Shown piece by piece: positions 1 to 64,000 of a stretch of DNA of 64,000 nt. Each line of letters begins with the position of its first letter. Within the stretch, counting starts at the first letter, position 1. Position numbers and translations under genes: made by a program. The stretch spans positions 1-64,000 of the forward strand of contig NZ_JAUAOA010000012.1 in assembly GCF_030542965.1 (NCBI RefSeq), written 5' to 3'. A model generated the notes under the pieces. It made no database searches. It saw only the letters and a list, made by a program, of their open reading frames with translations, and was not told the origin of the DNA. This DNA is from Azotosporobacter soli. GTDB taxonomy: Bacteria > Bacillota > Negativicutes > SG130.

Positions 1-12
1 CAGACCGTCGAC

Positions 13-48
13 AAAATGCACTTTACGCAAAGCGTAAGGTGCATTTTT
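13..48. terminator. hairpin at left end of the IS
   Basis: A 15-bp stem (14-28 with 32-46, loop AAA, a few mismatches) overlaps the transposase stop codon at 23-25. A-rich and T-rich flanks make it a plausible bidirectional terminator that both ends the transposase message and insulates the element. Confidence 0.6.
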
Positions 49-1480
49 CAATTTCAGTTATCCAATTTTCACTGCAAAAACGCAGTTTTTCGAAAAAACG
101 TTGAAAAACAGGCGGTAATATACCCCTGCGTTTCTTCCAGGTCGCCAGTTTTTTCAGATTCATGCATGCAAAAGTAAGCGTCACCTGCATTTTCACTTTC
201 TGCAGGCCACGCAGTTGCGTATAGCGCATTGCATGCTTTTCTTTTGCATCTGCAAAGACACGCTCAATTGTTTGCGAGCGCAATTTGTAAATATCGCGAT
301 ATATCGGCATGTGCCGATACTCATCAGCAAGTTCCAGATAGGATTCCCATACATGCCTTTGGACTTGCTTTTGATGCGCTTTGCTCTGCGTGCATTGCTC
401 TAAATGCGGACACACTTTGCATTGTTTTGCATCGCTTTTATATTCTTGATATCCTTCACGATTCGTCGTACTGTAGCCAAGCGCCTGGTTGCCAGGGCAA
501 ATCATGCATTCATAATATTCATCATATACGTATTCATATTTCTTGAAGAACCCTTCTTTTGTCATAGGACGCTTGTAGGGAACGACAGGAATTCGGCCAC
601 TGTCGATAATTTGTTTCATAATCCAGGGCGTTTTGTAGCCCGCATCGACGGCAACGGTTTCGGTTTCAGGGAAATAACTGACGACTCGTTCATACAGTTC
701 ATCAAACAATCGACTGTCATTAACATTGCCCGCTGCGACTTCGTATCCTAATATGAAGTTATGCCGGTCACAAGCCGTGTTGGTTACGTAGGCAAAGCAT
801 TTTTCATGCTCGCCTTTATGAAACAAGCCGCTTTCCGGATCCGTCGTACTTTGCGTGATGGTTTTACCTTGCGGCGGATTTTCATCGTCGTCTTTATCTT
901 TTAACCGTTTCTTGCCATGGTTTTCGCGATCGGCTTGAATTTCCGCATTCAGTTCATCTTGATATTGCTTGGCCGGAATCGGCACAAACACTTTTGCGCT
1001 TTTCTTTTTGTTGGCTCGTGCTTTGATATGGGTTCCGTCAATGAATACGGAACTTGCATCAATGAAACCGCAGTTTACTGCTTCGTACAGGATGCGCATA
1101 AAGATCCGCTCAAACACATCGCTTCCTTGAAAACGCCGGGTATAATTCTTGCCGAAGGTTGAAAAGTGCGGGACTTTTTCGGTAAGGCCGTATCCGATAA
1201 ACCAGCGGTAAGCCATATTTACTTCAATTTCTTTCATGGTTTGACGCATGCTACGAATGCCGAACAGGTATTGAATCAGTACGATCTTAAACAGACTCAC
1301 CGGATCAATTCCTGGTTTGCCTCGTTCGGAGTCGCTATATAAACCGTCGACTTCGTCGTAGATGAAGCGAAAATCGATGGCTCGTTCAATGTCTCGTAAT
1401 ATATGATCTTTCGGTACTAAATCTTCTAAGCAGAAGAATTCAATTTGGCTTTGTTGACTTCGATCTTTTTTCTCGTACAT
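23..1480 (-). CDS. IS1182-family DDE transposase
   Basis: This 485-residue protein is the transposase of the IS above. It has the N-terminal DUF772-type helical domain (about residues 15-130) followed by a DDE catalytic domain. Candidate catalytic residues are Asp in FIDGTHIKA, Asp in AVDAGYKTPW and Glu in SQTIERVFADAKEKH. A Cys-rich insert (CMICPGNQ, CKVCPHLEQC) before the last acidic residue is typical of the family. Length is normal for IS1182 transposases and the frame is open throughout, so the gene is probably functional. The ribosome binding site (GGGAG) lies in one arm of a stem-loop at 1486-1525, which should restrict translation from read-through transcripts. Confidence 0.93.
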   Translation of the reverse strand: MYEKKDRSQQSQIEFFCLEDLVPKDHILRDIERAIDFRFIYDEVDGLYSDSERGKPGIDPVSLFKIVLIQYLFGIRSMRQTMKEIEVNMAYRWFIGYGLTEKVPHFSTFGKNYTRRFQGSDVFERIFMRILYEAVNCGFIDASSVFIDGTHIKARANKKKSAKVFVPIPAKQYQDELNAEIQADRENHGKKRLKDKDDDENPPQGKTITQSTTDPESGLFHKGEHEKCFAYVTNTACDRHNFILGYEVAAGNVNDSRLFDELYERVVSYFPETETVAVDAGYKTPWIMKQIIDSGRIPVVPYKRPMTKEGFFKKYEYVYDEYYECMICPGNQALGYSTTNREGYQEYKSDAKQCKVCPHLEQCTQSKAHQKQVQRHVWESYLELADEYRHMPIYRDIYKLRSQTIERVFADAKEKHAMRYTQLRGLQKVKMQVTLTFACMNLKKLATWKKRRGILPPVFQRFFEKLRFCSENWITEIEKCTLRFA

Positions 1481-1485
1481 AAAAT

Positions 1486-1525
1486 CACTCCCGCTAATGA
1501 TTTTATCATATCATTAGCGGGAGTG
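1486..1525 (-). promoter_or_regulatory. stem-loop hiding the transposase RBS
   Basis: CACTCCCGCTAATGA at 1486-1500 is the exact reverse complement of 1511-1525, with a 10-base loop. On the transposase strand the arm nearest the start codon carries GCGGGAGTG, the only Shine-Dalgarno candidate. Transcripts entering from gyrA would fold and mask it; this is a known way for IS elements to avoid activation by outside transcription. Confidence 0.6.
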
Positions 1526-1544
1526 GAGTTTTGTCTACAGTCTG

Positions 1545-1568
1545 AGCAGCCTGCCTATGCAGACTGCT
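1545..1568. terminator. gyrA terminator hairpin cut by the IS
   Basis: AGCAG-C-CTGC, loop CTAT, GCAG-A-CTGCT forms an imperfect 10-bp stem directly after the gyrA stop. On the gyrA strand the IS end begins immediately after the hairpin, where a U-tract would be expected. The T-run at 1571-1577 serves only the opposite strand. Confidence 0.55.
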
Positions 1569-1575
1569 TATTTTT

Positions 1576-4008
1576 TTACTCGTCGCTCTTCTTTTCGACT
1601 AACGCCATTGCGACGACCGTGTCGTCACTGGCGGTCTTCATCAGTTTCACGCCTTGCGTGTTGCGGCTGATCAACGATACTTCTTCCAGATCGATGCGAA
1701 TGACAATGCCCTCGCTGCTGATCAGAATGATTTCCTGGCCGGGACGGACAACCTTGATGCCGACTACCGGACCGGTCTTATCGGTGACCTTGAGATTAAT
1801 GACGCCTTTGCCGCCGCGCTTTTGATTGCGGTATTCGGCGGCTGCGGTCCGCTTGCCGTAGCCATCGCGGCTGACGGTAAGGATCTCGCCGTCTTTGCGG
1901 AAGGTATCCATGCCGACGACTTCATCATCGTCATCCAGGCTGATGCCGCGAACGCCCGAGGCCGAACGGCCCATCGACCGTACATCGGATTCAGGGAAGC
2001 AGATCGCCTTGCCGCCGCGCGTCCCCATCATGACATGATGTTCGCCGGCGGTCAGTTTGACGCCGATCAATTCATCCTCATCCCTGAGGCCGATCGCGAT
2101 GATGCCGCCTTTGCGCGCCGTATCATATTCCATCAGTTCCGTCTTCTTGACAGTGCCCAAACGGGTCGCCATGAATAAGAAGCGGTCGTTGGAGAATTCT
2201 TTGATCGGAATGACTGCGGTGATCCGTTCCTGCGCCTCAAGCGGCAGCAGGTTCACGGTCGCGGTCCCTTTCGCCGTACGGCTGGCTTCCGGAATTTCAT
2301 AGCCTTTCAGGCGATAAACCCGGCCCCGGCTGGTAAAGAAGAGGATGTTATGATGCGTCGTAGTGACGAACAGTTGCTCGACAAAATCTTCTTCCTTCGT
2401 GCCCATGCCGGCCACGCCGCGTCCGCCGCGTTTCTGGCTGCGATAGGTATCGACCGGCAGACGCTTGATGTAATTGCCGTGCGTCAGCGTAATGACGATA
2501 TCCTCCTCGGCAATCAGATCTTCCATTTCCAGTTTGGACAGGTCGCTGGTAATGACCGTGCGTCTCGCATCGGCGAAGCGCCGTTTCACATCCAGCAGTT
2601 CTTCTTTGATGATATTCAACACTTTCGCCTCGTCAGCCAGAACGCTTTCCAGCCATTCGATCGTTTCCATGATGTCTTTGTATTCCTGCTCGATCTTGTC
2701 GCGTTCCAAACCGGTCAGGCGCTGCAGGCGCATGTCGAGGATCGCCTGCGACTGCTTTTCCGAAAGGCTAAAGCCTTCCATCAGGGCGTTGCGTGCGATT
2801 TCGGCCGTACTCGATGCACGGATCATCTTGATGACCGCATCGATATTGTCGAGCGCGATTTTCAAACCTTCTAAAATATGTGCCCGCGCTTTGGCTTTCG
2901 CCAGCTCGAAGCGAGTCCGACGGACAACGACTTCTTTTTGATGCTCGAGATAATAATAAAGCACCTGCTGCAGATTGAGAACCTGCGGTTTGCGATTAAC
3001 AAGCGCCAGCATGATGATGCCGAAGCTTTCCTGCATTTGCGTATGTTTATAGAGCAGGTTCAAAACGACGTCCGGATTGACGTCGCGGCGCAATTCGATG
3101 ACCACGCGCATGCCGTTGCGATCGCTTTCATCGCGCAAATCGGTAATGCCGTCAATGGCTTTGTCGCGCACGAGATCGGCAATTTTTTCAATCATGCGTG
3201 CCTTATTGACCTGGTACGGCAATTCGGTGACAAGAATACGGTTCTTGCCGCTTTGCATCTTTTCGACGCGCGCCTGCGCACGCATCTTGACGACGCCGCG
3301 CCCCGTCATGTAAGCAGACTTAATGCCTTCACGACCTAAGACAAGACCACCGGTCGGAAAGTCAGGCCCTTTAATCGCCATCATCAGATCCGGTATCGAG
3401 ATATCCGGATCCTCAATCATCATGACCAGCGCATCGACGACTTCGCCTAAATTGTGCGGCGGTATGTTCGTCGCCATGCCGACCGCAATGCCGGAAGAAC
3501 CATTGACCAGCAGATTCGGCGCTTTAGCCGGCAGCACGCTAGGCTCCTGCAGCGATTCATCATAGTTCGGCCCAAAATCGACGGTATCCTTTTCGATATC
3601 CGCCAGCATTTCCTCGGCATAGCGAGACATGCGCACCTCTGTGTAACGCATGGCCGCCGCCGAATCGCCGTCGACAGAACCAAAGTTGCCATGGCCGTCG
3701 ACCAACAAATTCCGCGTCGAAAAATCCTGCGCCATCCGGACCGCGGCTTCATAGACGGAACTGTCGCCGTGCGGATGATACTTACCGAGAACTTCCCCGA
3801 CGATACGAGCCGATTTCTTGTACGGCTTGTTGGGCGCCATGCCCGCTTCATGCATCGCGTATAAGATGCGGCGATGTACCGGCTTAAGACCGTCCCGCAC
3901 ATCCGGCAACGCGCGCATGACGATAACGCTCATGGCATAATCAATATACGAATTTTTCATTTCCTCTTCGATTTGTATCGGCAATACTCTTCCTAAACCA
4001 AAATCCAC
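1576..4008 (-). CDS. gyrA: DNA gyrase subunit A
   Basis: GyrA is the breakage-reunion subunit of DNA gyrase, which introduces negative supercoils with GyrB (26407-28323). The 810-residue length is normal. The active-site tyrosine is Y122 (AMRYTEV). The quinolone-determining region reads GDSSVYE with Ser83 and Glu87, the arrangement of susceptible Gram-positive enzymes. The C-terminal beta-pinwheel carries the GyrA box (QKRGGKG). The start is supported by GAGGTGAG eight to ten bases upstream. Unlike in many Firmicutes it is not next to gyrB: about 22 kb of other genes lie between them. An IS sits directly downstream. Confidence 0.98.
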
Positions 4009-4383
4009 GTTCTCACCTCAGCTAACGACAATGACGTCGTCAATATCTAAACATACATATATTCCGCACCGAACAACAAAATTCCTGCTTTTCAACGCGT
4101 TAATTTAGCGCGGCGGCATCTTTTGCAACTAAAATAAGCTTCTCCGTCAACAACGCCAGTCCCTTCCCTTTTTATCTCCGCTTTATGTGAAACAACTTTA
4201 CACTTTTTATTTTCTTTCTCTTTTCTCAAGAACTGATTTTCGAATACAAAAAACAAAGATTAGACAAGTAATTCTAAGCCTTTAATAATATTTTAAATCT
4301 CTTAAATTAGATGATTTCATTAGCGAGCAAAATGAGATATACTGTAAACATACAAAATTTTTAAACATCCATGGAGGAAGAGC
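4009..4383. other. divergent gyrA-buk intergenic region
   Basis: This 375-base AT-rich spacer holds no coding sequence I can support. A TATACT hexamer at 4338-4343, 41 bases before the buk start, is a candidate -10 element, but no good -35 lies 17 bases upstream. The buk ribosome site GGAGG is at 4373-4377. I could not place a clear gyrA promoter. Confidence 0.5.
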
Positions 4384-5451
4384 ATGTACAGAATTTTGAC
4401 GATCAACCCCGGTTCCACTTCCACGAAACTGGCTGTCTATCATGACGACAAAGAAACGCTGAGTCAAAATCTCAGCCACAGCGCCGCCGAGTTGGCGCAG
4501 TTTGCCAACATCATCGACCAGTTGGAGTACCGCCTGGCAAAGATTCAAGATTTCCTGCACGCCAACTCTCTTTCCCCTGCCGATTTTTCCGCGATCGTCG
4601 CGCGCGGCGGTCTATTAAAGCCGATGCTCAGCGGCACGTATGCAATCAATGATGTCATGCTAGCCGACCTCAGCAGCGCGCGCTACGGCGATCACGCTTC
4701 TAATCTCGGCGCCATCTTGGCCCAGCGCTTAGCAAAAGAAAGCGGTTGCCCTTCTTTCATCGTCGATCCAGTCGTTGTCGATGAATTGAGCGATTTGGCC
4801 CGCATCAGCGGTCTGCCGGAGCTGCCGCGCAAAAGCATCTTTCACGCCCTTAACCAAAAAGCGGTGGCCAAACGCTTCGCCAAGCGCATTGGTCGCCCCT
4901 ATGGCGAATTGAATCTGATCGTGGCTCATCTGGGCGGCGGCATTTCCGTCGGCTGCCATCGGCAGGGCCAAGTCGTCGACGTCAACAACGCTCTGAACGG
5001 CGACGGTCCTTTTTCACCTGAACGAGCCGGCACGCTTCCCGCTGAGCAACTAGCCGACTACGTGCTGCGCAATCATCTAACTGGCGCTGAAATAGCCAAG
5101 AAAATCGCTGGTTCCGGCGGCTTGGTCGCGCATTTGGGGTTAAACGATGTACGCGAGGTGCAAAAACTAGTTGCGTCTGGCGATAAAAAGGCTCAGCAGG
5201 TTTATGAAGCAATGATTTATCAGGTCGCCCGCTCGATTGCCGCAGCGGCCGTTCCGGTCTGCGGCAAAGTCGATTACATTCTGCTGACCGGCGGCATCGC
5301 CCACTCCGAATACATCACCGGAAAACTGAAAGAGTACATCGGTTTTATCGCACCGGTCACGGTGATTCCGGGCGAAAATGAGCTGCAGGCCTTAGCGGAA
5401 GGCGCTTTGCGCGTTTTGACGCAAGAGGAAGATGCGCTTCAGTATCAATAA
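4384..5451 (+). CDS. buk: butyrate kinase
   Basis: This 355-residue member of the acetokinase family most likely interconverts butyryl phosphate and ADP with butyrate and ATP, the last step of butyrate fermentation; branched or other short-chain acyl phosphates may also be used. The N-terminal phosphate-binding motif is NPGSTSTK; further family motifs are HLGGGISVG and NALNGDGPFSPERAG. The start has GGAGG six bases upstream. The usual partner phosphotransbutyrylase (ptb) is not adjacent, so it may be encoded elsewhere. The gene ends in a hairpin that has been duplicated by a MITE. Confidence 0.93.
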   Translation: MYRILTINPGSTSTKLAVYHDDKETLSQNLSHSAAELAQFANIIDQLEYRLAKIQDFLHANSLSPADFSAIVARGGLLKPMLSGTYAINDVMLADLSSARYGDHASNLGAILAQRLAKESGCPSFIVDPVVVDELSDLARISGLPELPRKSIFHALNQKAVAKRFAKRIGRPYGELNLIVAHLGGGISVGCHRQGQVVDVNNALNGDGPFSPERAGTLPAEQLADYVLRNHLTGAEIAKKIAGSGGLVAHLGLNDVREVQKLVASGDKKAQQVYEAMIYQVARSIAAAAVPVCGKVDYILLTGGIAHSEYITGKLKEYIGFIAPVTVIPGENELQALAEGALRVLTQEEDALQYQ

Positions 5452-5460
5452 CGCTCTTTT

Positions 5461-5481
5461 GGGGCTGCCACCCGGCAGCCT
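5461..5481 (+). terminator. buk terminator hairpin, upstream copy
   Basis: GGCTGCC-ACCC-GGCAGCC forms a 7-bp GC stem ten bases after the buk stop, but no T-run follows. The MITE starts at the next base. A second copy, identical but for one base and followed by TTTTTTA, lies at 5689-5709. Confidence 0.7.
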
Positions 5482-5689
5482 CAGACTGTCGACAAAACGA
5501 ACTCAAGTGGGACGTTTTTTACACGAAGAGTTGAAGAAGGGAAGATCGGAAGGATTTTTAAATTCTTCTTCCTTTCTTCCCGACGGGCCGATACAATCGG
5601 CCCGCTTCGCTTCTTCGTGTTATCGTTTCCTTTAATCCTTCTATTCGTTCCTGCTATCGCATTCTGTTTTTTCAATTGTCTACACTCTG
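5482..5689. mobile_element. MITE with IS1182-like ends
   Basis: This 208-bp non-coding element starts with CAGACTGTCGACAAAA and ends in TTGTCTACACTCTG, matching the ends of the IS at 1-1544. It carries no transposase. Its interior is rich in further inverted repeats (for example GGGCCGATACAATCGGCCC near 5585-5603), so it should fold strongly as RNA. It is flanked by 21-bp direct repeats with one mismatch (5461-5481 and 5689-5709), each a terminator hairpin. Most likely it was moved in trans by the IS transposase. Confidence 0.8.
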
Positions 5690-5716
5690 GGGCTGCCACT
5701 CGGCAGCCTTTTTTAT
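5689..5716 (+). terminator. buk terminator, downstream copy with T-run
   Basis: GGCTGCC-ACTC... GGCAGCC followed by TTTTTTA is a standard intrinsic terminator. It is the second half of the 21-bp duplication that brackets the MITE and probably still ends the buk transcript. Confidence 0.7.
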
Positions 5717-5801
5717 TTGCCTTGGCAAGCATTCGCGAAAGGGAATCTGGTTAAAATAGGGAATATATAATTTGTCAGTCGTTTTTGCGGGAGGAGGCGT
5801 A

Positions 5802-7001
5802 TTGAAATTGAGCGATCGAAAGAAAAGCTATGACGATTTGCTTGCGGAAAATGCACGGTTGCGCAAAACGCTGCAGGCTTTTCATGCCGATTCAGACTCT
5901 GCTTCCGCCGCTTTGTCCTGCCCCTGCTGCAAGGACGTTCCGGCAGAAGCAATCGCAACGCCATTGCTGAACGAACAAGAAGATTTTTCTTGCATCATCG
6001 AAAGCATCCCTGACATCATCCTGCGCCTCGACGCAGCGCAGCGCATCATCTTCGTTAATCACGCAGTCTGCGATCTGTCGGGCCGGATGACAAAAGAATT
6101 TCTTGGAAAACGAATTTGCGAAGTAGACAATATCGATCCGTCTTTTGTCCGTTCTTTTCAGAACAGCATCAACCAACTCTTTGAACACGGACAGATCCTG
6201 ACCGCTGAATTTTCCTTTGACGACGGCATAAAAACACGCCATTATCATGCCCGCTACATGCCGGAAAAAACGGCGCACGACACAATGCGCGGCGCACTTT
6301 GCATCTTTCATGATATTACGATCTACAAACAAATGCTCAAAGAAATCGCCCGCCTCGACCGCTTGAATCTGATTGGTGAGATGGCGGCTGGCATCGGACA
6401 TGAAGTGCGCAACCCGATGACAACAGTACGCGGGTTTTTGCAGGTGCTGCAGCGTAAAACGGAGTTCCAACCGCAATATGAATTTTTTCAACTGATGATT
6501 GAAGAGCTCGACCGCGCCAACTCGATCATCACCGAATTCCTTTCGCTGGCGAAAAACAAACCGGTTCATCTTGAGGAACAAAATCTCGTCAAAATCATTC
6601 AATCGTTGCTTCCTCTAATGCAAGCCGATGCAACGCTTACCGATACCTACCTCGAAGCAGTCTTAGAACTCGTTCCTTCTATTTTGCTGGATGAAAAAGA
6701 AATACGGCAGCTGATTTTAAACCTCGTGCGCAACGGCATTGAAGCAATGCCGCACGGCGGGAAATTATTGCTGCGCACCTATTTGGAGCCGGGCCACGTT
6801 TGCCTGTCCATCAGCGACCAGGGAGGCGGCATTCCGGCCGACATCCTTAGCAACCTCGGCACTCCGTTTCTGACCACCAAACAAAACGGCACCGGTTTAG
6901 GTCTCGCGGTCTGTTGCAGCATTGTCAGCCGTCATAACGCGACGCTGTATCCGAGCAGCGACGCAAATGGGACCACCTTTGTCGTCAAATTTCCTTTTTA
7001 A
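5802..7001 (+). CDS. PAS-domain sensor histidine kinase
   Basis: This roughly 399-residue soluble kinase has a short coiled coil with a CPCC motif (about residues 10-45), a PAS domain (about 65-170) and HisKA/HATPase domains. The H-box is GHEVRNPMTTVRGFLQ, the N-box LILNLVRNGIEAMP, and G boxes DQGGGIP and NGTGLGLAV are intact. It has no membrane segment, so it should read an internal signal. The domain layout resembles sporulation-type kinases (KinA/KinE), but no response regulator is adjacent and the partner is unknown. I place the start at TTG 5802, just after GGGAGGAGG; TTG 5808 is equally possible. Confidence 0.87.
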   Translation: MKLSDRKKSYDDLLAENARLRKTLQAFHADSDSASAALSCPCCKDVPAEAIATPLLNEQEDFSCIIESIPDIILRLDAAQRIIFVNHAVCDLSGRMTKEFLGKRICEVDNIDPSFVRSFQNSINQLFEHGQILTAEFSFDDGIKTRHYHARYMPEKTAHDTMRGALCIFHDITIYKQMLKEIARLDRLNLIGEMAAGIGHEVRNPMTTVRGFLQVLQRKTEFQPQYEFFQLMIEELDRANSIITEFLSLAKNKPVHLEEQNLVKIIQSLLPLMQADATLTDTYLEAVLELVPSILLDEKEIRQLILNLVRNGIEAMPHGGKLLLRTYLEPGHVCLSISDQGGGIPADILSNLGTPFLTTKQNGTGLGLAVCCSIVSRHNATLYPSSDANGTTFVVKFPF

Positions 7002-7015
7002 TTCGTCTTTATCCG

Positions 7016-7068
7016 TAAAAAAGGACTGTCTCCAACCGGTCATTTCCGGCTGATGACAGTCCTTTTTC
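7016..7068. terminator. bidirectional terminator
   Basis: AAAAAGGACTGTC pairs with GACAGTCCTTTTT around an inner CCGG...CCGG loop. It lies between the convergent kinase and permease genes and can serve both. Confidence 0.85.
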
Positions 7069-7075
7069 TATGAAA

Positions 7076-8371
7076 CTATAACACCGACTTCTTGTTATAG
7101 CGTTGCAGCAAATAGAGCGGCATACCTAGCACCAACGCGCCCAGCCCCCAATACAATTGTTCCGGCGACGCTTTCGTCAGTAGCCAGCTGCTGATCGCCG
7201 CCGCCGCAAGCGGAATCACCGGCCCAAACGGCACCTGGAAAGAGCCTTGCAGGTCGCGACGCTTGCGCCGTAATACGATAACCGCCAGGCAGGTCGGTAG
7301 ATACTGCGCAAAACGCGATACGACGCTGATTGCCGCCAGCTTGACGAAACTGCCCGATAAGGCGACCGGTATCGCCAACAAAACCGTAATGATGATCGCC
7401 AGGTAAGGCGTGCCAAAGCGGCTGTGCTCGGCAATTTTACGCGGCACCATACCGTCTTCCGCCAACGCTACGCCGCTGCGCGGACTGATGAAAGAAGACG
7501 CCACGTTGATGCCGCCGATAGAGATCAACGTACCGATCGTGACCAGCCATTTCCCGGCCGGACCAAAAAACGCACTGGCGGAATCGGCCACCGGCGCAAC
7601 GCTTTTTGCCAGATCAGTGCCCAACGTCCCTACCGCCACCGCCTGAACCATAAAATAAACTACCGAGCAAATTCCCATCACCATCATCAAGGCAATCGGC
7701 AGATTTTTCTTCGGATTGTCCATGTCTTCTGCGGCAACCGCCAGCGCTTCAAAACCGGTAAACGCATAAAAAATCAGTAAAGCAGCCGCGCCAAACGAAT
7801 CCATTTCAAAACCTTTAGGGAACATCGGCTCAAAATTGGCGCCTTTGATATAAAATGCGCCGATTCCGATAAAGAGCAGCAAGGGAATCAGTTTTCCCAC
7901 GGTGACAAGATTGTTGAGAATCTTCGCCATCTGTACGCCCAAAATGTTGAGGATGCCAAGACCGACTAAAATGGTAAGAATGATAGCTGTCTTATACGGT
8001 TCCTGCAGCGCCGGCGGCCAAACCGCGCTAAGCGCGGTAACGAAACCTACGGCCATCGCCGCCCAGGCGATGATGCTGATCGCCCAGCGCATGATCCCGA
8101 CTTCAAAGCCGACAAATTCGCCGAAGGCCTCACGTGCATAAACATAGGCCGCGCCATTGCGGCTGAATTTCCCCGCGCATTCTGCAAAGCAAAGCGCGAT
8201 CGCCATAACCACGAGCGTCATAAACAGATAGACAAAAATACTCCCCGGTCCCACCATCGCCATCGCCTTGCCCGGCAGGAGAAAGATCCCCGAACCGATA
8301 ACGCCGTTCAACCCCAGCAACACAATGCTCCAAAAACCAAATTTTTTCTTGTTTTCTTCCGCCATCGTCAT
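7076..8371 (-). CDS. APC-family amino acid permease
   Basis: This 431-residue integral membrane protein has about 12 hydrophobic segments and the APC-superfamily signature GLNGVIGSGIFLLPG in the first helix. Other family marks are FYAFTGFEALAVAAEDMDNPKKN and PRSGVALAEDGMVP. It should import an amino acid or amine by proton symport or exchange. It is 15 bases downstream of a class-I glutaminase-like hydrolase with which it forms an operon, suggesting that a gamma-glutamyl compound or its product is the substrate. AAGGAGG precedes the start; a second ATG two codons in is possible. Confidence 0.92.
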   Translation of the reverse strand: MTMAEENKKKFGFWSIVLLGLNGVIGSGIFLLPGKAMAMVGPGSIFVYLFMTLVVMAIALCFAECAGKFSRNGAAYVYAREAFGEFVGFEVGIMRWAISIIAWAAMAVGFVTALSAVWPPALQEPYKTAIILTILVGLGILNILGVQMAKILNNLVTVGKLIPLLLFIGIGAFYIKGANFEPMFPKGFEMDSFGAAALLIFYAFTGFEALAVAAEDMDNPKKNLPIALMMVMGICSVVYFMVQAVAVGTLGTDLAKSVAPVADSASAFFGPAGKWLVTIGTLISIGGINVASSFISPRSGVALAEDGMVPRKIAEHSRFGTPYLAIIITVLLAIPVALSGSFVKLAAISVVSRFAQYLPTCLAVIVLRRKRRDLQGSFQVPFGPVIPLAAAAISSWLLTKASPEQLYWGLGALVLGMPLYLLQRYNKKSVL

Positions 8372-8386
8372 TTTGCCTCCTTCATT

Positions 8387-9109
8387 TTACTGTACCGCGC
8401 AGACCAGTTTTTTAAAGACTCCAAGCATCGTTGCGTCGTCCTGTGCCATCATTTCCGGATGCCATTGCAGACCAAGAACCCAGGCGCCCGGTTTTTCAAT
8501 CGCTTCTATCGTTCCATCTTTCGCCCGCGCGCTGACGACGAACCCGGGCGCCACATCTTTTACGGCCTGATGATGAAAACTGTTCGTCTGCAGCAAACCG
8601 TCGCCTACGATCTTTGCCAGCAGGCTGCCTGCCGTCACTTCAACTGCATGGCTGGCGAATTGCCGCCGCCCTTTTTGCACATGCTGCTGACGACTTGCCG
8701 TTTGACTGTTGATGTCCTGATACAAACTGCCGCCAAAAGCCACATTCATGATTTGCATGCCGCGACAGATTCCCAGCATCGGTTTGCCGCCGGCCAAGGC
8801 CATTTTGGCGGCCGCCAATTGATGCGCATCCATTTCCGGCCAGACAAAGCCCATTTCCTGCAGCGGCTCTTCCTGGTAACAGGCCGGCTGCAGATCATAA
8901 CCGCCAGACAAAATCAGGGCGTCCAGCCCTTCCAACTGCCTCTTTATATCTTCACTCTCTTCGATGACAGGCAGCAGCATCGGTATCCCGCCCGCTAACT
9001 CGACCGCTCTTATATAGTCGTGATTCACATACGTCCGCTCCAGGCCTGGAAACGGGCCGCTTTCCATTAATAAAATACTGCCTAAAATGCCAATAATCGG
9101 TTTACGCAT
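8387..9109 (-). CDS. class-I glutamine amidotransferase-like hydrolase (peptidase C26)
   Basis: This 240-residue protein belongs to the gamma-glutamyl-gamma-aminobutyrate hydrolase (PuuD-like) family. The catalytic triad is visible: Cys115 in GICRGMQ, His217 and Glu219 in QWHPE. The family cleaves gamma-glutamyl amides in the cytoplasm, releasing glutamate. It is the first gene of an operon with the permease at 7076-8371, which probably supplies its substrate. A sigma-54 type promoter sits upstream at 9149-9166 and the neighbouring regulator at 9331-11367 is a sigma-54 activator, so the pair is probably induced by that protein. The precise substrate is not shown by the sequence. Confidence 0.9.
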   Translation of the reverse strand: MRKPIIGILGSILLMESGPFPGLERTYVNHDYIRAVELAGGIPMLLPVIEESEDIKRQLEGLDALILSGGYDLQPACYQEEPLQEMGFVWPEMDAHQLAAAKMALAGGKPMLGICRGMQIMNVAFGGSLYQDINSQTASRQQHVQKGRRQFASHAVEVTAGSLLAKIVGDGLLQTNSFHHQAVKDVAPGFVVSARAKDGTIEAIEKPGAWVLGLQWHPEMMAQDDATMLGVFKKLVCAVQ

Positions 9110-9148
9110 CTTTGTTCCCTCTCTTTCCTTACGTTTCAGCTTCTCTTA

Positions 9149-9166
9149 ATGCAATAATCAAGCCAA
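9149..9166 (-). promoter_or_regulatory. sigma-54 promoter of the hydrolase-permease operon
   Basis: On the minus strand the sequence TTGGCTTGATTATTGCAT carries the invariant GG and GC exactly ten bases apart, with TGGC and TTGCA matching the -24/-12 consensus. Transcription would start near 9139 and give a leader of about 30 bases before the hydrolase. Confidence 0.65.
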
Positions 9167-9184
9167 ACATCAGCTCATTACGAC

Positions 9185-9241
9185 AAAAAAACAGAAGGCG
9201 TCAAATAACCGCCCCCATTGGCAGCATTTATCGCCTTCTGT
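9185..9241 (-). terminator. terminator after the sigma-54 activator
   Basis: On the minus strand ACAGAAGGCG pairs with CGCCTTCTGT across a 31-base loop and is followed by TTTTTTT. It should end the activator transcript, and any RNA from the candidate promoter at 9277-9305, before the sigma-54 promoter. Confidence 0.75.
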
Positions 9242-9269
9242 TGTTCAGATCAGCTGATTCTTTTATAAT

Positions 9270-9305
9270 AGTGCTCATTTTAGCACTGAAAGTTTTTTCT
9301 GTCAA
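9270..9305 (-). promoter_or_regulatory. candidate sigma-A promoter with operator-like palindrome
   Basis: On the minus strand TTGACA (9300-9305) and TAAAAT (9277-9282) are 17 bases apart. The inverted repeat AGTGCT...AGCACT (9270-9287) overlaps the -10. It would drive a short RNA ending at the terminator 9185-9241. No reading frame follows. Confidence 0.4.
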
Positions 9306-9330
9306 ACCGCTCTTTTGTAAATAATAGGTT

Positions 9331-11367
9331 TTATAGGTTGCTATTTTGCCTATTTCTAAACCTATTTAAAAACAACTCGCCTTTTTCCGTCAAACGACTG
9401 CCGCCTCGCCCGACCTGCGAGCAGACAAAACCGCACTCCGCCAAGATGCTTAAAATACGTCTCACTTCGCCTTCACTGATCTTTACCTGCTGCGCCTTAA
9501 GCGCCTGCCCGATCTGTTTGCGCCCCGCGCCGCCATCGAGGCCCTGGCGCTCGTTCAATAATGCGCTAACCTCCAACGCTTTTTCCAGCTGACAGCGTTC
9601 TTGGATAAACTGCTCTTCCGCGCTAAAATCGTCTTCCGCCTTGATATAATGCGGCAAAGCATCGCTTTGTACCACGTTCTCGGCGGAAAAAGACAAGTAA
9701 GCCGCCGCGTTGGCAAGCTCACGAATATTGCCCGGCCAGGAATAGCGCGCGCAGAGCTCTTGCGCCTGCGCAGACAGCGTTAGTTCACTGCGATTATGCT
9801 GCTGCAAAAAATGTCGCAGCAATAAAGAAATATCCTCCGTACGTTCGCGCAGCGGCGGCATCATGAGCGGCAGCACATTTAAGCGATAATATAAATCCGC
9901 CCTGAATTGGCCGGCTTCTATTTTTCGCATCAAATTCTGGTTCGTAGCCGCGATTACGCGTATATTCACATTCATCACGCGCTGCGCTCCAACCCGCATC
10001 ACCTGTCGTTCCTGCAAGACCCTGAGCAGTCTGGCCTGCAACGCATGCGGCATATCACCGATTTCATCGAGAAAAATCGTCCCCTGATGAGCCTGTTCAA
10101 ACAAACCGGCTTTCCCTTCTTTCAAAGCGCCTGTGAACGCACCCGCTTCATAACCGAACAACTCGCTCTCCAGCAAGGCCTCCGGCACGGCTGCGCAGTT
10201 CACCGCAACAAACGGCATTTTTCGCCTGGGCGACTGATTGTGCATCGACTGCGCCAGCAGTTCTTTTCCGGTACCGCTTTCTCCCGTTATCAAAACCGTC
10301 AGATCGGAATCGGCCATCATGCTCGCCTTTTTTATCAGTTGGCGCATTCTTTCCGATTCCGTCACAATATCGCTGAACTCATATCGGGCCAGCAAGCCTT
10401 TGCTTTGCAGACGTTTGCTGAGATTTTGCTCCAATTGCCTGATGTATGTCACTTCCTGAAAATGAAGATAAATGCCTGCCGCCTCGCCAAACTGTTCCAA
10501 TTCTTTTTTGTTGGCCAGCAGCGAACGCCCCTGCCACTCTACAATTTCATCTCTGAATTCGCCTTGTTTTAGTAGATTTTGCACAGGCTTAGGCAAATTT
10601 TCAAACGTCAGCACTTCTTCACTTGAAAGTTCCAGCATTTTTCGCAGGCTGGCGTTGCATAATCGGATCTGACCTTCACGATCCATCAGCATTACGCCTT
10701 CCGCCGATAAATTGATCACCGTATCGAGCGCCGTATTTTTCAGGTACAACTCTTTATACTGCCGCTTGATTCCGGTGTCGAGCGTTATGATCGATTCGCC
10801 ATATTGGATCAAACGCCGGTCAAGCTCCCTTTCCTCCAAACCTAAGCGGCTCATGATCTGAAGAAATGTCGATAAATCAATGCAGCGGTGTCCCAGATCA
10901 ATCACTTTTGCAATCTGCTGCGGCACACTTGCCGCTTCACCGGGCGTGACCGCAATTTGTATCTCTTCCGTCGAATTCTCTCCAAGATAAGGTTCCAGCA
11001 GCAAATGATCCAAGCCCATTTGATACAGGAGTGCGACGGTTTCCAGCGTCGTTTCCGGCGCGTCATTGACGACCAAAACCTTGCTTCCTGCAGGAATATC
11101 GAGCAATTTGAAGACCGCTTCTTCCTGCAGCGTTCGCTGCACTACCAGTACGCGGCGGCTCTCTTTTACATAGGGCTTGATGGCCAGCGCTTTCGCCGGC
11201 AGCATCACCAGCACGACATCCTCTTCAATCCGGTCGCCCTCTTGCATTTCGGCAAAAGAGTAGACTTTGCTTTCGGCATAACCGTCAAAAATCTGCATTA
11301 AGTTCTCTTGTATGAAAAGACCCAACGACGAGTTGGCGCTGTCGGTCACAATAGCGATCCGTTTCAC
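9331..11367 (-). CDS. sigma-54 dependent transcriptional activator with PAS domain
   Basis: The protein has about 678 residues. The first 180 form an alpha/beta sensory region similar to the receptor domain of PrpR-like regulators, followed by a PAS domain (about 215-310) and an AAA+ sigma-54 activation domain. Walker A is GESGTGKE (about 362-369); the sigma-54 contact loop GAFTGA and the Walker B stretch GTIFLDEIGDMP are intact. The C-terminus looks like a winged helix rather than the usual Fis-type helix-turn-helix. I choose GTG at 11367 because GGAGG lies seven bases upstream. It probably activates the hydrolase-permease operon through the promoter at 9149-9166. Confidence 0.9.
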   Translation of the reverse strand: MKRIAIVTDSANSSLGLFIQENLMQIFDGYAESKVYSFAEMQEGDRIEEDVVLVMLPAKALAIKPYVKESRRVLVVQRTLQEEAVFKLLDIPAGSKVLVVNDAPETTLETVALLYQMGLDHLLLEPYLGENSTEEIQIAVTPGEAASVPQQIAKVIDLGHRCIDLSTFLQIMSRLGLEERELDRRLIQYGESIITLDTGIKRQYKELYLKNTALDTVINLSAEGVMLMDREGQIRLCNASLRKMLELSSEEVLTFENLPKPVQNLLKQGEFRDEIVEWQGRSLLANKKELEQFGEAAGIYLHFQEVTYIRQLEQNLSKRLQSKGLLARYEFSDIVTESERMRQLIKKASMMADSDLTVLITGESGTGKELLAQSMHNQSPRRKMPFVAVNCAAVPEALLESELFGYEAGAFTGALKEGKAGLFEQAHQGTIFLDEIGDMPHALQARLLRVLQERQVMRVGAQRVMNVNIRVIAATNQNLMRKIEAGQFRADLYYRLNVLPLMMPPLRERTEDISLLLRHFLQQHNRSELTLSAQAQELCARYSWPGNIRELANAAAYLSFSAENVVQSDALPHYIKAEDDFSAEEQFIQERCQLEKALEVSALLNERQGLDGGAGRKQIGQALKAQQVKISEGEVRRILSILAECGFVCSQVGRGGSRLTEKGELFLNRFRNRQNSNL

Positions 11368-11585
11368 AGAAGAACCTCCCATATTTTTTTCTATTAACTT
11401 CTGTTTTTTTTCCCGCATTCCTGCGCGCATCGCCCGTCTGAATCGCCTTTTTACACGTCTGCGCTTCCTGCTTTACTATTTTGGCAAAGCAGGAAATTAA
11501 AGGAAATTAGCGAATCTTATTCTTACCTGGATTCTTCTTTTTTCTTGCTTCGCTTGACTGCCAGAAAGGAAAGGAGGCGACTGCC

Positions 11586-12704
11586 ATGCCTATCGTCCCT
11601 GTAAAAGAGCTTCGTCCCGGCATGATCTTGGCGGAATACCTACTGGATCCGCACGGGACTTTTCTCATTGCACCGGGTCAAGTGATCAGCCCCGAATGGA
11701 TTAAGCGTCTGTCGCGCTGGCAGATAAAATCCGTTGCGGTTGAAGACGAACCCGACAGCTTGATTCCGCAGCCGCCAGGCTATAATCGCATCACCGCTCT
11801 TCCTGCCATGTCGACCTTTGCCTTCAAGGCGTTCTGCCAGGAGCAAACGCAAATTGAAAATAAGATCCGAGAAATCTTTGTCGCGCTGCGCGAGAGCGGC
11901 ACGCTCGCGACCGGCGCCTTGCAGGAACTGGTACGCGATCATCTTTATCCCCTGCTTAACTTGCCGAAACTGCCTATTTTCATCCATATGCCCGGCAAAC
12001 AGGAGGATTACCTTTACCGTCATTCGTTCGACTGCGCAATCCTGGCCGGCTTGTTCGCCCGCTGGCTGGAATTTCCCACACCGAGCGTGGCGCAGATCAT
12101 GTTCAGCGCGCTGGTCATGGATATCGGAAAACTATTCGTCTCTGACGATGTGATTAACAAACCGGATACGCTGACGCTCGATGAACGTCAGCAAGCAAAA
12201 GAGCATCTTGAGCTCGGCTACAAGATCTTATTGCAAAACAAACAGGTCAACAGCGCCGCACTGGAAGCGATTTACCAGCATCATGAACGTCTGGACGGCT
12301 CCGGTTATCCGCGCGGCCTGCGGGGCAGCAGCATCCTCCAATCGGCGCGCATCCTGGCGATTGCCGACGTCTACGACGCCATGGTCAGCCACCGCTGTTA
12401 CCGCCAGGGTCTTTCGCCGCTACAAGCCGGAGAGACCTTGCTGAGTTCTATGTCCAGCCAACTCGATAAAGAGATGCTGCATTGCTTCATCGAAGAAATG
12501 CGTCGTTCCTTTTTGGGCGAGAAGGTTCTTCTTTCCGACGGCAACCACGCCCTCATCGCCGCTTTTCCCCCATTGCCGCTGATCAGGCCGCTGGTGCTGC
12601 TGCCGAGCGGCGCCGTCATTCCGCTGACGCATGACAGCAGCGTCGACATCATCCGTTGGGAGACAACCTACTGGGATCCACCCGTTCTGCCCTTTATGCC
12701 GTAA
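11586..12704 (+). CDS. HD-GYP-like protein lacking the HD histidine
   Basis: This 372-residue soluble protein has a beta-rich N-terminal domain (1-60) of the kind common before HD-GYP domains, and an HD-GYP domain (about 140-310). HD-GYP enzymes hydrolyse cyclic di-GMP with a two- or three-metal centre. Seen here: RHS (H146), HHERLDGSGYP (232-242) and IADVYDA, but the signature HDIGK reads MDIGK (M178-D179), so one metal ligand is missing. It may be a receptor rather than an enzyme. AAGGAGG lies nine bases before ATG. It is followed after 19 bases by a B12-binding protein, a likely functional partner. Confidence 0.85.
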   Translation: MPIVPVKELRPGMILAEYLLDPHGTFLIAPGQVISPEWIKRLSRWQIKSVAVEDEPDSLIPQPPGYNRITALPAMSTFAFKAFCQEQTQIENKIREIFVALRESGTLATGALQELVRDHLYPLLNLPKLPIFIHMPGKQEDYLYRHSFDCAILAGLFARWLEFPTPSVAQIMFSALVMDIGKLFVSDDVINKPDTLTLDERQQAKEHLELGYKILLQNKQVNSAALEAIYQHHERLDGSGYPRGLRGSSILQSARILAIADVYDAMVSHRCYRQGLSPLQAGETLLSSMSSQLDKEMLHCFIEEMRRSFLGEKVLLSDGNHALIAAFPPLPLIRPLVLLPSGAVIPLTHDSSVDIIRWETTYWDPPVLPFMP

Positions 12705-12723
12705 ACGTAAAGGAGGCCTTGCC

Positions 12724-13857
12724 ATGTTCAGCAAACTGCTTACGGAAGCTTCGCAGCTCCCCCATGTTTGTGCCGCTTCGACACAGGAATTTCAAAAACA
12801 CTCTGCGCTTCTCCTGCAGCATGTCAACGATACGTTATCGCGTCATCCCAACATCCTTGAAATAACCGGCAATACAAAGCATCAAACCATGCTCGACAAT
12901 CACATGTATCATGCGAAATTTATGCTCACGGTTCTTTATTTCAACAATTATCCTCTGCTCTGCCGCGTTTTAGTCTGGTTTTACCGCACCTATCAGAGCC
13001 GCGGCTATTCCGATTCTTATTTTCCGATTCTCTTTGCCGCCTGGCAGCGAGCCATCGACCGCCATCTGCCGCCGACGGCTGCGGAAGAAATCATTTTGAA
13101 ATACCAGTGGCTGATGGCCAAACACAACACGTTGCTGCAGCTTGCGCAAAATACGACGGCCTTTTCCTTCAGCGACTTCGGTTTGGATGACTCGTTAACG
13201 GATGAGATTCTGACTTCCTGCCGTGAATCGCTCTTAAACGGCGATTATCACTCTTGTCTGGCCTTATCGTCCGCCGATACGCCGGAGGAAATTGCAAGAC
13301 TCTACTGTTGCATCTTACAGCCTTGCCTGTATTCGATCGGCTCGCTTTGGGAGCAAGATGAAATCTCCGCCGCCCAGGAACATCTCGCCACCGCGACCGT
13401 CGCACGCATCATGCAAATGCAGTACAGCAAAATTTCCTCTTTCAACAAGCATATGAAAGGGCCGGCCTTGATTACCGCCGCCCCGGGAGAATACCACTCG
13501 CTGGGCGCTAATATGGCCTCCGACCTCTTGGAACTGGACAACTGGCAGACGTATTTCCTTGGCGGCAATACGCCAATTCCCGACCTGCTCACGCTGCTGC
13601 ATGAGAAGAAACCTTTTCTTTTAGGCGTAGCAGTCGTTCTGCCGTTCAACCTGATCAAGGTGCATGATTTAATCAAAGCGATCCGCTGCGATCAGCATCT
13701 TTCCCGCATCAGGATTCTCATCGGCGGCCCTGCTTTCTTTCTCGATCACACACTTTGCCAGCAATTGGGCGCCGACGGCTATGCCACCGATTCGCAAAGC
13801 GCCGTCACGCTCGCCGACGCCTGGTGGCAGGCCAGACAAAGCGAAGAAAATTCATAA
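12724..13857 (+). CDS. CarH-like cobalamin-binding sensor protein
   Basis: This 377-residue protein has a helical N-terminal domain of unknown function (1-150), a four-helix B12 cap (about 155-235) and a Rossmann B12-binding domain (about 245-375). The cap holds the exact Wx9EH motif (W209, E219, H220) that marks the light-sensing adenosylcobalamin cap of CarH/LitR. The lower ligand is H258 in GEYHSLG, an E-x-H-x-x-G variant of DxHxxG. There is no MerR-type DNA-binding domain, so output must be through protein contact, perhaps with the HD-GYP-like neighbour. ATG 12724 is chosen for AAAGGAGG five bases upstream. Confidence 0.85.
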   Translation: MFSKLLTEASQLPHVCAASTQEFQKHSALLLQHVNDTLSRHPNILEITGNTKHQTMLDNHMYHAKFMLTVLYFNNYPLLCRVLVWFYRTYQSRGYSDSYFPILFAAWQRAIDRHLPPTAAEEIILKYQWLMAKHNTLLQLAQNTTAFSFSDFGLDDSLTDEILTSCRESLLNGDYHSCLALSSADTPEEIARLYCCILQPCLYSIGSLWEQDEISAAQEHLATATVARIMQMQYSKISSFNKHMKGPALITAAPGEYHSLGANMASDLLELDNWQTYFLGGNTPIPDLLTLLHEKKPFLLGVAVVLPFNLIKVHDLIKAIRCDQHLSRIRILIGGPAFFLDHTLCQQLGADGYATDSQSAVTLADAWWQARQSEENS

Positions 13858-13886
13858 AAGGCCGGAGCATCCGCTCCGGCCTTTTA
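13856..13886. terminator. bidirectional terminator
   Basis: AAAAGGCCGGAGC-ATCC-GCTCCGGCCTTTT is a 13-bp perfect stem between two convergent genes. Confidence 0.9.
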
Positions 13887-13888
13887 TT

Positions 13889-14431
13889 TTAGCGCTTCAA
13901 ATAGTCTAGAAGCGGTATGTTTTCGATATACAGCTCTTCGACGACGGCATCGCCGTTTTTGATGCGCACCGCAACCGAGGATTCCTGACCGGCGGCCGCG
14001 CGAAAGGCTTTTTCAGCCTCCGGCGCAAGACTTTCTTCCAGATAAAAGCGGTCGAACGGCAGGTTCACGCTGACACCCGCAGCGCTGACTTGCTGCACCT
14101 TCACGCGGACATATTCTCCTTTTCGCGGGCGCTCAGCCTGAACGCCCTGCAATACGGCATAGCCTTTTTCATCGCGTCCGATCAGCGCATATGCGCGTTG
14201 CCCAACGCCGGGAACCGCCTCACCAACGAGCGGAACCTTATTTCCCTTAAAAGAAAACCGTACATACCTTCCCCGCAGCGCATCATACGGATCGACCGGC
14301 GCGGTCTGCCAACGGTAACTTTGCCCTGTCTGCAAAATATCCTCCCAGCGCCAGACCATATAGAGCGCCGCGCTGACTTGCAGAATCGCCAATACAACAA
14401 ATAACCCTTTTCGCCATGTAATCTGCTTCAT
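13889..14431 (-). CDS. GDYXXLXY-domain membrane-anchored protein
   Basis: This 180-residue protein has one N-terminal membrane segment (about 9-28) and then an extracytoplasmic domain with PYDALRGRYVRF and PFDRFYLEE, the marks of the GDYXXLXY family. Its function is unknown. It overlaps the upstream DUF2157 gene by four bases (ATGA), and these two families are regularly found side by side, so they probably form one membrane complex. Confidence 0.8.
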   Translation of the reverse strand: MKQITWRKGLFVVLAILQVSAALYMVWRWEDILQTGQSYRWQTAPVDPYDALRGRYVRFSFKGNKVPLVGEAVPGVGQRAYALIGRDEKGYAVLQGVQAERPRKGEYVRVKVQQVSAAGVSVNLPFDRFYLEESLAPEAEKAFRAAAGQESSVAVRIKNGDAVVEELYIENIPLLDYLKR

Positions 14432-15717
14432 TTCATCACCTTGCCTTTTCGCCGCGCCAGCCAGGCATTCACCAGCAAAAACGCGCCGCCGACCGAAACG
14501 AACACCGAGCCGCGAAAGACGTAGCTATAATTCAAATCGAAGAAACGCACCAGGATCAAACCGGCTACCAACAGCATCCCGGCGTTCAAACGGGTGAAAC
14601 TGTTTCGCTTCACGCCTTGAACGAGCGCCCGGATGCCGATGAACAGCGCATAGACGTTAAATAATAACGCAGACGCCCAACTGCCGCAGGCTTGCACCAA
14701 AAACAAGCCTCCCGCAACCACCAGCGGCTGCAAGCCCAAGGCCCAAGCGCCGCGTTCTTTGCGAAAACTTTGCCATAAGAAGCCAACCAGCAAGAGCAGC
14801 AGCGCTCCGACCAGCCACTGTTCCTCCTGACCGCTTGCCTGCCATTTTTCATTATGCCAAAACTCTTGAAACGTCAACGCGATCGACAGCGCCAAAACGC
14901 CGCCGCCGCCCACCAGCTTATGCGCCTTTTTCCAGACGGAGACCTCTTCGTCAAACCAGCAGCGGCCGATCAGATATGTTGCGGCAAATAACGTGCCGTA
15001 GACCAAAAAATCGAGTTCTCCGATATAGCGCTGAAAGATCTCGACGAAGCTAACATAGGCGCAAAGAAGTAACGACCAGGAGAGAATCACCGCCTGTTCT
15101 CCATAACGTTCCGTTTGCAATCGTTGCCAGTAATACGGCCCGAGTAAAGCGAGCAGCAGCCAAATCCATTGCTTCTCGCCGGGATAATCGACGCCTACGA
15201 AGAGCCATGCCATGATCCCAGCCAGATAGATCAGCGCGGGCAGTACCGCGCGCAAAAGATAGACAATCGGCAGGACCAAGAGCATCCAAAGCAGCAGAAA
15301 GGAACCCGTTTCCGCCGCGACATGATAGGTCTGTCCAATCAGCGCGAGCGATGCGCCCAGCAATAAAGCCAATAAGACGCCGCTTCCCTCGCACCAGGCG
15401 ATGCTGTCCGGCTTGCGCCATAATGCATACGCGGCGAAAAGCTGCGCGCCAAACAACTGGCCCAAGAGCAGCACCAATCGATGCATGCGGCTAAGCTGGT
15501 CCCAGTTATGCGCCAGAATCAAGATGACGCCGAGCCCGATCAAAGCCAGTCCCATGATCGCAAACAGCGTCAGCAGACGCGATGAACCGCTGCCCTCTTC
15601 TTCGCGTTGGTAGTGGGCGCGCAGCGCATCCGCCCTGTCTTGCGGCAAGATTCCCTTCTCGACCCATTCAGGCAGCTGGCGAAAAAGCCACTCGATACCT
15701 TTTTTGTCTTTATCCAT
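14428..15717 (-). CDS. DUF2157 multi-spanning membrane protein
   Basis: The protein has about 429 residues with a cytoplasmic N-terminus (LFRQLPEWVEKGILPQDRADAL, given here in part) typical of DUF2157 and then about 12 hydrophobic helices. No enzymatic motif is visible and the function is unknown. The ATG at 15717 follows GAGGGG at a usable distance; the ATG six codons upstream has no ribosome site. It is translationally coupled to the GDYXXLXY gene. Confidence 0.82.
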   Translation of the reverse strand: MDKDKKGIEWLFRQLPEWVEKGILPQDRADALRAHYQREEEGSGSSRLLTLFAIMGLALIGLGVILILAHNWDQLSRMHRLVLLLGQLFGAQLFAAYALWRKPDSIAWCEGSGVLLALLLGASLALIGQTYHVAAETGSFLLLWMLLVLPIVYLLRAVLPALIYLAGIMAWLFVGVDYPGEKQWIWLLLALLGPYYWQRLQTERYGEQAVILSWSLLLCAYVSFVEIFQRYIGELDFLVYGTLFAATYLIGRCWFDEEVSVWKKAHKLVGGGGVLALSIALTFQEFWHNEKWQASGQEEQWLVGALLLLLVGFLWQSFRKERGAWALGLQPLVVAGGLFLVQACGSWASALLFNVYALFIGIRALVQGVKRNSFTRLNAGMLLVAGLILVRFFDLNYSYVFRGSVFVSVGGAFLLVNAWLARRKGKVMK

Positions 15718-15743
15718 CACTGAAAATCCCCTCATAGCTGATA

Positions 15744-16511
15744 TTATTTACACCACATATCCCAAATCTGTTTGCCGATCAGAATAACCGACATAAATAA
15801 AAACAGCGGTCTGACATAAGCCGCACCTTTGCGAATCGCAAGCCGCGAACCGGCCAATGCGCCGAGAATCATCGCGATGCCCATCGGAATCGCATACGCG
15901 TATTGAATCGAACCGAAATAAGCAAAAGCAAGTACCGCGGCGATATTGCTGGCAAAATTAAGCGCTTTGGCATTCCCGGCCGCGACAACAAAATCAAAGC
16001 CGACCATCAGAAAACAAAAGATAAAAAACGAACCGGCTCCCGGGCCGAAAAAGCCGTCATAAAAGCCGATGCCGGCCGCAGCAAGACCGCTAAGCCAGGC
16101 CGTTCGTCCGCTGACGCCCCGATAGGTGGAAACATCGCCCCAATTCTTCTTAGTAAAAGTATAAACGGTCACCGCCAACAGCATCACCACCACCAGCGGC
16201 TTCAAAAACTGTGACGGGATCTGCTGCACGGTATAAACGCCTAAGGCCGAGCCAAAAAAGGAAAGCGGAAATTGCCAGCAGATGATTTTGAGATCGATCT
16301 TGCCGGAACGCAAAAACGAAAGCGTACTGGTAAAGCTGCCCATTACGCTGGCCATTTTGTTCGTTCCCAGCGCCATCGTCGGCGGCAAACCGACCATCAG
16401 GAGCGACGGCAACGAAATCAGACCGCCGCCGCCGACCACCGAGTCGATAAAGGATGCGACGAATCCGGCGCCCATCAAGAACAATAAGATATCGATACTT
16501 ACATTTTCCAT
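15744..16511 (-). CDS. TauE/SafE family membrane transporter
   Basis: This 255-residue protein has about eight hydrophobic segments and the family signature at the start (GFVASFIDSVVGGGGLISLP) followed by TMALGTNKMASVMGS. TauE/SafE proteins are thought to export sulfite or organosulfonates; nothing nearby identifies the substrate. GGAG lies eight bases before the start codon. It sits between a cyclophilin gene with its own terminator and the DUF2157 gene. Confidence 0.88.
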   Translation of the reverse strand: MENVSIDILLFLMGAGFVASFIDSVVGGGGLISLPSLLMVGLPPTMALGTNKMASVMGSFTSTLSFLRSGKIDLKIICWQFPLSFFGSALGVYTVQQIPSQFLKPLVVVMLLAVTVYTFTKKNWGDVSTYRGVSGRTAWLSGLAAAGIGFYDGFFGPGAGSFFIFCFLMVGFDFVVAAGNAKALNFASNIAAVLAFAYFGSIQYAYAIPMGIAMILGALAGSRLAIRKGAAYVRPLFLFMSVILIGKQIWDMWCK

Positions 16512-16536
16512 GCTTCATGCTCCATTCCTGCCAATA

Positions 16537-16581
16537 AGAAAAAACCAGGCTTGCTCTTAGCCATAGGCCAAGGGCAAGCCT
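16537..16581 (-). terminator. terminator after the cyclophilin gene
   Basis: On the minus strand AGGCTTGC...GGCC, loop TAT, GGCT...GCAAGCCT makes a 16-bp imperfect stem followed by GGTTTTTTCTT. Confidence 0.85.
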
Positions 16582-16591
16582 TCATTCCTGT

Positions 16592-17023
16592 CTATTCTTT
16601 GGCAACCGTCACTTTTTCCATGATATCACCCTGGCGGATGTCATCCACAACGTCCAAACCTTCAATCACCTTGCCAAAGACCGTATGCAGCCCATCGAGA
16701 TGCGGTTGCGGTTCGTATACGATGAAAAACTGACTTCCTCCGGTATTGGGACCGCGATGCGCCATCGACAAGGAGCCGCGTTCATGCTTGTGCGGATTTC
16801 CTTCCGTCTCGCAGGGAATCGTATATCCGGGGCCGCCGGCGCCGGTACCATCCGGACAACCGCCTTGCGCCACAAATCCTTTTATCACGCGATGAAAAGA
16901 CAAGCCGTCATAAAATCCTTTTTCAATCAAATAGGTGAAGTTTTCCACCGTCTTCGGAGCCTCATTCTCAAACAGTTCAATAACGATTTTCCCTTTAGCC
17001 GTTTCAATCGTTGCTTTCGTCAA
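16592..17023 (-). CDS. cyclophilin-type peptidyl-prolyl isomerase
   Basis: This 143-residue cytoplasmic protein catalyses cis-trans isomerisation of proline peptide bonds. Core motifs are [28 protein letters not shown] and [11 protein letters not shown], with the catalytic Arg in FHRV. The start is TTG at 17023, seven bases after GAGAGGG; an in-frame ATG 19 codons upstream has no ribosome site and would add a non-family tail. No signal peptide is present. It is monocistronic. Confidence 0.92.
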
Positions 17024-17253
17024 AATAAATCCCTCTCTTCTCCGGCTTAACGCCGCTTGCGCAGCAGCCGTCTTTCGCATTAAAAATTGCCAAACCTCGG
17101 CACTTGTTCATTATAACATTTTGCCGCTCCGCACGGCCAGAAAAAAAAACTGATTTTCACCACTTAAAAAAATTAAGATAACAGGAATTCCCTTTTCTTA
17201 AGCGAAGTATATGCAATACAATATCGTCCAATTTGCAAGGAGGACATTAGCGC

Positions 17254-17889
17254 ATGAATATTTTAGGCTTTTTGGCGGGCGCTCTCGGCATCCAAAGTCT
17301 GACGGATTATCCCAAATCGATCACGACGCTGAAAAATCGTCTGCCCAAGGAAGAACAGGATGCCTTCATCCATGATTATAAAAAATTATCGGCTAGCGAT
17401 AAAACGCAGTTCAAAGAGTATCTCAAGCAGGCTGACCTGCAGGATGCCGGAAAAATGATCGGCCATGATCTGAGCAAAGTGCAAAGCGCTTATACAAAAA
17501 CAGTCCCTACTGACACTAAAGCGAGTAAAGACACGGCAAGCGCCGCACCTGCGACCGCTTCACCGCTCGCCCAACTCGATTTTTCGGCGCGCATCCAGCA
17601 AATCTTACAGACCGCAACGCCCAGCGTCGATCCGCTCCTGCTGGCGGAGGCGGCTAAGAAATATCAGGCCTTGCAGCTTGACGGCCTGCCGTTCGCCGAA
17701 CGGCACAAAAGAATCATGGAAGCCTATGCCAAAGGCCAGGCGGCGCTCGATGCGCCTGTGCAGCTGACTTTCGCGCCAAATAGCGCGGCGGAGCCGGAAA
17801 TGAAGACAGCGCCCAGGGAATCGACCGCCGAAACGATCTCTGAACCGCCTGCGGTCGAAGGCGAAACAAAAACGGATTTGACGACTTGA
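17254..17889 (+). CDS. hypothetical protein with low-complexity C-terminus
   Basis: I do not recognise this 211-residue protein. It begins with a short hydrophobic stretch (ILGFLAGALGI) too brief for a firm membrane helix, continues with a charged helical region (about 20-85), and has Ala/Thr/Pro-rich linkers (about 86-110 and 170-211) around a second helical block. A strong ribosome site (AAGGAGG) lies ten bases upstream, and it is bounded by its own terminator, so it is very likely expressed. Confidence 0.75.
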   Translation: MNILGFLAGALGIQSLTDYPKSITTLKNRLPKEEQDAFIHDYKKLSASDKTQFKEYLKQADLQDAGKMIGHDLSKVQSAYTKTVPTDTKASKDTASAAPATASPLAQLDFSARIQQILQTATPSVDPLLLAEAAKKYQALQLDGLPFAERHKRIMEAYAKGQAALDAPVQLTFAPNSAAEPEMKTAPRESTAETISEPPAVEGETKTDLTT

Positions 17890-17930
17890 AAAAAGCGGCA
17901 AACTGCTAAAACGCAGTTCGCCGCTTTTTT
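17889..17930. terminator. bidirectional terminator
   Basis: AAAAAAGCGGC...ACTGC pairs with GCAGTTCGCCGCTTTTTT between the convergent hypothetical and ftsK genes. Confidence 0.88.
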
Positions 17931-20319
17931 AATCGTCCTCTTCTTTTGCACTCGCCGCTTCATTTTTACTGAAATAGCGTTCCATCGCATTTTCATAGCC
18001 CATCAAGATTTCCCGTGGCTTGCTGCCCACATTCGGCCCGAGAATCTTCAATTCTTCCATCCGGTCGATCAGGCGGCCCGCCCGCGTGAAACCGATGCGG
18101 AACTTGCGCTGCAGCATCGACGCCGAGGCCTGCTGCGTCTCCATGATAATGCGCACTGCGTCTTCCAATAATTCGTCTTCACAGACTTCCGCCTGATGTG
18201 CCGCACTCGAATTAGGATTTTCGCAGGTCGTAACGCCATCCACATACTCCGGCGGTTCACTTTGCGCTTTGATGTAATCGGTCAGTGCCTCAACCTCTCC
18301 GTCGGCAATGAATGCGCCTTGGACGCGCAGCGGCTTCGGCGTACCGATCGGATAGAGCAGCATATCGCCTTTGCCCAATAATTTTTCTGCACCGCCCATA
18401 TCGAGGATGGTGCGTGAGTCGACCTGCGACGATACGGCGAAGGCGATGCGCGAAGGCACATTCGCTTTGATCAAGCCGGTAATAACGTCGACCGAAGGGC
18501 GCTGCGTCGCCAGAACCATATGAATGCCGGCGGCTCTCGCTTTTTGTGCCAGACGGATGATGGCATCTTCCACATCGACCGGCGAAACCATCATCAGATC
18601 CGCCAACTCATCGATAACGACCAGAATATACGGCATCTTCGTCCCGCTCGAACCGTCACCCACCGGGAACGCATCGATCTGTTCATTATAACGGCCGATG
18701 TCCCTGACGCCGGCCGCCGCAAACATTTCATAACGGCGATCCATCTCCACGACCGCCCAGCGAAGCGCAGCCGCTGCTTTTTTCGCCTCGGTCACAACCG
18801 GCGTCAGCAAATGAGGCAAGCCATTATAACTTGTAAGTTCAACCACCTTCGGGTCAATCAGGATAAATCGCACCTCATCCGGCGTCGCCCGAAAAAGGAT
18901 GCTCGCCAACAGCGTGTTTACGCATACGCTTTTGCCGGAACCGGTCGAACCGGCCACCAAAAGATGCGGCATCTTGCCCAGATCAGTCGTGATGATATTG
19001 CCCGCGATATCCTTGCCCAGCGCGACGGTCAAATGCGACTTGGCGGTCAAAAAATTCGGATGGTCCAACACATCGCGCAGCGGCACGCTTGAAACCGTCT
19101 TATTCGGCACTTCGATGCCGATCGCAGCTTTGCCGGGAATCGGCGCCTCGATCCGCACGCCCGACGCCGCGAGACTGAGCGCGATGTCATCGGCAAGATT
19201 CACGATGCGGCTTACTTTTACGCCGGGCGCAGGCTCGAGTTCATAGCGCGTCACGGCCGGTCCCTGGCTCACATGCTTTATTTTCGCCTTGACGCCAAAA
19301 CTTTCCAATGTTTCTTCCAGTGTTTTCGCGTTAGCCGCCACTTCCTTATCCTGTTTGCCGTCATTCTTGACGCTCGGCTTATTCAGAAGTGAGAGCGGCG
19401 GCAGCTGATACTGTCCCGGAACCGGCGTTGGTGCGGGATCAAGCAGTCCTGGCAACGGCGTCTCCTTGTTATTCGTCCGCTCCGGCGGCTTCACGTTTTC
19501 ACGCGGCGCCGTTTGACGAACCTTTTGCGGCGGCGCTGCCGGTCTTTCCGGCGTACTGACGCGTTCCTCCAGCAGCGGCGCTTCGTATCGCTCGCTTTCT
19601 TTTTCCTCATGCAGCAGAAGCGGCACTTCTTTTACCGCCTCTGTCTCGCCTGCCAAACGACTGTTGCTGAAGAGGCGGTTAAATAGCGTCGGCGATTCGT
19701 ATTCGCCTTTCTCCTGTTTGCCGGAACGGCCATGCGTGGTAAAACGCCAGTCTTTATCCTGATTATAAAAAGTTTCCGCCTTGCTATGAACGGATTCATA
19801 GGCGGTGGTTATGCCTTCCTGCGTCTTTTGTCCCGCTGCGCTCAACGTATGGTAGAGCGACCAGGTCGTCGCCAATAAGAGTCCCCAGACAGCCATCGCC
19901 AAAACCAGGACCATGCCGCCGTAAAAACCGACGACTTTGCGCAGAAGAAAGAGCACCATGCCGCCAATCAGGCCGCCGCCTTCGAGCAGGCTTTCCGGCA
20001 AGATTTCAGTCCCTTCGGCAACCAGAAAATGATGGAACAACGCCAGTACCGAAACATAAAATAATAACAGACCCCAAAAGCGGCTGCTGAAACGAATCGC
20101 CTGACCGCTTTTAATATACATGCCGCCGATCGCCATGATCAAGATCGGCACGACTACAGCGCCAATACCGAAGGCGTAAGAAAGAAATTTGCCTAAGTAG
20201 CGCCCGAGCACGCCGGTATTGCCGCCATATAAACTGATCAAACCGATAACGCCTAGCGCCATGAGAAACACACCGATTACTTCATAGCGTCTTCTTTCTT
20301 TATCCGTTGCTTTTGCCAA
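17929..20319 (-). CDS. ftsK: FtsK/SpoIIIE family DNA translocase
   Basis: This 796-residue ATP-driven DNA pump clears or transports chromosomal DNA at the division septum (or into the forespore). It has four N-terminal membrane helices (about 12-160), a Pro/Glu-rich linker (about 205-320), a RecA-like motor with Walker A GSTGSGKSVCVN and Walker B ILVVIDELADLMM, and a C-terminal winged-helix gamma domain (about 725-785) for reading polarity sequences. It starts with TTG after AGGGTGAT. Length is typical of SpoIIIE/SftA-type proteins; which of the two roles it plays cannot be told. Confidence 0.95.
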   Translation of the reverse strand: MAKATDKERRRYEVIGVFLMALGVIGLISLYGGNTGVLGRYLGKFLSYAFGIGAVVVPILIMAIGGMYIKSGQAIRFSSRFWGLLLFYVSVLALFHHFLVAEGTEILPESLLEGGGLIGGMVLFLLRKVVGFYGGMVLVLAMAVWGLLLATTWSLYHTLSAAGQKTQEGITTAYESVHSKAETFYNQDKDWRFTTHGRSGKQEKGEYESPTLFNRLFSNSRLAGETEAVKEVPLLLHEEKESERYEAPLLEERVSTPERPAAPPQKVRQTAPRENVKPPERTNNKETPLPGLLDPAPTPVPGQYQLPPLSLLNKPSVKNDGKQDKEVAANAKTLEETLESFGVKAKIKHVSQGPAVTRYELEPAPGVKVSRIVNLADDIALSLAASGVRIEAPIPGKAAIGIEVPNKTVSSVPLRDVLDHPNFLTAKSHLTVALGKDIAGNIITTDLGKMPHLLVAGSTGSGKSVCVNTLLASILFRATPDEVRFILIDPKVVELTSYNGLPHLLTPVVTEAKKAAAALRWAVVEMDRRYEMFAAAGVRDIGRYNEQIDAFPVGDGSSGTKMPYILVVIDELADLMMVSPVDVEDAIIRLAQKARAAGIHMVLATQRPSVDVITGLIKANVPSRIAFAVSSQVDSRTILDMGGAEKLLGKGDMLLYPIGTPKPLRVQGAFIADGEVEALTDYIKAQSEPPEYVDGVTTCENPNSSAAHQAEVCEDELLEDAVRIIMETQQASASMLQRKFRIGFTRAGRLIDRMEELKILGPNVGSKPREILMGYENAMERYFSKNEAASAKEEDD

Positions 20320-20397
20320 TATTCATCACCCTGTGTTCCTTGCGTATTTTCTTCTAGTCATTATATCATATCCTACTATCTTCTCGCCATTAGACAG

Positions 20398-20440
20398 CAA
20401 AATAGACGGACCGCCTTCTTTTCTTAAGAAGCGATCCGTC
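20398..20440 (-). terminator. ribB terminator
   Basis: On the minus strand GACGGATCGCTTCTT pairs with AAGAAGGCGGTCCGTC, followed by the weak T-run TATTTT. It lies just past the ribB stop. Confidence 0.65.
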
Positions 20441-20450
20441 CATTGCTGAC

Positions 20451-21092
20451 TTACTTTTCTTCTATTGCTCTTCTATATTTTATTAAATCGGCCACCGACA
20501 GCAGCGGAAAAGCATGTCTTGCCGCAAACGCAGTGATTTCCGGCAGACGCGCCATTGAGCCATCCTGGTTTGTCAATTCGCATAAGACGCCAAACGGTCT
20601 CAGCCCGGCAAGCCGCATCAGATCGACGGTTGCTTCCGTATGTCCGGGCCGCTCCAGTACGCCGCCTTTTCTGGCACGAAGCGGAAAGACATGACCGGGA
20701 CTGCAAAGGTCGCTATAGCAGGCGTCCTCTTTGATCGCCGCTTTGATCGTCGTCACCCGGTCAGCCGCCGATACGCCGGTCGTCACGCCCTGCGCCGCTT
20801 CAATCGATACGGTGAAATTCGTTTGAAAGGCGCTGGTGTTTTTTTCCGTCATCATCGGCAGCGCCAATCTTTCTACCTGCTCTTCAGGCAGGCAAAGGCA
20901 GACAATTCCGCTGCATTCGCGAATCAACATCGCCATTTCCGCAACACCAATCTTTTCGGCTGAAAAAATCAAATCGCCCTCATTTTCCCGTTCTTCATCA
21001 TCGGTTACCAATACCCCTTTGCCCTCTTGCAAGGATGACAACGCATTGGTCACTCTTTTTTTCCATACGCTTTCTTCTTTTTTCTGATTCAT
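20451..21092 (-). CDS. ribB: 3,4-dihydroxy-2-butanone 4-phosphate synthase
   Basis: This 213-residue enzyme turns ribulose 5-phosphate into the four-carbon precursor of riboflavin. The acidic loop [10 protein letters not shown], the motif [11 protein letters not shown] and the catalytic H/E region [10 protein letters not shown] are intact. It is a stand-alone RibB without the GTP cyclohydrolase II domain that is often fused in Firmicutes (RibBA). It is controlled by the FMN riboswitch upstream at 21171-21312, which suits a single extra riboflavin gene outside the main operon. Confidence 0.95.
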
Positions 21093-21099
21093 CGTGATA

Positions 21100-21118
21100 C
21101 GCCTCCTTTATTTAGGCG
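21100..21118 (-). promoter_or_regulatory. RBS-sequestering hairpin of ribB
   Basis: On the minus strand CGCCT (21114-21118) can pair with AGGCG (21100-21104), enclosing the ribosome site AAGGAGG. No intrinsic terminator lies between the aptamer and the gene, so FMN control is probably at translation start. Confidence 0.5.
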
Positions 21119-21170
21119 ACTCATCCGAATCAAGGCACAGGAATATACAGTGATTTGGCAAAAGACTGTT

Positions 21171-21312
21171 TTATCCTCTTTCATCCGGACTATAACCGTC
21201 GGCTCTGGCTCAACCAGATCTGCTGCCATCTTGCGGTCTGCAAGAGCGCTTGCGGGCTCCCCGGCTATGCCGGGCTACCGCCGATAGGGAATTTCACCCT
21301 GCCCTGAGAATA
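21171..21312 (-). ncRNA. FMN riboswitch (RFN element)
   Basis: The conserved RFN blocks are present in order on the minus strand: TTCTCAGGGCAGGGTGAAAT, TCCCTATCGGCGGTA, AGCCCG, GCCGACGGTTATAGTCCGG and ATGAAAGAGGATAA. It binds FMN and should switch off ribB. It is about 80 bases upstream of the start codon. Confidence 0.96.
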
Positions 21313-21353
21313 AGTCTGCTTCTTTACTTTATCTTTCTGCCTATTTTTTTTCA

Positions 21354-21382
21354 ATTACAGATGACTGCCACTCTTCTTACAA
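21354..21382 (-). promoter_or_regulatory. candidate ribB promoter
   Basis: On the minus strand TTGTAA (21377-21382) and TGTAAT (21354-21359) are 17 bases apart and lead directly into the riboswitch. Confidence 0.45.
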
Positions 21383-21395
21383 TTGCCCATTACGC

Positions 21396-21430
21396 AAAAA
21401 AAAGATGGTCTCAATTAATTTGAGACCATC
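21396..21430 (-). terminator. terminator after the NRAMP-like gene
   Basis: On the minus strand GATGGTCTCAA pairs with TTGAGACCATC and is followed by TTTTTTTT. Confidence 0.9.
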
Positions 21431-21438
21431 GGAGACTG

Positions 21439-22707
21439 TCAGAGAAGCGTTTTGATCCATTCCGCCGTTTCCGGAAAGAGCGTCGTAACCAACAACACCA
21501 ACGTGAGCAGGATCAGGAATGTGGTGAAGACCCAGGTGATGGCGTTATAAGTCTTCGACGTGGCATGTTTGCCCATCAGATTCACATTGCTGGCGATCAA
21601 GACCATAAAGACCAAAATCGGCGGCAGCAATACGCCGTTGACGACCTGCGTCGTCAGCATGACCTGGTACAATGATAAATCCGGCCAAAGCACGATCGCC
21701 GCGCCCAGGACGATCATCACCGTATAAAGGCCGAAAAAGACCGGCGCCTCTTTATAATTCTTGCTGATCCCCTGTTCAAAGCCGAACGCTTCGCAGATCG
21801 CATACGAGGTGCTAAGCGGCAGAACAAACGCCGCCAGCATCGATGCGCCAAGTAAGCCTAAGGCAAAGAGGAAACTGGCGTACTTTCCCGCCAGCGGTTC
21901 CAGAGCAATTGCCGCATCCTTCGCCGTCTCTATCGTGATGCCGTTCGCGTACAGCGTCGCTGCCGTGGCGACCATGATGAAAAAGGCAATAAAGCCGGTA
22001 AAGAAAGAACCGATCATCACGTCCCAGCGCGTATAGCGGTATTCTTTCGCGGTGATGCCTTTGTCAACGACCGAAGACTGCACATAAAACTGTCCCCACG
22101 GCGTAATCGTCGTGCCGATGACGCCAACCGCAAGCAGAAGAAAGTCTACATCGCCGGAAAAGCTTGGCGTTACCGAAGCCTTTAAGACTTCCTGCCATGG
22201 CGGATCGACGATCACGCCCGACACCACATAGCTCAAAAAGACCAGGCAAAGAGCAAAGAACACTTTCTCCACGCGCTGATAATCCGCCTTCACCACCAGC
22301 CACCAGATCATCAGCGCCATACAGGGCACCGAGATGTACTTGGATATGCCGAACAGTTCAAAACTCGTGGCAATACCGGAAAACTCAGAGACCGTGGTGC
22401 CGATATTGGCGATCAGCAGGACGGACATCGCGAAAAACGTCCATTTCACACCGTACTGTTCACGGATCAGATCCGATAATCCTTTACCGGTGACCGCGCC
22501 GGTTCGCGCCGATATTTCCTGGGCAATAGCCAGACAAACGGTACTGACCAGCATCGTGAAAATTAATTGATAACCGTATTTTGCACCCGCCGCCGCATAG
22601 GTCGCAATGCCGCCGGCATCATTGTCGGCAAACGCCGTAACGATACCCGGCCCCATCACGCCCAGAAACATAGCCAAGCGGGGAAATTGTTTGCGCCAGC
22701 TTTTCAT
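21439..22707 (-). CDS. NRAMP-related divalent cation transporter
   Basis: This 422-residue membrane protein has 11 hydrophobic helices and the NRAMP fold. In true Mn/Fe NRAMPs helix 1 carries DPGN and helix 6 carries MPH; here they read DAGG (in FADNDAGGIAT) and TPWG (in GTTITPWGQFY). Loss of the metal-binding methionine is a hallmark of NRAMP-related carriers for other ions such as magnesium. The start ATG 22707 shares its A with the stop of the upstream MgtE-like sensor gene, so the two are translationally coupled. I infer Mg2+ rather than Mn2+ transport; that is not proven. Confidence 0.85.
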   Translation of the reverse strand: MKSWRKQFPRLAMFLGVMGPGIVTAFADNDAGGIATYAAAGAKYGYQLIFTMLVSTVCLAIAQEISARTGAVTGKGLSDLIREQYGVKWTFFAMSVLLIANIGTTVSEFSGIATSFELFGISKYISVPCMALMIWWLVVKADYQRVEKVFFALCLVFLSYVVSGVIVDPPWQEVLKASVTPSFSGDVDFLLLAVGVIGTTITPWGQFYVQSSVVDKGITAKEYRYTRWDVMIGSFFTGFIAFFIMVATAATLYANGITIETAKDAAIALEPLAGKYASFLFALGLLGASMLAAFVLPLSTSYAICEAFGFEQGISKNYKEAPVFFGLYTVMIVLGAAIVLWPDLSLYQVMLTTQVVNGVLLPPILVFMVLIASNVNLMGKHATSKTYNAITWVFTTFLILLTLVLLVTTLFPETAEWIKTLL

Positions 22708-23996
22708 TACTGTTTCCACCCCCTACCAGAGCGCTTGCCGCTCAGCAGGTTCGAAAATATTTCCACCCGACTGCGATCCGACATCAAGATATCCATGACG
22801 TCATCGACCGTGATGATGCCCTGCAGGACATTTTCCTCATCGACGACCGGCAAGGCCAACAGGCTGTATTTATGTATTTTATCCGCCACGGTGGAGTGAT
22901 CATCCTCAAAATGGACTGTGACGACTTTTTTATGCATGAAATCCGTCAGTCTTTTCTCGGGCGGCGTCAGGATTAATTCGCGCAGCGAACACACGCCAAG
23001 CAGATGTTCCTGCTCATCCGTGACGTAGAGATAATAGATCGTCTCGGCTTCCGGCGCCATACGACGCAATTCGTCGATCGCTTCCTGCGCCGTCAATTCA
23101 GGCGCAACCGCGATATATTCGGTCGTCATCAACGCTCCGGCCGTTTCATCGTCGTAGTCCATCAGTTCCTGGACTTCATCGGCCTCTTCCTTTTCCATCA
23201 GACTGAGAATTTCACGCGATTTTTCTTCCGGCAACTCGCCCAGAATATCGGCCGCTTCATCCGGCGGCAATTCTTCGAGCAGATCCGATGCCTTTTGCTG
23301 ATCCATCTGCTCGATGATTTCTACCTGCGTCTCCAGTTCCATTTCAGCCAGCGCATCGGCTGCTTGTTGTTCATCCAAATTTTCCAGGAAACTGGCCCGC
23401 TTATTATAATCCATATCCTCAATCAAATCGGCGATATCCGCCGGATGCATCTGCCCCAGTTGTTCTTTTTCCCGCTTCAGTTGCAGATTGGACGTCCGGT
23501 TCTCGAGCGGATTTATATGCTGCCAGCCCAAGAGATTGTCGGCCCGGTTCTTCACTAAAAATTCAATGCCTAAACGACGGCATAGGCCTTTGAGCCCGAT
23601 ATCCACCGCCGTCAGCGCGACATGCGTTTGGCCTTGCGCGGTCGTAAACCACGAGAGCATGATATCATTGACCCGAACCAGTTTCGTCCCTTTTAAATCA
23701 ATGATTTGCTTATCGAGCAACCATTTTGCAATATAGGTTTCTTCTTCACGCAACTGAATGTTGCAGCTTGCCTGCATCGGCCCCGCCAAGCGGATGCCTT
23801 CTTCGGACATCTCCTTGATCACGCTGCACGGAATCAGACAATGACTATCTTTCTCATATTTTATCCCTACGATCCACGGCGTTGCATTGTCCCAGGATAC
23901 GGCCATGTCTCTTACTTTGCCGACCTGCTGTCCATTTGAATCGTAGATAGGTTTTCCTTTTATACGGCTGAAATACAGCTCGGTTCTTTGTTCCAT
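22707..23996 (-). CDS. pore-less MgtE-type sensor: PRC-barrel, MgtE_N, CBS pair
   Basis: This 429-residue soluble protein has a duplicated PRC-barrel-like region (about 1-150), an MgtE N-terminal superhelical domain (about 165-285; motifs MHPADIADLIEDMD and LPPDEAADILGELP) and two CBS domains (about 285-415; ending GIITVDDVMDILM). It lacks the five membrane helices of the MgtE magnesium channel. In MgtE the N and CBS domains bind Mg2+ and close the pore; here they probably gate the coupled NRAMP-like carrier. ATG 23996 follows AAGGAGGGAG. Two short upstream ORFs precede it. Confidence 0.9.
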   Translation of the reverse strand: MEQRTELYFSRIKGKPIYDSNGQQVGKVRDMAVSWDNATPWIVGIKYEKDSHCLIPCSVIKEMSEEGIRLAGPMQASCNIQLREEETYIAKWLLDKQIIDLKGTKLVRVNDIMLSWFTTAQGQTHVALTAVDIGLKGLCRRLGIEFLVKNRADNLLGWQHINPLENRTSNLQLKREKEQLGQMHPADIADLIEDMDYNKRASFLENLDEQQAADALAEMELETQVEIIEQMDQQKASDLLEELPPDEAADILGELPEEKSREILSLMEKEEADEVQELMDYDDETAGALMTTEYIAVAPELTAQEAIDELRRMAPEAETIYYLYVTDEQEHLLGVCSLRELILTPPEKRLTDFMHKKVVTVHFEDDHSTVADKIHKYSLLALPVVDEENVLQGIITVDDVMDILMSDRSRVEIFSNLLSGKRSGRGWKQ

Positions 23997-24009
23997 CGAA
24001 ACTCCCTCC

Positions 24010-24087
24010 TTATATGCAGAGGACTCCGTCCTCTGATTTTTCAAACGCGATCATATCTTGGTTTCTACTATCAGGGCCAGCGTCCAC
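24010..24087 (-). CDS. 25-codon leader peptide upstream of the Mg sensor
   Basis: A GTG start lies seven bases after a near-perfect ribosome site (AGGAGG of AGGAGGTGA, 24092-24100). The peptide begins MDAGPDSRNQDM and ends EDGVLCI. Its TAA stop touches the ribosome site of the sensor gene. An 8-bp stem-loop (24017-24035) lies in its last codons. The early Asp-Pro-Asp content recalls magnesium-responsive leader peptides of the MgtL type, in which acidic/proline codons destabilise ribosomes at low Mg2+. It could couple or regulate translation of the sensor and carrier. No homologue is known to me. Confidence 0.6.
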   Translation of the reverse strand: MDAGPDSRNQDMIAFEKSEDGVLCI

Positions 24088-24113
24088 GCTTTCACCTCCT
24101 CTTAACCTTCGCT

Positions 24114-24206
24114 TCATTTTGCAAACATAGAAAAAACCTTCCCGAATAAATCAGTAAGGCCGATCACAAGTTTCTTATTGCCATACTCAACTCTGCTTTT
24201 CATCAT
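24114..24206 (-). CDS. possible 30-codon upstream ORF
   Basis: An ATGATG start opens a 30-residue frame (MMKSRVEYGNKKLVIG...) with an amphipathic, Lys-rich sequence. It lies on the same leader RNA, 26 bases before the leader-peptide start. No convincing ribosome site precedes it, so it may be chance. Confidence 0.3.
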   Translation of the reverse strand: MMKSRVEYGNKKLVIGLTDLFGKVFSMFAK

Positions 24207-24252
24207 TTTAACGACAATATCTTAGCAAGGATCAAATCATTGTTCCTGGTTT

Positions 24253-24280
24253 ATTATACTCCTTCTATTCTTGACGTCAA
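24253..24280 (-). promoter_or_regulatory. sigma-A promoter of the sensor-NRAMP operon
   Basis: On the minus strand TTGACG (24275-24280) and TATAAT (24253-24258) are 16 bases apart. Transcription from about 24246 gives a 250-base leader containing both small ORFs. Confidence 0.75.
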
Positions 24281-24310
24281 TGGTATATTGGAGAAATTAA
24301 CGATAAATAC

Positions 24311-24355
24311 GGCCAAATTTAACAATCTAATAGATTTAGCCTGCTAAATCTGGCC
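24311..24355. promoter_or_regulatory. palindromic intergenic sequence
   Basis: AGATTTAG-CCTG-CTAAATCT (24332-24351) lies inside an outer GGCCA...TGGCC pairing (24311-24355). It is upstream of the promoter at 24253-24280 and downstream of the kinase gene. It may be a weak terminator for the kinase or a binding site; the sequence does not decide. Confidence 0.35.
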
Positions 24356-24417
24356 TTAGGTCTCATTATCGCAATCAGACCGTTAATTTCTTCCCTTTTC
24401 ACACTCGCAAACTTTGT

Positions 24418-25650
24418 TTATCCTTTTTCGAGCAGCGGAAAAAATACAGAAAACGAAGTTCCTTTTCCTTTCTCGCTTTTCACTTCGATGCTGCCGCCAT
24501 GCGAATCGACGATCCAGCGCGCGATCGAAAGGCCAAGACCAGCGGCTCCGTTTTCACGCGCGTTAGCCGACTGGTAAAAACGGTCGAAGATCCGCGGCAA
24601 CTCATCCTGCTCGATTCCTTCGCCGTTATCGATCACCTCTAAGACGGCTTTTCGTTCCACTTTTTTTACCTTGATGACAATCTTACCTTTTTCCTTTGTA
24701 TGACGCAGCGCATTATCGAGCAGGATCGATAAGACCTGCCGGATGCGGTTCCGGTCGCCGTTGACCGAAACATCGAGCGCCACTTCTTGTTCCAGGACGA
24801 TCTTTTTGCCAATGGCCAAGGAGCGGAAAGTCTGCACCGTTTCATAGACGATCTTATTCAGCCAGATCACTTCTTTGACCAACGGCTGCTGCTGCGCATC
24901 CGCCCTGGCGAGGAAAAGCAGGGAATCCACCAGATTATTCATACGCTGGCTTTCCAGATCGATATGGCGCAGCCATTGCTCCTGACTTTGAATCGTCTCC
25001 GCCTTGCATTGCCAGAGAATGTCAAGATTGGCGCGTATTACGGCAAGCGGCGTTCTCAGTTCATGCGATGTTTCGGTAACAAAATCCTGTTGCTGCTGCC
25101 ATGCCTCTTTTACCGGAATCATCGCTCTGGCCGCTAAGAAGAAACTGGCGACCAAAGCCAGGCCCAGGCAAATGATGCTCGACCAAAGGACGGTCTCCAA
25201 CAAGACGTCGAGTGAATGCCGGTAGAGGCTAAAATTGCGCAGGACGACAATCTGTCCATTATATTGCGGATCATGCATGACAAAATAAGCATATTCCTGC
25301 GTCTGCCAGTTGATGATGCCTTTGCCGTCTTTATCGTCCAATGCCATATTTAAAAAATCATGCCATTTTTCTCTCTCGACCGGCATATAGGAAGAAGAGG
25401 CAATCACATTTCCCATTTCGTCCGTGCGAAAGAAAAAAGCGCTGGGTAGACGGCTTTTACGGCGCTGCCCGATGTCATCATATTGATGTCCCACCAGAAT
25501 CTCTCCGGCTAGCTGCGTCAGATTCTCTATCGCATAATCCTCGATTTGAAAGACCATCGTCCAATAAGTAAACGTGGATAAGATCAACAACAACAGCGAA
25601 AACAGCGTCATATTAAGCAGCGTCATCTGTCGCCGTAACTTTTTAAACAT
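24418..25650 (-). CDS. membrane sensor histidine kinase
   Basis: This 410-residue kinase has two membrane helices (about 10-32 and 150-172) around an extracytoplasmic sensor domain of about 115 residues, then HisKA and HATPase domains. The H-box is TSHELRTPLAVIRANL, the N-box ILLDNALRHTKEKG, and the G boxes are DNGEGIEQDEL and GAAGLGLSIA. A HAMP domain is not obvious. It lies one base after its cognate response regulator gene. The signal is unknown. Confidence 0.93.
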   Translation of the reverse strand: MFKKLRRQMTLLNMTLFSLLLLILSTFTYWTMVFQIEDYAIENLTQLAGEILVGHQYDDIGQRRKSRLPSAFFFRTDEMGNVIASSSYMPVEREKWHDFLNMALDDKDGKGIINWQTQEYAYFVMHDPQYNGQIVVLRNFSLYRHSLDVLLETVLWSSIICLGLALVASFFLAARAMIPVKEAWQQQQDFVTETSHELRTPLAVIRANLDILWQCKAETIQSQEQWLRHIDLESQRMNNLVDSLLFLARADAQQQPLVKEVIWLNKIVYETVQTFRSLAIGKKIVLEQEVALDVSVNGDRNRIRQVLSILLDNALRHTKEKGKIVIKVKKVERKAVLEVIDNGEGIEQDELPRIFDRFYQSANARENGAAGLGLSIARWIVDSHGGSIEVKSEKGKGTSFSVFFPLLEKG

Positions 25651-25651
25651 C

Positions 25652-26311
25652 TTATTCCTCCCACATGTATCCTTTGCTTCTTATCGTTCGGATGGATGTT
25701 GTCTGCAATTTTTTTCGCAAATAATGAATATATAAGTCGATATTGCCCGGTTCGATGTCAGAAGCATAGCCCCAAATCCGCTCCAGGATGATTTCTTTCG
25801 TCACCACATTGTTGGCGTTGCGCAACAACAACTCCAATAAGCTGCTTTCCGTCGGCGTCAGGCGAATCACTTCGCCGCCCTGTACGACCTCGCCCTTGGC
25901 CGGCGTGAAGCGAAACGAAGGCGTTGCCATTTCACTCTCCTGCAGCGGCGCTTGGCCGCGTCTGGTTAAGGCCCGTACCCGCGCCAACAGTTCTTCTGTG
26001 GCAAACGGCTTCAGCAGATAATCGTCTGCGCCCGAATCTAAACCTTGGACCCGATCCTGCACCGTATCACGCGCCGTGACCATCAAAACAGGAATTTCAA
26101 GCTGCAATTCCCTGAGTTCGCGCAATACTTCTATGCCGTTCATCTTCGGCAGCATACGATCCAAAACAATCAGATCATAAACTTTTTCAAGCGCCAGCTT
26201 CAAGCCAGCTGCGCCGTCATACGCAACATCGACTTGATAACGCTGACTCCTCAATAAATAAGCCAACGAATCGGCCAAACTTTTTTCATCTTCGACCAAC
26301 AACAAACGCAT
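25652..26311 (-). CDS. OmpR/PhoB-family response regulator
   Basis: This 219-residue regulator has a receiver domain (1-115) with phospho-acceptor Asp in LIVLDRMLPKMNG, conserved Thr (MVTARD) and Lys (LLKPF), and a C-terminal winged-helix DNA-binding domain (about 130-217). It forms a two-component operon with the kinase downstream. ATG 26311 is nine bases after GGAAGGGG; GTG 26317 is an alternative start. Confidence 0.93.
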   Translation of the reverse strand: MRLLLVEDEKSLADSLAYLLRSQRYQVDVAYDGAAGLKLALEKVYDLIVLDRMLPKMNGIEVLRELRELQLEIPVLMVTARDTVQDRVQGLDSGADDYLLKPFATEELLARVRALTRRGQAPLQESEMATPSFRFTPAKGEVVQGGEVIRLTPTESSLLELLLRNANNVVTKEIILERIWGYASDIEPGNIDLYIHYLRKKLQTTSIRTIRSKGYMWEE

Positions 26312-26349
26312 CTTCACTATCCCCTTCCGCTTGCAACTTGCTTTTTAAA

Positions 26350-26403
26350 AGAAAAACCCCGCCTCCAGCCCGGCCAGTCGGCCCGGCATAAGACGGGGTT
26401 TTC
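26350..26403 (-). terminator. terminator of the dnaN-gyrB cluster
   Basis: On the minus strand AAAACCCCG pairs with CGGGGTTTTTC, with an inner GCCGGGCC/GGCCGGGC stem. It directly follows gyrB. Confidence 0.9.
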
Positions 26404-26406
26404 TTG

Positions 26407-28598
<2,192 letters not shown>

Positions 28599-29444
28599 CT
28601 TTCTTTTTCCTCCTGAATCCATCCAGAACTTTTTGAATCGCGCCTTCGGTAATATTTTCCGGTTTTGCGCCGGTTTTTATCATCAGATAACTGCTTACCG
28701 TCATTCGATCCGTATCGCCATGATATAAGGCGCTAGCCAATCTGGACAGCGTTATTTCGCAAGCTGCTTGATATTCCTGACGGCTGCAGGCCAGCTGCTC
28801 GGCCGCCTCCGCATAGCGAAGCCAGGGTATTTCTCTAAGCATTTCCAGCAATCGTACGACCATACCTTCACGCTTATGAAGATTGCAGGTGGTGCAAAGC
28901 GCATCTTGCGGCGGACATAATGCATCGCAGGCGCTGCACTTATGCCAGCTTTTTTCTTTTCGCAACTTGCGTAAAGCAAGTTCCTTGCGCAAAATTCGGG
29001 TCATCTTGCGGCGTAAGGCAGGATCCGCAGTGCTTTTCACCGTTTCTTCCAACCAAGCGCGCTCCCCTGTGGATAAACGAACTTGCCATAAAGCAGGTAT
29101 TTCCTGCACTGGGGATAACTCTCCGTCTTGTTGCTTATTCTGGCTATCTTTAAAATATCCTGCTTTGAATCGAATATCTTCGATAAGTTTTTCACCGATC
29201 AACTCATTGGCCTTGGCGATCATTTCCCTTTTCATCATCGACAAATGATGTCCCCAGACCGGGCTGTCCACTTCGACCAACACCACGCCGCGCTGAACAG
29301 AAAGCGCCCTGCAATGCACCGCATTTTCGCAGCCGACAATCTCAGGCCAGCGCATAACGACGACATGGCCGTTAAAATCTTTTGTCATTCCCATATGACG
29401 GATCGTCGCCGGAATCAGATCTTTCAGACCTTTCATCATGTTTT

Positions 29445-30539
29445 TCATGCTTTCGTAACCCGCCCTTGTACAACCTGATAGTAGCAGCTATTGAAATTTT
29501 TCGGGAAATACGCCTCATCGGTAGCCGAAATAAAGGTTTGAATCCGGTCTTTGATAAAAGCCAATAAATGTTCACGCCGGCTTTCATCGAGCTCGCTCAT
29601 TACATCATCAAGTAATAATACCGGATATTCGCCCGTCTCCGATTTTATATATTCCAGCTCAGCCAGCTTCAGCGACAACGCTCCGGTTCGTTGCTGCCCC
29701 TGCGAACCGAAGGAACGCAGCGCAACATTATTGACCAAAAGCGTCAGATCATCGCGGTGCGGTCCGACTCCGGTGCTGCCGCGAAAGACATCCTGCCTTC
29801 TTCCCTCCAGCAATGCTTTCTCATAAGCCGCCGGAGAAAGATCGCCTTCTCCGATGCCTGAGAGCTGATATTGAACCTGAAGATTCTCCTGGTTCGCGGT
29901 GATTTTACGATGCATCAGGTTCGCCAGCATCGCCAATTTTTTTACCGCTTCCAGCCTTTTCCCCACGATGGAGGCGGCCGCCTTTGCCAACTGCGGATCC
30001 CAGCTGTCGAGCAGTTCTTCTTTTGCCTTGCGTTCGCGTATCTTTTTCAGCAGATGATTACGCTGGCCTAAAATACGATTATAGGACAACAGTTGCTGGT
30101 AATAATAAGGACTCGCCTGTGAAATCTCACCATCGAGAAAACGGCGCCGCAGAACAGGCGCTCCTTTGACCAGCATCAAATCTTCCGGCGCGAATAATAC
30201 CGCATTGAACATCCCGACGATGTCCTTCGCCTTGATCTTATGCCCGTTATGAAAACAGCTTTTGCCCTTACTTGGCAAAAATTGAATCCTCAGTTCCTGT
30301 TCAACGCCCATACGGGAAAACAGTACCTGTATGGCGCCGCCGTCTTGCTCCCAGCGAATCATTTCTTCATCGCTGGAAGTGCGGTGCGATCTTCCCAAGG
30401 CACTGTAATAAAGGGCTTCGATGATATTCGTCTTTCCTTGTGCATTATTGCCCAGCAGGATGTTGATACCGGCGGCCGGGCTTAATTCCAACACGTCATA
30501 GTTACGAAAATTCCGCAGGATCAATTGCTGAACCTTCAT
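29445..30539 (-). CDS. recF: RecF, recombination and gap-repair ATPase
   Basis: RecF is an SMC-like ATPase that helps load RecA at single-strand gaps. The 364 residues show Walker A LLGNNAQGKTNIIEA, signature LRSFGSQGQQRTGALSLKLA and Walker B PVLLLDDVMSELDESRR. It sits between yaaA and the DUF721 gene in the conserved origin order. Confidence 0.97.
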   Translation of the reverse strand: MKVQQLILRNFRNYDVLELSPAAGINILLGNNAQGKTNIIEALYYSALGRSHRTSSDEEMIRWEQDGGAIQVLFSRMGVEQELRIQFLPSKGKSCFHNGHKIKAKDIVGMFNAVLFAPEDLMLVKGAPVLRRRFLDGEISQASPYYYQQLLSYNRILGQRNHLLKKIRERKAKEELLDSWDPQLAKAAASIVGKRLEAVKKLAMLANLMHRKITANQENLQVQYQLSGIGEGDLSPAAYEKALLEGRRQDVFRGSTGVGPHRDDLTLLVNNVALRSFGSQGQQRTGALSLKLAELEYIKSETGEYPVLLLDDVMSELDESRREHLLAFIKDRIQTFISATDEAYFPKNFNSCYYQVVQGRVTKA

Positions 30540-30545
30540 ACGTCC

Positions 30546-30761
30546 TCACTCCGCTGCAACAAGCCAAGTTCCCTCTTCCTGAATTGAAACCACATCTCCG
30601 GGTATCAATTTCTTACGTTTTTGCGTGGCAAGCTGACCATTGACCATGATAATACCGGCTTCAATGAGAATTTTAACCTGACCGCCGCTCTCTACGACGC
30701 CGGCCCATTTTAAAAATTGATCCAACTGAATATCGGGCGTGTTAATGATTATTTTTTCCAT
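30546..30761 (-). CDS. yaaA: S4-domain RNA-binding protein YaaA
   Basis: This 71-residue protein is a single S4 RNA-binding domain (LDQFLKWAGVVESGGQVKIL, then VNGQLATQKRKKL). It is the conserved small gene between dnaN and recF in Firmicutes and may act in ribosome assembly. Gaps to both neighbours are under ten bases. Confidence 0.93.
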   Translation of the reverse strand: MEKIIINTPDIQLDQFLKWAGVVESGGQVKILIEAGIIMVNGQLATQKRKKLIPGDVVSIQEEGTWLVAAE

Positions 30762-30762
30762 A

Positions 30763-31872
30763 TCAATTCGTCCTTACCGGGGTGACGATATAGTCGTAAC
30801 TCGTATCATCCAGCGGCCTTATACTGGCTGCGCTGAGCGGCGTGTTCAGTGAAAAAAGCAAAGTATCACAATCTACATTTTTCAAAATATCGGTCACATA
30901 GCGCGCATTGAAAGCAATTTCGACATCACTGCCTTCGAGCTTGATCGCCACCGCTTCATAGGCTTTGCCGACATCCGGGTTGTTGGAGGTTATGACGACT
31001 TCACCGTCTTTGAACGACATCTTGATGACGTTATAATCGCCGTCTTTTGCCAATAACGATACCCGTTCCACCGCAGACTGAAACGCATCTGCCGGTAATT
31101 GGGCATGCGTTGCAAAGCTTTCGGGGATAACCCGGTTATAGTCCGGAAATTGTCCTTCGATCAGTCGGGAAATAATATAAACATCGTTAAAGGCAAACGA
31201 AACCTGATTGTGACGGTAGGAAAGAGTCACATCGGTCGGGATATCGTCAACCAGCAAACGTGCCAGTTCCGTAAGAATTTTCCCCGGAATGATCATTTTG
31301 AAAGAAGCCGTGACCTGATCAAGCTTGTCATGCTTGATCGAAAGACGATGCGTGTTTGTCGCGACCATCGTCACCTTGTCCTCACTGACCTCAAGCAATG
31401 CACCGGTGAAGATGGGCCGTGCTTCGTCCGTAGAACAAGCGAAGACCGTTCTTTTGATCAGTTCTTTGAGTACGTTATCTTTAACCGTCATCGTTGTATC
31501 GGTTTGCAGCGGTTTTAAAACAGGAAATTCTTCCGCCGGCAGATTCAATAAATTGAATTGGGCAGGGCCTGCGGTAATCGTCATAGTCTTCGTATCTTCA
31601 CTGGAGACCAGATTCACGCTGTCGCCGGGAAGCTTGCGTACCATTTCCTGAAAATAACGGCCGGACAATACTGTCTTGCCTTCTTCGTGGACCTCCGCAT
31701 CAATGACGCAGCTGATGCCTATTTCATAATCAGTAGCCTGCAGTTCCAGGCGGCCTGCTCTGGCTGCAAGATAAATACCGGTCAGTATGGGCATGGGCGT
31801 CTTGCTGGCAATCGCTTTTTGCACCGTTTGCACCGCTTGCTGTAGAGCGTCTTTTTTACAGGTGATATTCAT
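30763..31872 (-). CDS. dnaN: DNA polymerase III beta subunit (sliding clamp)
   Basis: The clamp confers processivity on the replicase. The 369-residue product has the three clamp domains and ends TSYDYIVTPVRTN with the conserved C-terminal peptide. ATG 31872 is chosen because GGAGGTCACGC precedes it and the 33 extra upstream codons of the open frame are not family-like. It starts the dnaN-gyrB cluster, about 250 bases from dnaA. Confidence 0.97.
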   Translation of the reverse strand: MNITCKKDALQQAVQTVQKAIASKTPMPILTGIYLAARAGRLELQATDYEIGISCVIDAEVHEEGKTVLSGRYFQEMVRKLPGDSVNLVSSEDTKTMTITAGPAQFNLLNLPAEEFPVLKPLQTDTTMTVKDNVLKELIKRTVFACSTDEARPIFTGALLEVSEDKVTMVATNTHRLSIKHDKLDQVTASFKMIIPGKILTELARLLVDDIPTDVTLSYRHNQVSFAFNDVYIISRLIEGQFPDYNRVIPESFATHAQLPADAFQSAVERVSLLAKDGDYNVIKMSFKDGEVVITSNNPDVGKAYEAVAIKLEGSDVEIAFNARYVTDILKNVDCDTLLFSLNTPLSAASIRPLDDTSYDYIVTPVRTN

Positions 31873-31957
31873 GCGTGACCTCCGATCATGTTCGCTTATT
31901 ACGGGGTTATATATATAAGTAAAAAGATAGTCGTAATAGTCGTAGGGCCTGTAGATA

Positions 31958-32112
31958 TGTTGATAAGCCATTAGGCGGGAAGAAATACAACGGCAGAAGC
32001 ATGTGCATAAACTGTTGGCAAACTAGAGACCACTTATCCACAAATCCACAGAAAAAAATGTGGAAAATGTTATTAACATATGGCTGACAGGATATGCTAT
32101 GGCTTACCCACA
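31958..32112. other. DnaA-box cluster downstream of dnaA (oriC part 2)
   Basis: The dnaN-dnaA spacer holds a perfect TTATCCACA (32034-32042) and close matches AAATCCACA (32042-32050), TGTGGAAAA (32059-32067), TTACCCACA (32104-32112) and TGTTGATAA (31958-31966). Clusters on both sides of dnaA are typical of bipartite Firmicute origins. Confidence 0.75.
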
Positions 32113-32123
32113 GAGTTATACCG

Positions 32124-33593
32124 TTAGGAGTTTTCTATTTTAGCGATCAGATCTTTGATTGTCGTACCTAATTTCGGATCGGCTATTCGTTCACGGGCAA
32201 TTTTGTCATGGGCGTGAATGACCGTTGTATGATCGCGTCCGCCGAACATCTCGCCGATGCGCGGCAGGGAGGTTTCGGTTAGTTCGCGGGCCAGATACAT
32301 TGCAATCTGTCTTGGATAGGCGACATTGCGCGTCCGTTTCTTGGCCAGCAATTCCTCTTGTCTTACCTTGAAGTAGGTACCTATGACCTCCTGGATCAAT
32401 TCAATTGTTATTTGTTTCGGCTTGCCGTGCGGGAAAATATCTTTCAGCGCTTCGGTAGCCAAATCAATACTGATATCCTGACCGGTCAGGGAAGCATAGG
32501 CCATGACGCGGATTAACGCGCCTTCGAGTTCACGGATGTTGTTGTCGATGCGGCTGGCGATATAGACCATGACGTCATTTGAGACATTAAGGTTTTCGAG
32601 CATCGCCTTCTTGCGCAAGATCGCGATGCGCGTTTCAAGATCAGGCGGCTGGATATCGGTGATCAAGCCCCACTCGAAACGTGAACGCAGACGGTCTTCC
32701 AGCGTTTGAATTTCCCTTGGCGGTCGGTCACTGGAGATGATGATCTGTTTGTTCGCTTCATGCAAGGTATTGAAGGTATGGAAAAATTCTTCCTGCGTAT
32801 GTTCTTTTTTCGAGAGGAATTGAATATCGTCCACAAGCAGGACGTCAATGTTGCGATATTTTTGCCGAAAACTTTCCGGATTGCCGTCGCGAATCGAATT
32901 GATCAGTTCATTCGTGAATTTTTCGCTTGATATATACATCAATTTCAAGTCAGGATGATTTTGCAGGATGCGATGCCCGATGGCATGCATCAGATGGGTT
33001 TTTCCCAGTCCTACGCCGCCGTAAACAAAAAAAGGATTATATGCCTGAGCCGGAGCTTCGGCGACGGCCAGCGACGCGGCATGAGCGAGGCGGTTGGAGT
33101 TGCCGATGACAAAGGTTTCAAATACGTATTTGGGATTTAAAATCGCGCGCGCATCATCAGAACCAAGTTGGGAAACAGGAAAAGACCGGCCTTCTTCAGA
33201 AGCTCGGGCAGGAGGAACCGGAGGCGGAAAAGAAGAGGGCGATTGACCGTAGGCATAAGCCGATGGCGCCGTGGAGGGAGGGGGAAGAGGAATATCGGCG
33301 GCGGCCATGGTCGTTTGCGCTTCATTTTTTTCGTCTTCAAGATCCAAATTGATGAATTCAACAACCAGCTGTTTGCCGGTAATGAAATTGACTGTTGCCG
33401 TAATGATCGGGAGATAGCGTGATTCAAGCCATTCCTTGATGATTCTTTTCGGCGTTCCGATGCGCAGCGCACTGTCACTGATGGATATAGGCGTGGTCGG
33501 CTTAAGCCAGGTATCAATGACGAGCTTGGACAATTCTTGTTCTAGTTTTTGTAAAACTTGTTCCCATATTATTGAGGCTTCTAAATTTTCCAT
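32124..33593 (-). CDS. dnaA: chromosomal replication initiator DnaA
   Basis: DnaA binds DnaA boxes and melts the origin. The 489 residues contain domain I (1-85), a Pro/Ala-rich linker (about 95-145), the AAA+ domain with Walker [11 protein letters not shown] and Walker [12 protein letters not shown], and the C-terminal DNA-binding domain with the signature [14 protein letters not shown] 33593 has GGAAAGGAA upstream; the longer frame starting at 33686 lacks support. DnaA boxes in its own promoter region suggest autoregulation. Confidence 0.98.
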
Positions 33594-33666
33594 ATGGTCA
33601 TTCCTTTCCAGGCTGTATGGTGCGAATAAAAATGATATTAACAGAAATAATGAACAAGGGGATAAG

Positions 33667-33960
33667 TTATCCACAGGTTTATACACAAGTGTTGATAAAT
33701 ATGGGGCGGTAATGCCTCGATAGCGAAAAAAAAAGACAACTGACGAAGACTAACAGAAGAAAAGAGGCCGGTGTTTACCGGGAATCGACTGTTTTTGCAA
33801 AGTTGTTGATAAAAATGTGAATAAATATTATATTATGTAGATAAGATCGAAATTTATGTGGATTATGGGGATAACTCGCAGGTTTTATATTAACAAAAAA
33901 CGGGAGAGTTATCAACAATAATTTAGATAAATGGGAATAAGAATAGGAATGTTATCCACA
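33667..33960. other. oriC, main DnaA-box cluster and AT-rich DUE
   Basis: The spacer between dnaA and rpmH (33594-34091) contains perfect boxes at 33667-33675 and 33952-33960, and near-matches at 33679-33687, 33690-33698, 33816-33824, 33857-33865, 33866-33874 and 33909-33917. An AT-only stretch around 33820-33846 is the likely DNA unwinding element. dnaA and rpmH diverge from it. Confidence 0.85.
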
Positions 33961-33989
33961 AGTAAAACGAATAGCCTGCGCCAAGAGGC

Positions 33990-34018
33990 TTGACATGGTT
34001 TCCCGGCTGGTCTATAAT
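33990..34018 (+). promoter_or_regulatory. consensus rpmH promoter
   Basis: TTGACA (33990-33995), 17 bases, TATAAT (34013-34018): a perfect sigma-A promoter for rpmH-rnpA-yidD-yidC-jag. Confidence 0.9.
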
Positions 34019-34091
34019 CTGTAATAGTTAAAAACAAGGTATTGTACAGTGAGAATTCTGTGTGCTTTATTTAGTAAGGAGGTGGGAATAC

Positions 34092-34226
34092 ATGAAACGC
34101 ACATATCAGCCAAATAATCTTTGGAAAAAAAGAACCCACGGTTTCCGTGAGCGTATGAAAACCAAAGGCGGTCGCCTCGTTCTGCAAAGAAGACGCGCCA
34201 GAGGCAGAAAGAAACTGTCTGCGTAG
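34092..34226 (+). CDS. rpmH: 50S ribosomal protein L34
   Basis: The 44-residue product begins MKRTYQPNN and contains [20 protein letters not shown], the standard L34 sequence. AAGGAGGTG lies about ten bases upstream. It is too short for most gene callers' length cut-offs but certain. It opens the conserved rpmH-rnpA-yidD-yidC-jag operon. Confidence 0.98.
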
Positions 34227-34250
34227 TAGGCCGATCCAAAAGGCCTTTCC

Positions 34251-34607
34251 GTGTCAATGAAATATAAATTGCCTAAGAGTGGGCGCTTGCATGATAACAG
34301 CCAATTTCAGACCGTCTACAGAACGGGACGATCTGTTGCCAATCGGATGGCTGTTCTTCATCTTGTTCCTAATGAACAGGCAATCAGTCGTATCGGGTTT
34401 GCCGCTGGCAAACGCCTGGGCAATGCGGTGGTGCGCAACAGGGTTAAACGTCTTTTGCGCGAAGCGTATCGCTTGCAACAGTTCCGGGTTAAACCGGGCT
34501 TTGATATGGTGTTAGTCGGTCGACAGGCTTTGATAGAGGCTGATTTGCAGAAAACGGTGAATGCTTTTTTGGATTTATGTCTTAGGGCAAAAATTTTGAA
34601 CAAGTAG
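34251..34607 (+). CDS. rnpA: ribonuclease P protein component
   Basis: RnpA helps the RNase P RNA mature tRNA 5' ends. The basic 118-residue protein has the conserved RNR motif in [18 protein letters not shown]. The start may be GTG 34251 (seven bases after AAAAGG) or ATG 34257; I keep the first. It is 24 bases after rpmH. Confidence 0.95.
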
Positions 34608-34612
34608 GCGGT

Positions 34613-34825
34613 ATGACGATGAAACGGATATTCATAGTAGTAATTAATTTCTACCGTATATTCATTTCACCGCTCAAACCGCCTACTTGTCGTTTTGTGC
34701 CGACGTGTTCGCAGTATGCCATTGAAGCGATTGAAACTTACGGAGCATGGCGCGGAAGCAAGAAGGCTTTGGGGCGTATTTTGCGTTGCCATCCTTTTCA
34801 TCCTGGCGGTTATGATCCGGTTTAG
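34613..34825 (+). CDS. yidD: membrane protein insertion efficiency factor
   Basis: This 70-residue protein has the YidD signature [18 protein letters not shown] and ends [11 protein letters not shown]. It sits between rnpA and yidC as usual and assists membrane protein insertion at the inner face of the membrane. Confidence 0.96.
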
Positions 34826-34869
34826 TTATAATAGATGAGTAATTAGAAATTGTTGAGGACGTGAGCAGT

Positions 34870-35505
34870 TTGATCGATTGGATATCCATTCCCCTGCAGC
34901 ATTTGTTGACGCTGTGCTATGAATTAACCGGAAAACTCGGCTACGCGAATTATGGTGTGGCGATTATTTTGATTACCTTGATGATAAAGCTTGTTTTATA
35001 TCCGTTAACGGTCAAACAGGTTAAATCAATGAAAGCGATGTCTGAATTGCAGCCTAAGATGAAAGAGATTCAGACCAAGTTTAAGGAAAATCCGGAAAAA
35101 ATGAATAAAGAAATGGCGATGATGTATAAAGAATCCGGCGTCAATCCGTTATCGGGCTGTCTGCCGATGCTCGTGCAAATGCCGATTCTGATGGGCATCT
35201 TTTTCGCGATCCGTGATTTTACGTATGAGCAGACGCCTAGCTTTTTGTGGCTCGCTAATCTTTCTGACGCGGATCCCACCTATGTATTGCCGATCGTATC
35301 GGCGATAACGACTTATTTTTCGCAAAAACAAGTCACGGATACGAGCAACCAGCAAAGTAAGATGATGTTGATGTTCATGCCGCTCTTTATCGGCTATATC
35401 AGCATCACTTTCCCGGCGGGTCTTGTACTGTACTGGGTGGTAAGCAATATCTTCCAGATCATTCAGCAGTGGTTCATGTACAGAGGTACGGGAGCCAAAG
35501 CATAA
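34870..35505 (+). CDS. yidC: membrane protein insertase YidC/Oxa1
   Basis: This 211-residue insertase has five hydrophobic segments and the core motifs PLTVKQVKSMKAM, LSGCLPMLVQMPIL and FPAGLVLYWVVSN. It is of the short type without the large periplasmic domain of proteobacteria and shows no lipobox. In helix 1 a Lys (LMIKLVLYPL) stands where many homologues have the hydrophilic-groove Arg. TTG 34870 is ten bases after GAGGA; GTG 34861 would have almost no spacing. Confidence 0.93.
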   Translation: MIDWISIPLQHLLTLCYELTGKLGYANYGVAIILITLMIKLVLYPLTVKQVKSMKAMSELQPKMKEIQTKFKENPEKMNKEMAMMYKESGVNPLSGCLPMLVQMPILMGIFFAIRDFTYEQTPSFLWLANLSDADPTYVLPIVSAITTYFSQKQVTDTSNQQSKMMLMFMPLFIGYISITFPAGLVLYWVVSNIFQIIQQWFMYRGTGAKA

Positions 35506-35524
35506 GGGGAGGATCAGGGACACC

Positions 35525-36148
35525 ATGAATTATGTGGAAAAGACCGGAAAAACCATTGAAGAAGCTTTGGAACTGGCCTTGGCAGAATTGCAAGTGCCGC
35601 CGGAGCGGGTCGACTATCAAGTGCTGGAAGAACCCAGTAAAGGATTGTTTGGTTTGATTGGTGGGCGCATGGCCAGAATCGGCGTGAAAGTGAAGCCGAT
35701 TGATCCGATGGCCGTAGCCCGGGAATTCGTGATTCAGGTTTGTGAGGCGATGGGCCTTGCTATCGAGGTGGACCAGCTAACGAAAGAGGATCATACGGTT
35801 TTCAATATCCGCGGCGAGGGATTGGGCGTACTGATTGGCAAGCATGGACAAACGCTCGATGCGCTGCAGTATTTGACCAATTTGACTGCGAACCGTGATG
35901 CGGAAGAAAAAGTCAGAGTCATTCTTGATGTGGAACAGTATCGCCAGCGTCGTGCCGACACGTTGACGCGCCTGGCGCAGCGCCTGGCCGGCACGGTTAA
36001 GCGAAGCGGCGAGACGGTGGTTCTTGAACCGATGACGCCGAGCGAGCGCAAGATCATTCATATGGCGTTGCAAGAAGATTGGCGCGTTAGCACCTATAGC
36101 GAAGGGGAAGAACCTTTTCGCAAAGTGGTCATTGCCCTTAAAAATTGA
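35525..36148 (+). CDS. jag: RNA-binding protein Jag/KhpB
   Basis: This 207-residue protein has a Jag N-terminal domain (1-50; GLFGLIGGRMARIGVK), a KH domain (about 75-145; GVLIGKHGQTLDALQYL) and an R3H domain (about 148-207; MTPSERKIIHMALQ). It is a cytoplasmic RNA-binding protein linked to cell elongation control. GGGGAGGA lies upstream. It ends the rpmH operon. Confidence 0.95.
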   Translation: MNYVEKTGKTIEEALELALAELQVPPERVDYQVLEEPSKGLFGLIGGRMARIGVKVKPIDPMAVAREFVIQVCEAMGLAIEVDQLTKEDHTVFNIRGEGLGVLIGKHGQTLDALQYLTNLTANRDAEEKVRVILDVEQYRQRRADTLTRLAQRLAGTVKRSGETVVLEPMTPSERKIIHMALQEDWRVSTYSEGEEPFRKVVIALKN

Positions 36149-36159
36149 ACGAAGTGTTT

Positions 36160-36194
36160 AAAAACCCAGTAATAAGGTTTATTACTGGGTTTTA
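36160..36194 (+). terminator. terminator of the rpmH-jag operon
   Basis: AAAACCCAGTAAT pairs with ATTACTGGGTTTT immediately after jag. Confidence 0.88.
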
Positions 36195-36229
36195 TCCCTA
36201 TTTTGCATGATAAGCGGGAGGAAGCTAGT

Positions 36230-37615
36230 ATGTTCCAGGAAGATACCATCAGCGCCGTTGCTACGGCCGTAGGCGAAGGCGGCATAGGAATTATTCGTCT
36301 TAGCGGCGTTAATGCCGTAAAAGTGGCGGAAAATCTCTTCAAGCCGACGAACAAAAGTCCGGTCGCGCAGCTGGCCAGCCATCAGCTGACCTACGGAAAG
36401 GTCGTCGATTCGCTATCCGGTCAGGCGGTTGATGAAGCGATGCTTGTGGTCATGCGTTCTCCCCGCTCCTATACAAAAGAAGATGTCGTAGAGATTCATT
36501 GCCATGGCGGTCCCGTTCCTTTGCGGCGTACGCTCGAACTTACGCTGCGCCATGGTGCGCGTTTGGCGGAAGCCGGCGAATTCACGAAACGGGCCTTCAT
36601 GAACGGTCGTCTTGACCTGGTGCAGGCGGAAGCGGTCATGGATCTGATCCGGGCCAAGAGCGATGCGTCGCTTAGCATGGCGCTCGGCCAGTTGCAAGGC
36701 AGTCTGTCGACCAAAGTAAAGGAAATGCGGCATGAAATCTTGGCGTTGATTGCGCATTTGGAAGCGACGATCGATTTTCCGGAAGAAGATATCGATGAGT
36801 TGACGACGCAAGAGGTACGCTCGCGTTTGACGGCTTTGCTCACGCAGATGGACCATTTACTGGCCGGTCGCAAGACGGGCCGTATTTTGCGCGAGGGCTT
36901 AGAGACGGTGATCATCGGCAAACCGAATGTAGGAAAATCGAGTCTCTTAAATGCGCTGTTGCGTGAACAGCGCGCGATTGTCACCGATATTCCGGGGACT
37001 ACGCGCGACATCATCGAAGAAAGCGTCAGCATCCGTGGAATCCCGCTGAAGATCGTCGATACGGCAGGGATTCGCGAGACGAAAGATATCGTCGAAAAAA
37101 TTGGCGTGGAGCGTGCACGCGCGCTGATCGAGAAGGCCGATCTGATCTTGCTGCTGCTCGATGCGTCGGCGCCGCTGACGGACGAAGATAAAGAAGTGCT
37201 GCGATTGCTCGAAGGCAAAGAGGCGATGATTATCCTGAATAAGAGCGATTTGCCGCCGCTTTGGCAAGAGACGGATTTGCAGCAGGAAATAGCGGGTAAA
37301 AAAATATTGAAGCTGTCGGTGCTTGACGGCAGCGGGCTAGACGAACTCGAAGAGGCGATCGTCAAGCTGGTTTACAGTGGCGCGGTCAGCCCGAAGGAAA
37401 ATGCGTTTTTGCAGAATGTTCGCCAGGCTGATTTGCTGGAAAAGGCGAGCGAACAGGCAAAGGATGCGCTCAGGACGATCGATGCCGGCTTGCCGCCGGA
37501 TTTTGTCGTGGTCGACCTGCGTTCCGTTTGGGAAAGTCTGGGCGAGATTACCGGCGATACCGTGGGCGAAGATATCATCCAGCAGATTTTCAGTCAGTTT
37601 TGTATCGGGAAGTAG
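36230..37615 (+). CDS. mnmE: tRNA modification GTPase MnmE
   Basis: With MnmG it makes the 5-carboxymethylaminomethyl group on wobble uridines of tRNA. The 461 residues hold an N-terminal folate-binding domain (GEGGIGIIRLSG), a G domain inserted in a helical domain (GKPNVGKSSLLNALL, DTAGI, NKSD) and the C-terminal catalytic CIGK. ATG 36230 follows GGGAGGAAG; an upstream in-frame ATG is not used. Confidence 0.97.
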   Translation: MFQEDTISAVATAVGEGGIGIIRLSGVNAVKVAENLFKPTNKSPVAQLASHQLTYGKVVDSLSGQAVDEAMLVVMRSPRSYTKEDVVEIHCHGGPVPLRRTLELTLRHGARLAEAGEFTKRAFMNGRLDLVQAEAVMDLIRAKSDASLSMALGQLQGSLSTKVKEMRHEILALIAHLEATIDFPEEDIDELTTQEVRSRLTALLTQMDHLLAGRKTGRILREGLETVIIGKPNVGKSSLLNALLREQRAIVTDIPGTTRDIIEESVSIRGIPLKIVDTAGIRETKDIVEKIGVERARALIEKADLILLLLDASAPLTDEDKEVLRLLEGKEAMIILNKSDLPPLWQETDLQQEIAGKKILKLSVLDGSGLDELEEAIVKLVYSGAVSPKENAFLQNVRQADLLEKASEQAKDALRTIDAGLPPDFVVVDLRSVWESLGEITGDTVGEDIIQQIFSQFCIGK

Positions 37616-37642
37616 TTTTCTTGAGGTAAGGAGCGAAGAACA

Positions 37643-39523
37643 ATGTTTTGCGCAGATCAATATGATGTAGTTGTCGTCGGAGCGGGACATGCCGGTTGTG
37701 AAGCGGCTTTGGCCGCGGCTCGCATGGGTTGCCGTACGCTTTTGACGACGTTGAATATGGATAATATCGCGATGATGCCCTGCAATCCGTCCGTCGGCGG
37801 ACCGGCAAAGGGTCATTTGGTGCGCGAACTCGACGCGTTGGGCGGTGAAATGGGGCTTACTGCCGACAGAGCCTGCATCCAGATGCGGATGCTCAACACC
37901 GGCAAAGGGCCGGCGGTACATGCGCTTCGCTCGCAGGCGGATAAGCATCTCTATCAGGCTCTGATGAAAGAAACCGTAGAAAATCAGGAAAAGCTGGACG
38001 TCAAGCAACTTTTGGTGGAAGAAATCCTGCTCGAAGACGGCAAGATATGCGGAATCCGCGTGGAAACGGGCGAGACCTATCAGGCGAGCTGCATTATTTT
38101 GGCGACAGGGACGTATTTGGCGGGGAAGATCATCTTAGGCGAGACCGTCTATCCCGGCGGGCCGAACGGACAAAGGGCGGCCGAGAACCTGAGCGTATGT
38201 TTGAAGAAACTCGGCATTCGCATCATGCGTTTTAAGACGGGAACGCCTGCGCGGGTCGATCAGCGGTCGGTTGATTTTTCGAAGATGATCATTCAGCCGG
38301 GCGATGAGGAAGCGCATAATTTTTCTTTTATGAGCGACATAAAGACGCGCGAACAGCATCCCTGCTGGCTGACGTATACGAATCCGCGTACACACCGGAT
38401 TATACAGGATAATCTGCATCGTGCGCCGATGTATACGGGCGTGGTAGAGGGCGTCGGGCCGCGTTACTGTCCTTCGATCGAGGCGAAGATCGTCCGTTTT
38501 GCGGATAAGGAGAGCCACCAGCTCTTCGTCGAGCCGGAAGGGATGCATACGAATGAGATGTATGTGCAGGGCATGTCGACCTGTCTGCCGATCGATGTGC
38601 AATATGAATTTTTGCGGACAATACCGGGCTTAGAACAGGTAAAGATTATGCGGCCGGGTTATGCGATCGATTATGATTGCATTGATCCGACGCAACTTGA
38701 TTTGTCGCTCGAGTTTAAAGATATCGGCGGTCTGTTCTCGGCGGGCCAGAGCAACGGGACGTCGGGCTATGAGGAAGCGGCCGCGCAGGGATTGATGGCG
38801 GGAATCAATGCCGCCTGCAAGGTGCAGGGCAAACCGCCGCTGATTTTGTCGCGCGCGGATGCGTATATCGGTGTTTTGATCGATGATTTGGTGACAAAAG
38901 GGACGAATGAGCCGTACCGGATCATGACGTCGCGTGCGGAATATCGCTTGCTGCTGCGCCAGGACAATGCCGACATGCGCCTGACGGAAAAGGGGCGCGC
39001 CGTCGGATTGGTAAAAGAGGATCGCTACCGGCGTTTTGAAGAAAAGAAGAAAACGATCCAGGAAACGCTGGAGCTGATGCGAAAGCGTACGATTACGCCG
39101 ACGCCGCAGGTACAGGAGATTTTCTCCCGCTTGAACACTTCGCCGCTTCGGACGGGAATCACGCTGCTTGATTTGTTGCGCCGTACGGAATTGTCCTATG
39201 CGATGCTGCAGGAGCATTTTGACTTGCCGGTCGTGGCGAAGGATGTATGCGAACAGATTGAGATAACGGCAAAGTATGAAGGCTATATCAGCAAGCAAAT
39301 TGAGCAGGTCGAGCGCACGGCGAAACTGGAAGCGAAAAAGCTGCCGCTTGATATGGATTATACGAAGCTGCAAGGTTTGGCAGGCGAAGCGAGGGAAAAA
39401 CTCCAGGAAATCAGGCCGTCGTCTGTCGGTCAGGCTTCCCGGATTTCCGGCATTTCTCCGGCGGATATTTCGATTTTGCTGGTTTATCTGGAGCAGCGGC
39501 GGCGGGAGGATAAGAAAGCGTGA
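37643..39523 (+). CDS. mnmG: tRNA uridine modification enzyme MnmG
   Basis: This 626-residue FAD protein is the partner of MnmE. The FAD-binding motif is [13 protein letters not shown], followed by the family stretch [19 protein letters not shown] and a C-terminal helical domain ending in [26 protein letters not shown] precedes the start, and the stop overlaps rsmG. Confidence 0.98.
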
Positions 39524-40251
39524 ATTTCAAACAATTTTTGCAAGAAGAGGCGGCTAAGGCGGCGCTTGTGTTAGATGAAAAACAATTGGCGGGGTTCGAG
39601 CGTTATTTTCAACTGCTGGTGGAGTGGAATGAAAAAATGAACTTGACCGCGATCACGCAGGCCGATGAGGTAGCGCTGAAGCACATGATTGACTCACTGA
39701 CTTGCCTTGATCCGGACGTTTTTCTGCCTGGAGCGAGCGTGATCGATGTCGGAACCGGCGCCGGTTTTCCCGGCTTACCGCTGAAAATATATCGTGAGGA
39801 TTTGCAGCTGACCTTATTGGACAGTTTGCAAAAACGTCTTACCTTTTTAGCGACGGTTTTAGCAGAGGTCGGCATTGACGATGTCCGTTTAGTGCATCAT
39901 CGCGCCGAAGACGGCGCGCGGGATAAGAAATTGCGGGAAATGTTCCAGGTTGCGGTCTCCCGCGCTGTAGCGCGCTTGCCTGTACTTGTTGAGCTATGTC
40001 TGCCGTTCGTCAAGCCTGGCGGCTATTTTGTCGCTTTAAAGGGCGCACAGTATAAAGAGGAAATCGAAGAAGCGCAATACGCCATTTCTTTGCTGGGCGG
40101 CAAGCTGGAAAAAGTCCAGCCGGTTCAATTGCCGGGCTTAGAAGATATCCGGGCGGTCTTATATATACGCAAGATAAAGAAGACGGCGGCCACTTATCCC
40201 AGGAAGGCAGGCTTGCCGGAGAAAAAGCCTTTGCTGGGCGAAGGAAGTTAA
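39520..40251 (+). CDS. rsmG: 16S rRNA m7G527 methyltransferase RsmG
   Basis: This 243-residue Rossmann-fold enzyme methylates G527 of 16S rRNA with S-adenosylmethionine. The cofactor motif is [17 protein letters not shown] and the motif VSRAVARL is present. It starts at GTG within the mnmG stop (GTGA overlap). About 30 C-terminal residues are Lys/Pro-rich and beyond the core. Confidence 0.95.
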
Positions 40252-40320
40252 CGCTTCTTTGCAGAATAAACGAAAGAGTGCGGGAAAGCGCCCCGCTTAT
40301 CGGAATAAGGCGGTGTAGGA

Positions 40321-41217
40321 ATGAAACGTTGGGCCCGATTACTTGGAATTGGTGGGACCGAGGGAGCTGAGGCAACGAATTTGTCTCCTGCCGAAATGAC
40401 GCTGACGGAAAAAGACGGCGCGCCGGACAGCCAATTGGTTGAAATAGAAACGATTAACGCCAATCCTTTCCAACCACGGAAAACGTTTAGCGAAGAAGCG
40501 TTGGCCGAGCTGTCCGCATCGATTCGCGAGTACGGCATTTTACAGCCTCTGATTGTACGCAGGCGGGAACAGGGCTATGAACTGGTAGCCGGGGAACGGC
40601 GTTTGCGTGCCTCTCTTTTGGCTGGCTTGACAGAGGTGCCGGTCTTGATTCGTGACTTTGACGACAAGGAAATGGCTGAACTGGCGATGATTGAAAATCT
40701 TCAGCGCGAAGATTTGCATTACCTGGAAGAAGCCGAAGGCTATCAATCGTTATTGCAGCATTTTTCTCTGACGCAGGAAGAATTGGCGAAGCGGATGGGC
40801 AAGAAGCAATCCACGATCGCGAATAAGCTGAGGATCTTGAAACTCTCTGCGCCGGTCAGAACGATCTTGGCCCGCGAAGGTCTGACGGAGCGCCATGCAC
40901 GCGCGCTGCTGAAGTTGGAAGATGATAATTTGCAGCAGGAAGTGCTGGATTTGATTTGTCAGCGGGGGCTGAACGTAAGAGCGTCGGAAGAGTTGATCGA
41001 AGAGTTTTTAGAGGATATTGCAAGTCAGGTGGAAGAAAAGAAAGCGCCGAAGCGTCAAATGGTTAAGATGGTTCGCGACGTGAGGATTTTCTTGAATACG
41101 ATCAATACGGTAGTCGGCGAGATGAAGAAAACCGGCTTTAAAGTGAAAGTAAAACAGGAACAGGATGAAGAGTACATCCATATCAATCTCAAAATCCCCA
41201 AAACAGGAAAGAAATAA
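40321..41217 (+). CDS. noc: nucleoid occlusion protein (ParB paralogue)
   Basis: This 298-residue ParB-family CTPase/DNA-binding protein lies after rsmG as in B. subtilis, while a second ParB follows parA at 48735-49667. Motifs are ANPFQPRKTF, LVAGERRLRAS and ENLQREDLHYLEEA, then a helix-turn-helix (TQEELAKRMGKKQSTIANKL). Noc inhibits septum assembly over the nucleoid. No Noc binding sites of the ATTTCCCGGGAAAT type were noticed here, so the call rests on gene order and sequence type. Confidence 0.88.
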   Translation: MKRWARLLGIGGTEGAEATNLSPAEMTLTEKDGAPDSQLVEIETINANPFQPRKTFSEEALAELSASIREYGILQPLIVRRREQGYELVAGERRLRASLLAGLTEVPVLIRDFDDKEMAELAMIENLQREDLHYLEEAEGYQSLLQHFSLTQEELAKRMGKKQSTIANKLRILKLSAPVRTILAREGLTERHARALLKLEDDNLQQEVLDLICQRGLNVRASEELIEEFLEDIASQVEEKKAPKRQMVKMVRDVRIFLNTINTVVGEMKKTGFKVKVKQEQDEEYIHINLKIPKTGKK

Positions 41218-41260
41218 AAAAAAGCCGTTTCAGATCTTGCATCTGAAACGGCTTTTTTTT
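41216..41260. terminator. bidirectional terminator
   Basis: A 20-bp perfect stem (41216-41235 with 41241-41260) with A- and T-runs of eight at its ends separates noc from the convergent repeat-protein gene. Confidence 0.93.
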
Positions 41261-44200
41261 AGTAGAGCAGCAGTTGTTTGATTTTCATATCGCCCGGTAA
41301 TGAGGAAATGCTTCCGTCTTGCAGCCAGCTGCCAATGGAAGAATCCTTCGTGACGTCCAGTTCGCACATCATACGCATGCTTTTTACGACCAGGAACGGA
41401 GTACCGTCGATAATGCGGATATCGCTGATCGCGTAATTGGAACGCACGTCTTCAACGCTGGAGCCGGGACCGATTTGTTTATCGGTTTTATAACGCGAGT
41501 CATAGATGTGAATGGTGGAAACCAACTTAATCTTCCCGTTCGACAATTCCATTTTCACGGCAGGTGTTTTTTTGCTGCTGTCGAGATAAAGTACCGCTAA
41601 GGTGGTTCGCTCGCCGTTGATAAGCTCCGTATTGATCAAGACATTGGAATATTTTTTCTGCAAGTCTTCTAAGGCCATGCCGATATTGATCGCGCCGGCC
41701 TTGCCGACTGTCAAAGAAAACTCATTAACCGGCTGGTTGGCGGTATTCGGGGCGCCGAACTTACCGGCAGGGAAACCTGGCGGTAACGTTGATCCTGCCG
41801 CTAGCGGCGGACGTGTTTCCGGCTGCAGATTCGGATCGGCTCCGGCGGCTTTTAAGAGTTCGGCAATTTTTGCCTCGCTTTTCCGGTAGGCGTCTGTTAA
41901 CGCCGTACGGCCAAACTTATCCTGGACATTCGGGTTGGCGCCCTGGTCGAGCAATAAGCGGACAATGCTCTCTGCACCGACGCTGGCTGCCTGCATCAAG
42001 GCGGTCCGCCCGATGTTATCCTGCAAGTTGGGATTGGCTCCTTCACCCAGCAAAAGTTGGACAATCTCCGGCTGTTTGTAAAAGGAGGCGGAAATCAAAG
42101 GCGTCCAACCGTCGCTTTTGCGCACAGCATTGACGTCCATTCCGGCGTCAATGAAGGCTTTCACCATTTCCTTATTGCCCTTGGCGGCAATCTGCACCAT
42201 ACTTTTTTCTTCGAAAGTGACGCCGAGGTTGACGATCTTATCTAAGGGCGACATCGAATCGGAAGCCAGCCTGGTCGAATGGTAGCCGAGGAAACCGCCG
42301 ATACTGGCAACGCTGATTAAACCGGCCATGACAAAGAGGACGCCGCGTTTGCTGAAAGCCATGCGCAAACGTTTTTTCCCTTTAAGCGGCGTGGCTGCCG
42401 CTGCTTCCGGCGTTTCTACGGCAGTGCCTTCTTCGGCTTCGGCAGGCGTTGTTTCGGCAGGTAAAGCCGGAGCCGTTTCGGCCTCGGCTGTCTTGGCATC
42501 GTCGGAAAATAAAGCGGCAAGCCAAAGGGAAAAGCGTTTCCAGACCGTTGGCTGAGCCGCCGTTTCGGCGCTGTTAGCCGCTGTCTTTTGCTCTGCCTCA
42601 TGCGAAGCGATTACATTATTGACAAGTTCTTTGATTTCCCAGTGGTCGATTTCTGGCGCCTCGTCCTTATCTTTAGAGACGGCAGTGCTCTCAAGGGGCT
42701 CGTCGAGCAGACTTTCGATTTCCGGCGCTTGTGCCGACGTTGTTTCAGCCGTTTCTTTTATAGGCTCCATCGTGGCGAGCAAAGCGGCAATATCGTCGGG
42801 ACTCATTTGTTTGTTGGGGTCAGCGGAAGCTTCATCTGCAGCAGGAGCTGTCGTTGCAATTTCGCGCTGCGCAGCCGGTTCTTCTTCCGGCGTTGCTTGT
42901 TTTGCTTCCGGTTCGGCTTCCATCGAAGCAAGGAGAGCGGCAATATCGTCCGGATTCATTTGCTTATTCGGGTCTTCCGCCGCGTTAGCGGAAGACGTAG
43001 TGGAAGAATCAACCATCGGGGCAGGCGGCTCTTCCGCGACAGGAGCAGGCGCTGCTGCTGCAGGTGTTTCCGGTTCCATCGAAGCGAGCAAAGCGGCAAT
43101 ATCATCGGGACTCATCGCTTTATTCGGGTCGACCGGCTCTTCCGCGACAGGGGCAGGTGCTGCCGCTGCAGGCGCTTCCGGTTCCATCGAGGCGAGCAAA
43201 GCCGCGATATCATCGGGGCTCATCGCTTTATTCGGGTCGACTGGCTCTTCCGCGACAGGAGCAGGTGCTGCCGCTGCAGGCGCTTCCGGTTCCATCGAGG
43301 CGAGCAAAGCCGCAATATCATCGGGACTCATCGCTTTATTCGGGTCAATCGGCTCTTCTGTCAGAGGGGCAGGAGCTGCTGCTGCAGGCTCTGCGGGAGC
43401 AGCAGGTGCTTCCGGTTCCATCGAAGCGAGCAAAGCTGCAATATCGTCCGGGCTCATCGCTTTATTCGGGTCGACTGGCTCTTCCGCCACAGGGGCAGGA
43501 GCTACTGCTGCAGGCTCTGCGGGAGCAGCAGGTGCTTCCGGTTCCATCGAGGCGAGCAAAGCCGCAATATCGTCGGGACTCATTGCTTTATTCGGATCGA
43601 CCGGTTCTTCTGCTACAGGAGCCGGCGTTGCTGCTGTAGGCTCTACGGGAGCTGCGGCAGATTCGGGTTCCATTGAGGCAAGCAGAGCGGCGATATCATC
43701 AGGACTCATCGCTTTGTTCGGATCGATTGGCTCTGCTACAGGAGCAGGGGTTGCCGCTGCTGCAGGCGCTTCCGGTTCCATCGAAGCAAGCAAAGAGGCG
43801 ATATCGTCAGGGCTCATCGCTTTATTCGGATCAATCGGTTCTGCTGCAGGGGCAGGAGCTTCCTGTGCTGCAGGAGCTTCCTGTGCTGCAGGTGCTTCCG
43901 GTTCCATAGAAGCAAGCAAGGCGGCGATATCATCGGGACTCATCGCCTTATTAGGGTCTACAGGTTCTGTTGCAGAAGCAGGTGCTGCTGCTGCAGGTGC
44001 TTCCGGTTCCATCGAGGCGAGAAAAGCCGCGATATCATCGGGGCTCATCGCTTTATTCGGGTCGACCGGTTCTTGTGCTGCGGGAGCAGGCGCTGTTGCT
44101 GCAGACGTTTCCGGTTCCATCGAAGCGAGCAAAGCGGCGATATCGTCGGGACTCATTGCTTTATTCGGATCGACCGGATCTTCCGTCACAGAAGCAGGTG

Positions 44201-44528
44201 CTGCTGCTGCAGGTGCTTCCGGTTCCATCGAGGCGAGCAAAGCGGCGATATCATCGGGACTCATCGCCTTATTAGGGTCTACCGGTTCTGCTGCAGGGAC
44301 AGGCGCAGGCGTTTCCGGTTCCATCGAAGCAAGCAAAGCTGCGATGTCGTCGGGAGTTAGCGCTTTGTTCGGATCATCGGTCGGGTTGCTTACCGAATTT
44401 TCGGCAGGCGAAAGCACCGGCTGTTGTTCAGATGAAACAGCCGGTGCAGCAATCGAGTTGTTTTGTGGCTGAGAAGACGCCTGCTTTTCGGATGCGGGCT
44501 CTTTTCGGTTTAATGTTTCGTCTGCCAT
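41259..44528 (-). CDS. membrane protein with 14 EIDALL-like repeats and ankyrin repeats
   Basis: This 1089-residue protein has three parts. Residues about 52-585 hold 14 copies of DPNKAMSPDDIAALLASMEP (varied), joined by Ala/Pro/Glu linkers of 12-35 residues. The core [LM]SPDDIAALL resembles the FliM/FliY N-terminal LSQDEIDALL, which binds phosphorylated CheY. One membrane helix follows (about 728-750) after a basic stretch (KGKKRLR), so the repeats should be cytoplasmic. Outside lie three to four ankyrin repeats (about 763-900; DGWTPLISASFYKQPEIVQL) and an unassigned C-terminal domain (about 905-1089). Function unknown; the repeats could cluster response regulators or another partner. Not recognised as a named protein. 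Confidence 0.85.
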   Translation of the reverse strand: MADETLNRKEPASEKQASSQPQNNSIAAPAVSSEQQPVLSPAENSVSNPTDDPNKALTPDDIAALLASMEPETPAPVPAAEPVDPNKAMSPDDIAALLASMEPEAPAAAAPASVTEDPVDPNKAMSPDDIAALLASMEPETSAATAPAPAAQEPVDPNKAMSPDDIAAFLASMEPEAPAAAAPASATEPVDPNKAMSPDDIAALLASMEPEAPAAQEAPAAQEAPAPAAEPIDPNKAMSPDDIASLLASMEPEAPAAAATPAPVAEPIDPNKAMSPDDIAALLASMEPESAAAPVEPTAATPAPVAEEPVDPNKAMSPDDIAALLASMEPEAPAAPAEPAAVAPAPVAEEPVDPNKAMSPDDIAALLASMEPEAPAAPAEPAAAAPAPLTEEPIDPNKAMSPDDIAALLASMEPEAPAAAAPAPVAEEPVDPNKAMSPDDIAALLASMEPEAPAAAAPAPVAEEPVDPNKAMSPDDIAALLASMEPETPAAAAPAPVAEEPPAPMVDSSTTSSANAAEDPNKQMNPDDIAALLASMEAEPEAKQATPEEEPAAQREIATTAPAADEASADPNKQMSPDDIAALLATMEPIKETAETTSAQAPEIESLLDEPLESTAVSKDKDEAPEIDHWEIKELVNNVIASHEAEQKTAANSAETAAQPTVWKRFSLWLAALFSDDAKTAEAETAPALPAETTPAEAEEGTAVETPEAAAATPLKGKKRLRMAFSKRGVLFVMAGLISVASIGGFLGYHSTRLASDSMSPLDKIVNLGVTFEEKSMVQIAAKGNKEMVKAFIDAGMDVNAVRKSDGWTPLISASFYKQPEIVQLLLGEGANPNLQDNIGRTALMQAASVGAESIVRLLLDQGANPNVQDKFGRTALTDAYRKSEAKIAELLKAAGADPNLQPETRPPLAAGSTLPPGFPAGKFGAPNTANQPVNEFSLTVGKAGAINIGMALEDLQKKYSNVLINTELINGERTTLAVLYLDSSKKTPAVKMELSNGKIKLVSTIHIYDSRYKTDKQIGPGSSVEDVRSNYAISDIRIIDGTPFLVVKSMRMMCELDVTKDSSIGSWLQDGSISSLPGDMKIKQLLLY
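42765..44376 (-). repeat. 14-unit coding tandem repeat
   Basis: The DPNK...SPDDIAALLASME units recur about every 105-130 bases. The central units are almost identical in DNA as well as protein, while the first (ALTPDD) and the last two (QMNPDD, QMSPDD) have diverged. This pattern points to recent expansion or homogenisation in the middle of the array. Confidence 0.92.
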
Positions 44529-44661
44529 GGAATAGTCCCCTTTTTATTACACAATGATAATGAAAGATCGCTCAGTAATATTTCTGGTAAAATTCCAGTT
44601 TCATCAGCAAAAACCCTGCTGATCTTTTGAGTTTTTTTCTGAAATTAATTAAAAAATAGTT

Positions 44662-44699
44662 AAAAAATAACAAAACAGAAGAAAGCCTTCTGTTTTGTT
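44662..44699 (-). terminator. metH terminator
   Basis: On the minus strand AACAAAACAGAAG pairs with CTTCTGTTTTGTT and is followed by ATTTTTTA. Confidence 0.88.
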
Positions 44700-44723
44700 A
44701 TTGTAAAGCAGGAAGAGAGCGCC

Positions 44724-47105
44724 TTATTTATTTTCTTTCATAAAGGATTTTGCAAGCGTGACGGCGTCAACTCCATTGGCGGCAAAACAGTCGGCGGCTG
44801 CGGCGAGCGCATATTCTTTCGTTAAAACGGCGCCGCCGACAATCGTGTAGGGTGAAAGACCGGCTTCTTTGATGGCGGCGATGGTTTCGTCGATCTTAGT
44901 CATTGTCGTAGTCATCAGCGCACAGAGACCGACAATATCCGGTTTATGAATGCGTACGGCTTCGACGATGCAATCGGGAGCGACATCTTTGCCAAGATCG
45001 ATAACTTTAAAACCGTTGTTTTCCAATAAGGCGGCCACGATGTTTTTGCCAAGATCATGAATGTCGCCTTTAACGGTTGCAATAACAACGGTTCCAAGAT
45101 AGGTTTCCGCTTCAGCGGGCAAGTGTTTTTTTAGCGTTAGAAAAGCGCTGCGCATGGTTTCTGCTGCAAGGAGTACCTGTGGTAAGAAGCAGCGTCCTGC
45201 GCCAAAAGCAATACCTATCTCGTTCATCGCGGCGGTAAGCGCGTTGTCCGTGATGACGAGCGAGGAAAAGCCTTCTTGAAGCGCCTGTTCGACCAGCGGT
45301 ATGACGCTTTCTTTTTCGCCCTGCAGGACGGCTGACTTGATCTGGCCAAGCGTATCAAGCGTTAAAGCGGCGGATTTTGCTTCAAGCGGTGCGCTGTTCG
45401 GCGCATACAGTAAACTGTATTGTTGCCCGCAAGGGTCTTCGCCGCGCAGCGCTGCAGCGGCCGCCAGCGTTTCTTTCATTCTTTCGTCGTAGGGGTTAAG
45501 AATGGGCGCATCCAGGCCTGCTTCAAGCGCCATGGCGCAAAAAGCGGCGTTGACGATCGGGCGCTGCGGCAGACCAAAGGAGACATTGCTGAGTCCCATT
45601 GTGCTCGGATAACCTAGTTCTTGGCGGTATAAGCGCAGTGTTGCCAGTGTTTCGAGTGCGGCATTTTGTTCCGCTGCCGTGGTTAAAACGAGGGCGTCAA
45701 GCAAGAAGTCATTCGGCTTGAGCCCCGCAGCAAAAGCGGCTGCGATAATTTGTCGCGCACACTGAAGACGCTCGGCGGCGGTGCGCGGAACGCCTTTGTC
45801 GGAAAGCGGCAGGCAAAGGATCGCTGCGCCGTATTTTTTCGCCAAAGGAAGAAAGCTTGCCAAACGTTCGCTTTCGGCGCTTACGGAATTGATTAAAGCG
45901 CGTCCGGGATAGGCTTTCAATGCACATTCCAGCGCAGCGGCATCGGTTGTATCAATAACCAGAGGAACGTCGACCAACATGGATAATTCATGAAATACGG
46001 TTGTCATCGCGGCTGCTTGATCAATTCCCGGAACGCCCATATTGACATCCAATATTTTTGCTCCGGCGGCGACTTGTCCTAAGGCTTCTTTCTTGACGCC
46101 GATAAAGTTGCCTGCTTTGATTTCGGCAGCCATCGCTTTGCGTCCGGTCGGATTGATGCGTTCGCCGATCAGCGCAAGAGGCTGTTTACTGCCGATATGC
46201 ACCGTTCGGGTGCGACTGGTCAGGGCGAGATCAAAACGGCGCTGACGCGCTTGCCGTGTGACGGAGACATGCAGCAAAGCTGTTTTGACTGCTTGAATAT
46301 GAGCTGGCGTGGTGCCGCAACAGCCGCCGATATAGGAGGCTCCGGCAGCGGCAAGCTTAGGCGCCCATTCGGCCATTTCCGCAGGCGTCATGGGGAATAC
46401 GGTTTCGCCGTGAATCAGTTCCGGCATGCCCGCATTTGGCTGCACACTGATCGGCGTTTGCGCATGAAGGGCTAATTGTTCAATGACTTGCAGCAGCTGC
46501 GCAGGGCCCAGGGAACAGTTTGCGCCGATGACATCGGCGCCTAACGCGCTCAACACGATCGCTGCCGTCTCAGGATCCGTACCGGTTATCGTCCTGCCGT
46601 CCGCGCCAAAAGAAAGCTGACAGATTACCGGTTTCGTCGTCACCGTTTTTGCCGCAATCAAAGCGGCGCGCATTTCTTGAAGATCGATAATCGTTTCAAT
46701 AATGATCATATCGACATCGGCTGCGACAAGTGCGCGGATCTGTTCTTGAAAGACGTCAACGGCAGTGTCGAAGTTCAAATCGCCTAGCGGTTCCAATAGT
46801 TTTCCTGTCGGCCCGACTGAGCCGGCGATTTTAGTGTGCGGTGCGCAGGCGGCGCGCGCGGCTTTCACGGCCGCTTCATTTAGCGTCGCGACTTGATCGG
46901 CCAGCCCGTAATGTTCAAGCTTGATGCGATTGGCGCCAAACGTATTCGTCTCAATGATATCAGCGCCGTTTGCAATATAAGTCTGGTGGATCTTGCTGAT
47001 TGCGGCAGGATTTTCGAGATTCCACAATTCCGGACAATAACCGGCGGGCAATCCGGCGGCTTGCAGCATCGTTCCCATGGCTCCATCAAATACAGATACC
47101 TTCAA
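44724..47105 (-). CDS. metH: B12-dependent methionine synthase lacking the activation domain
   Basis: The 793 residues contain the homocysteine-binding barrel (1-290; DGAMGTML, zinc ligands in GANCSLGP and GGCCGTTP), the pterin-binding methyltetrahydrofolate barrel (about 305-560; GERINPTGRK), the B12 cap (about 580-665) and the B12 Rossmann domain (about 670-793; KGDIHDLGKNI with the lower-ligand His). It transfers methyl from methyltetrahydrofolate to homocysteine. The S-adenosylmethionine-binding reactivation domain found in E. coli MetH is absent, but a separate gene upstream encodes it. It starts with TTG overlapping the upstream stop (TTGA). Confidence 0.93.
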   Translation of the reverse strand: MKVSVFDGAMGTMLQAAGLPAGYCPELWNLENPAAISKIHQTYIANGADIIETNTFGANRIKLEHYGLADQVATLNEAAVKAARAACAPHTKIAGSVGPTGKLLEPLGDLNFDTAVDVFQEQIRALVAADVDMIIIETIIDLQEMRAALIAAKTVTTKPVICQLSFGADGRTITGTDPETAAIVLSALGADVIGANCSLGPAQLLQVIEQLALHAQTPISVQPNAGMPELIHGETVFPMTPAEMAEWAPKLAAAGASYIGGCCGTTPAHIQAVKTALLHVSVTRQARQRRFDLALTSRTRTVHIGSKQPLALIGERINPTGRKAMAAEIKAGNFIGVKKEALGQVAAGAKILDVNMGVPGIDQAAAMTTVFHELSMLVDVPLVIDTTDAAALECALKAYPGRALINSVSAESERLASFLPLAKKYGAAILCLPLSDKGVPRTAAERLQCARQIIAAAFAAGLKPNDFLLDALVLTTAAEQNAALETLATLRLYRQELGYPSTMGLSNVSFGLPQRPIVNAAFCAMALEAGLDAPILNPYDERMKETLAAAAALRGEDPCGQQYSLLYAPNSAPLEAKSAALTLDTLGQIKSAVLQGEKESVIPLVEQALQEGFSSLVITDNALTAAMNEIGIAFGAGRCFLPQVLLAAETMRSAFLTLKKHLPAEAETYLGTVVIATVKGDIHDLGKNIVAALLENNGFKVIDLGKDVAPDCIVEAVRIHKPDIVGLCALMTTTMTKIDETIAAIKEAGLSPYTIVGGAVLTKEYALAAAADCFAANGVDAVTLAKSFMKENK

Positions 47106-47794
47106 TTTGTTTCATCCTTTCTTTTCTCTCTGCGGGAGAGACAGTTAGTAAGAGAGCAGGTGCTGCAAGTGCTATTGGACTGCAGCTTTTGCTGGCGATA
47201 GGTCGGCTGAAGACCAATGACCGCGGTAACGGATTTGCGCGGCAGCAACATGCAGGATTCAGTTGACGTAATATTAACCTGACCGGCGTTTGCTAAGCGC
47301 AGTATTTCAGGCTGAAACCGAATATCCCAGTTACCATAACCTGGGCTGAAACGTCGCGTGCAAATAAAGCCTTTTTGTGCATATTGTTGGCGGATAAAAG
47401 CTTCCAGCTGGTCGGCTGCCGCTTCAACAGCGGTTGTTCCGGCGGCATCAAGCAATAAGGCATGGCTGTAGGAACCCTGGGCAAAATAATGTTCGGAGGT
47501 TTTTTCTAAAAGTTCGCCAATGGTGACTGCCAAAACGACAACATGCTGGCTTGCTTGCAAGTGGCGTTTAATGCTAGTGGCGGTCAGTTCTATTTTTCTC
47601 TCAGCCAGGATCGTCGAAGTGGCAGAATCATAAGGGAATATTTCCCATGAACTTTTCGCTTCCGCGAGTAGACGGCCTTCCTGAACGGCGGCTGTAATCG
47701 CTGCAGGAGGAAAATTGTGCGCTTCCTTCATTCCGGCATACCGTTGAACTTCTGCTGCGGACAAGGACTGCAAGGACGGGTTGTAAATCGGCAC
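47102..47794 (-). CDS. stand-alone MetH activation-domain protein
   Basis: This 230-residue protein matches the reactivation domain of MetH: the AdoMet-binding stretch RRFSPGYGNWDI and the motif MLLPRKSVTAVIGL. It ends in a Cys cluster (CSTCSLTNC) common to the stand-alone form. It should reductively remethylate the inactive cob(II)alamin of the downstream MetH. GTG 47794 is seven bases after GGAGGAGG; the longer frame to 47857 has no ribosome site. The stop overlaps metH by four bases. Confidence 0.88.
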   Translation of the reverse strand: MPIYNPSLQSLSAAEVQRYAGMKEAHNFPPAAITAAVQEGRLLAEAKSSWEIFPYDSATSTILAERKIELTATSIKRHLQASQHVVVLAVTIGELLEKTSEHYFAQGSYSHALLLDAAGTTAVEAAADQLEAFIRQQYAQKGFICTRRFSPGYGNWDIRFQPEILRLANAGQVNITSTESCMLLPRKSVTAVIGLQPTYRQQKLQSNSTCSTCSLTNCLSRREKRKDETN

Positions 47795-47980
47795 ACGAAC
47801 ACCTCCTCCGTAAAGCGTGTTTCTGCCTAAAATATCATAATTTTGTATATTACGCAAGTATTTGCGCTGTTTTTATACGCTTATATTAATAAGGAAATGA
47901 TTTTGCAAATATACGGGAGTAGAATATTGTTGTATAATGAGAAAAGAAGTTTTGAATATGCAGGACATGAGGTGAGGATT

Positions 47981-48742
47981 TTGGGGAAAGTCATTGCGAT
48001 CGCCAACCAAAAAGGCGGCGTCGGCAAGACTACGACAGCGGTAAACTTAAGTGCTTGTATCGCTGAATTAGGGAAAAAAGTACTCCTATTGGATCTCGAT
48101 CCGCAGGGGAATACCAGCAGCGGATTAGGCGTCAACAAGAAGCTGCTTGAGAGAAGTATCTATGACGTTTTGGTAAATGATGTTCCGGCGGAGAGCGCTG
48201 TTTGCGATACGGAACTTGCCAACTTGCAACTTTTACCGACGACCATTCAATTAGCTGGAGCTGAAATTGAGCTGGTTTCTGTTATTTCACGTGAAACAAA
48301 ATTAAAACGGGCATTGGATAAAATACGTTTCGAGTATGATTATGTGATTATCGATTGTCCGCCTTCGCTCGGGTTATTAACAATCAACGCGCTGACGGCG
48401 GCGAATTCGGTGCTTGTACCGATTCAGTGCGAATTTTACGCGTTAGAAGGATTGACGCAGTTGATGAGTACCATCTCGCTTGTGCAGCGCAATCTGAACC
48501 CGGCACTGACTTTGGAAGGCGTCGTGTTGACCATGTTTGACGCCCGGACGAATCTTTCAATTCAGGTAGTGGATGAAGTGAAGAATCATTTCCGTCATAA
48601 AGTGTATCAGACGATCATTCCGCGCAATGTGCGTTTGAGTGAAGCTCCGAGTCACGGAAAACCGGTTATTACATATGATCCTAAATCAAAAGGCGCCGAA
48701 GTGTATTTTGAGTTAGCGCAGGAGGTTGTGGGTGATGAATAA
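47981..48742 (+). CDS. parA: chromosome partitioning ATPase ParA/Soj
   Basis: This 253-residue deviant-Walker ATPase drives origin segregation with ParB and regulates DnaA in Bacillus. The P-loop is NQKGGVGKTTTAVNL, followed by LLLDLDPQGNTSSGLG. TTG 47981 is supported by GAGGTGAGG upstream and family alignment; the open frame extends 46 codons further without support. A parS-like site lies in the gene at 48283-48298. An extended -10 TGTATAAT is at 47931-47938. Confidence 0.96.
   Translation: MGKVIAIANQKGGVGKTTTAVNLSACIAELGKKVLLLDLDPQGNTSSGLGVNKKLLERSIYDVLVNDVPAESAVCDTELANLQLLPTTIQLAGAEIELVSVISRETKLKRALDKIRFEYDYVIIDCPPSLGLLTINALTAANSVLVPIQCEFYALEGLTQLMSTISLVQRNLNPALTLEGVVLTMFDARTNLSIQVVDEVKNHFRHKVYQTIIPRNVRLSEAPSHGKPVITYDPKSKGAEVYFELAQEVVGDE
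48283..48298. promoter_or_regulatory. parS site 1 (inside parA)
   Basis: TATTTCACGTGAAACA matches the 16-base parS consensus TGTTTCACGTGAAACA at 15 of 16 positions. Confidence 0.85.
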
Positions 48743-49667
48743 GGGTGGACGTGGTCTGGGTCGTGGTTTGGATGCGTTAATCCCGATGGGAGGCGCCAGT
48801 CATCAGGTTGAGACGGTGCAAAAGAAGAATGGGGCGACAGACTGGGTTATGGTAAAAGATATCGTCGCCAATCAGTTTCAGCCAAGACGTTTGTTTGATG
48901 AAGACGCGCTGAATGAATTAGTGCAATCCATCCGTCAATACGGCATTTTGCAGCCGATCGTTGTACGAAAGACGATGCAAGGGTTTGAACTTGTTGCTGG
49001 CGAACGACGCTGGCGCGCCTCGCAGCGTGCTGGTTTAAAAGAAATTCCGGCGGTTGTAAAAGAGTTGACCGACGGAGAGATGATGGAAATCGCGCTAATT
49101 GAAAACATTCAGCGTGAGAGCCTGAATCCGATTGAAGAAGCTGCGGCTTACCGGCGTTTGATGGAAGAATTCGGCCTGACGCAGGAAGAAGTCGCGCGTA
49201 AAATTGGTCGAAGTCGTTCGTTGATCGCAAATACGGTGCGCATGCTGAATTTATCGCCGGATGTGCAAGATCATGTTTCACGTGGAACATTGAGCATGGG
49301 GCAAGCAAGACCTCTCTTGACCTTAGAGGATCGTGAAGTGCAGCTGGAAGCTGCTGAGACGATCATCGCAGAAGGTTTGTCTTCACGTGATGCAGAAGAA
49401 TTGGTAAAACGCATCATTAAAGGCGTAGGAGAAAAGAACAGAGCGAAGAAAGAAGTTGAACCGATCAGAGGCGTTTTTGTGGAAGAAGCCGAAGATCAGC
49501 TCAAGATGGTCTTAGGGACGCAGGTTAAGATTAAGCCTGGAAAACTGAAAAGTAGAATAGAAATCGAATTTTACTCGCAAGATGACTTGGAACGAATCAT
49601 TGAAACATTGACGCAGATGATGCAACCGACAGCGGGAGTGCGAGTACCGGGGCAATTAATCGTATAA
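48735..49667 (+). CDS. parB: chromosome partitioning protein ParB/Spo0J
   Basis: This 310-residue CTP-dependent DNA clamp loads at parS and spreads to organise the origin and recruit SMC. It begins MNKGGRGLGRGLDALIP, the ParA-stimulating peptide, followed by ANQFQPRRLF, LVAGERRWRAS, ENIQRESLNPIEEA and a helix-turn-helix (TQEEVARKIGRSRSLIANTV). ATG 48735 follows GGAGG by nine bases and overlaps parA by eight. It carries one parS site, and another follows it. Confidence 0.97.
   Translation: MNKGGRGLGRGLDALIPMGGASHQVETVQKKNGATDWVMVKDIVANQFQPRRLFDEDALNELVQSIRQYGILQPIVVRKTMQGFELVAGERRWRASQRAGLKEIPAVVKELTDGEMMEIALIENIQRESLNPIEEAAAYRRLMEEFGLTQEEVARKIGRSRSLIANTVRMLNLSPDVQDHVSRGTLSMGQARPLLTLEDREVQLEAAETIIAEGLSSRDAEELVKRIIKGVGEKNRAKKEVEPIRGVFVEEAEDQLKMVLGTQVKIKPGKLKSRIEIEFYSQDDLERIIETLTQMMQPTAGVRVPGQLIV
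49274..49289. promoter_or_regulatory. parS site 2 (inside parB)
   Basis: TGTTTCACGTGGAACA differs from consensus parS at one position. Confidence 0.88.
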
Positions 49668-49670
49668 ATA

Positions 49671-49708
49671 AAACACAATCATGTTTCACGTGAAACATGA
49701 TTGTGTTT
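49671..49708. promoter_or_regulatory. parS site 3 in a 38-bp perfect palindrome
   Basis: A consensus parS (TGTTTCACGTGAAACA, 49682-49697) forms the centre of a perfect palindrome with 19-base arms (49671-49689 and 49690-49708), four bases after the parB stop. As RNA it would fold into a long hairpin ending GTTTT, so the same DNA may also act as a terminator. Confidence 0.9.
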
Positions 49709-49748
49709 TGCCTGACGTTTGACGTCTTGTTAAAAGGTGGAGATGAAG

Positions 49749-50894
49749 ATGATATATCTGGATAATGCCGCGACAAGTTGGCCGAAACCGGAATCTGTTT
49801 ATCAAAAAACGGAAGAGGCTTTGCGCGCGGGCGGAAGCCCGGGCAGAGGCGGTTATCAGAAGGCAAGGAAGGCGGCAGAAGTGCTCTATGAAGCGCGTGA
49901 AGCGCTGGCCGAATTGATTCGTGCGCCGATCGCAACGCAAATCGCGTTTGCGCAAAATGCCACCGATGCTTTGAGTATGGCGTTGTTTGGTTTAATTAAA
50001 CCCGGAGATATCGTCGTAACGACGTCGATGGAACATAATGCGGTGGCTCGTCCGCTCTGGCAACTACAACAAACCGGTGTCATCATACGTAAGGTTTCGT
50101 GTAACGCACAGGGGGAACTGAATTGGAGCATGTTGAAAGAAGCCTTGTCGGGTGCGCAGTGGATTGTCCTCACGCACGCATCGAATGTGAGCGGCACGGT
50201 ATTTCCGATCCATGAAATTGGGCGTCTGGCGGCGGAACGAAATGTGCGCTGCATCGTAGATGCATGTCAAACCATTGGTGTGAAGGAAATTGATGTTCAA
50301 GCCGGCCTCTTCTCAGCAGTCGCATTTAGTGGACATAAAGGGTTGCTAAGTCCTCAGGGCGTCGGCGCTTTATATATCGAAGAGACTCTTTCTTGCAAGC
50401 CGTTGCGCTATGGGGGGACGGGAAGTCTTTCGGAATCCGAAGAACAGCCTTCTTTTATGCCGGATCGACTGGAAAGCGGCACGCCGAACGTTCCTGGCAT
50501 TGCAGGTTTGTTGGCCGGAGTAGAGTATATTGCGGCTAAGGGGCAGGATGCGATCTGTCGACATGAATTGAAGTTGGCGCAGCTTCTCTGGGAAGGGCTT
50601 GGCGTGCTGCCGAAAGTAAAGCGGCTTGGGCCGGGTTTTGCGGCAGAACGCACGGCGGTTGTCAGTTTTGCGGTCGAGGGGATCGACAGCGGCATGATAA
50701 GCCGTGCATTGGAAGAAACGGCGGCGATCGCGTCGCGCAGCGGTCTGCACTGCGCACCGTGGGCGCATAAGACGCTCGGCAGTCTGGAAAGCGGCGCGGT
50801 GCGTTTTAGCCCAGGAATTTATAATAACGAAGCGGAAATAAAAATCGTTCTTGAAACGCTCGAAGCCGTCTTAAAAACGGAAAGTGCGTGCTAA
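49749..50894 (+). CDS. cysteine desulfurase family protein (class V aminotransferase)
   Basis: This 381-residue PLP enzyme starts MIYLDNAATSWPKPESV; the PLP lysine is in FSGHKGLLSPQG. It resembles the EF2568-type branch of cysteine desulfurases, which co-occurs with selenium genes in anaerobes; selA-selB lie 2.4 kb downstream. It would mobilise sulfur or selenium from cysteine or selenocysteine. ATG 49749 is chosen over GTG 49737 because GGTGGAG lies between them. Confidence 0.9.
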   Translation: MIYLDNAATSWPKPESVYQKTEEALRAGGSPGRGGYQKARKAAEVLYEAREALAELIRAPIATQIAFAQNATDALSMALFGLIKPGDIVVTTSMEHNAVARPLWQLQQTGVIIRKVSCNAQGELNWSMLKEALSGAQWIVLTHASNVSGTVFPIHEIGRLAAERNVRCIVDACQTIGVKEIDVQAGLFSAVAFSGHKGLLSPQGVGALYIEETLSCKPLRYGGTGSLSESEEQPSFMPDRLESGTPNVPGIAGLLAGVEYIAAKGQDAICRHELKLAQLLWEGLGVLPKVKRLGPGFAAERTAVVSFAVEGIDSGMISRALEETAAIASRSGLHCAPWAHKTLGSLESGAVRFSPGIYNNEAEIKIVLETLEAVLKTESAC

Positions 50895-50931
50895 GAAAAA
50901 GTAAAACAGAAAGAAAGAGTGGTTGCGTAGT

Positions 50932-51444
50932 ATGGATATAAAGGAATTGACCGATCTGATCATGGGAAATCTGCCGGAATTGATCCTTGCGATGACGGGA
51001 TTATTGCTGGCGGCATTGCTTGTCTTTATCAGCATTAATATTAAGATGGTAGGTTTGAGCCGCAAGTATGAAACGATGACGAAGGGTATGGACGGCGTGA
51101 ATTTAGAGAAGCTTCTGCTCGAACATGTGGCGGAAGTGCGGCAAACGAGCCGTCAATGCGAGGCGCTTGAGAAAGAATGCGCGCGCTTGCGCCAACAGCT
51201 GCTGGGATGCATCCAACGCTTTGGCGTGGTTCGCTTTAACGCTTTTCCCGATATCGCAAGCGATTTGAGCTTTGCAATTGCGATGCTGGACGAAAAAAAC
51301 AACGGCGTCGTCTTCTCGAGCATCTATAGCCGCAGCGAATCGAGAACCTATGCAAAGCCGATCACAAATGGAGAATCTGCGTATTTGCTTTCGGAAGAAG
51401 AACGTAAGGCACTGCAAATGGCGATGGAAAAAAAACCTGCGTAA
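50932..51444 (+). CDS. DUF4446 membrane-anchored protein
   Basis: This 170-residue protein has one N-terminal membrane helix (about 16-38), a coiled-coil segment (about 55-90) and a conserved core RFGVVRFNAFPDIASDLSFA typical of DUF4446. The function is unknown. In other Firmicutes the family is found close to parAB and related genes, as here. The ribosome site is weak. Confidence 0.85.
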   Translation: MDIKELTDLIMGNLPELILAMTGLLLAALLVFISINIKMVGLSRKYETMTKGMDGVNLEKLLLEHVAEVRQTSRQCEALEKECARLRQQLLGCIQRFGVVRFNAFPDIASDLSFAIAMLDEKNNGVVFSSIYSRSESRTYAKPITNGESAYLLSEEERKALQMAMEKKPA

Positions 51445-51460
51445 AAGCAGGATTTTTTTC
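51428..51460 (+). terminator. terminator overlapping the DUF4446 stop
   Basis: CCTGC (51436-51440) pairs with GCAGG (51447-51451), followed by ATTTTTTT. Confidence 0.8.
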
Positions 51461-51501
51461 TTTTGCGGCGAATAGAGAAAAAGTATGTAAAAATGCAAAA
51501 A

Positions 51502-51601
51502 GAGACTGTTGAAAAAGGTTTGGCTACTGGAGGTACTGTCAGGGACATGATCTGGTACTGCGAAGCTAAGCAATAACAGATGGACTTTTTTCAACAGCCT
51601 C
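51502..51601. mobile_element. 100-bp MITE-like element
   Basis: GAGACTGTTGAAAAAG at the left and the complement of GAGGCTGTTGAAAAAA at the right form 16-17 bp near-identical inverted ends around 67 bases of non-coding DNA. The ends differ from those of the IS at 1-1544, so it depends on another transposase. No target duplication is clear. Confidence 0.65.
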
Positions 51602-51631
51602 CCTTAGTAGTGCTGTAAGGAGGGCGAAAGT

Positions 51632-52576
51632 TTGGCGTTAAAGACTAAACAACAGGCAAAACGAAATCAATTTTTCACTTTTATGTTGGTGCCGCATGAC
51701 GGCAAAGCGGTGAAAAGCGTACGAATCCCGGTCAATTTATTAAAAATAGGTGCGGTACTGTGTTGCGCGATTGTAATGGCCTCGGTGGGCGCATTCCTTA
51801 ATTATCGCTATACCGTTGCGGAAGCGACTTCTGAAAAAGCGGAACTGGATGCGCTGCGGCAAACCAATGGCAGCCAATTGCAGCAGATCGAGCAGTTGGC
51901 AAAGTCGACCGCGGGTTTGCAGGCGGACATGGAACGGCTTAATAATTTAGACAGTGAAGTTCGCCGCATGATGAATCTGGAAGAAGCGACGGGGACGTCG
52001 CGTGCGGGAACGGTGCGTCCGAACCTGAATGGCTCTAACCAGGGCGGGCAAGGCGGTCCGACCGCAAAACCTACGGTTTCACAATTGAATGAAGTGACGG
52101 TTGCGTTAAAAGCCGATTTGAAAAGCCGCGAAGAAAGTTTGCTTGAATTGAAAGAACAGATCAAGGCGAAACAAAGCCGCGCGGCTGCGACGCCTTCCAT
52201 CTGGCCGACGAATGGCGATGTGACCTCGCGCTTTGGTTGGCGCGGTTCGCCGTTTGGCGGCGGCGGCAGCGATTGGCATCCCGGAATCGATATCGCGAAC
52301 GGAGTAGGAACACCTATCGTTGCGACTGCAGACGGAGAAGTGACCGGCAGCGGCTGGGACGGCGGTTATGGAAAATTGATCAAGATTAACCATGGCGGCG
52401 GCATTGAAACATTATATGGCCATAACTCTCAAATTGTGGCGCAGGTTGGACAGCACGTTAAAAAGGGTGAAGTCATCGCCTATATGGGAAGTACCGGTTA
52501 CAGCACGGGTTCGCATTGCCATTATGAAATCAGGGTGAATGGAACGGCGGTAAATCCGGTTAGCTTTTTAAATTAA
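51632..52576 (+). CDS. M23 peptidase with N-terminal membrane anchor
   Basis: This 314-residue protein has one membrane helix (about 35-58), a coiled coil (about 65-115), a Gly/Pro linker, and a LytM/M23 metallopeptidase domain (about 195-314). Zinc ligands are seen in HPGIDIA and HCHYEI, plus GHNSQ. It should cut or regulate cutting of peptidoglycan outside the membrane. It starts with TTG after AAGGAGGGCG. A bactofilin gene follows, and such pairs act together in cell shape. Confidence 0.93.
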   Translation: MALKTKQQAKRNQFFTFMLVPHDGKAVKSVRIPVNLLKIGAVLCCAIVMASVGAFLNYRYTVAEATSEKAELDALRQTNGSQLQQIEQLAKSTAGLQADMERLNNLDSEVRRMMNLEEATGTSRAGTVRPNLNGSNQGGQGGPTAKPTVSQLNEVTVALKADLKSREESLLELKEQIKAKQSRAAATPSIWPTNGDVTSRFGWRGSPFGGGGSDWHPGIDIANGVGTPIVATADGEVTGSGWDGGYGKLIKINHGGGIETLYGHNSQIVAQVGQHVKKGEVIAYMGSTGYSTGSHCHYEIRVNGTAVNPVSFLN

Positions 52577-52592
52577 TAGTGAATGCGAAGCC

Positions 52593-52626
52593 GAAACGGT
52601 CAAAGGCAGCTGCTTTTGACCGTTTT
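52593..52626 (+). terminator. terminator after the M23 peptidase
   Basis: AAACGGTCAAA pairs with TTTTGACCGTTT, followed by TTC. It separates the peptidase from the bactofilin, so the latter may have its own promoter. Confidence 0.82.
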
Positions 52627-52679
52627 TCTAAGCTGGGAGAAAAGTTGGGAAGTAAGGGGTTTAAGAAAGGGAGGATATG

Positions 52680-53060
52680 ATGTTTGGCTTGAAAAAAAGC
52701 AGTGGCGTTTTGACTGGGGATATGAGCACGATTATTGGTAAAGATACGACCTTCAAAGGGGTTGTATCCGGCAAAGGAACGATAAGAGTCGACGGTCAGT
52801 TTGAAGGGGAGTTGCAAACGACCGGAGATTTGATGGTTGGCGATACGGCGATCATTACCGCCAATGTCAAAGCGCGTAATGCGATCATTGGCGGCACGAT
52901 TCACGGCAACGTTGAAATCGCCGAGAAGATGGAGCTGTTGGCGAGTGCGAAGATTTACGGCGACATCAAGGTCGGCGTCCTGATCATTGGCGAGGGTGCG
53001 GTCTTCAAAGGCGCTTGTGAAATGAAGCATTTGGTTGAACCGCAGGCACAGAAAAAATAG
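52680..53060 (+). CDS. bactofilin
   Basis: This 126-residue cytoskeletal protein is a right-handed beta-helix that polymerises without nucleotide. The repetitive hydrophobic pattern (TFKGVVSGKGTIRVDGQFEG ...) and the AIIGGTIHGNV stretch mark the family. ATG 52680 has GGGAGG five bases upstream; ATG 52677 is too close. With the neighbouring M23 peptidase it probably shapes the cell wall. Confidence 0.93.
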   Translation: MFGLKKSSGVLTGDMSTIIGKDTTFKGVVSGKGTIRVDGQFEGELQTTGDLMVGDTAIITANVKARNAIIGGTIHGNVEIAEKMELLASAKIYGDIKVGVLIIGEGAVFKGACEMKHLVEPQAQKK

Positions 53061-53061
53061 C

Positions 53062-53097
53062 AAAAAAACACGGCTGCTTAGCAGTCGTGTTTTTTTG
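53062..53097 (+). terminator. terminator after the bactofilin
   Basis: AAAAAAACACGGCTGC pairs with GCAGTCGTGTTTTTTT. Confidence 0.9.
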
Positions 53098-53261
53098 CTT
53101 TAAAACGCCTTTTGCGTAGAATTAGTCAAGCGAAACAAGGAGACTGAATGACAAAGGTAGAAACGTAAGAAAAGGAAAGATAACAAATAATAAAATATAC
53201 ATTATATTGTAAGCAAAAACTAAACACGCTTGAAAGCGGCGAGACAATAGGAGGAAACAAG

Positions 53262-54680
53262 ATGGCGGAACGAAGCAAAAGGGATGAATTGCAAGCCTCT
53301 CTCAGGCGCTTGCCTGGCGTCGATAAGGTGTTGGAAATGATGCTGCAGGACGAAACAGCCAAAAGGTTGCCGGCGAGTTTACTGACGGATTGTGCGCGAA
53401 AAGCGGTCAGCCAGGTCAGAGAACGCGTTTTGGCCGGTGAGCGTGAAATTCCATCTGCGCTGGAAACGATCGTGCAGGGCGGCGTAAAAGAGGCGTTGCG
53501 GGCTGTTAAGCCTCGCTTGCGGCGTGTGATTAATGCTACCGGCGTCGTCTTGCACACCAATTTAGGCCGTGCGCCGCTGAGTGAAACGGCGCTGCAGCTG
53601 ATCCAGGAAAGCGCCAGCGGCTATAGCAATTTGGAGTTTGACCTGCAAGCCGGCGTACGCGGCAGTCGCTACAGCCTTGTCGTAGAAAAAATCTGCCGCT
53701 TGACCGGCGCCGAAGATGCCGTCGTCGTCAACAACAATGCAGCGGCGGTCATGCTTTTGCTCGCTGCCATGGCGAAAGGGAAGGAAGTCGTTGTAAGCCG
53801 CGGCGAACTGGTTGAAATCGGCGGTTCCTTTCGCATTCCGGCTGTAATGGAAGAAAGCGGTGCGAAATTATTGGAGGTTGGGACGACAAACAAGACGCAT
53901 CTAAGGGATTATGAAGCGGCAATCAGCGAGGAAACGGCATTGCTGATGAAGGTGCATACCAGCAATTACCGGATCATCGGCTTCACGTCGCAGCCTGAGG
54001 ATGCGGATATCGTGGAGCTGGGACGCAGGAAGGCGATACCGGTCGTGGAAGATCTGGGCGGCGGACTCCTGTTGCCGCTTGCGCTGCCGGGCTGGCAGGA
54101 ACCGACCGTCGCGGAGAAAATCGCGGCAGGTTTTGACCTTGTCACCTGCAGCGCCGATAAATTGATGGGCGCAGGGCAAGCGGGCATCATCGCGGGCAAG
54201 CGGCAATACATCGAAAAGATCAAGAAGCATCAACTCTTAAGAGCGCTGCGCATCGATAAACTGTCATTAGCGGCGCTCGAAGGAACGTTGTGCGATTATC
54301 TGGTTGGCAAGGAAGAAAAAATCCCCGTTCTGCGGATGCTGACGGCAACACAAGAGACATTGGCAAACATGCAGCAGCAACTTGCCGAAGAACTGGCGCC
54401 GCTCGAGAAAAAAGGCTGGAGCATTAAAAAGTGCGAGATGTCGTCGATGGCTGGCGGCGGCACGCTGCCGGAGATCGAGTTTGCCAGCTGTGGCGTAGCG
54501 ATCATACCGCCTGAAGCGGAAGCGGCAAGCGTAGAACGCCATTTGCGCGCCTGGCAGATTCCGATCATCGTCCGTGTGCAAGAGGGGCGACTGCTCGTGG
54601 ATGTCAGAAGCTTGTTTCCGGCGGATGCGGCTGAAATTGCAGCGGCCTGTGCGGCGTGGGAGGCAGAGAGGAAACGATGA
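53262..54680 (+). CDS. selA: L-seryl-tRNA(Sec) selenium transferase
   Basis: SelA converts seryl-tRNA(Sec) to selenocysteinyl-tRNA with selenophosphate. The 472-residue PLP enzyme has the motif NATGVVLHTNLGRAP and the PLP lysine in CSADKLMGAGQAG. AGGAGG precedes the start. The stop overlaps selB (ATGA). Neither selD nor the selenocysteine tRNA lies in this window. Confidence 0.97.
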   Translation: MAERSKRDELQASLRRLPGVDKVLEMMLQDETAKRLPASLLTDCARKAVSQVRERVLAGEREIPSALETIVQGGVKEALRAVKPRLRRVINATGVVLHTNLGRAPLSETALQLIQESASGYSNLEFDLQAGVRGSRYSLVVEKICRLTGAEDAVVVNNNAAAVMLLLAAMAKGKEVVVSRGELVEIGGSFRIPAVMEESGAKLLEVGTTNKTHLRDYEAAISEETALLMKVHTSNYRIIGFTSQPEDADIVELGRRKAIPVVEDLGGGLLLPLALPGWQEPTVAEKIAAGFDLVTCSADKLMGAGQAGIIAGKRQYIEKIKKHQLLRALRIDKLSLAALEGTLCDYLVGKEEKIPVLRMLTATQETLANMQQQLAEELAPLEKKGWSIKKCEMSSMAGGGTLPEIEFASCGVAIIPPEAEAASVERHLRAWQIPIIVRVQEGRLLVDVRSLFPADAAEIAAACAAWEAERKR

Positions 54681-56557
54681 AGTATCTGATTATTGGTACG
54701 GCCGGACATGTCGATCATGGGAAATCGGCCTTGATAAAGGCGTTGACCGGGACGGAGACAGACCGGCTGAAAGAAGAGAAAGAGCGCGGCATCTCGATCG
54801 ATCTTGGCTTTGCGCTTTTGCCCCTGGCCGAAGACATCATGGCCGGAATTGTCGATGTGCCGGGGCATGAACGTTTTCTCAAGAATATGCTGGCCGGAAC
54901 GGGCGGCATGGATCTGGTCATGCTCGTCATCGCGGCAGATGAAGGCGTCATGCCGCAAACGCGCGAGCATCTGGCGATGCTGAGTCTTTATGGCGTAAAG
55001 CGCGGCGTCATCGTGATCAACAAGATCGACAAGGTGGATGCGGAGTGGCTTGAACTGGTCGAAGCGGAAGTAAAGGAGTTACTGGCGGGGACGTTTCTTG
55101 AAACGGCGCCTAGCTGCCGTGTATCGGCCTTTAGCGGCGAAGGGGTCGAAGAACTGAAAGACGTTTTGCTTGCACAGGCCAGGTTGGCAGGGGTGCGCGA
55201 CAGCAAAGCGCCGTTTCGCCTCTGGATCGACAGGGTCTTCAGCATTAAAGGGCATGGCGCGGTAGTGACCGGTTCGCTTTTAAGCGGAGAAGCGACGGTC
55301 GGAGATTTGCTTCGTCTCGATCCTGTGGGCGCGCAAGTGCGCGTGCGGGGCGTCGAGTGGCATGGAAAAAAAGTCGAACGCGTCGTTGCCGGACAACGCG
55401 CCGCGATAAACATTGTCGGCGTCGAAAGCGAAGCCCTGGCGCGTGGCATGGTGCTGAGCGCAGAGCATGTCGGCGAAGTCGGCGCGGTATGGGATGTAAG
55501 GCTTGAATGGCGTGAGGAAGTCGACAGCGGCAGCCGGATCCGCCTGCATATCGGCACGGGAGAATATATCGGACGGCTCTATCGCTTCAAAGATCGGCCG
55601 GCCGAGGTCGGACGCTTGGTGCTCGAAGAAGAGGTCGCGGCGGCACCTGGTGATCGGGGGATCATCCGGCAATATTCGCCGCAGTATCTGCTGGCTGGAG
55701 TCACGATGCTTCGACCGGGCGCGCGGCGGACGCCGCCGAAAGAAAGTCGGGTTCGACTCGGTGAAGCCTTGACCGGCAAGGACGAAAAGGAATTTCTCTC
55801 GGCACTGCTAGCGGATGCCGATGAGCCGCTAAATAAAACGGAAGTCTTGAGCCTTGCCGGATACCGCGCGCCCAAACCTCTGCTCGACGCGTTGGCGGCG
55901 CTGCTTGAGGCTGAAGAGATCACTTCGCTGGAGAGCGGTTATGTAAGAGCGGCATGGCTGAACGAGAAAGAAGAAAAACTGAAAGCAGCGCTGGAAGTTT
56001 TTCATGCCGAGGAACCCGAACGCAGCGGCATCAGTAAGGAGGCGCTGCGCCAACGCCTACATCTGGCGGAAAAGACGTTTGAATGCCTGGTGCGGCGTTT
56101 CGTTGCCGCCGGCTGGCTGAAGGCGCTTGGCGGAGATCTTGCCTTGACGGAACATGCAGAGCGGCATGCAAGGTGGGAACGGGAGCTGATCGCCAAGGCG
56201 CAGGAGATCTTGGAAAAGATCGGTTTAGAAGACGTTCAGGAAGACTGGCTGCAAAAACAGCTGAACATTCCGGAAGAGCGGCGAAAAGTTGTTTGGGCGA
56301 CGCTTGTGCGTCAGGGCGTATTGATTCGCATGGGCGGCATACACGTATACAGCAAAACAATTCAAAACATTGTCACTGTTATTCAAGAACATTTTCAGCG
56401 CCATGCAACGCTCTCAGTAAGCGAATTGCGGGACTTGATTAACACATCGCGCAAGTATGCAATGCCGATTCTTGAGTACCTAGATATGAATAAATATACA
56501 AAGAGAGAAGGGGATACGCGTACTTGTGGCGCGAAACTCAAGGATTTATCAGAATAA
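54677..56557 (+). CDS. selB: selenocysteine-specific elongation factor
   Basis: SelB brings selenocysteinyl-tRNA to UGA codons marked by a SECIS hairpin. The 626 residues include the GTPase ([33 protein letters not shown]), EF-Tu-like beta domains, and four winged-helix domains at the C-terminus (about 375-626) that bind SECIS RNA. ATG 54677 overlaps the selA stop, so the two are coupled. Confidence 0.97.
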
Positions 56558-56577
56558 TATTTTATTAAAAATGCATA

Positions 56578-56606
56578 TTGACAGCATTGGCTCCTCTTTT
56601 TATAAT
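56578..56606 (+). promoter_or_regulatory. consensus promoter of the glutamate synthase operon
   Basis: TTGACA (56578-56583), 17 bases, TATAAT (56601-56606), placing the start near 56613, just before the riboswitch. Confidence 0.88.
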
Positions 56607-56639
56607 AAGAACTAATCGGCACATGGTGGATGTGTGACG

Positions 56640-56758
56640 AGGACGTAAGTTTTTCGGGAGTGTACCTAGGGTTCCGCGCCGTGAGGCGGTCTGGTCCAAG
56701 CGGTACAGGTGCAGTGCTGCACAACACCGTGGGTATAAAAGACCCTGCGGAAAGTCCT
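56640..56758 (+). ncRNA. ykkC-family riboswitch, probably ppGpp-responsive
   Basis: The conserved ykkC core is present: CCTAGGGTTCCG (56665-56676), GGTCTGGTCCAAG (56688-56700), the ACAGGTGC/GCACAACACCG elements and GGGTATAAAAGACCC. AGGAC (56640-56644) pairs with GTCCT (56754-56758) as P1. The family includes guanidine, ppGpp, PRPP and nucleotide sensors. The ppGpp class is known upstream of glutamate synthase and branched-chain amino acid genes, which fits the operon here; the ligand is inferred from context. A T-rich run follows near 56798-56815, but I could not draw a clean terminator stem. Confidence 0.82.
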
Positions 56759-56849
56759 GGATGCGGTGGACAACATCGGCATCCGATTTTCGTAGGCGTC
56801 TTTTTTCTTTTGCTTTCTATAAAACAAGGATGAAAAGGTGGAGATTAGA

Positions 56850-57956
56850 ATGTGCAGAATAGGAGCAATCAAAAGTAAGGAGTTCTTTCATCCTTCCAAG
56901 GCGCTGCATCTCATGCTGCCGCAACAGGAGGGGCATGACAATTCCGGGTTTGCGATGGTGATGCAGGATTTGGCGGGCGTCTTCAGCCGCCATAAGGACA
57001 AGCCGCTGCTTTCGCTGGCCTGCTCGCAGCGCGGGGCGAAAATGGTCGAAGACTATATGGAAACCAACAACTTCACGCCGATTCAAGAGTGGATTCCGCG
57101 CGGCGTGCGCGGTAAGAAACTCGATATCGCGGCGATGCCTTATTATATTTTCCGCAACTATGAGTATCCGGAACATTATCGCGATGCCAGTTGGGAAGAA
57201 AAAGAAGAGCTGCTTTTAAGCACGCGTTTGGCGCTGCGCATCCTGCTGGAAGAAGCGGGCGAGGGCTTCGTCTATTCCTTCTGGCCGGATGTCTTGACGC
57301 TGAAAGAAATCGGCGATCCGGCCGATATCGCGACGTATTTCAGGCTGTGGGAAAACAACGGCGATCTGATGGCGAAGAACGTCGTCGTCCAATGCCGGCA
57401 AAATACAAATTACGATATTGTCCGCTATGCGGCGCATCCGTTTTTTTTGCAGGGCTATACGTTATGCGCGAACGGCGAGAATACGTTTTATACCAAGAAC
57501 AAAGAATATCAAAAATCACTGCATCGCGGTTACATCGGTTTCGAATCGGATTCGCAAAACTTCCTCTACACGATGCATTATGTGCTGCATGAATTGAAAT
57601 GGCCGATCAAGTACTACAAACATGTCATCACGCCGCTGCCGTTTGAAGAAATCAGCGTGCGCGACGACCGGGCAGAGCTGACTGCCATCCGTCAATCGTT
57701 GGGGCATCTTGAAATCAACGGGCCGAACACGATCATTGCGATGCTGCCGGACGGAAACATGGTGACCTGCTGCGACTCGAAGAAACTGCGTCCCGTTGTC
57801 GTAGGCGGCGATGGAACGACAGTGGCCATTGCTTCAGAAGTCTGCGGCATCAATGCGATCCTGCCGGAGCGGGATCAGGCGCTCGATATCTATCCGAACG
57901 AACGTGAAGTCGTCGTAATTGACGCGGCGCTGGAGGTAAAGCGATGGAAACAGTAA
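56850..57956 (+). CDS. glutamate synthase glutaminase (class-II amidotransferase) subunit
   Basis: This 368-residue protein begins Met-Cys-Arg-Ile-Gly; after removal of Met the Cys becomes the N-terminal nucleophile of class-II glutaminases. This fixes the start at ATG 56850, which follows AAAGGTGGAG. It would release ammonia from glutamine for the synthase subunit encoded next. In ordinary GltB this domain is fused to the synthase. The stop overlaps the next gene by 13 bases. Confidence 0.88.
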   Translation: MCRIGAIKSKEFFHPSKALHLMLPQQEGHDNSGFAMVMQDLAGVFSRHKDKPLLSLACSQRGAKMVEDYMETNNFTPIQEWIPRGVRGKKLDIAAMPYYIFRNYEYPEHYRDASWEEKEELLLSTRLALRILLEEAGEGFVYSFWPDVLTLKEIGDPADIATYFRLWENNGDLMAKNVVVQCRQNTNYDIVRYAAHPFFLQGYTLCANGENTFYTKNKEYQKSLHRGYIGFESDSQNFLYTMHYVLHELKWPIKYYKHVITPLPFEEISVRDDRAELTAIRQSLGHLEINGPNTIIAMLPDGNMVTCCDSKKLRPVVVGGDGTTVAIASEVCGINAILPERDQALDIYPNEREVVVIDAALEVKRWKQ

Positions 57957-59578
57957 GAACGCAAGATGTGACGGTTAATGATTTGCCGTGGAAAATAGAA
58001 TATGCACGCGAACGCTGCACCATGTGCGGCAGCTGTACGGCTGCCTGTTCGTTTCAGGCGATCCAACCGGCGATGGAACGCCGCTCGGTCACGATCTCGA
58101 CCGGACATCAGCCTGAACCGAGCGAACGCCATCAGGCAAGACCGGTCATTCGTCAGGTTGACAGCGTAGCAAACGCCTGTACTGGCTGCGGCATGTGTGA
58201 AAAGATCTGCCCGAACAAGGCGATCCGCCCGGTACGCAATCCGGATTCGCGCCATGCTTTGGTTGCAAGAAGCGGCGGACAGCCGTTGAAGAGAGGCGGT
58301 CGGACCAATCTGCAGGCGGGGCGCACGCTCGATAAGATCGTCGTCGGTCGCATTTCGCAAATGACGGACCCCGCGCTTGATTCGGAGCGGCATACGTTTG
58401 ATATCGTAGCGCCGTTTGGCCGCGTGCTCGGCCCAAAAGAACTTCCTTTTACCGCGCAGGGCGGCGAACTTCACTTGTCGGACAAAACACCGCCGGTAAA
58501 TTGGATTTATCCGGTCATCTTCAGCGACATGTCGATCGGCGCACTCTCAACGCGAGCCTGGGAAGCCATTGCGCTGGCGACCGCTTACCTCAATGAACGC
58601 TGCAACATGCCGGTACGGATGTGTTCCGGCGAAGGCGGCATGCCGGTAAAACTGCTGGAATCGGAGCAGCTGAAATATATGATCCTGCAGATTGCTTCCG
58701 GCCACTTCGGCTGGAACCGGATCATCAAAGCGATGCCGCGCATGAAAGTCGATCCGGCCGGAATCCTGATCAAAATCGGTCAAGGCGCAAAACCGGGTGA
58801 TGGCGGATTGTTGCCGGCGGCAAAAGTGGCCGAACATATTCAGGCGATTCGCGGCGTACCGAAGGCGGATCTGATGTCGCCGCCGAATCATCAGGGCTTG
58901 TACTCGATTGAAGAATCCGTACAAAAAATGCACTTGTCGTTAAATGCGGCGTTTAAGTTCCGCGTTCCGGTCGCGATAAAATGCGCTGCGTCCGCGACAT
59001 CCGTATCCGTATACAATAACCTGATGCGTGATCCGTATCGCATCTGCGGCGGTTTTTTCATCGACGGTATTCAAGGCGGCACCGGAGCGGCGAACGAAGT
59101 CTCGCTCGATCATACCGGGCATCCGGTCGTTTCCAAGCTCCGCGAATGCTACCTTTCCGCGGTGAAACAGGGCCGTCAGGGACAGATACCGCTTTGGGCC
59201 GGCGGCGGCGTAGGTTTGACCGGCAATGCCGCGGCCGATGCGCTGAAAATGATCTGCTTAGGCGCAAACGGCATCTTCATGGGCAAGATCCTGATCCAGC
59301 TGATGGGCTGCGTCGGCAATGAGAACGGCCGCTGCAATTCCTGCAATACCGGCAAATGTCCGGCGGGCATTTGTACGCAGGATCCACGCTTGGCGAAGCG
59401 GCTTAATGTCGACTTGGCGGCGAGAAACATCGTCAATTACATGCTGGCACTGGACTCCGAACTGAAGAAGCTGATGGCGCCGATCGGCAACAGCTCGCTG
59501 CCGGTCGGTCGGTCAGACGCCTTGGTTAGTACGGAACAGGCGATTGCCGACAAGCTGGCGATCCAGTATGTATGTTAG
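57944..59578 (+). CDS. ferredoxin-containing FMN glutamate synthase subunit
   Basis: This 544-residue protein has two N-terminal 4Fe-4S motifs (CTMCGSCTAAC and CTGCGMCEKICP, with an atypical spacer) and the FMN-binding glutamate synthase barrel (about 150-540; MCSGEGGMPVKL, IKIGQGAKPGDGG, GGTGAANEVSLDH). A Cys set near the end (CNSCNTGKCPAGIC) would hold the 3Fe-4S cluster. It makes glutamate from 2-oxoglutarate and ammonia supplied by the glutaminase subunit. GGAGGTAAAGCG precedes ATG. It is of the archaeal-type split arrangement. Confidence 0.92.
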   Translation: METVRTQDVTVNDLPWKIEYARERCTMCGSCTAACSFQAIQPAMERRSVTISTGHQPEPSERHQARPVIRQVDSVANACTGCGMCEKICPNKAIRPVRNPDSRHALVARSGGQPLKRGGRTNLQAGRTLDKIVVGRISQMTDPALDSERHTFDIVAPFGRVLGPKELPFTAQGGELHLSDKTPPVNWIYPVIFSDMSIGALSTRAWEAIALATAYLNERCNMPVRMCSGEGGMPVKLLESEQLKYMILQIASGHFGWNRIIKAMPRMKVDPAGILIKIGQGAKPGDGGLLPAAKVAEHIQAIRGVPKADLMSPPNHQGLYSIEESVQKMHLSLNAAFKFRVPVAIKCAASATSVSVYNNLMRDPYRICGGFFIDGIQGGTGAANEVSLDHTGHPVVSKLRECYLSAVKQGRQGQIPLWAGGGVGLTGNAAADALKMICLGANGIFMGKILIQLMGCVGNENGRCNSCNTGKCPAGICTQDPRLAKRLNVDLAARNIVNYMLALDSELKKLMAPIGNSSLPVGRSDALVSTEQAIADKLAIQYVC

Positions 59579-59590
59579 GAGGAGCAGGCC

Positions 59591-61906
59591 ATGTTTACAC
59601 TGAATAGTCTTGAAGGAAACCAGCGCATGTCGACGCAGGCGCTATTGCAGGCGATCAATGAAGCGCTGGCGGACGGCGAACATGAATTTACGATAGAAGC
59701 GTCAGGCCAGCACGATATCGGCGGACCGCTTTGGCATCCGACAGGGAAGACGCTGCGCTTTTTCGTGACCAATCCCGGCCAGCGCGTCGGCTCGATGTGT
59801 CTCGAAAATACCGAAATTATCGTGGAAGGTTCCGCCTCGGCCGACGTAGGCTGGCTTAATGCCGGCGGCAAGATCGTCGTCAAAGGCGATGCCGGAGATA
59901 CGGCCGCGCACTGTGCGGCATCGGGCAGCATCTATATCGGCGGACGGGCCGGTACGCGTTCCGGTTCGCTGATGAAGCATGATCCGCTCTATGCGCCGCC
60001 CGAATTCTGGGTGCTGAAGAACAGCGGCAGTTTTTCCTTTGAATTCATGTCAGGCGGCATTGCGGTCGTTTGCGGCTATGATTGCGACGACTTTGAATCG
60101 GTGCTCGGAGATCGCTCCTGTACGGGCATGGTTGGCGGGACGCTCTATTTTCGCGGCACGGCAGCCGGCGTGTCCAAAAAGGATGTCAAGATACAGCCGC
60201 TTGTCCAGGACGATATCGAATACCTGATGAGCCGAATGGATGATTTTCTCGGCTCGCTGGAGCGTCAGGAGTTAAAAAAAGAGTTGACCGTTTGGAGCGA
60301 ATGGAGCAAAGTCGTTCCGCTGACCTATGATGAACGGGCGAAAGGCGCCAACACCGACGTCTTTAGCTTTCGCGCAGAGGATTGGGTCAAAGGCGGCATT
60401 TTCAGCGATGTTTTGCAGGACGATTTCAAGGTGATCGGCCTTGTCACGCAGGGCATCTATCGCCAGCGAGTGCCGGTCTGGGAAAATGCCAGATATGCCG
60501 CGCCTTGCGAATTCAGCTGTCCGGCTTCGATCCCCTCGCAGCAGCGCTATAATCTGCTGCGTGACGGAAAAGTGGCAGAAGCGTATAAATTGGTCCTCGA
60601 CTATACGCCGTTTCCCGGCTCCGTATGCGGCAGCGTCTGTCCCAATTTGTGCATGGACGACTGTACGCGAAGCAAGGTCGACATTTCCGCGCAGATTGGC
60701 CGCTTGGGTCGCTACTCACTGGAGACGACGGGCGAAGTGCCTGCGCCTAAAACGGGCAAAAGCGTCGCCGTTATCGGCGGCGGCGCAGCGGGTCTTACCG
60801 CCGCCTGGCACTTAGCGCGGCAAGGGCACCAAGTCACCGTATATGAAGGCGATGCGAAGCTCGGCGGCAAGATGGAGCAGGTCATTCCGCGCGGCCGCCT
60901 GCCCGAAGAGATTCTCAGTCGCGAATTGCAACGCATCAAGGATGTGGGCGTTGCCTTCAAGCCGAACAGCATGGTAGATGCGGCGATGTTCCTTGCTTTG
61001 CGCAAAGAGCATGATGCGGTCATTGTCGCCAGCGGCGCGCATGTCGGAAGAGTCATTCCCTGGCCGGGGCATGAACGCATCCTCAAGGGAATCGACTTTT
61101 TGAAAGAGGTCAACCGGGGCGAAAATCCGGCTGTCGGCAAAAAAGTGGTCATTATCGGCTGCGGCAATTCCGGTATGGATGCGGCGGTCGGCGCCTATCG
61201 GATGGGTGCGCAGAAAGTCATTTGCATCGACGTGCAAAAACCGGCGGCCGATGAAAAAGAAATCGAGCATGTGCAGGATCTGGGCGGCGAGTTGCTTTGG
61301 CCGGTAAGCGCCAAAGAAGTGACGGAAAGCGGCATTCATACGACCGAAGGGACGTTTATTGCTGCCGATACCGTGATCATCGCGATTGGCGAAAGCCCGG
61401 AGCTGAGCTTCCTGCCGGATGAGATCGTGCGCGAACGCGGCTATCTGAAACCGGATGAGACGTATCGAATCGCCGAAGGCGTTTATACCGCCGGCGACAC
61501 GGTAAAACCCGGGCGGCTGGTCGATGCGATCGGTGCCGCCGGCAATGCGGCCAAGGCCGTGCATGCGTGGCTGATGAACGAAAGGTATCAGGCGCCGCGC
61601 AAAGAACGGATTGACAGCCGTCGCCTGACGACCGCCTACTTCAAGCAGTGCGCCGCATGCGATGTGCCGGAAGCCACGGAGGATTATCAGCGCTGCATCA
61701 GCTGCGGTACTTGCCGCGATTGCCATATGTGCCAAAAATCGTGTCCGGAAAAAGCGATTTCGCGCAGAGCAATCGAGACAGGCGGCTTCGAGTATGTCAC
61801 CGATGAAAAGAAATGCATCGGCTGCGGCGTCTGCGCCGGCATTTGCCCCTGCGGCATCTGGTCGATGAACGGCAATGCAACGCCGATAACGATCTACAAC
61901 AGCTGA
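59591..61906 (+). CDS. GXGXG domain fused to GltD-like oxidoreductase and ferredoxin
   Basis: The 771 residues contain a GXGXG beta-helix like the GltB C-terminal domain (about 35-215; AGGKIVVKGDAGDTAAH), a linker, a GltD-like FAD/NADPH oxidoreductase (about 290-670; Cys-rich PCEFSCPASIP and CGSVCPNLCMDDC, FAD motif VIGGGAAGLTAAW, NAD(P) motif IIGCGNSGMDAAV) and a C-terminal double 4Fe-4S domain (CISCGTCRDCHMCQKSCP, CIGCGVCAGICPCG). It should pass electrons from NAD(P)H to the synthase subunit and supply the domain that GltB normally carries. TAGGAGGAGC precedes ATG. Confidence 0.9.
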   Translation: MFTLNSLEGNQRMSTQALLQAINEALADGEHEFTIEASGQHDIGGPLWHPTGKTLRFFVTNPGQRVGSMCLENTEIIVEGSASADVGWLNAGGKIVVKGDAGDTAAHCAASGSIYIGGRAGTRSGSLMKHDPLYAPPEFWVLKNSGSFSFEFMSGGIAVVCGYDCDDFESVLGDRSCTGMVGGTLYFRGTAAGVSKKDVKIQPLVQDDIEYLMSRMDDFLGSLERQELKKELTVWSEWSKVVPLTYDERAKGANTDVFSFRAEDWVKGGIFSDVLQDDFKVIGLVTQGIYRQRVPVWENARYAAPCEFSCPASIPSQQRYNLLRDGKVAEAYKLVLDYTPFPGSVCGSVCPNLCMDDCTRSKVDISAQIGRLGRYSLETTGEVPAPKTGKSVAVIGGGAAGLTAAWHLARQGHQVTVYEGDAKLGGKMEQVIPRGRLPEEILSRELQRIKDVGVAFKPNSMVDAAMFLALRKEHDAVIVASGAHVGRVIPWPGHERILKGIDFLKEVNRGENPAVGKKVVIIGCGNSGMDAAVGAYRMGAQKVICIDVQKPAADEKEIEHVQDLGGELLWPVSAKEVTESGIHTTEGTFIAADTVIIAIGESPELSFLPDEIVRERGYLKPDETYRIAEGVYTAGDTVKPGRLVDAIGAAGNAAKAVHAWLMNERYQAPRKERIDSRRLTTAYFKQCAACDVPEATEDYQRCISCGTCRDCHMCQKSCPEKAISRRAIETGGFEYVTDEKKCIGCGVCAGICPCGIWSMNGNATPITIYNS

Positions 61907-61917
61907 TTTTATTCTTG

Positions 61918-61966
61918 GCACCGCGCTGCGCAGGACGATTCCCTGCGCAGCGCGGTGCTTATCTTT
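61918..61966 (+). terminator. terminator of the glutamate synthase operon
   Basis: GCACCGCGCTGCGCAGG pairs perfectly with CCTGCGCAGCGCGGTGC, followed by TTATCTTTTCT. Confidence 0.9.
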
Positions 61967-62052
61967 TCTCGCACGGCAAAAGAGGCAGGAGTTTTCGGTC
62001 GGTGCGGAGTAAACTGAAACTATGAAAGAAAAAGAAGCGGGAGGAAAAAAAG

Positions 62053-62862
62053 ATGCAGATAAAGGCGGCCCTGTGTCAAATGACGGTTGTGGCGGATAAA
62101 GAGGCCAATCTGGAAAAAGCCGCGCAACTCATCCGCAGCGCGGCCGATGCGGGCTGTGCGATCGCGGTCCTACCGGAGATGTTTAACTGTCCCTATGACA
62201 ACCGTTTGTTTGCCGACTACGCCGAAACCTGGCCGGAAGGGCCGTCGCTAAAGCGTCTTGCCGCACTGGCAAAAGAAACAAAGATGCTCGTCGTTGGCGG
62301 ATCGGTGCCGGAAAGATACCGGGGCAGCCTCTACAATACGGCGTTTGTCTTTGACGCGCAGGGAACACTGCTGACGCGTCACCGCAAGATGCATCTCTTT
62401 GACATCGATATCCCGGGCGGAACTTTTTTTCAAGAATCGGCGACGCTCTGCGCCGGGCGTGAGATCACCGTTGCGCAAGGCAGCGGAATCGTCTTCGGTC
62501 TCGGCATCTGCTACGACATGCGCTTTCCGGAACTTGCGCGCTCAATGACGCTGAAAGGCGCGCAAATCCTGATTTATCCCGGTGCATTCGGTCCGGAAAC
62601 CGGTCCGGCGCATTGGGAACTGACGTTGCGTGCACGCGCTGTCGACAACCAGGTCTTTACGCTGGGCGTCTCACCGGCGCCGACACAGGGCGAAGGCTAT
62701 CAGGCATACGGCAACTCGCTTGCGGTCGATCCGTGGGGCCGCGTTCTGGCGAAAGCGAACCGGGCGGAGGCGCTGCTCGTGGTCGAGCTGGATCTGAGTT
62801 TGCTCGATAAAGTCAGACAGGAGCTGCCCTTGCTGGCGCATCGCCGTCCGCTCTGCTACTGA
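62053..62862 (+). CDS. nitrilase-family amidohydrolase, omega-amidase-like
   Basis: This 269-residue enzyme has the nitrilase triad Glu42 (LPEMFN), Lys112 (RKMHLFD) and Cys153 (GICYDMRFPE). The HLFDIDIPGG stretch is typical of omega-amidase/Nit2, which hydrolyses 2-oxoglutaramate to 2-oxoglutarate and ammonia, a fit with the glutamate synthase next door. GGAGG precedes the ATG. It is separated from the operon by a terminator. Confidence 0.88.
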   Translation: MQIKAALCQMTVVADKEANLEKAAQLIRSAADAGCAIAVLPEMFNCPYDNRLFADYAETWPEGPSLKRLAALAKETKMLVVGGSVPERYRGSLYNTAFVFDAQGTLLTRHRKMHLFDIDIPGGTFFQESATLCAGREITVAQGSGIVFGLGICYDMRFPELARSMTLKGAQILIYPGAFGPETGPAHWELTLRARAVDNQVFTLGVSPAPTQGEGYQAYGNSLAVDPWGRVLAKANRAEALLVVELDLSLLDKVRQELPLLAHRRPLCY

Positions 62863-63327
62863 ACAAAAAGCAATTGTACACTGCAAAAGGAATGTGTGAA
62901 AGGAACTTTTAAAAAAAGATTGACAAGTGATGAAATGGTTAATATAATTACAAAAAAAGAAAGAGTCTGCTTTATCTCACGTCGATGGATAGCGCGGGGT
63001 AAATGTAAAAGTGAATAAATAAGTCTCAAAGAAGAGGCGGTTTTCTCGGTGAAGAGAGAGCCGCCTCTTCTTGCATTGCCGAATAAAAGGAAAACTGACA
63101 AACATGGCTGCGTCATGCGGATTTGTGTTTTTCTCAGAAGAACTAAAAATGTATTTTGTCTTAAAAATAGTATTGACAGAGGACAAGAGACTGAATATAA
63201 TTACACACGTAGACAAAAATAGCTCTGCGGCGGACGCGTGAAAAACAAGTTGTGGAAAGTTGTAAATCGAACAACGGAGCGACGACGTTCAAGAAACGGT
63301 GTTCAGCAGACAAGGAGGATGGAAGCG
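62863..63327 (+). promoter_or_regulatory. long leader with two consensus promoters
   Basis: This 465-base spacer holds two perfect sigma-A promoters: TTGACA 62920-62925 with TATAAT 62943-62948, and TTGACA 63173-63178 with TATAAT 63196-63201, both with 17-base spacers. The second would give a 120-base leader for the binding-protein gene. No coding sequence is seen. Confidence 0.8.
63029..63073 (+). terminator. hairpin between the two leader promoters
   Basis: GAAGAGGCGG (63031-63040) pairs with CCGCCTCTTC (63061-63070). Only a weak T-rich stretch follows. It could end a short RNA of about 120 bases from the upstream promoter or act as an attenuator. Confidence 0.5.
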
Positions 63328-64000
63328 ATGAAGAAAAAATGGTTATCACTTACCGGAGGGCTTTTAGCCGTCGGCATGCTCGGTCTGTTGGCCGCAGGCT
63401 GTGGTTCCTCTCCGGCGGCAGACTCGAAAGAAATCAAAATCGGCGGAAACTTTGAACTTACCGGCGGGGTTGCCAATTTCGGCAAGCAAACCGTAAATGG
63501 AATTCAGCTGGCGTTCAAAGAAGTCAATGCGGCCGGCGGCGTGCTGGGCAAGCAGATTACGCTGGTGCAGGCGGACAACAAGTCGGAGCCTTCTGAGGCG
63601 ACCAATGCAATCACCAAGCTGATCAACCAGGATAAGGTCGTCGCGGTTCTCGGACCGGTTGCCAGCTCCAACGTATTGGCGACGCTGCAGGTCGGACAGG
63701 ACAACAAGGTTCCGGTATTGACCGCGACCGGTACGAACACGAAGATCACGGTTGACGAAGGCAAAACGCGGCCTTATGCATTCAGAGCCTGCTTCATCGA
63801 TCCGTTCCAAGGCAATGTCATGGCAAACTTCGCGATCAAATCGATGAAAGCAAAAACCGCAGTCATTTATGTCGATAACAGCTCCGATTACTCCAAAGGC
63901 TTGGCGGAATCCTTTGAAGCCGCATTTACGCAGGCTGGCGGTACGATCGTAGGCAAAGAAGCGTTCTTGCAAAAAGACCAGGACTTTAAAGCTACGATCA
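63328..64000 (+). CDS. livK: branched-chain amino acid ABC binding lipoprotein (partial)
   Basis: The frame is open to the window edge (224 codons seen). It begins with a lipoprotein signal peptide, MKKKWLSLTGGLLAVG and lipobox LAAGC, so the mature protein is tethered by Cys25. The rest is a LivJ/LivK-type periplasmic-binding fold (IKIGGNFELTGGVANFGKQ; AVLGPVASSNVLATL). It would deliver leucine, isoleucine, valine or a related compound to an ABC transporter encoded beyond the window. AAGGAGGATGG precedes ATG. Confidence 0.92.
   Translation, partial: MKKKWLSLTGGLLAVGMLGLLAAGCGSSPAADSKEIKIGGNFELTGGVANFGKQTVNGIQLAFKEVNAAGGVLGKQITLVQADNKSEPSEATNAITKLINQDKVVAVLGPVASSNVLATLQVGQDNKVPVLTATGTNTKITVDEGKTRPYAFRACFIDPFQGNVMANFAIKSMKAKTAVIYVDNSSDYSKGLAESFEAAFTQAGGTIVGKEAFLQKDQDFKATI

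Follow-up and report, generated by a model that had tools for sequence, protein, structure and literature searches.

Gene B of Azotosporobacter soli encodes a protein that joins a B12-binding half, which by its signature belongs to the AdoCbl-photoreceptor kind, to an N-terminal domain that in structural models is a photoglobin-like globin fold. On balance, we favour the reading that it is a standalone AdoCbl sensor, probably of light, that would work without bilin and act in trans on c-di-GMP signalling. The gene lies in a window of 64,000 nucleotides, the whole stretch of DNA that was analysed, and follows gene A, which encodes an HD-GYP-like protein. The host is taken to be an anaerobe from its class membership, a class-mate genome being that of a named Sporomusaceae MAG.

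The gene pair and its B12-binding half

11570–11577, + strand: ribosome-binding site of gene A, AAAGGAGG, read from the sequence
11586–12704, + strand: gene A, HD-GYP-like protein of 372 aa (P0001; Pfam HD_5 5e-28, HD 2.5e-13)
12710–12716, + strand: ribosome-binding site of gene B, AAGGAGG, read from the sequence
12724–13857, + strand: gene B, globin-B12 sensor protein of 377 aa (P0002; Pfam, homologue alignment)
13854–13887, strand not assigned: 15-bp hairpin with T/A tails, probable terminator (stem read directly)

The two genes share the + strand, have a strong ribosome-binding site each and are separated by a gap of 19 nt. For gene B we prefer the ATG at 12724 to the mechanical open reading frame start at 12631, which is less likely because it overlaps gene A and because homologues align from the Met at 12724. 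Within the pair, a hairpin is found after gene B only, and it is probably a terminator that gene B shares with the convergent gene at 13889; hairpin sites of such kind are not more numerous than in shuffled sequence, the 15-bp stem itself being a direct reading. Gene A shares its 155-bp 5′ intergenic region with a divergent sigma-54 activator gene (9331–11430, − strand) encoding PAS and C-terminal winged-helix domains, and inspection of this region by eye revealed no obvious sigma-54 promoter. The window's other B12 gene (44724–47105, − strand) codes for a protein of the ordinary methionine-synthase type, in which pterin and B12 domains are present.

13228–13416, + strand: four-helix part of the B12-binding region (Pfam B12-binding_2, 6.5e-7)
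13348–13383, + strand: W209-x9-E219-H220, the adenosyl-group pocket signature of AdoCbl photoreceptors (sequence, homologue alignment)
13465–13803, + strand: Rossmann-type B12-binding domain (Pfam B12-binding, 2e-12)
13489–13497, + strand: E256-x-H258, where His258 is predicted to be the lower axial ligand of cobalamin (from its counterparts CarH His177 and SasPcob His108)
13561–13575, + strand: GxxxP element G280–P284, which completes the SignatureFinder light-response signature (sequence; signature from PMC11796333)

The B12-binding half carries the complete SignatureFinder signature, as G206xxW209, E219H220, G255xxH258 and G280xxxP284; the corresponding elements GxxW, EH, GxxH and GxxxP were derived for light-responsive B12 domains (PMC11796333). 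A sequence-only reading had pointed to an exact Wx9EH motif and a lower-ligand His in this gene, and both are borne out: 12 homologues, with identity down to 21%, all keep W209, E219, H220, E256 and H258. Among the other B12 domains of the same genome, which has 10 B12-domain matches, Wx9EH is absent from all six that are readable (L001–L003, L005, L006 and L008). Its invariance in diverged homologues and its absence from these domains together indicate that the motif is not due to chance. The best PDB match of the B12 part in a profile search is the photocobilin SasPcob (8j2w/8j2x, E = 3.5e-24), ahead of CarH, and 8j2w leads by fold too, in a comparison that used only the B12 part of a full-length model of low confidence (pLDDT 62). 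NCBIfam CarH matches the B12 part at 2.8e-15, far below that family's full-length cut-off.

This pocket bears directly on what the protein senses. In known cases W-x9-EH serves AdoCbl photochemistry, which argues for light and against the proposal that gene B senses AdoCbl supply, with the apo and AdoCbl-bound forms acting differently on the partner and any response to light being incidental. That proposal does have support, in that AdoCbl binding alone changes the cyclase activity of AbDPcob (PMC10979010), full CarH conversion requires oxygen (PMC10442372), and the A. soli genome encodes two PduO-type adenosyltransferases besides its many B12 domains. Against the light reading stands also that light is of little obvious use to many sediment or gut anaerobes. 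Genes for the synthesis or uptake of cobalamin were not noticed next to homologues, in a neighbour scan confined to signalling domains, and we consider sensing of AdoCbl supply somewhat unlikely. Light, AdoCbl supply and oxygen or redox state are alternative candidate inputs of gene B, of which we prefer light.

The HD-GYP-like protein and gene couplings across the family

12021–12470, + strand: HD-GYP domain of gene A, residues 146–295, with the HHE...GSGYP motif intact
12117–12122, + strand: degenerate HD motif, Met178-Asp179 in place of His-Asp (homologue comparison)

Gene A begins with a DUF3391-like stretch (a weak match), followed by an HD/HD-GYP domain. The H, HHE and GYP motifs are intact, as in HD-GYP phosphodiesterases (4mcw, 5z7c), so that the domain qualifies as HD-GYP, and PDB relatives include the phosphodiesterases 5z7c, 4mcw and 4r8z. 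Unlike these, gene A lacks the HD metal-ligand pair: the His of the HD motif is kept in 17 of 17 compared paralogues and relatives, and gene A has Met178, with an ATG codon several changes away from a His codon. The description of gene A as an HD-GYP-like operon partner stands on its Pfam HD_5 match and the 19-nt gap, with the correction that HD has become MD. This change, which we take to remove a metal ligand of the HD domain, makes full phosphodiesterase activity doubtful, and we think it more likely that the protein is a module that binds c-di-GMP, or one with weakened enzyme activity, than that it is a full phosphodiesterase. The genome has about 35 HD-type and 35 GGDEF matches; this abundance, with the adenosyltransferases, indicates that cofactor and pathway are likely present in the host.

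Relatives of gene B were found in genome contigs by a search with a two-row alignment, which recovered nine; a single-sequence search with the gene B protein (P0002) found none. At the other sampled loci no HD-GYP gene is adjacent to a homologue, and the pairing is seen in the own genome only. A conserved pair of B12 sensor and HD-GYP protein, whose co-occurrence had been proposed as a check, is thus rejected on these loci.

The homologues are instead coupled to other signalling genes, often with overlapping stop and start codons. The coupled gene encodes a PAS-GGDEF-like protein in L050, a GGDEF protein in L051, L055, L090, L091, L124–L126, L128, L136 and Ilyobacter, a GGDEF-EAL protein in L093, and a histidine kinase in L052, L056, L057, L127, L129, L133–L135 and L137–L139. 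In Ilyobacter polytropus, a named anaerobe, the homologue overlaps the GGDEF gene. Genes for c-di-GMP enzymes make up 19 of 67 adjacent co-directional genes versus 5 of 215 distant ones, at least three places from the homologue (Fisher p = 2.5e-9), and all signalling kinds, c-di-GMP and histidine kinase, 34 of 67 versus 25 of 215 (p = 1.3e-10); these p-values are optimistic, as they come from related loci and from a small, incomplete set of domain queries, but the trend is plain. Furthermore, a plasmid of Pontibacillus sp. ALD_SL1 (L164, 1613–3097) encodes an HD-GYP domain, with its HD intact, fused to a Wx9EH B12 domain without a globin, which suggests that a B12 input and an HD-GYP output of such kind can act as a unit. 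The couplings and this fusion support the link to c-di-GMP signalling that the sequence-only reading had drawn, and make it stronger than that reading could have known.

Other neighbourhoods are more varied. In the class-mate genome G021 the homologue is divergent from the gene of a CheB-CheR-PAS-SpoIIE protein (L039); in another, G117, it is preceded by a gene for a response regulator and by an extended open reading frame that looks CheA-like by eye (L089), a hint of chemotaxis output. Separate globin and B12 genes occur at L056, L057, L141, L142, L144 and L147, where a GGDEF or histidine kinase gene frequently separates the two or adjoins them; at L144 and L147 the gene between the two is about 200 aa long, and the one of L144 gave no Pfam match. 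For a further set of globin-B12-like proteins, at L149–L153, the coupled genes encode an FtsX/MacB permease and an ABC ATPase, so that the output there may be transport instead of signalling. On Streptomyces plasmids (L158, L160), photocobilin-like genes lie beside gas vesicle genes, and beside PP2C phosphatase and STAS genes.

The lack of an HD-GYP neighbour elsewhere raises the question of whether gene A adjoins gene B by chance, with gene B acting on another partner such as a GGDEF protein. The many HD-type and GGDEF matches of the genome are in keeping with this, and a chance HD-GYP neighbour would be an event of about 1–2% given the HD-type count. We think it somewhat doubtful, since the genes share strand, close spacing, ribosome-binding sites of their own and a hairpin after gene B only, and since relatives at other loci are coupled to c-di-GMP enzymes and the Pontibacillus protein joins HD-GYP to a B12 domain. 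We continue with the co-transcribed HD-GYP-like protein as the preferred partner.

The globin domain and its bilin site

12724–13170, + strand: globin-fold (photoglobin-like) domain of gene B, residues 1–149 (AlphaFold, Foldseek, hhalign)
12895–12912, + strand: D58-N59-H60-x-x-H63 motif at the bilin site (alignment, hhalign)
12976–12978, + strand: Trp85, equivalent of SasPcob Trp296, invariant in the aligned family

The N-terminal domain of gene B matches no Pfam family and had been described as an unknown helical domain in place of MerR. The absence of MerR holds, as neither Pfam nor NCBIfam gives a match to a MerR-type DNA-binding domain in gene B, but a new, unknown domain is ruled out by the fold, which is that of a globin. 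The AlphaFold model, made from an alignment with 15 homologues, is confident (mean pLDDT 95.2), and the 50 matches listed by Foldseek against the PDB are all globins, with a far-red allophycocyanin core first and smURFP-biliverdin and heme globins among the others (E 0.01–0.1, probability about 1.0). A PDB profile search placed allophycocyanin beta first (E = 0.13) and listed the SasPcob globin (E = 1.9), matches that are individually not significant and were used solely in combination with the fold and hhalign; LH1 beta and Atg16, also weak matches, were set aside as chance. With photocobilin-like globins from Streptomyces, Azospirillum and Skermanella plasmids and Asp-type ones from Desulfobacterota as the photoglobin set, hhalign aligned the gene B globin set to it over 111 columns (probability 93.8%, E = 1.7e-7). 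The modelled fold and this alignment together identify the domain as a photoglobin-like globin. Gene B thus has a B12 and a globin-fold domain on one chain, the architecture of photocobilins, and its N-terminal globin is one of the two domain orders already noted among them (PMC10979010).

Biliverdin is bound by Asp270 in SasPcob, where Trp296 touches both this pigment and the corrin (PMC10979010). With SasPcob numbering converted through the phmmer match (chain W56 is W61, hence chain 291 is W296), Trp296 aligns with the invariant Trp85 of gene B, whereas the Asp270 position falls on Asn59 in a phmmer-based alignment whose register is identical in hhalign. This position is Asn (or His) throughout the group that we call DNHxxH after its motif. 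Across several phyla no stretch of the globin domain is better conserved than this motif, and two relatives have it deleted (L090, L091). Hosts of the group include Sporomusaceae-class genomes, Desulfobacterota, a Spirochaetales MAG, a Clostridia MAG and I. polytropus. A third state, Tyr, besides Asp and Asn occurs at the bilin position in L136, L137 and L139. In a tree of B12 domains the fused members form one group of 18 rows, including the two with the motif deleted (support 94/91), which adjoins split globin/B12 pairs and N-terminal Asp-type proteins; the DNHxxH group, when drawn to include the split pairs, is not one clade.

The supply of bilin follows a similar pattern. Heme oxygenase (PF01126) was found in none of 22 genomes with the Asn/His motif, the own genome (G000) and 21 others, with positive controls, many of the searched genomes being incomplete MAGs in which single absences mean little. 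By comparison, two of six Asp-type genomes have heme oxygenase, each time directly beside the sensor gene (L133, L134), and three more B12-domain loci have an adjacent heme oxygenase gene (G412, G464, G703). Desulfobacterota heme oxygenase genes beside B12 sensors lie at L133 (6900–7487), L134 (4699–5328) and L138 (4213–5484), with the bilin Asp kept in L133 and L134. Anaerobilin synthase, the radical-SAM route, was found above cut-off in none of 27 genomes; all 27 match its model below cut-off only, as expected for related HemN/HemW-like enzymes. The pattern of heme oxygenase absence fits a loss of bilin. Since the bilin-binding residue and the bilin supply were both tested, and gene B has neither the biliverdin Asp nor a host found to make biliverdin by heme oxygenase, it should not be filed as a strict photocobilin; it is photocobilin-like in architecture.

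The conservation of DNHxxH across phyla, in replacement of the bilin site, might mean that the globin binds another ligand there (heme, metal or gas) and that light or B12 is integrated with a redox or gas cue. Although heme globins are among the closest folds, we regard this as unlikely: the motif may serve packing against the B12 domain only, and L090 and L091 do without it. That gene B is a true photocobilin, its globin still binding biliverdin or another bilin from neighbours or an unrecognised route and coupling red light to B12, is very unlikely, for although the fold is close to allophycocyanin and smURFP-biliverdin structures, Trp85 is conserved, D58 adjoins the lost Asp and AbDPcob with His at the Asp270 position binds biliverdin weakly (PMC10979010), Asn or His takes the place of Asp270 in the whole group, with a deletion in two relatives, heme oxygenase is missing from all 22 genomes and yet next door in two Asp-type relatives, and no searched genome has anaerobilin synthase above cut-off.

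Proposed mechanism and known systems

From the computed domains, fold, conserved residues, family gene coupling and heme oxygenase absence we infer a bilin-free AdoCbl sensor of the CarH/photocobilin kind, whose globin would no longer bind biliverdin by the known mode. In the dark, gene B would bind AdoCbl base-off through His258 as a head-to-tail dimer; Trp209, Glu219 and His220 would form the pocket that holds the adenosyl group, and the N-terminal globin would cover the corrin edge with Trp85. Green light, possibly also AdoCbl loss, would strip the adenosyl group and alter dimerisation, and thereby change the contact of the protein with an output in trans. The likeliest output here is the HD-GYP-like protein of the same operon, with its presumably reduced catalysis, and in relatives a GGDEF cyclase or histidine kinase. 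The in-trans arrangement is implied by the separate genes. Published work on AbDPcob and SasPcob gives a precedent: illumination raises AbDPcob cyclase activity more than tenfold, and photocobilins supplied as separate proteins alter a cyclase in trans (PMC10979010). W209 is followed by Glu210 in gene B, where CarH has His132, so the bis-His light state of CarH is not expected, and the output may differ from that of CarH.

Photocobilins (SasPcob, AbDPcob; PMC10979010) are the closest comparison, with a CarH-type B12 domain bearing W-x9-EH and ExH, a globin-fold domain with the Trp296 equivalent, a c-di-GMP output (AbDPcob) and known trans action on a cyclase; at the CarH His132 position they have Gln or Tyr, likewise no His. 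Gene B differs in its Asn for the biliverdin Asp, in hosts without detected heme oxygenase and in having its output in separate genes. It shares with photoglobins and the bilin-biosynthesis-associated globins BBAG-2 (Schneider et al. 2022 as cited in PMC10151467; PMC10151467) a globin tied to a B12-binding protein, and profile similarity; split globin and B12 gene pairs occur here too, at L056, L057 and L142. Gene B departs from them in having neither the CXQD nor the RGMC motif, with DNHxxH instead, and in that searches of its genomes found no heme oxygenase. With the MerR-type AdoCbl photoreceptors CarH and LitR it shares the B12 signature and the predicted lower-ligand His, unlike them lacking the DNA-binding domain and a His132 equivalent. 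Large-scale mining of light-responsive B12 domains has been reported, including phosphodiesterase and BBD-CBD fusions (PMC11796333), and individual family members may therefore already be in the lists there. A small literature search, with the founding photoglobin paper outside its scope, found no account that brings together loss of the bilin site, lineages of anaerobes and c-di-GMP coupling throughout the family.

A broader reading, which we see as possible rather than probable, is that gene B represents a group of B12-globin sensors that do without bilin in anaerobe lineages, and in which the photocobilin globin was repurposed, with DNHxxH, after biliverdin loss; an AdoCbl-light signal, perhaps with a second ligand, would feed into c-di-GMP control, here through a catalytically degenerate HD-GYP protein. 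If true, AdoCbl photosensing would be placed in anaerobe lineages seemingly unable to make bilins by heme oxygenase and tied to c-di-GMP by many gene couplings. The family would offer a natural test of the photocobilin globin half without its pigment, and a sequence rule, Asp versus DNHxxH, to tell two-pigment from B12-only sensors. Compact B12-only parts would be useful for optogenetics if they function without oxygen.
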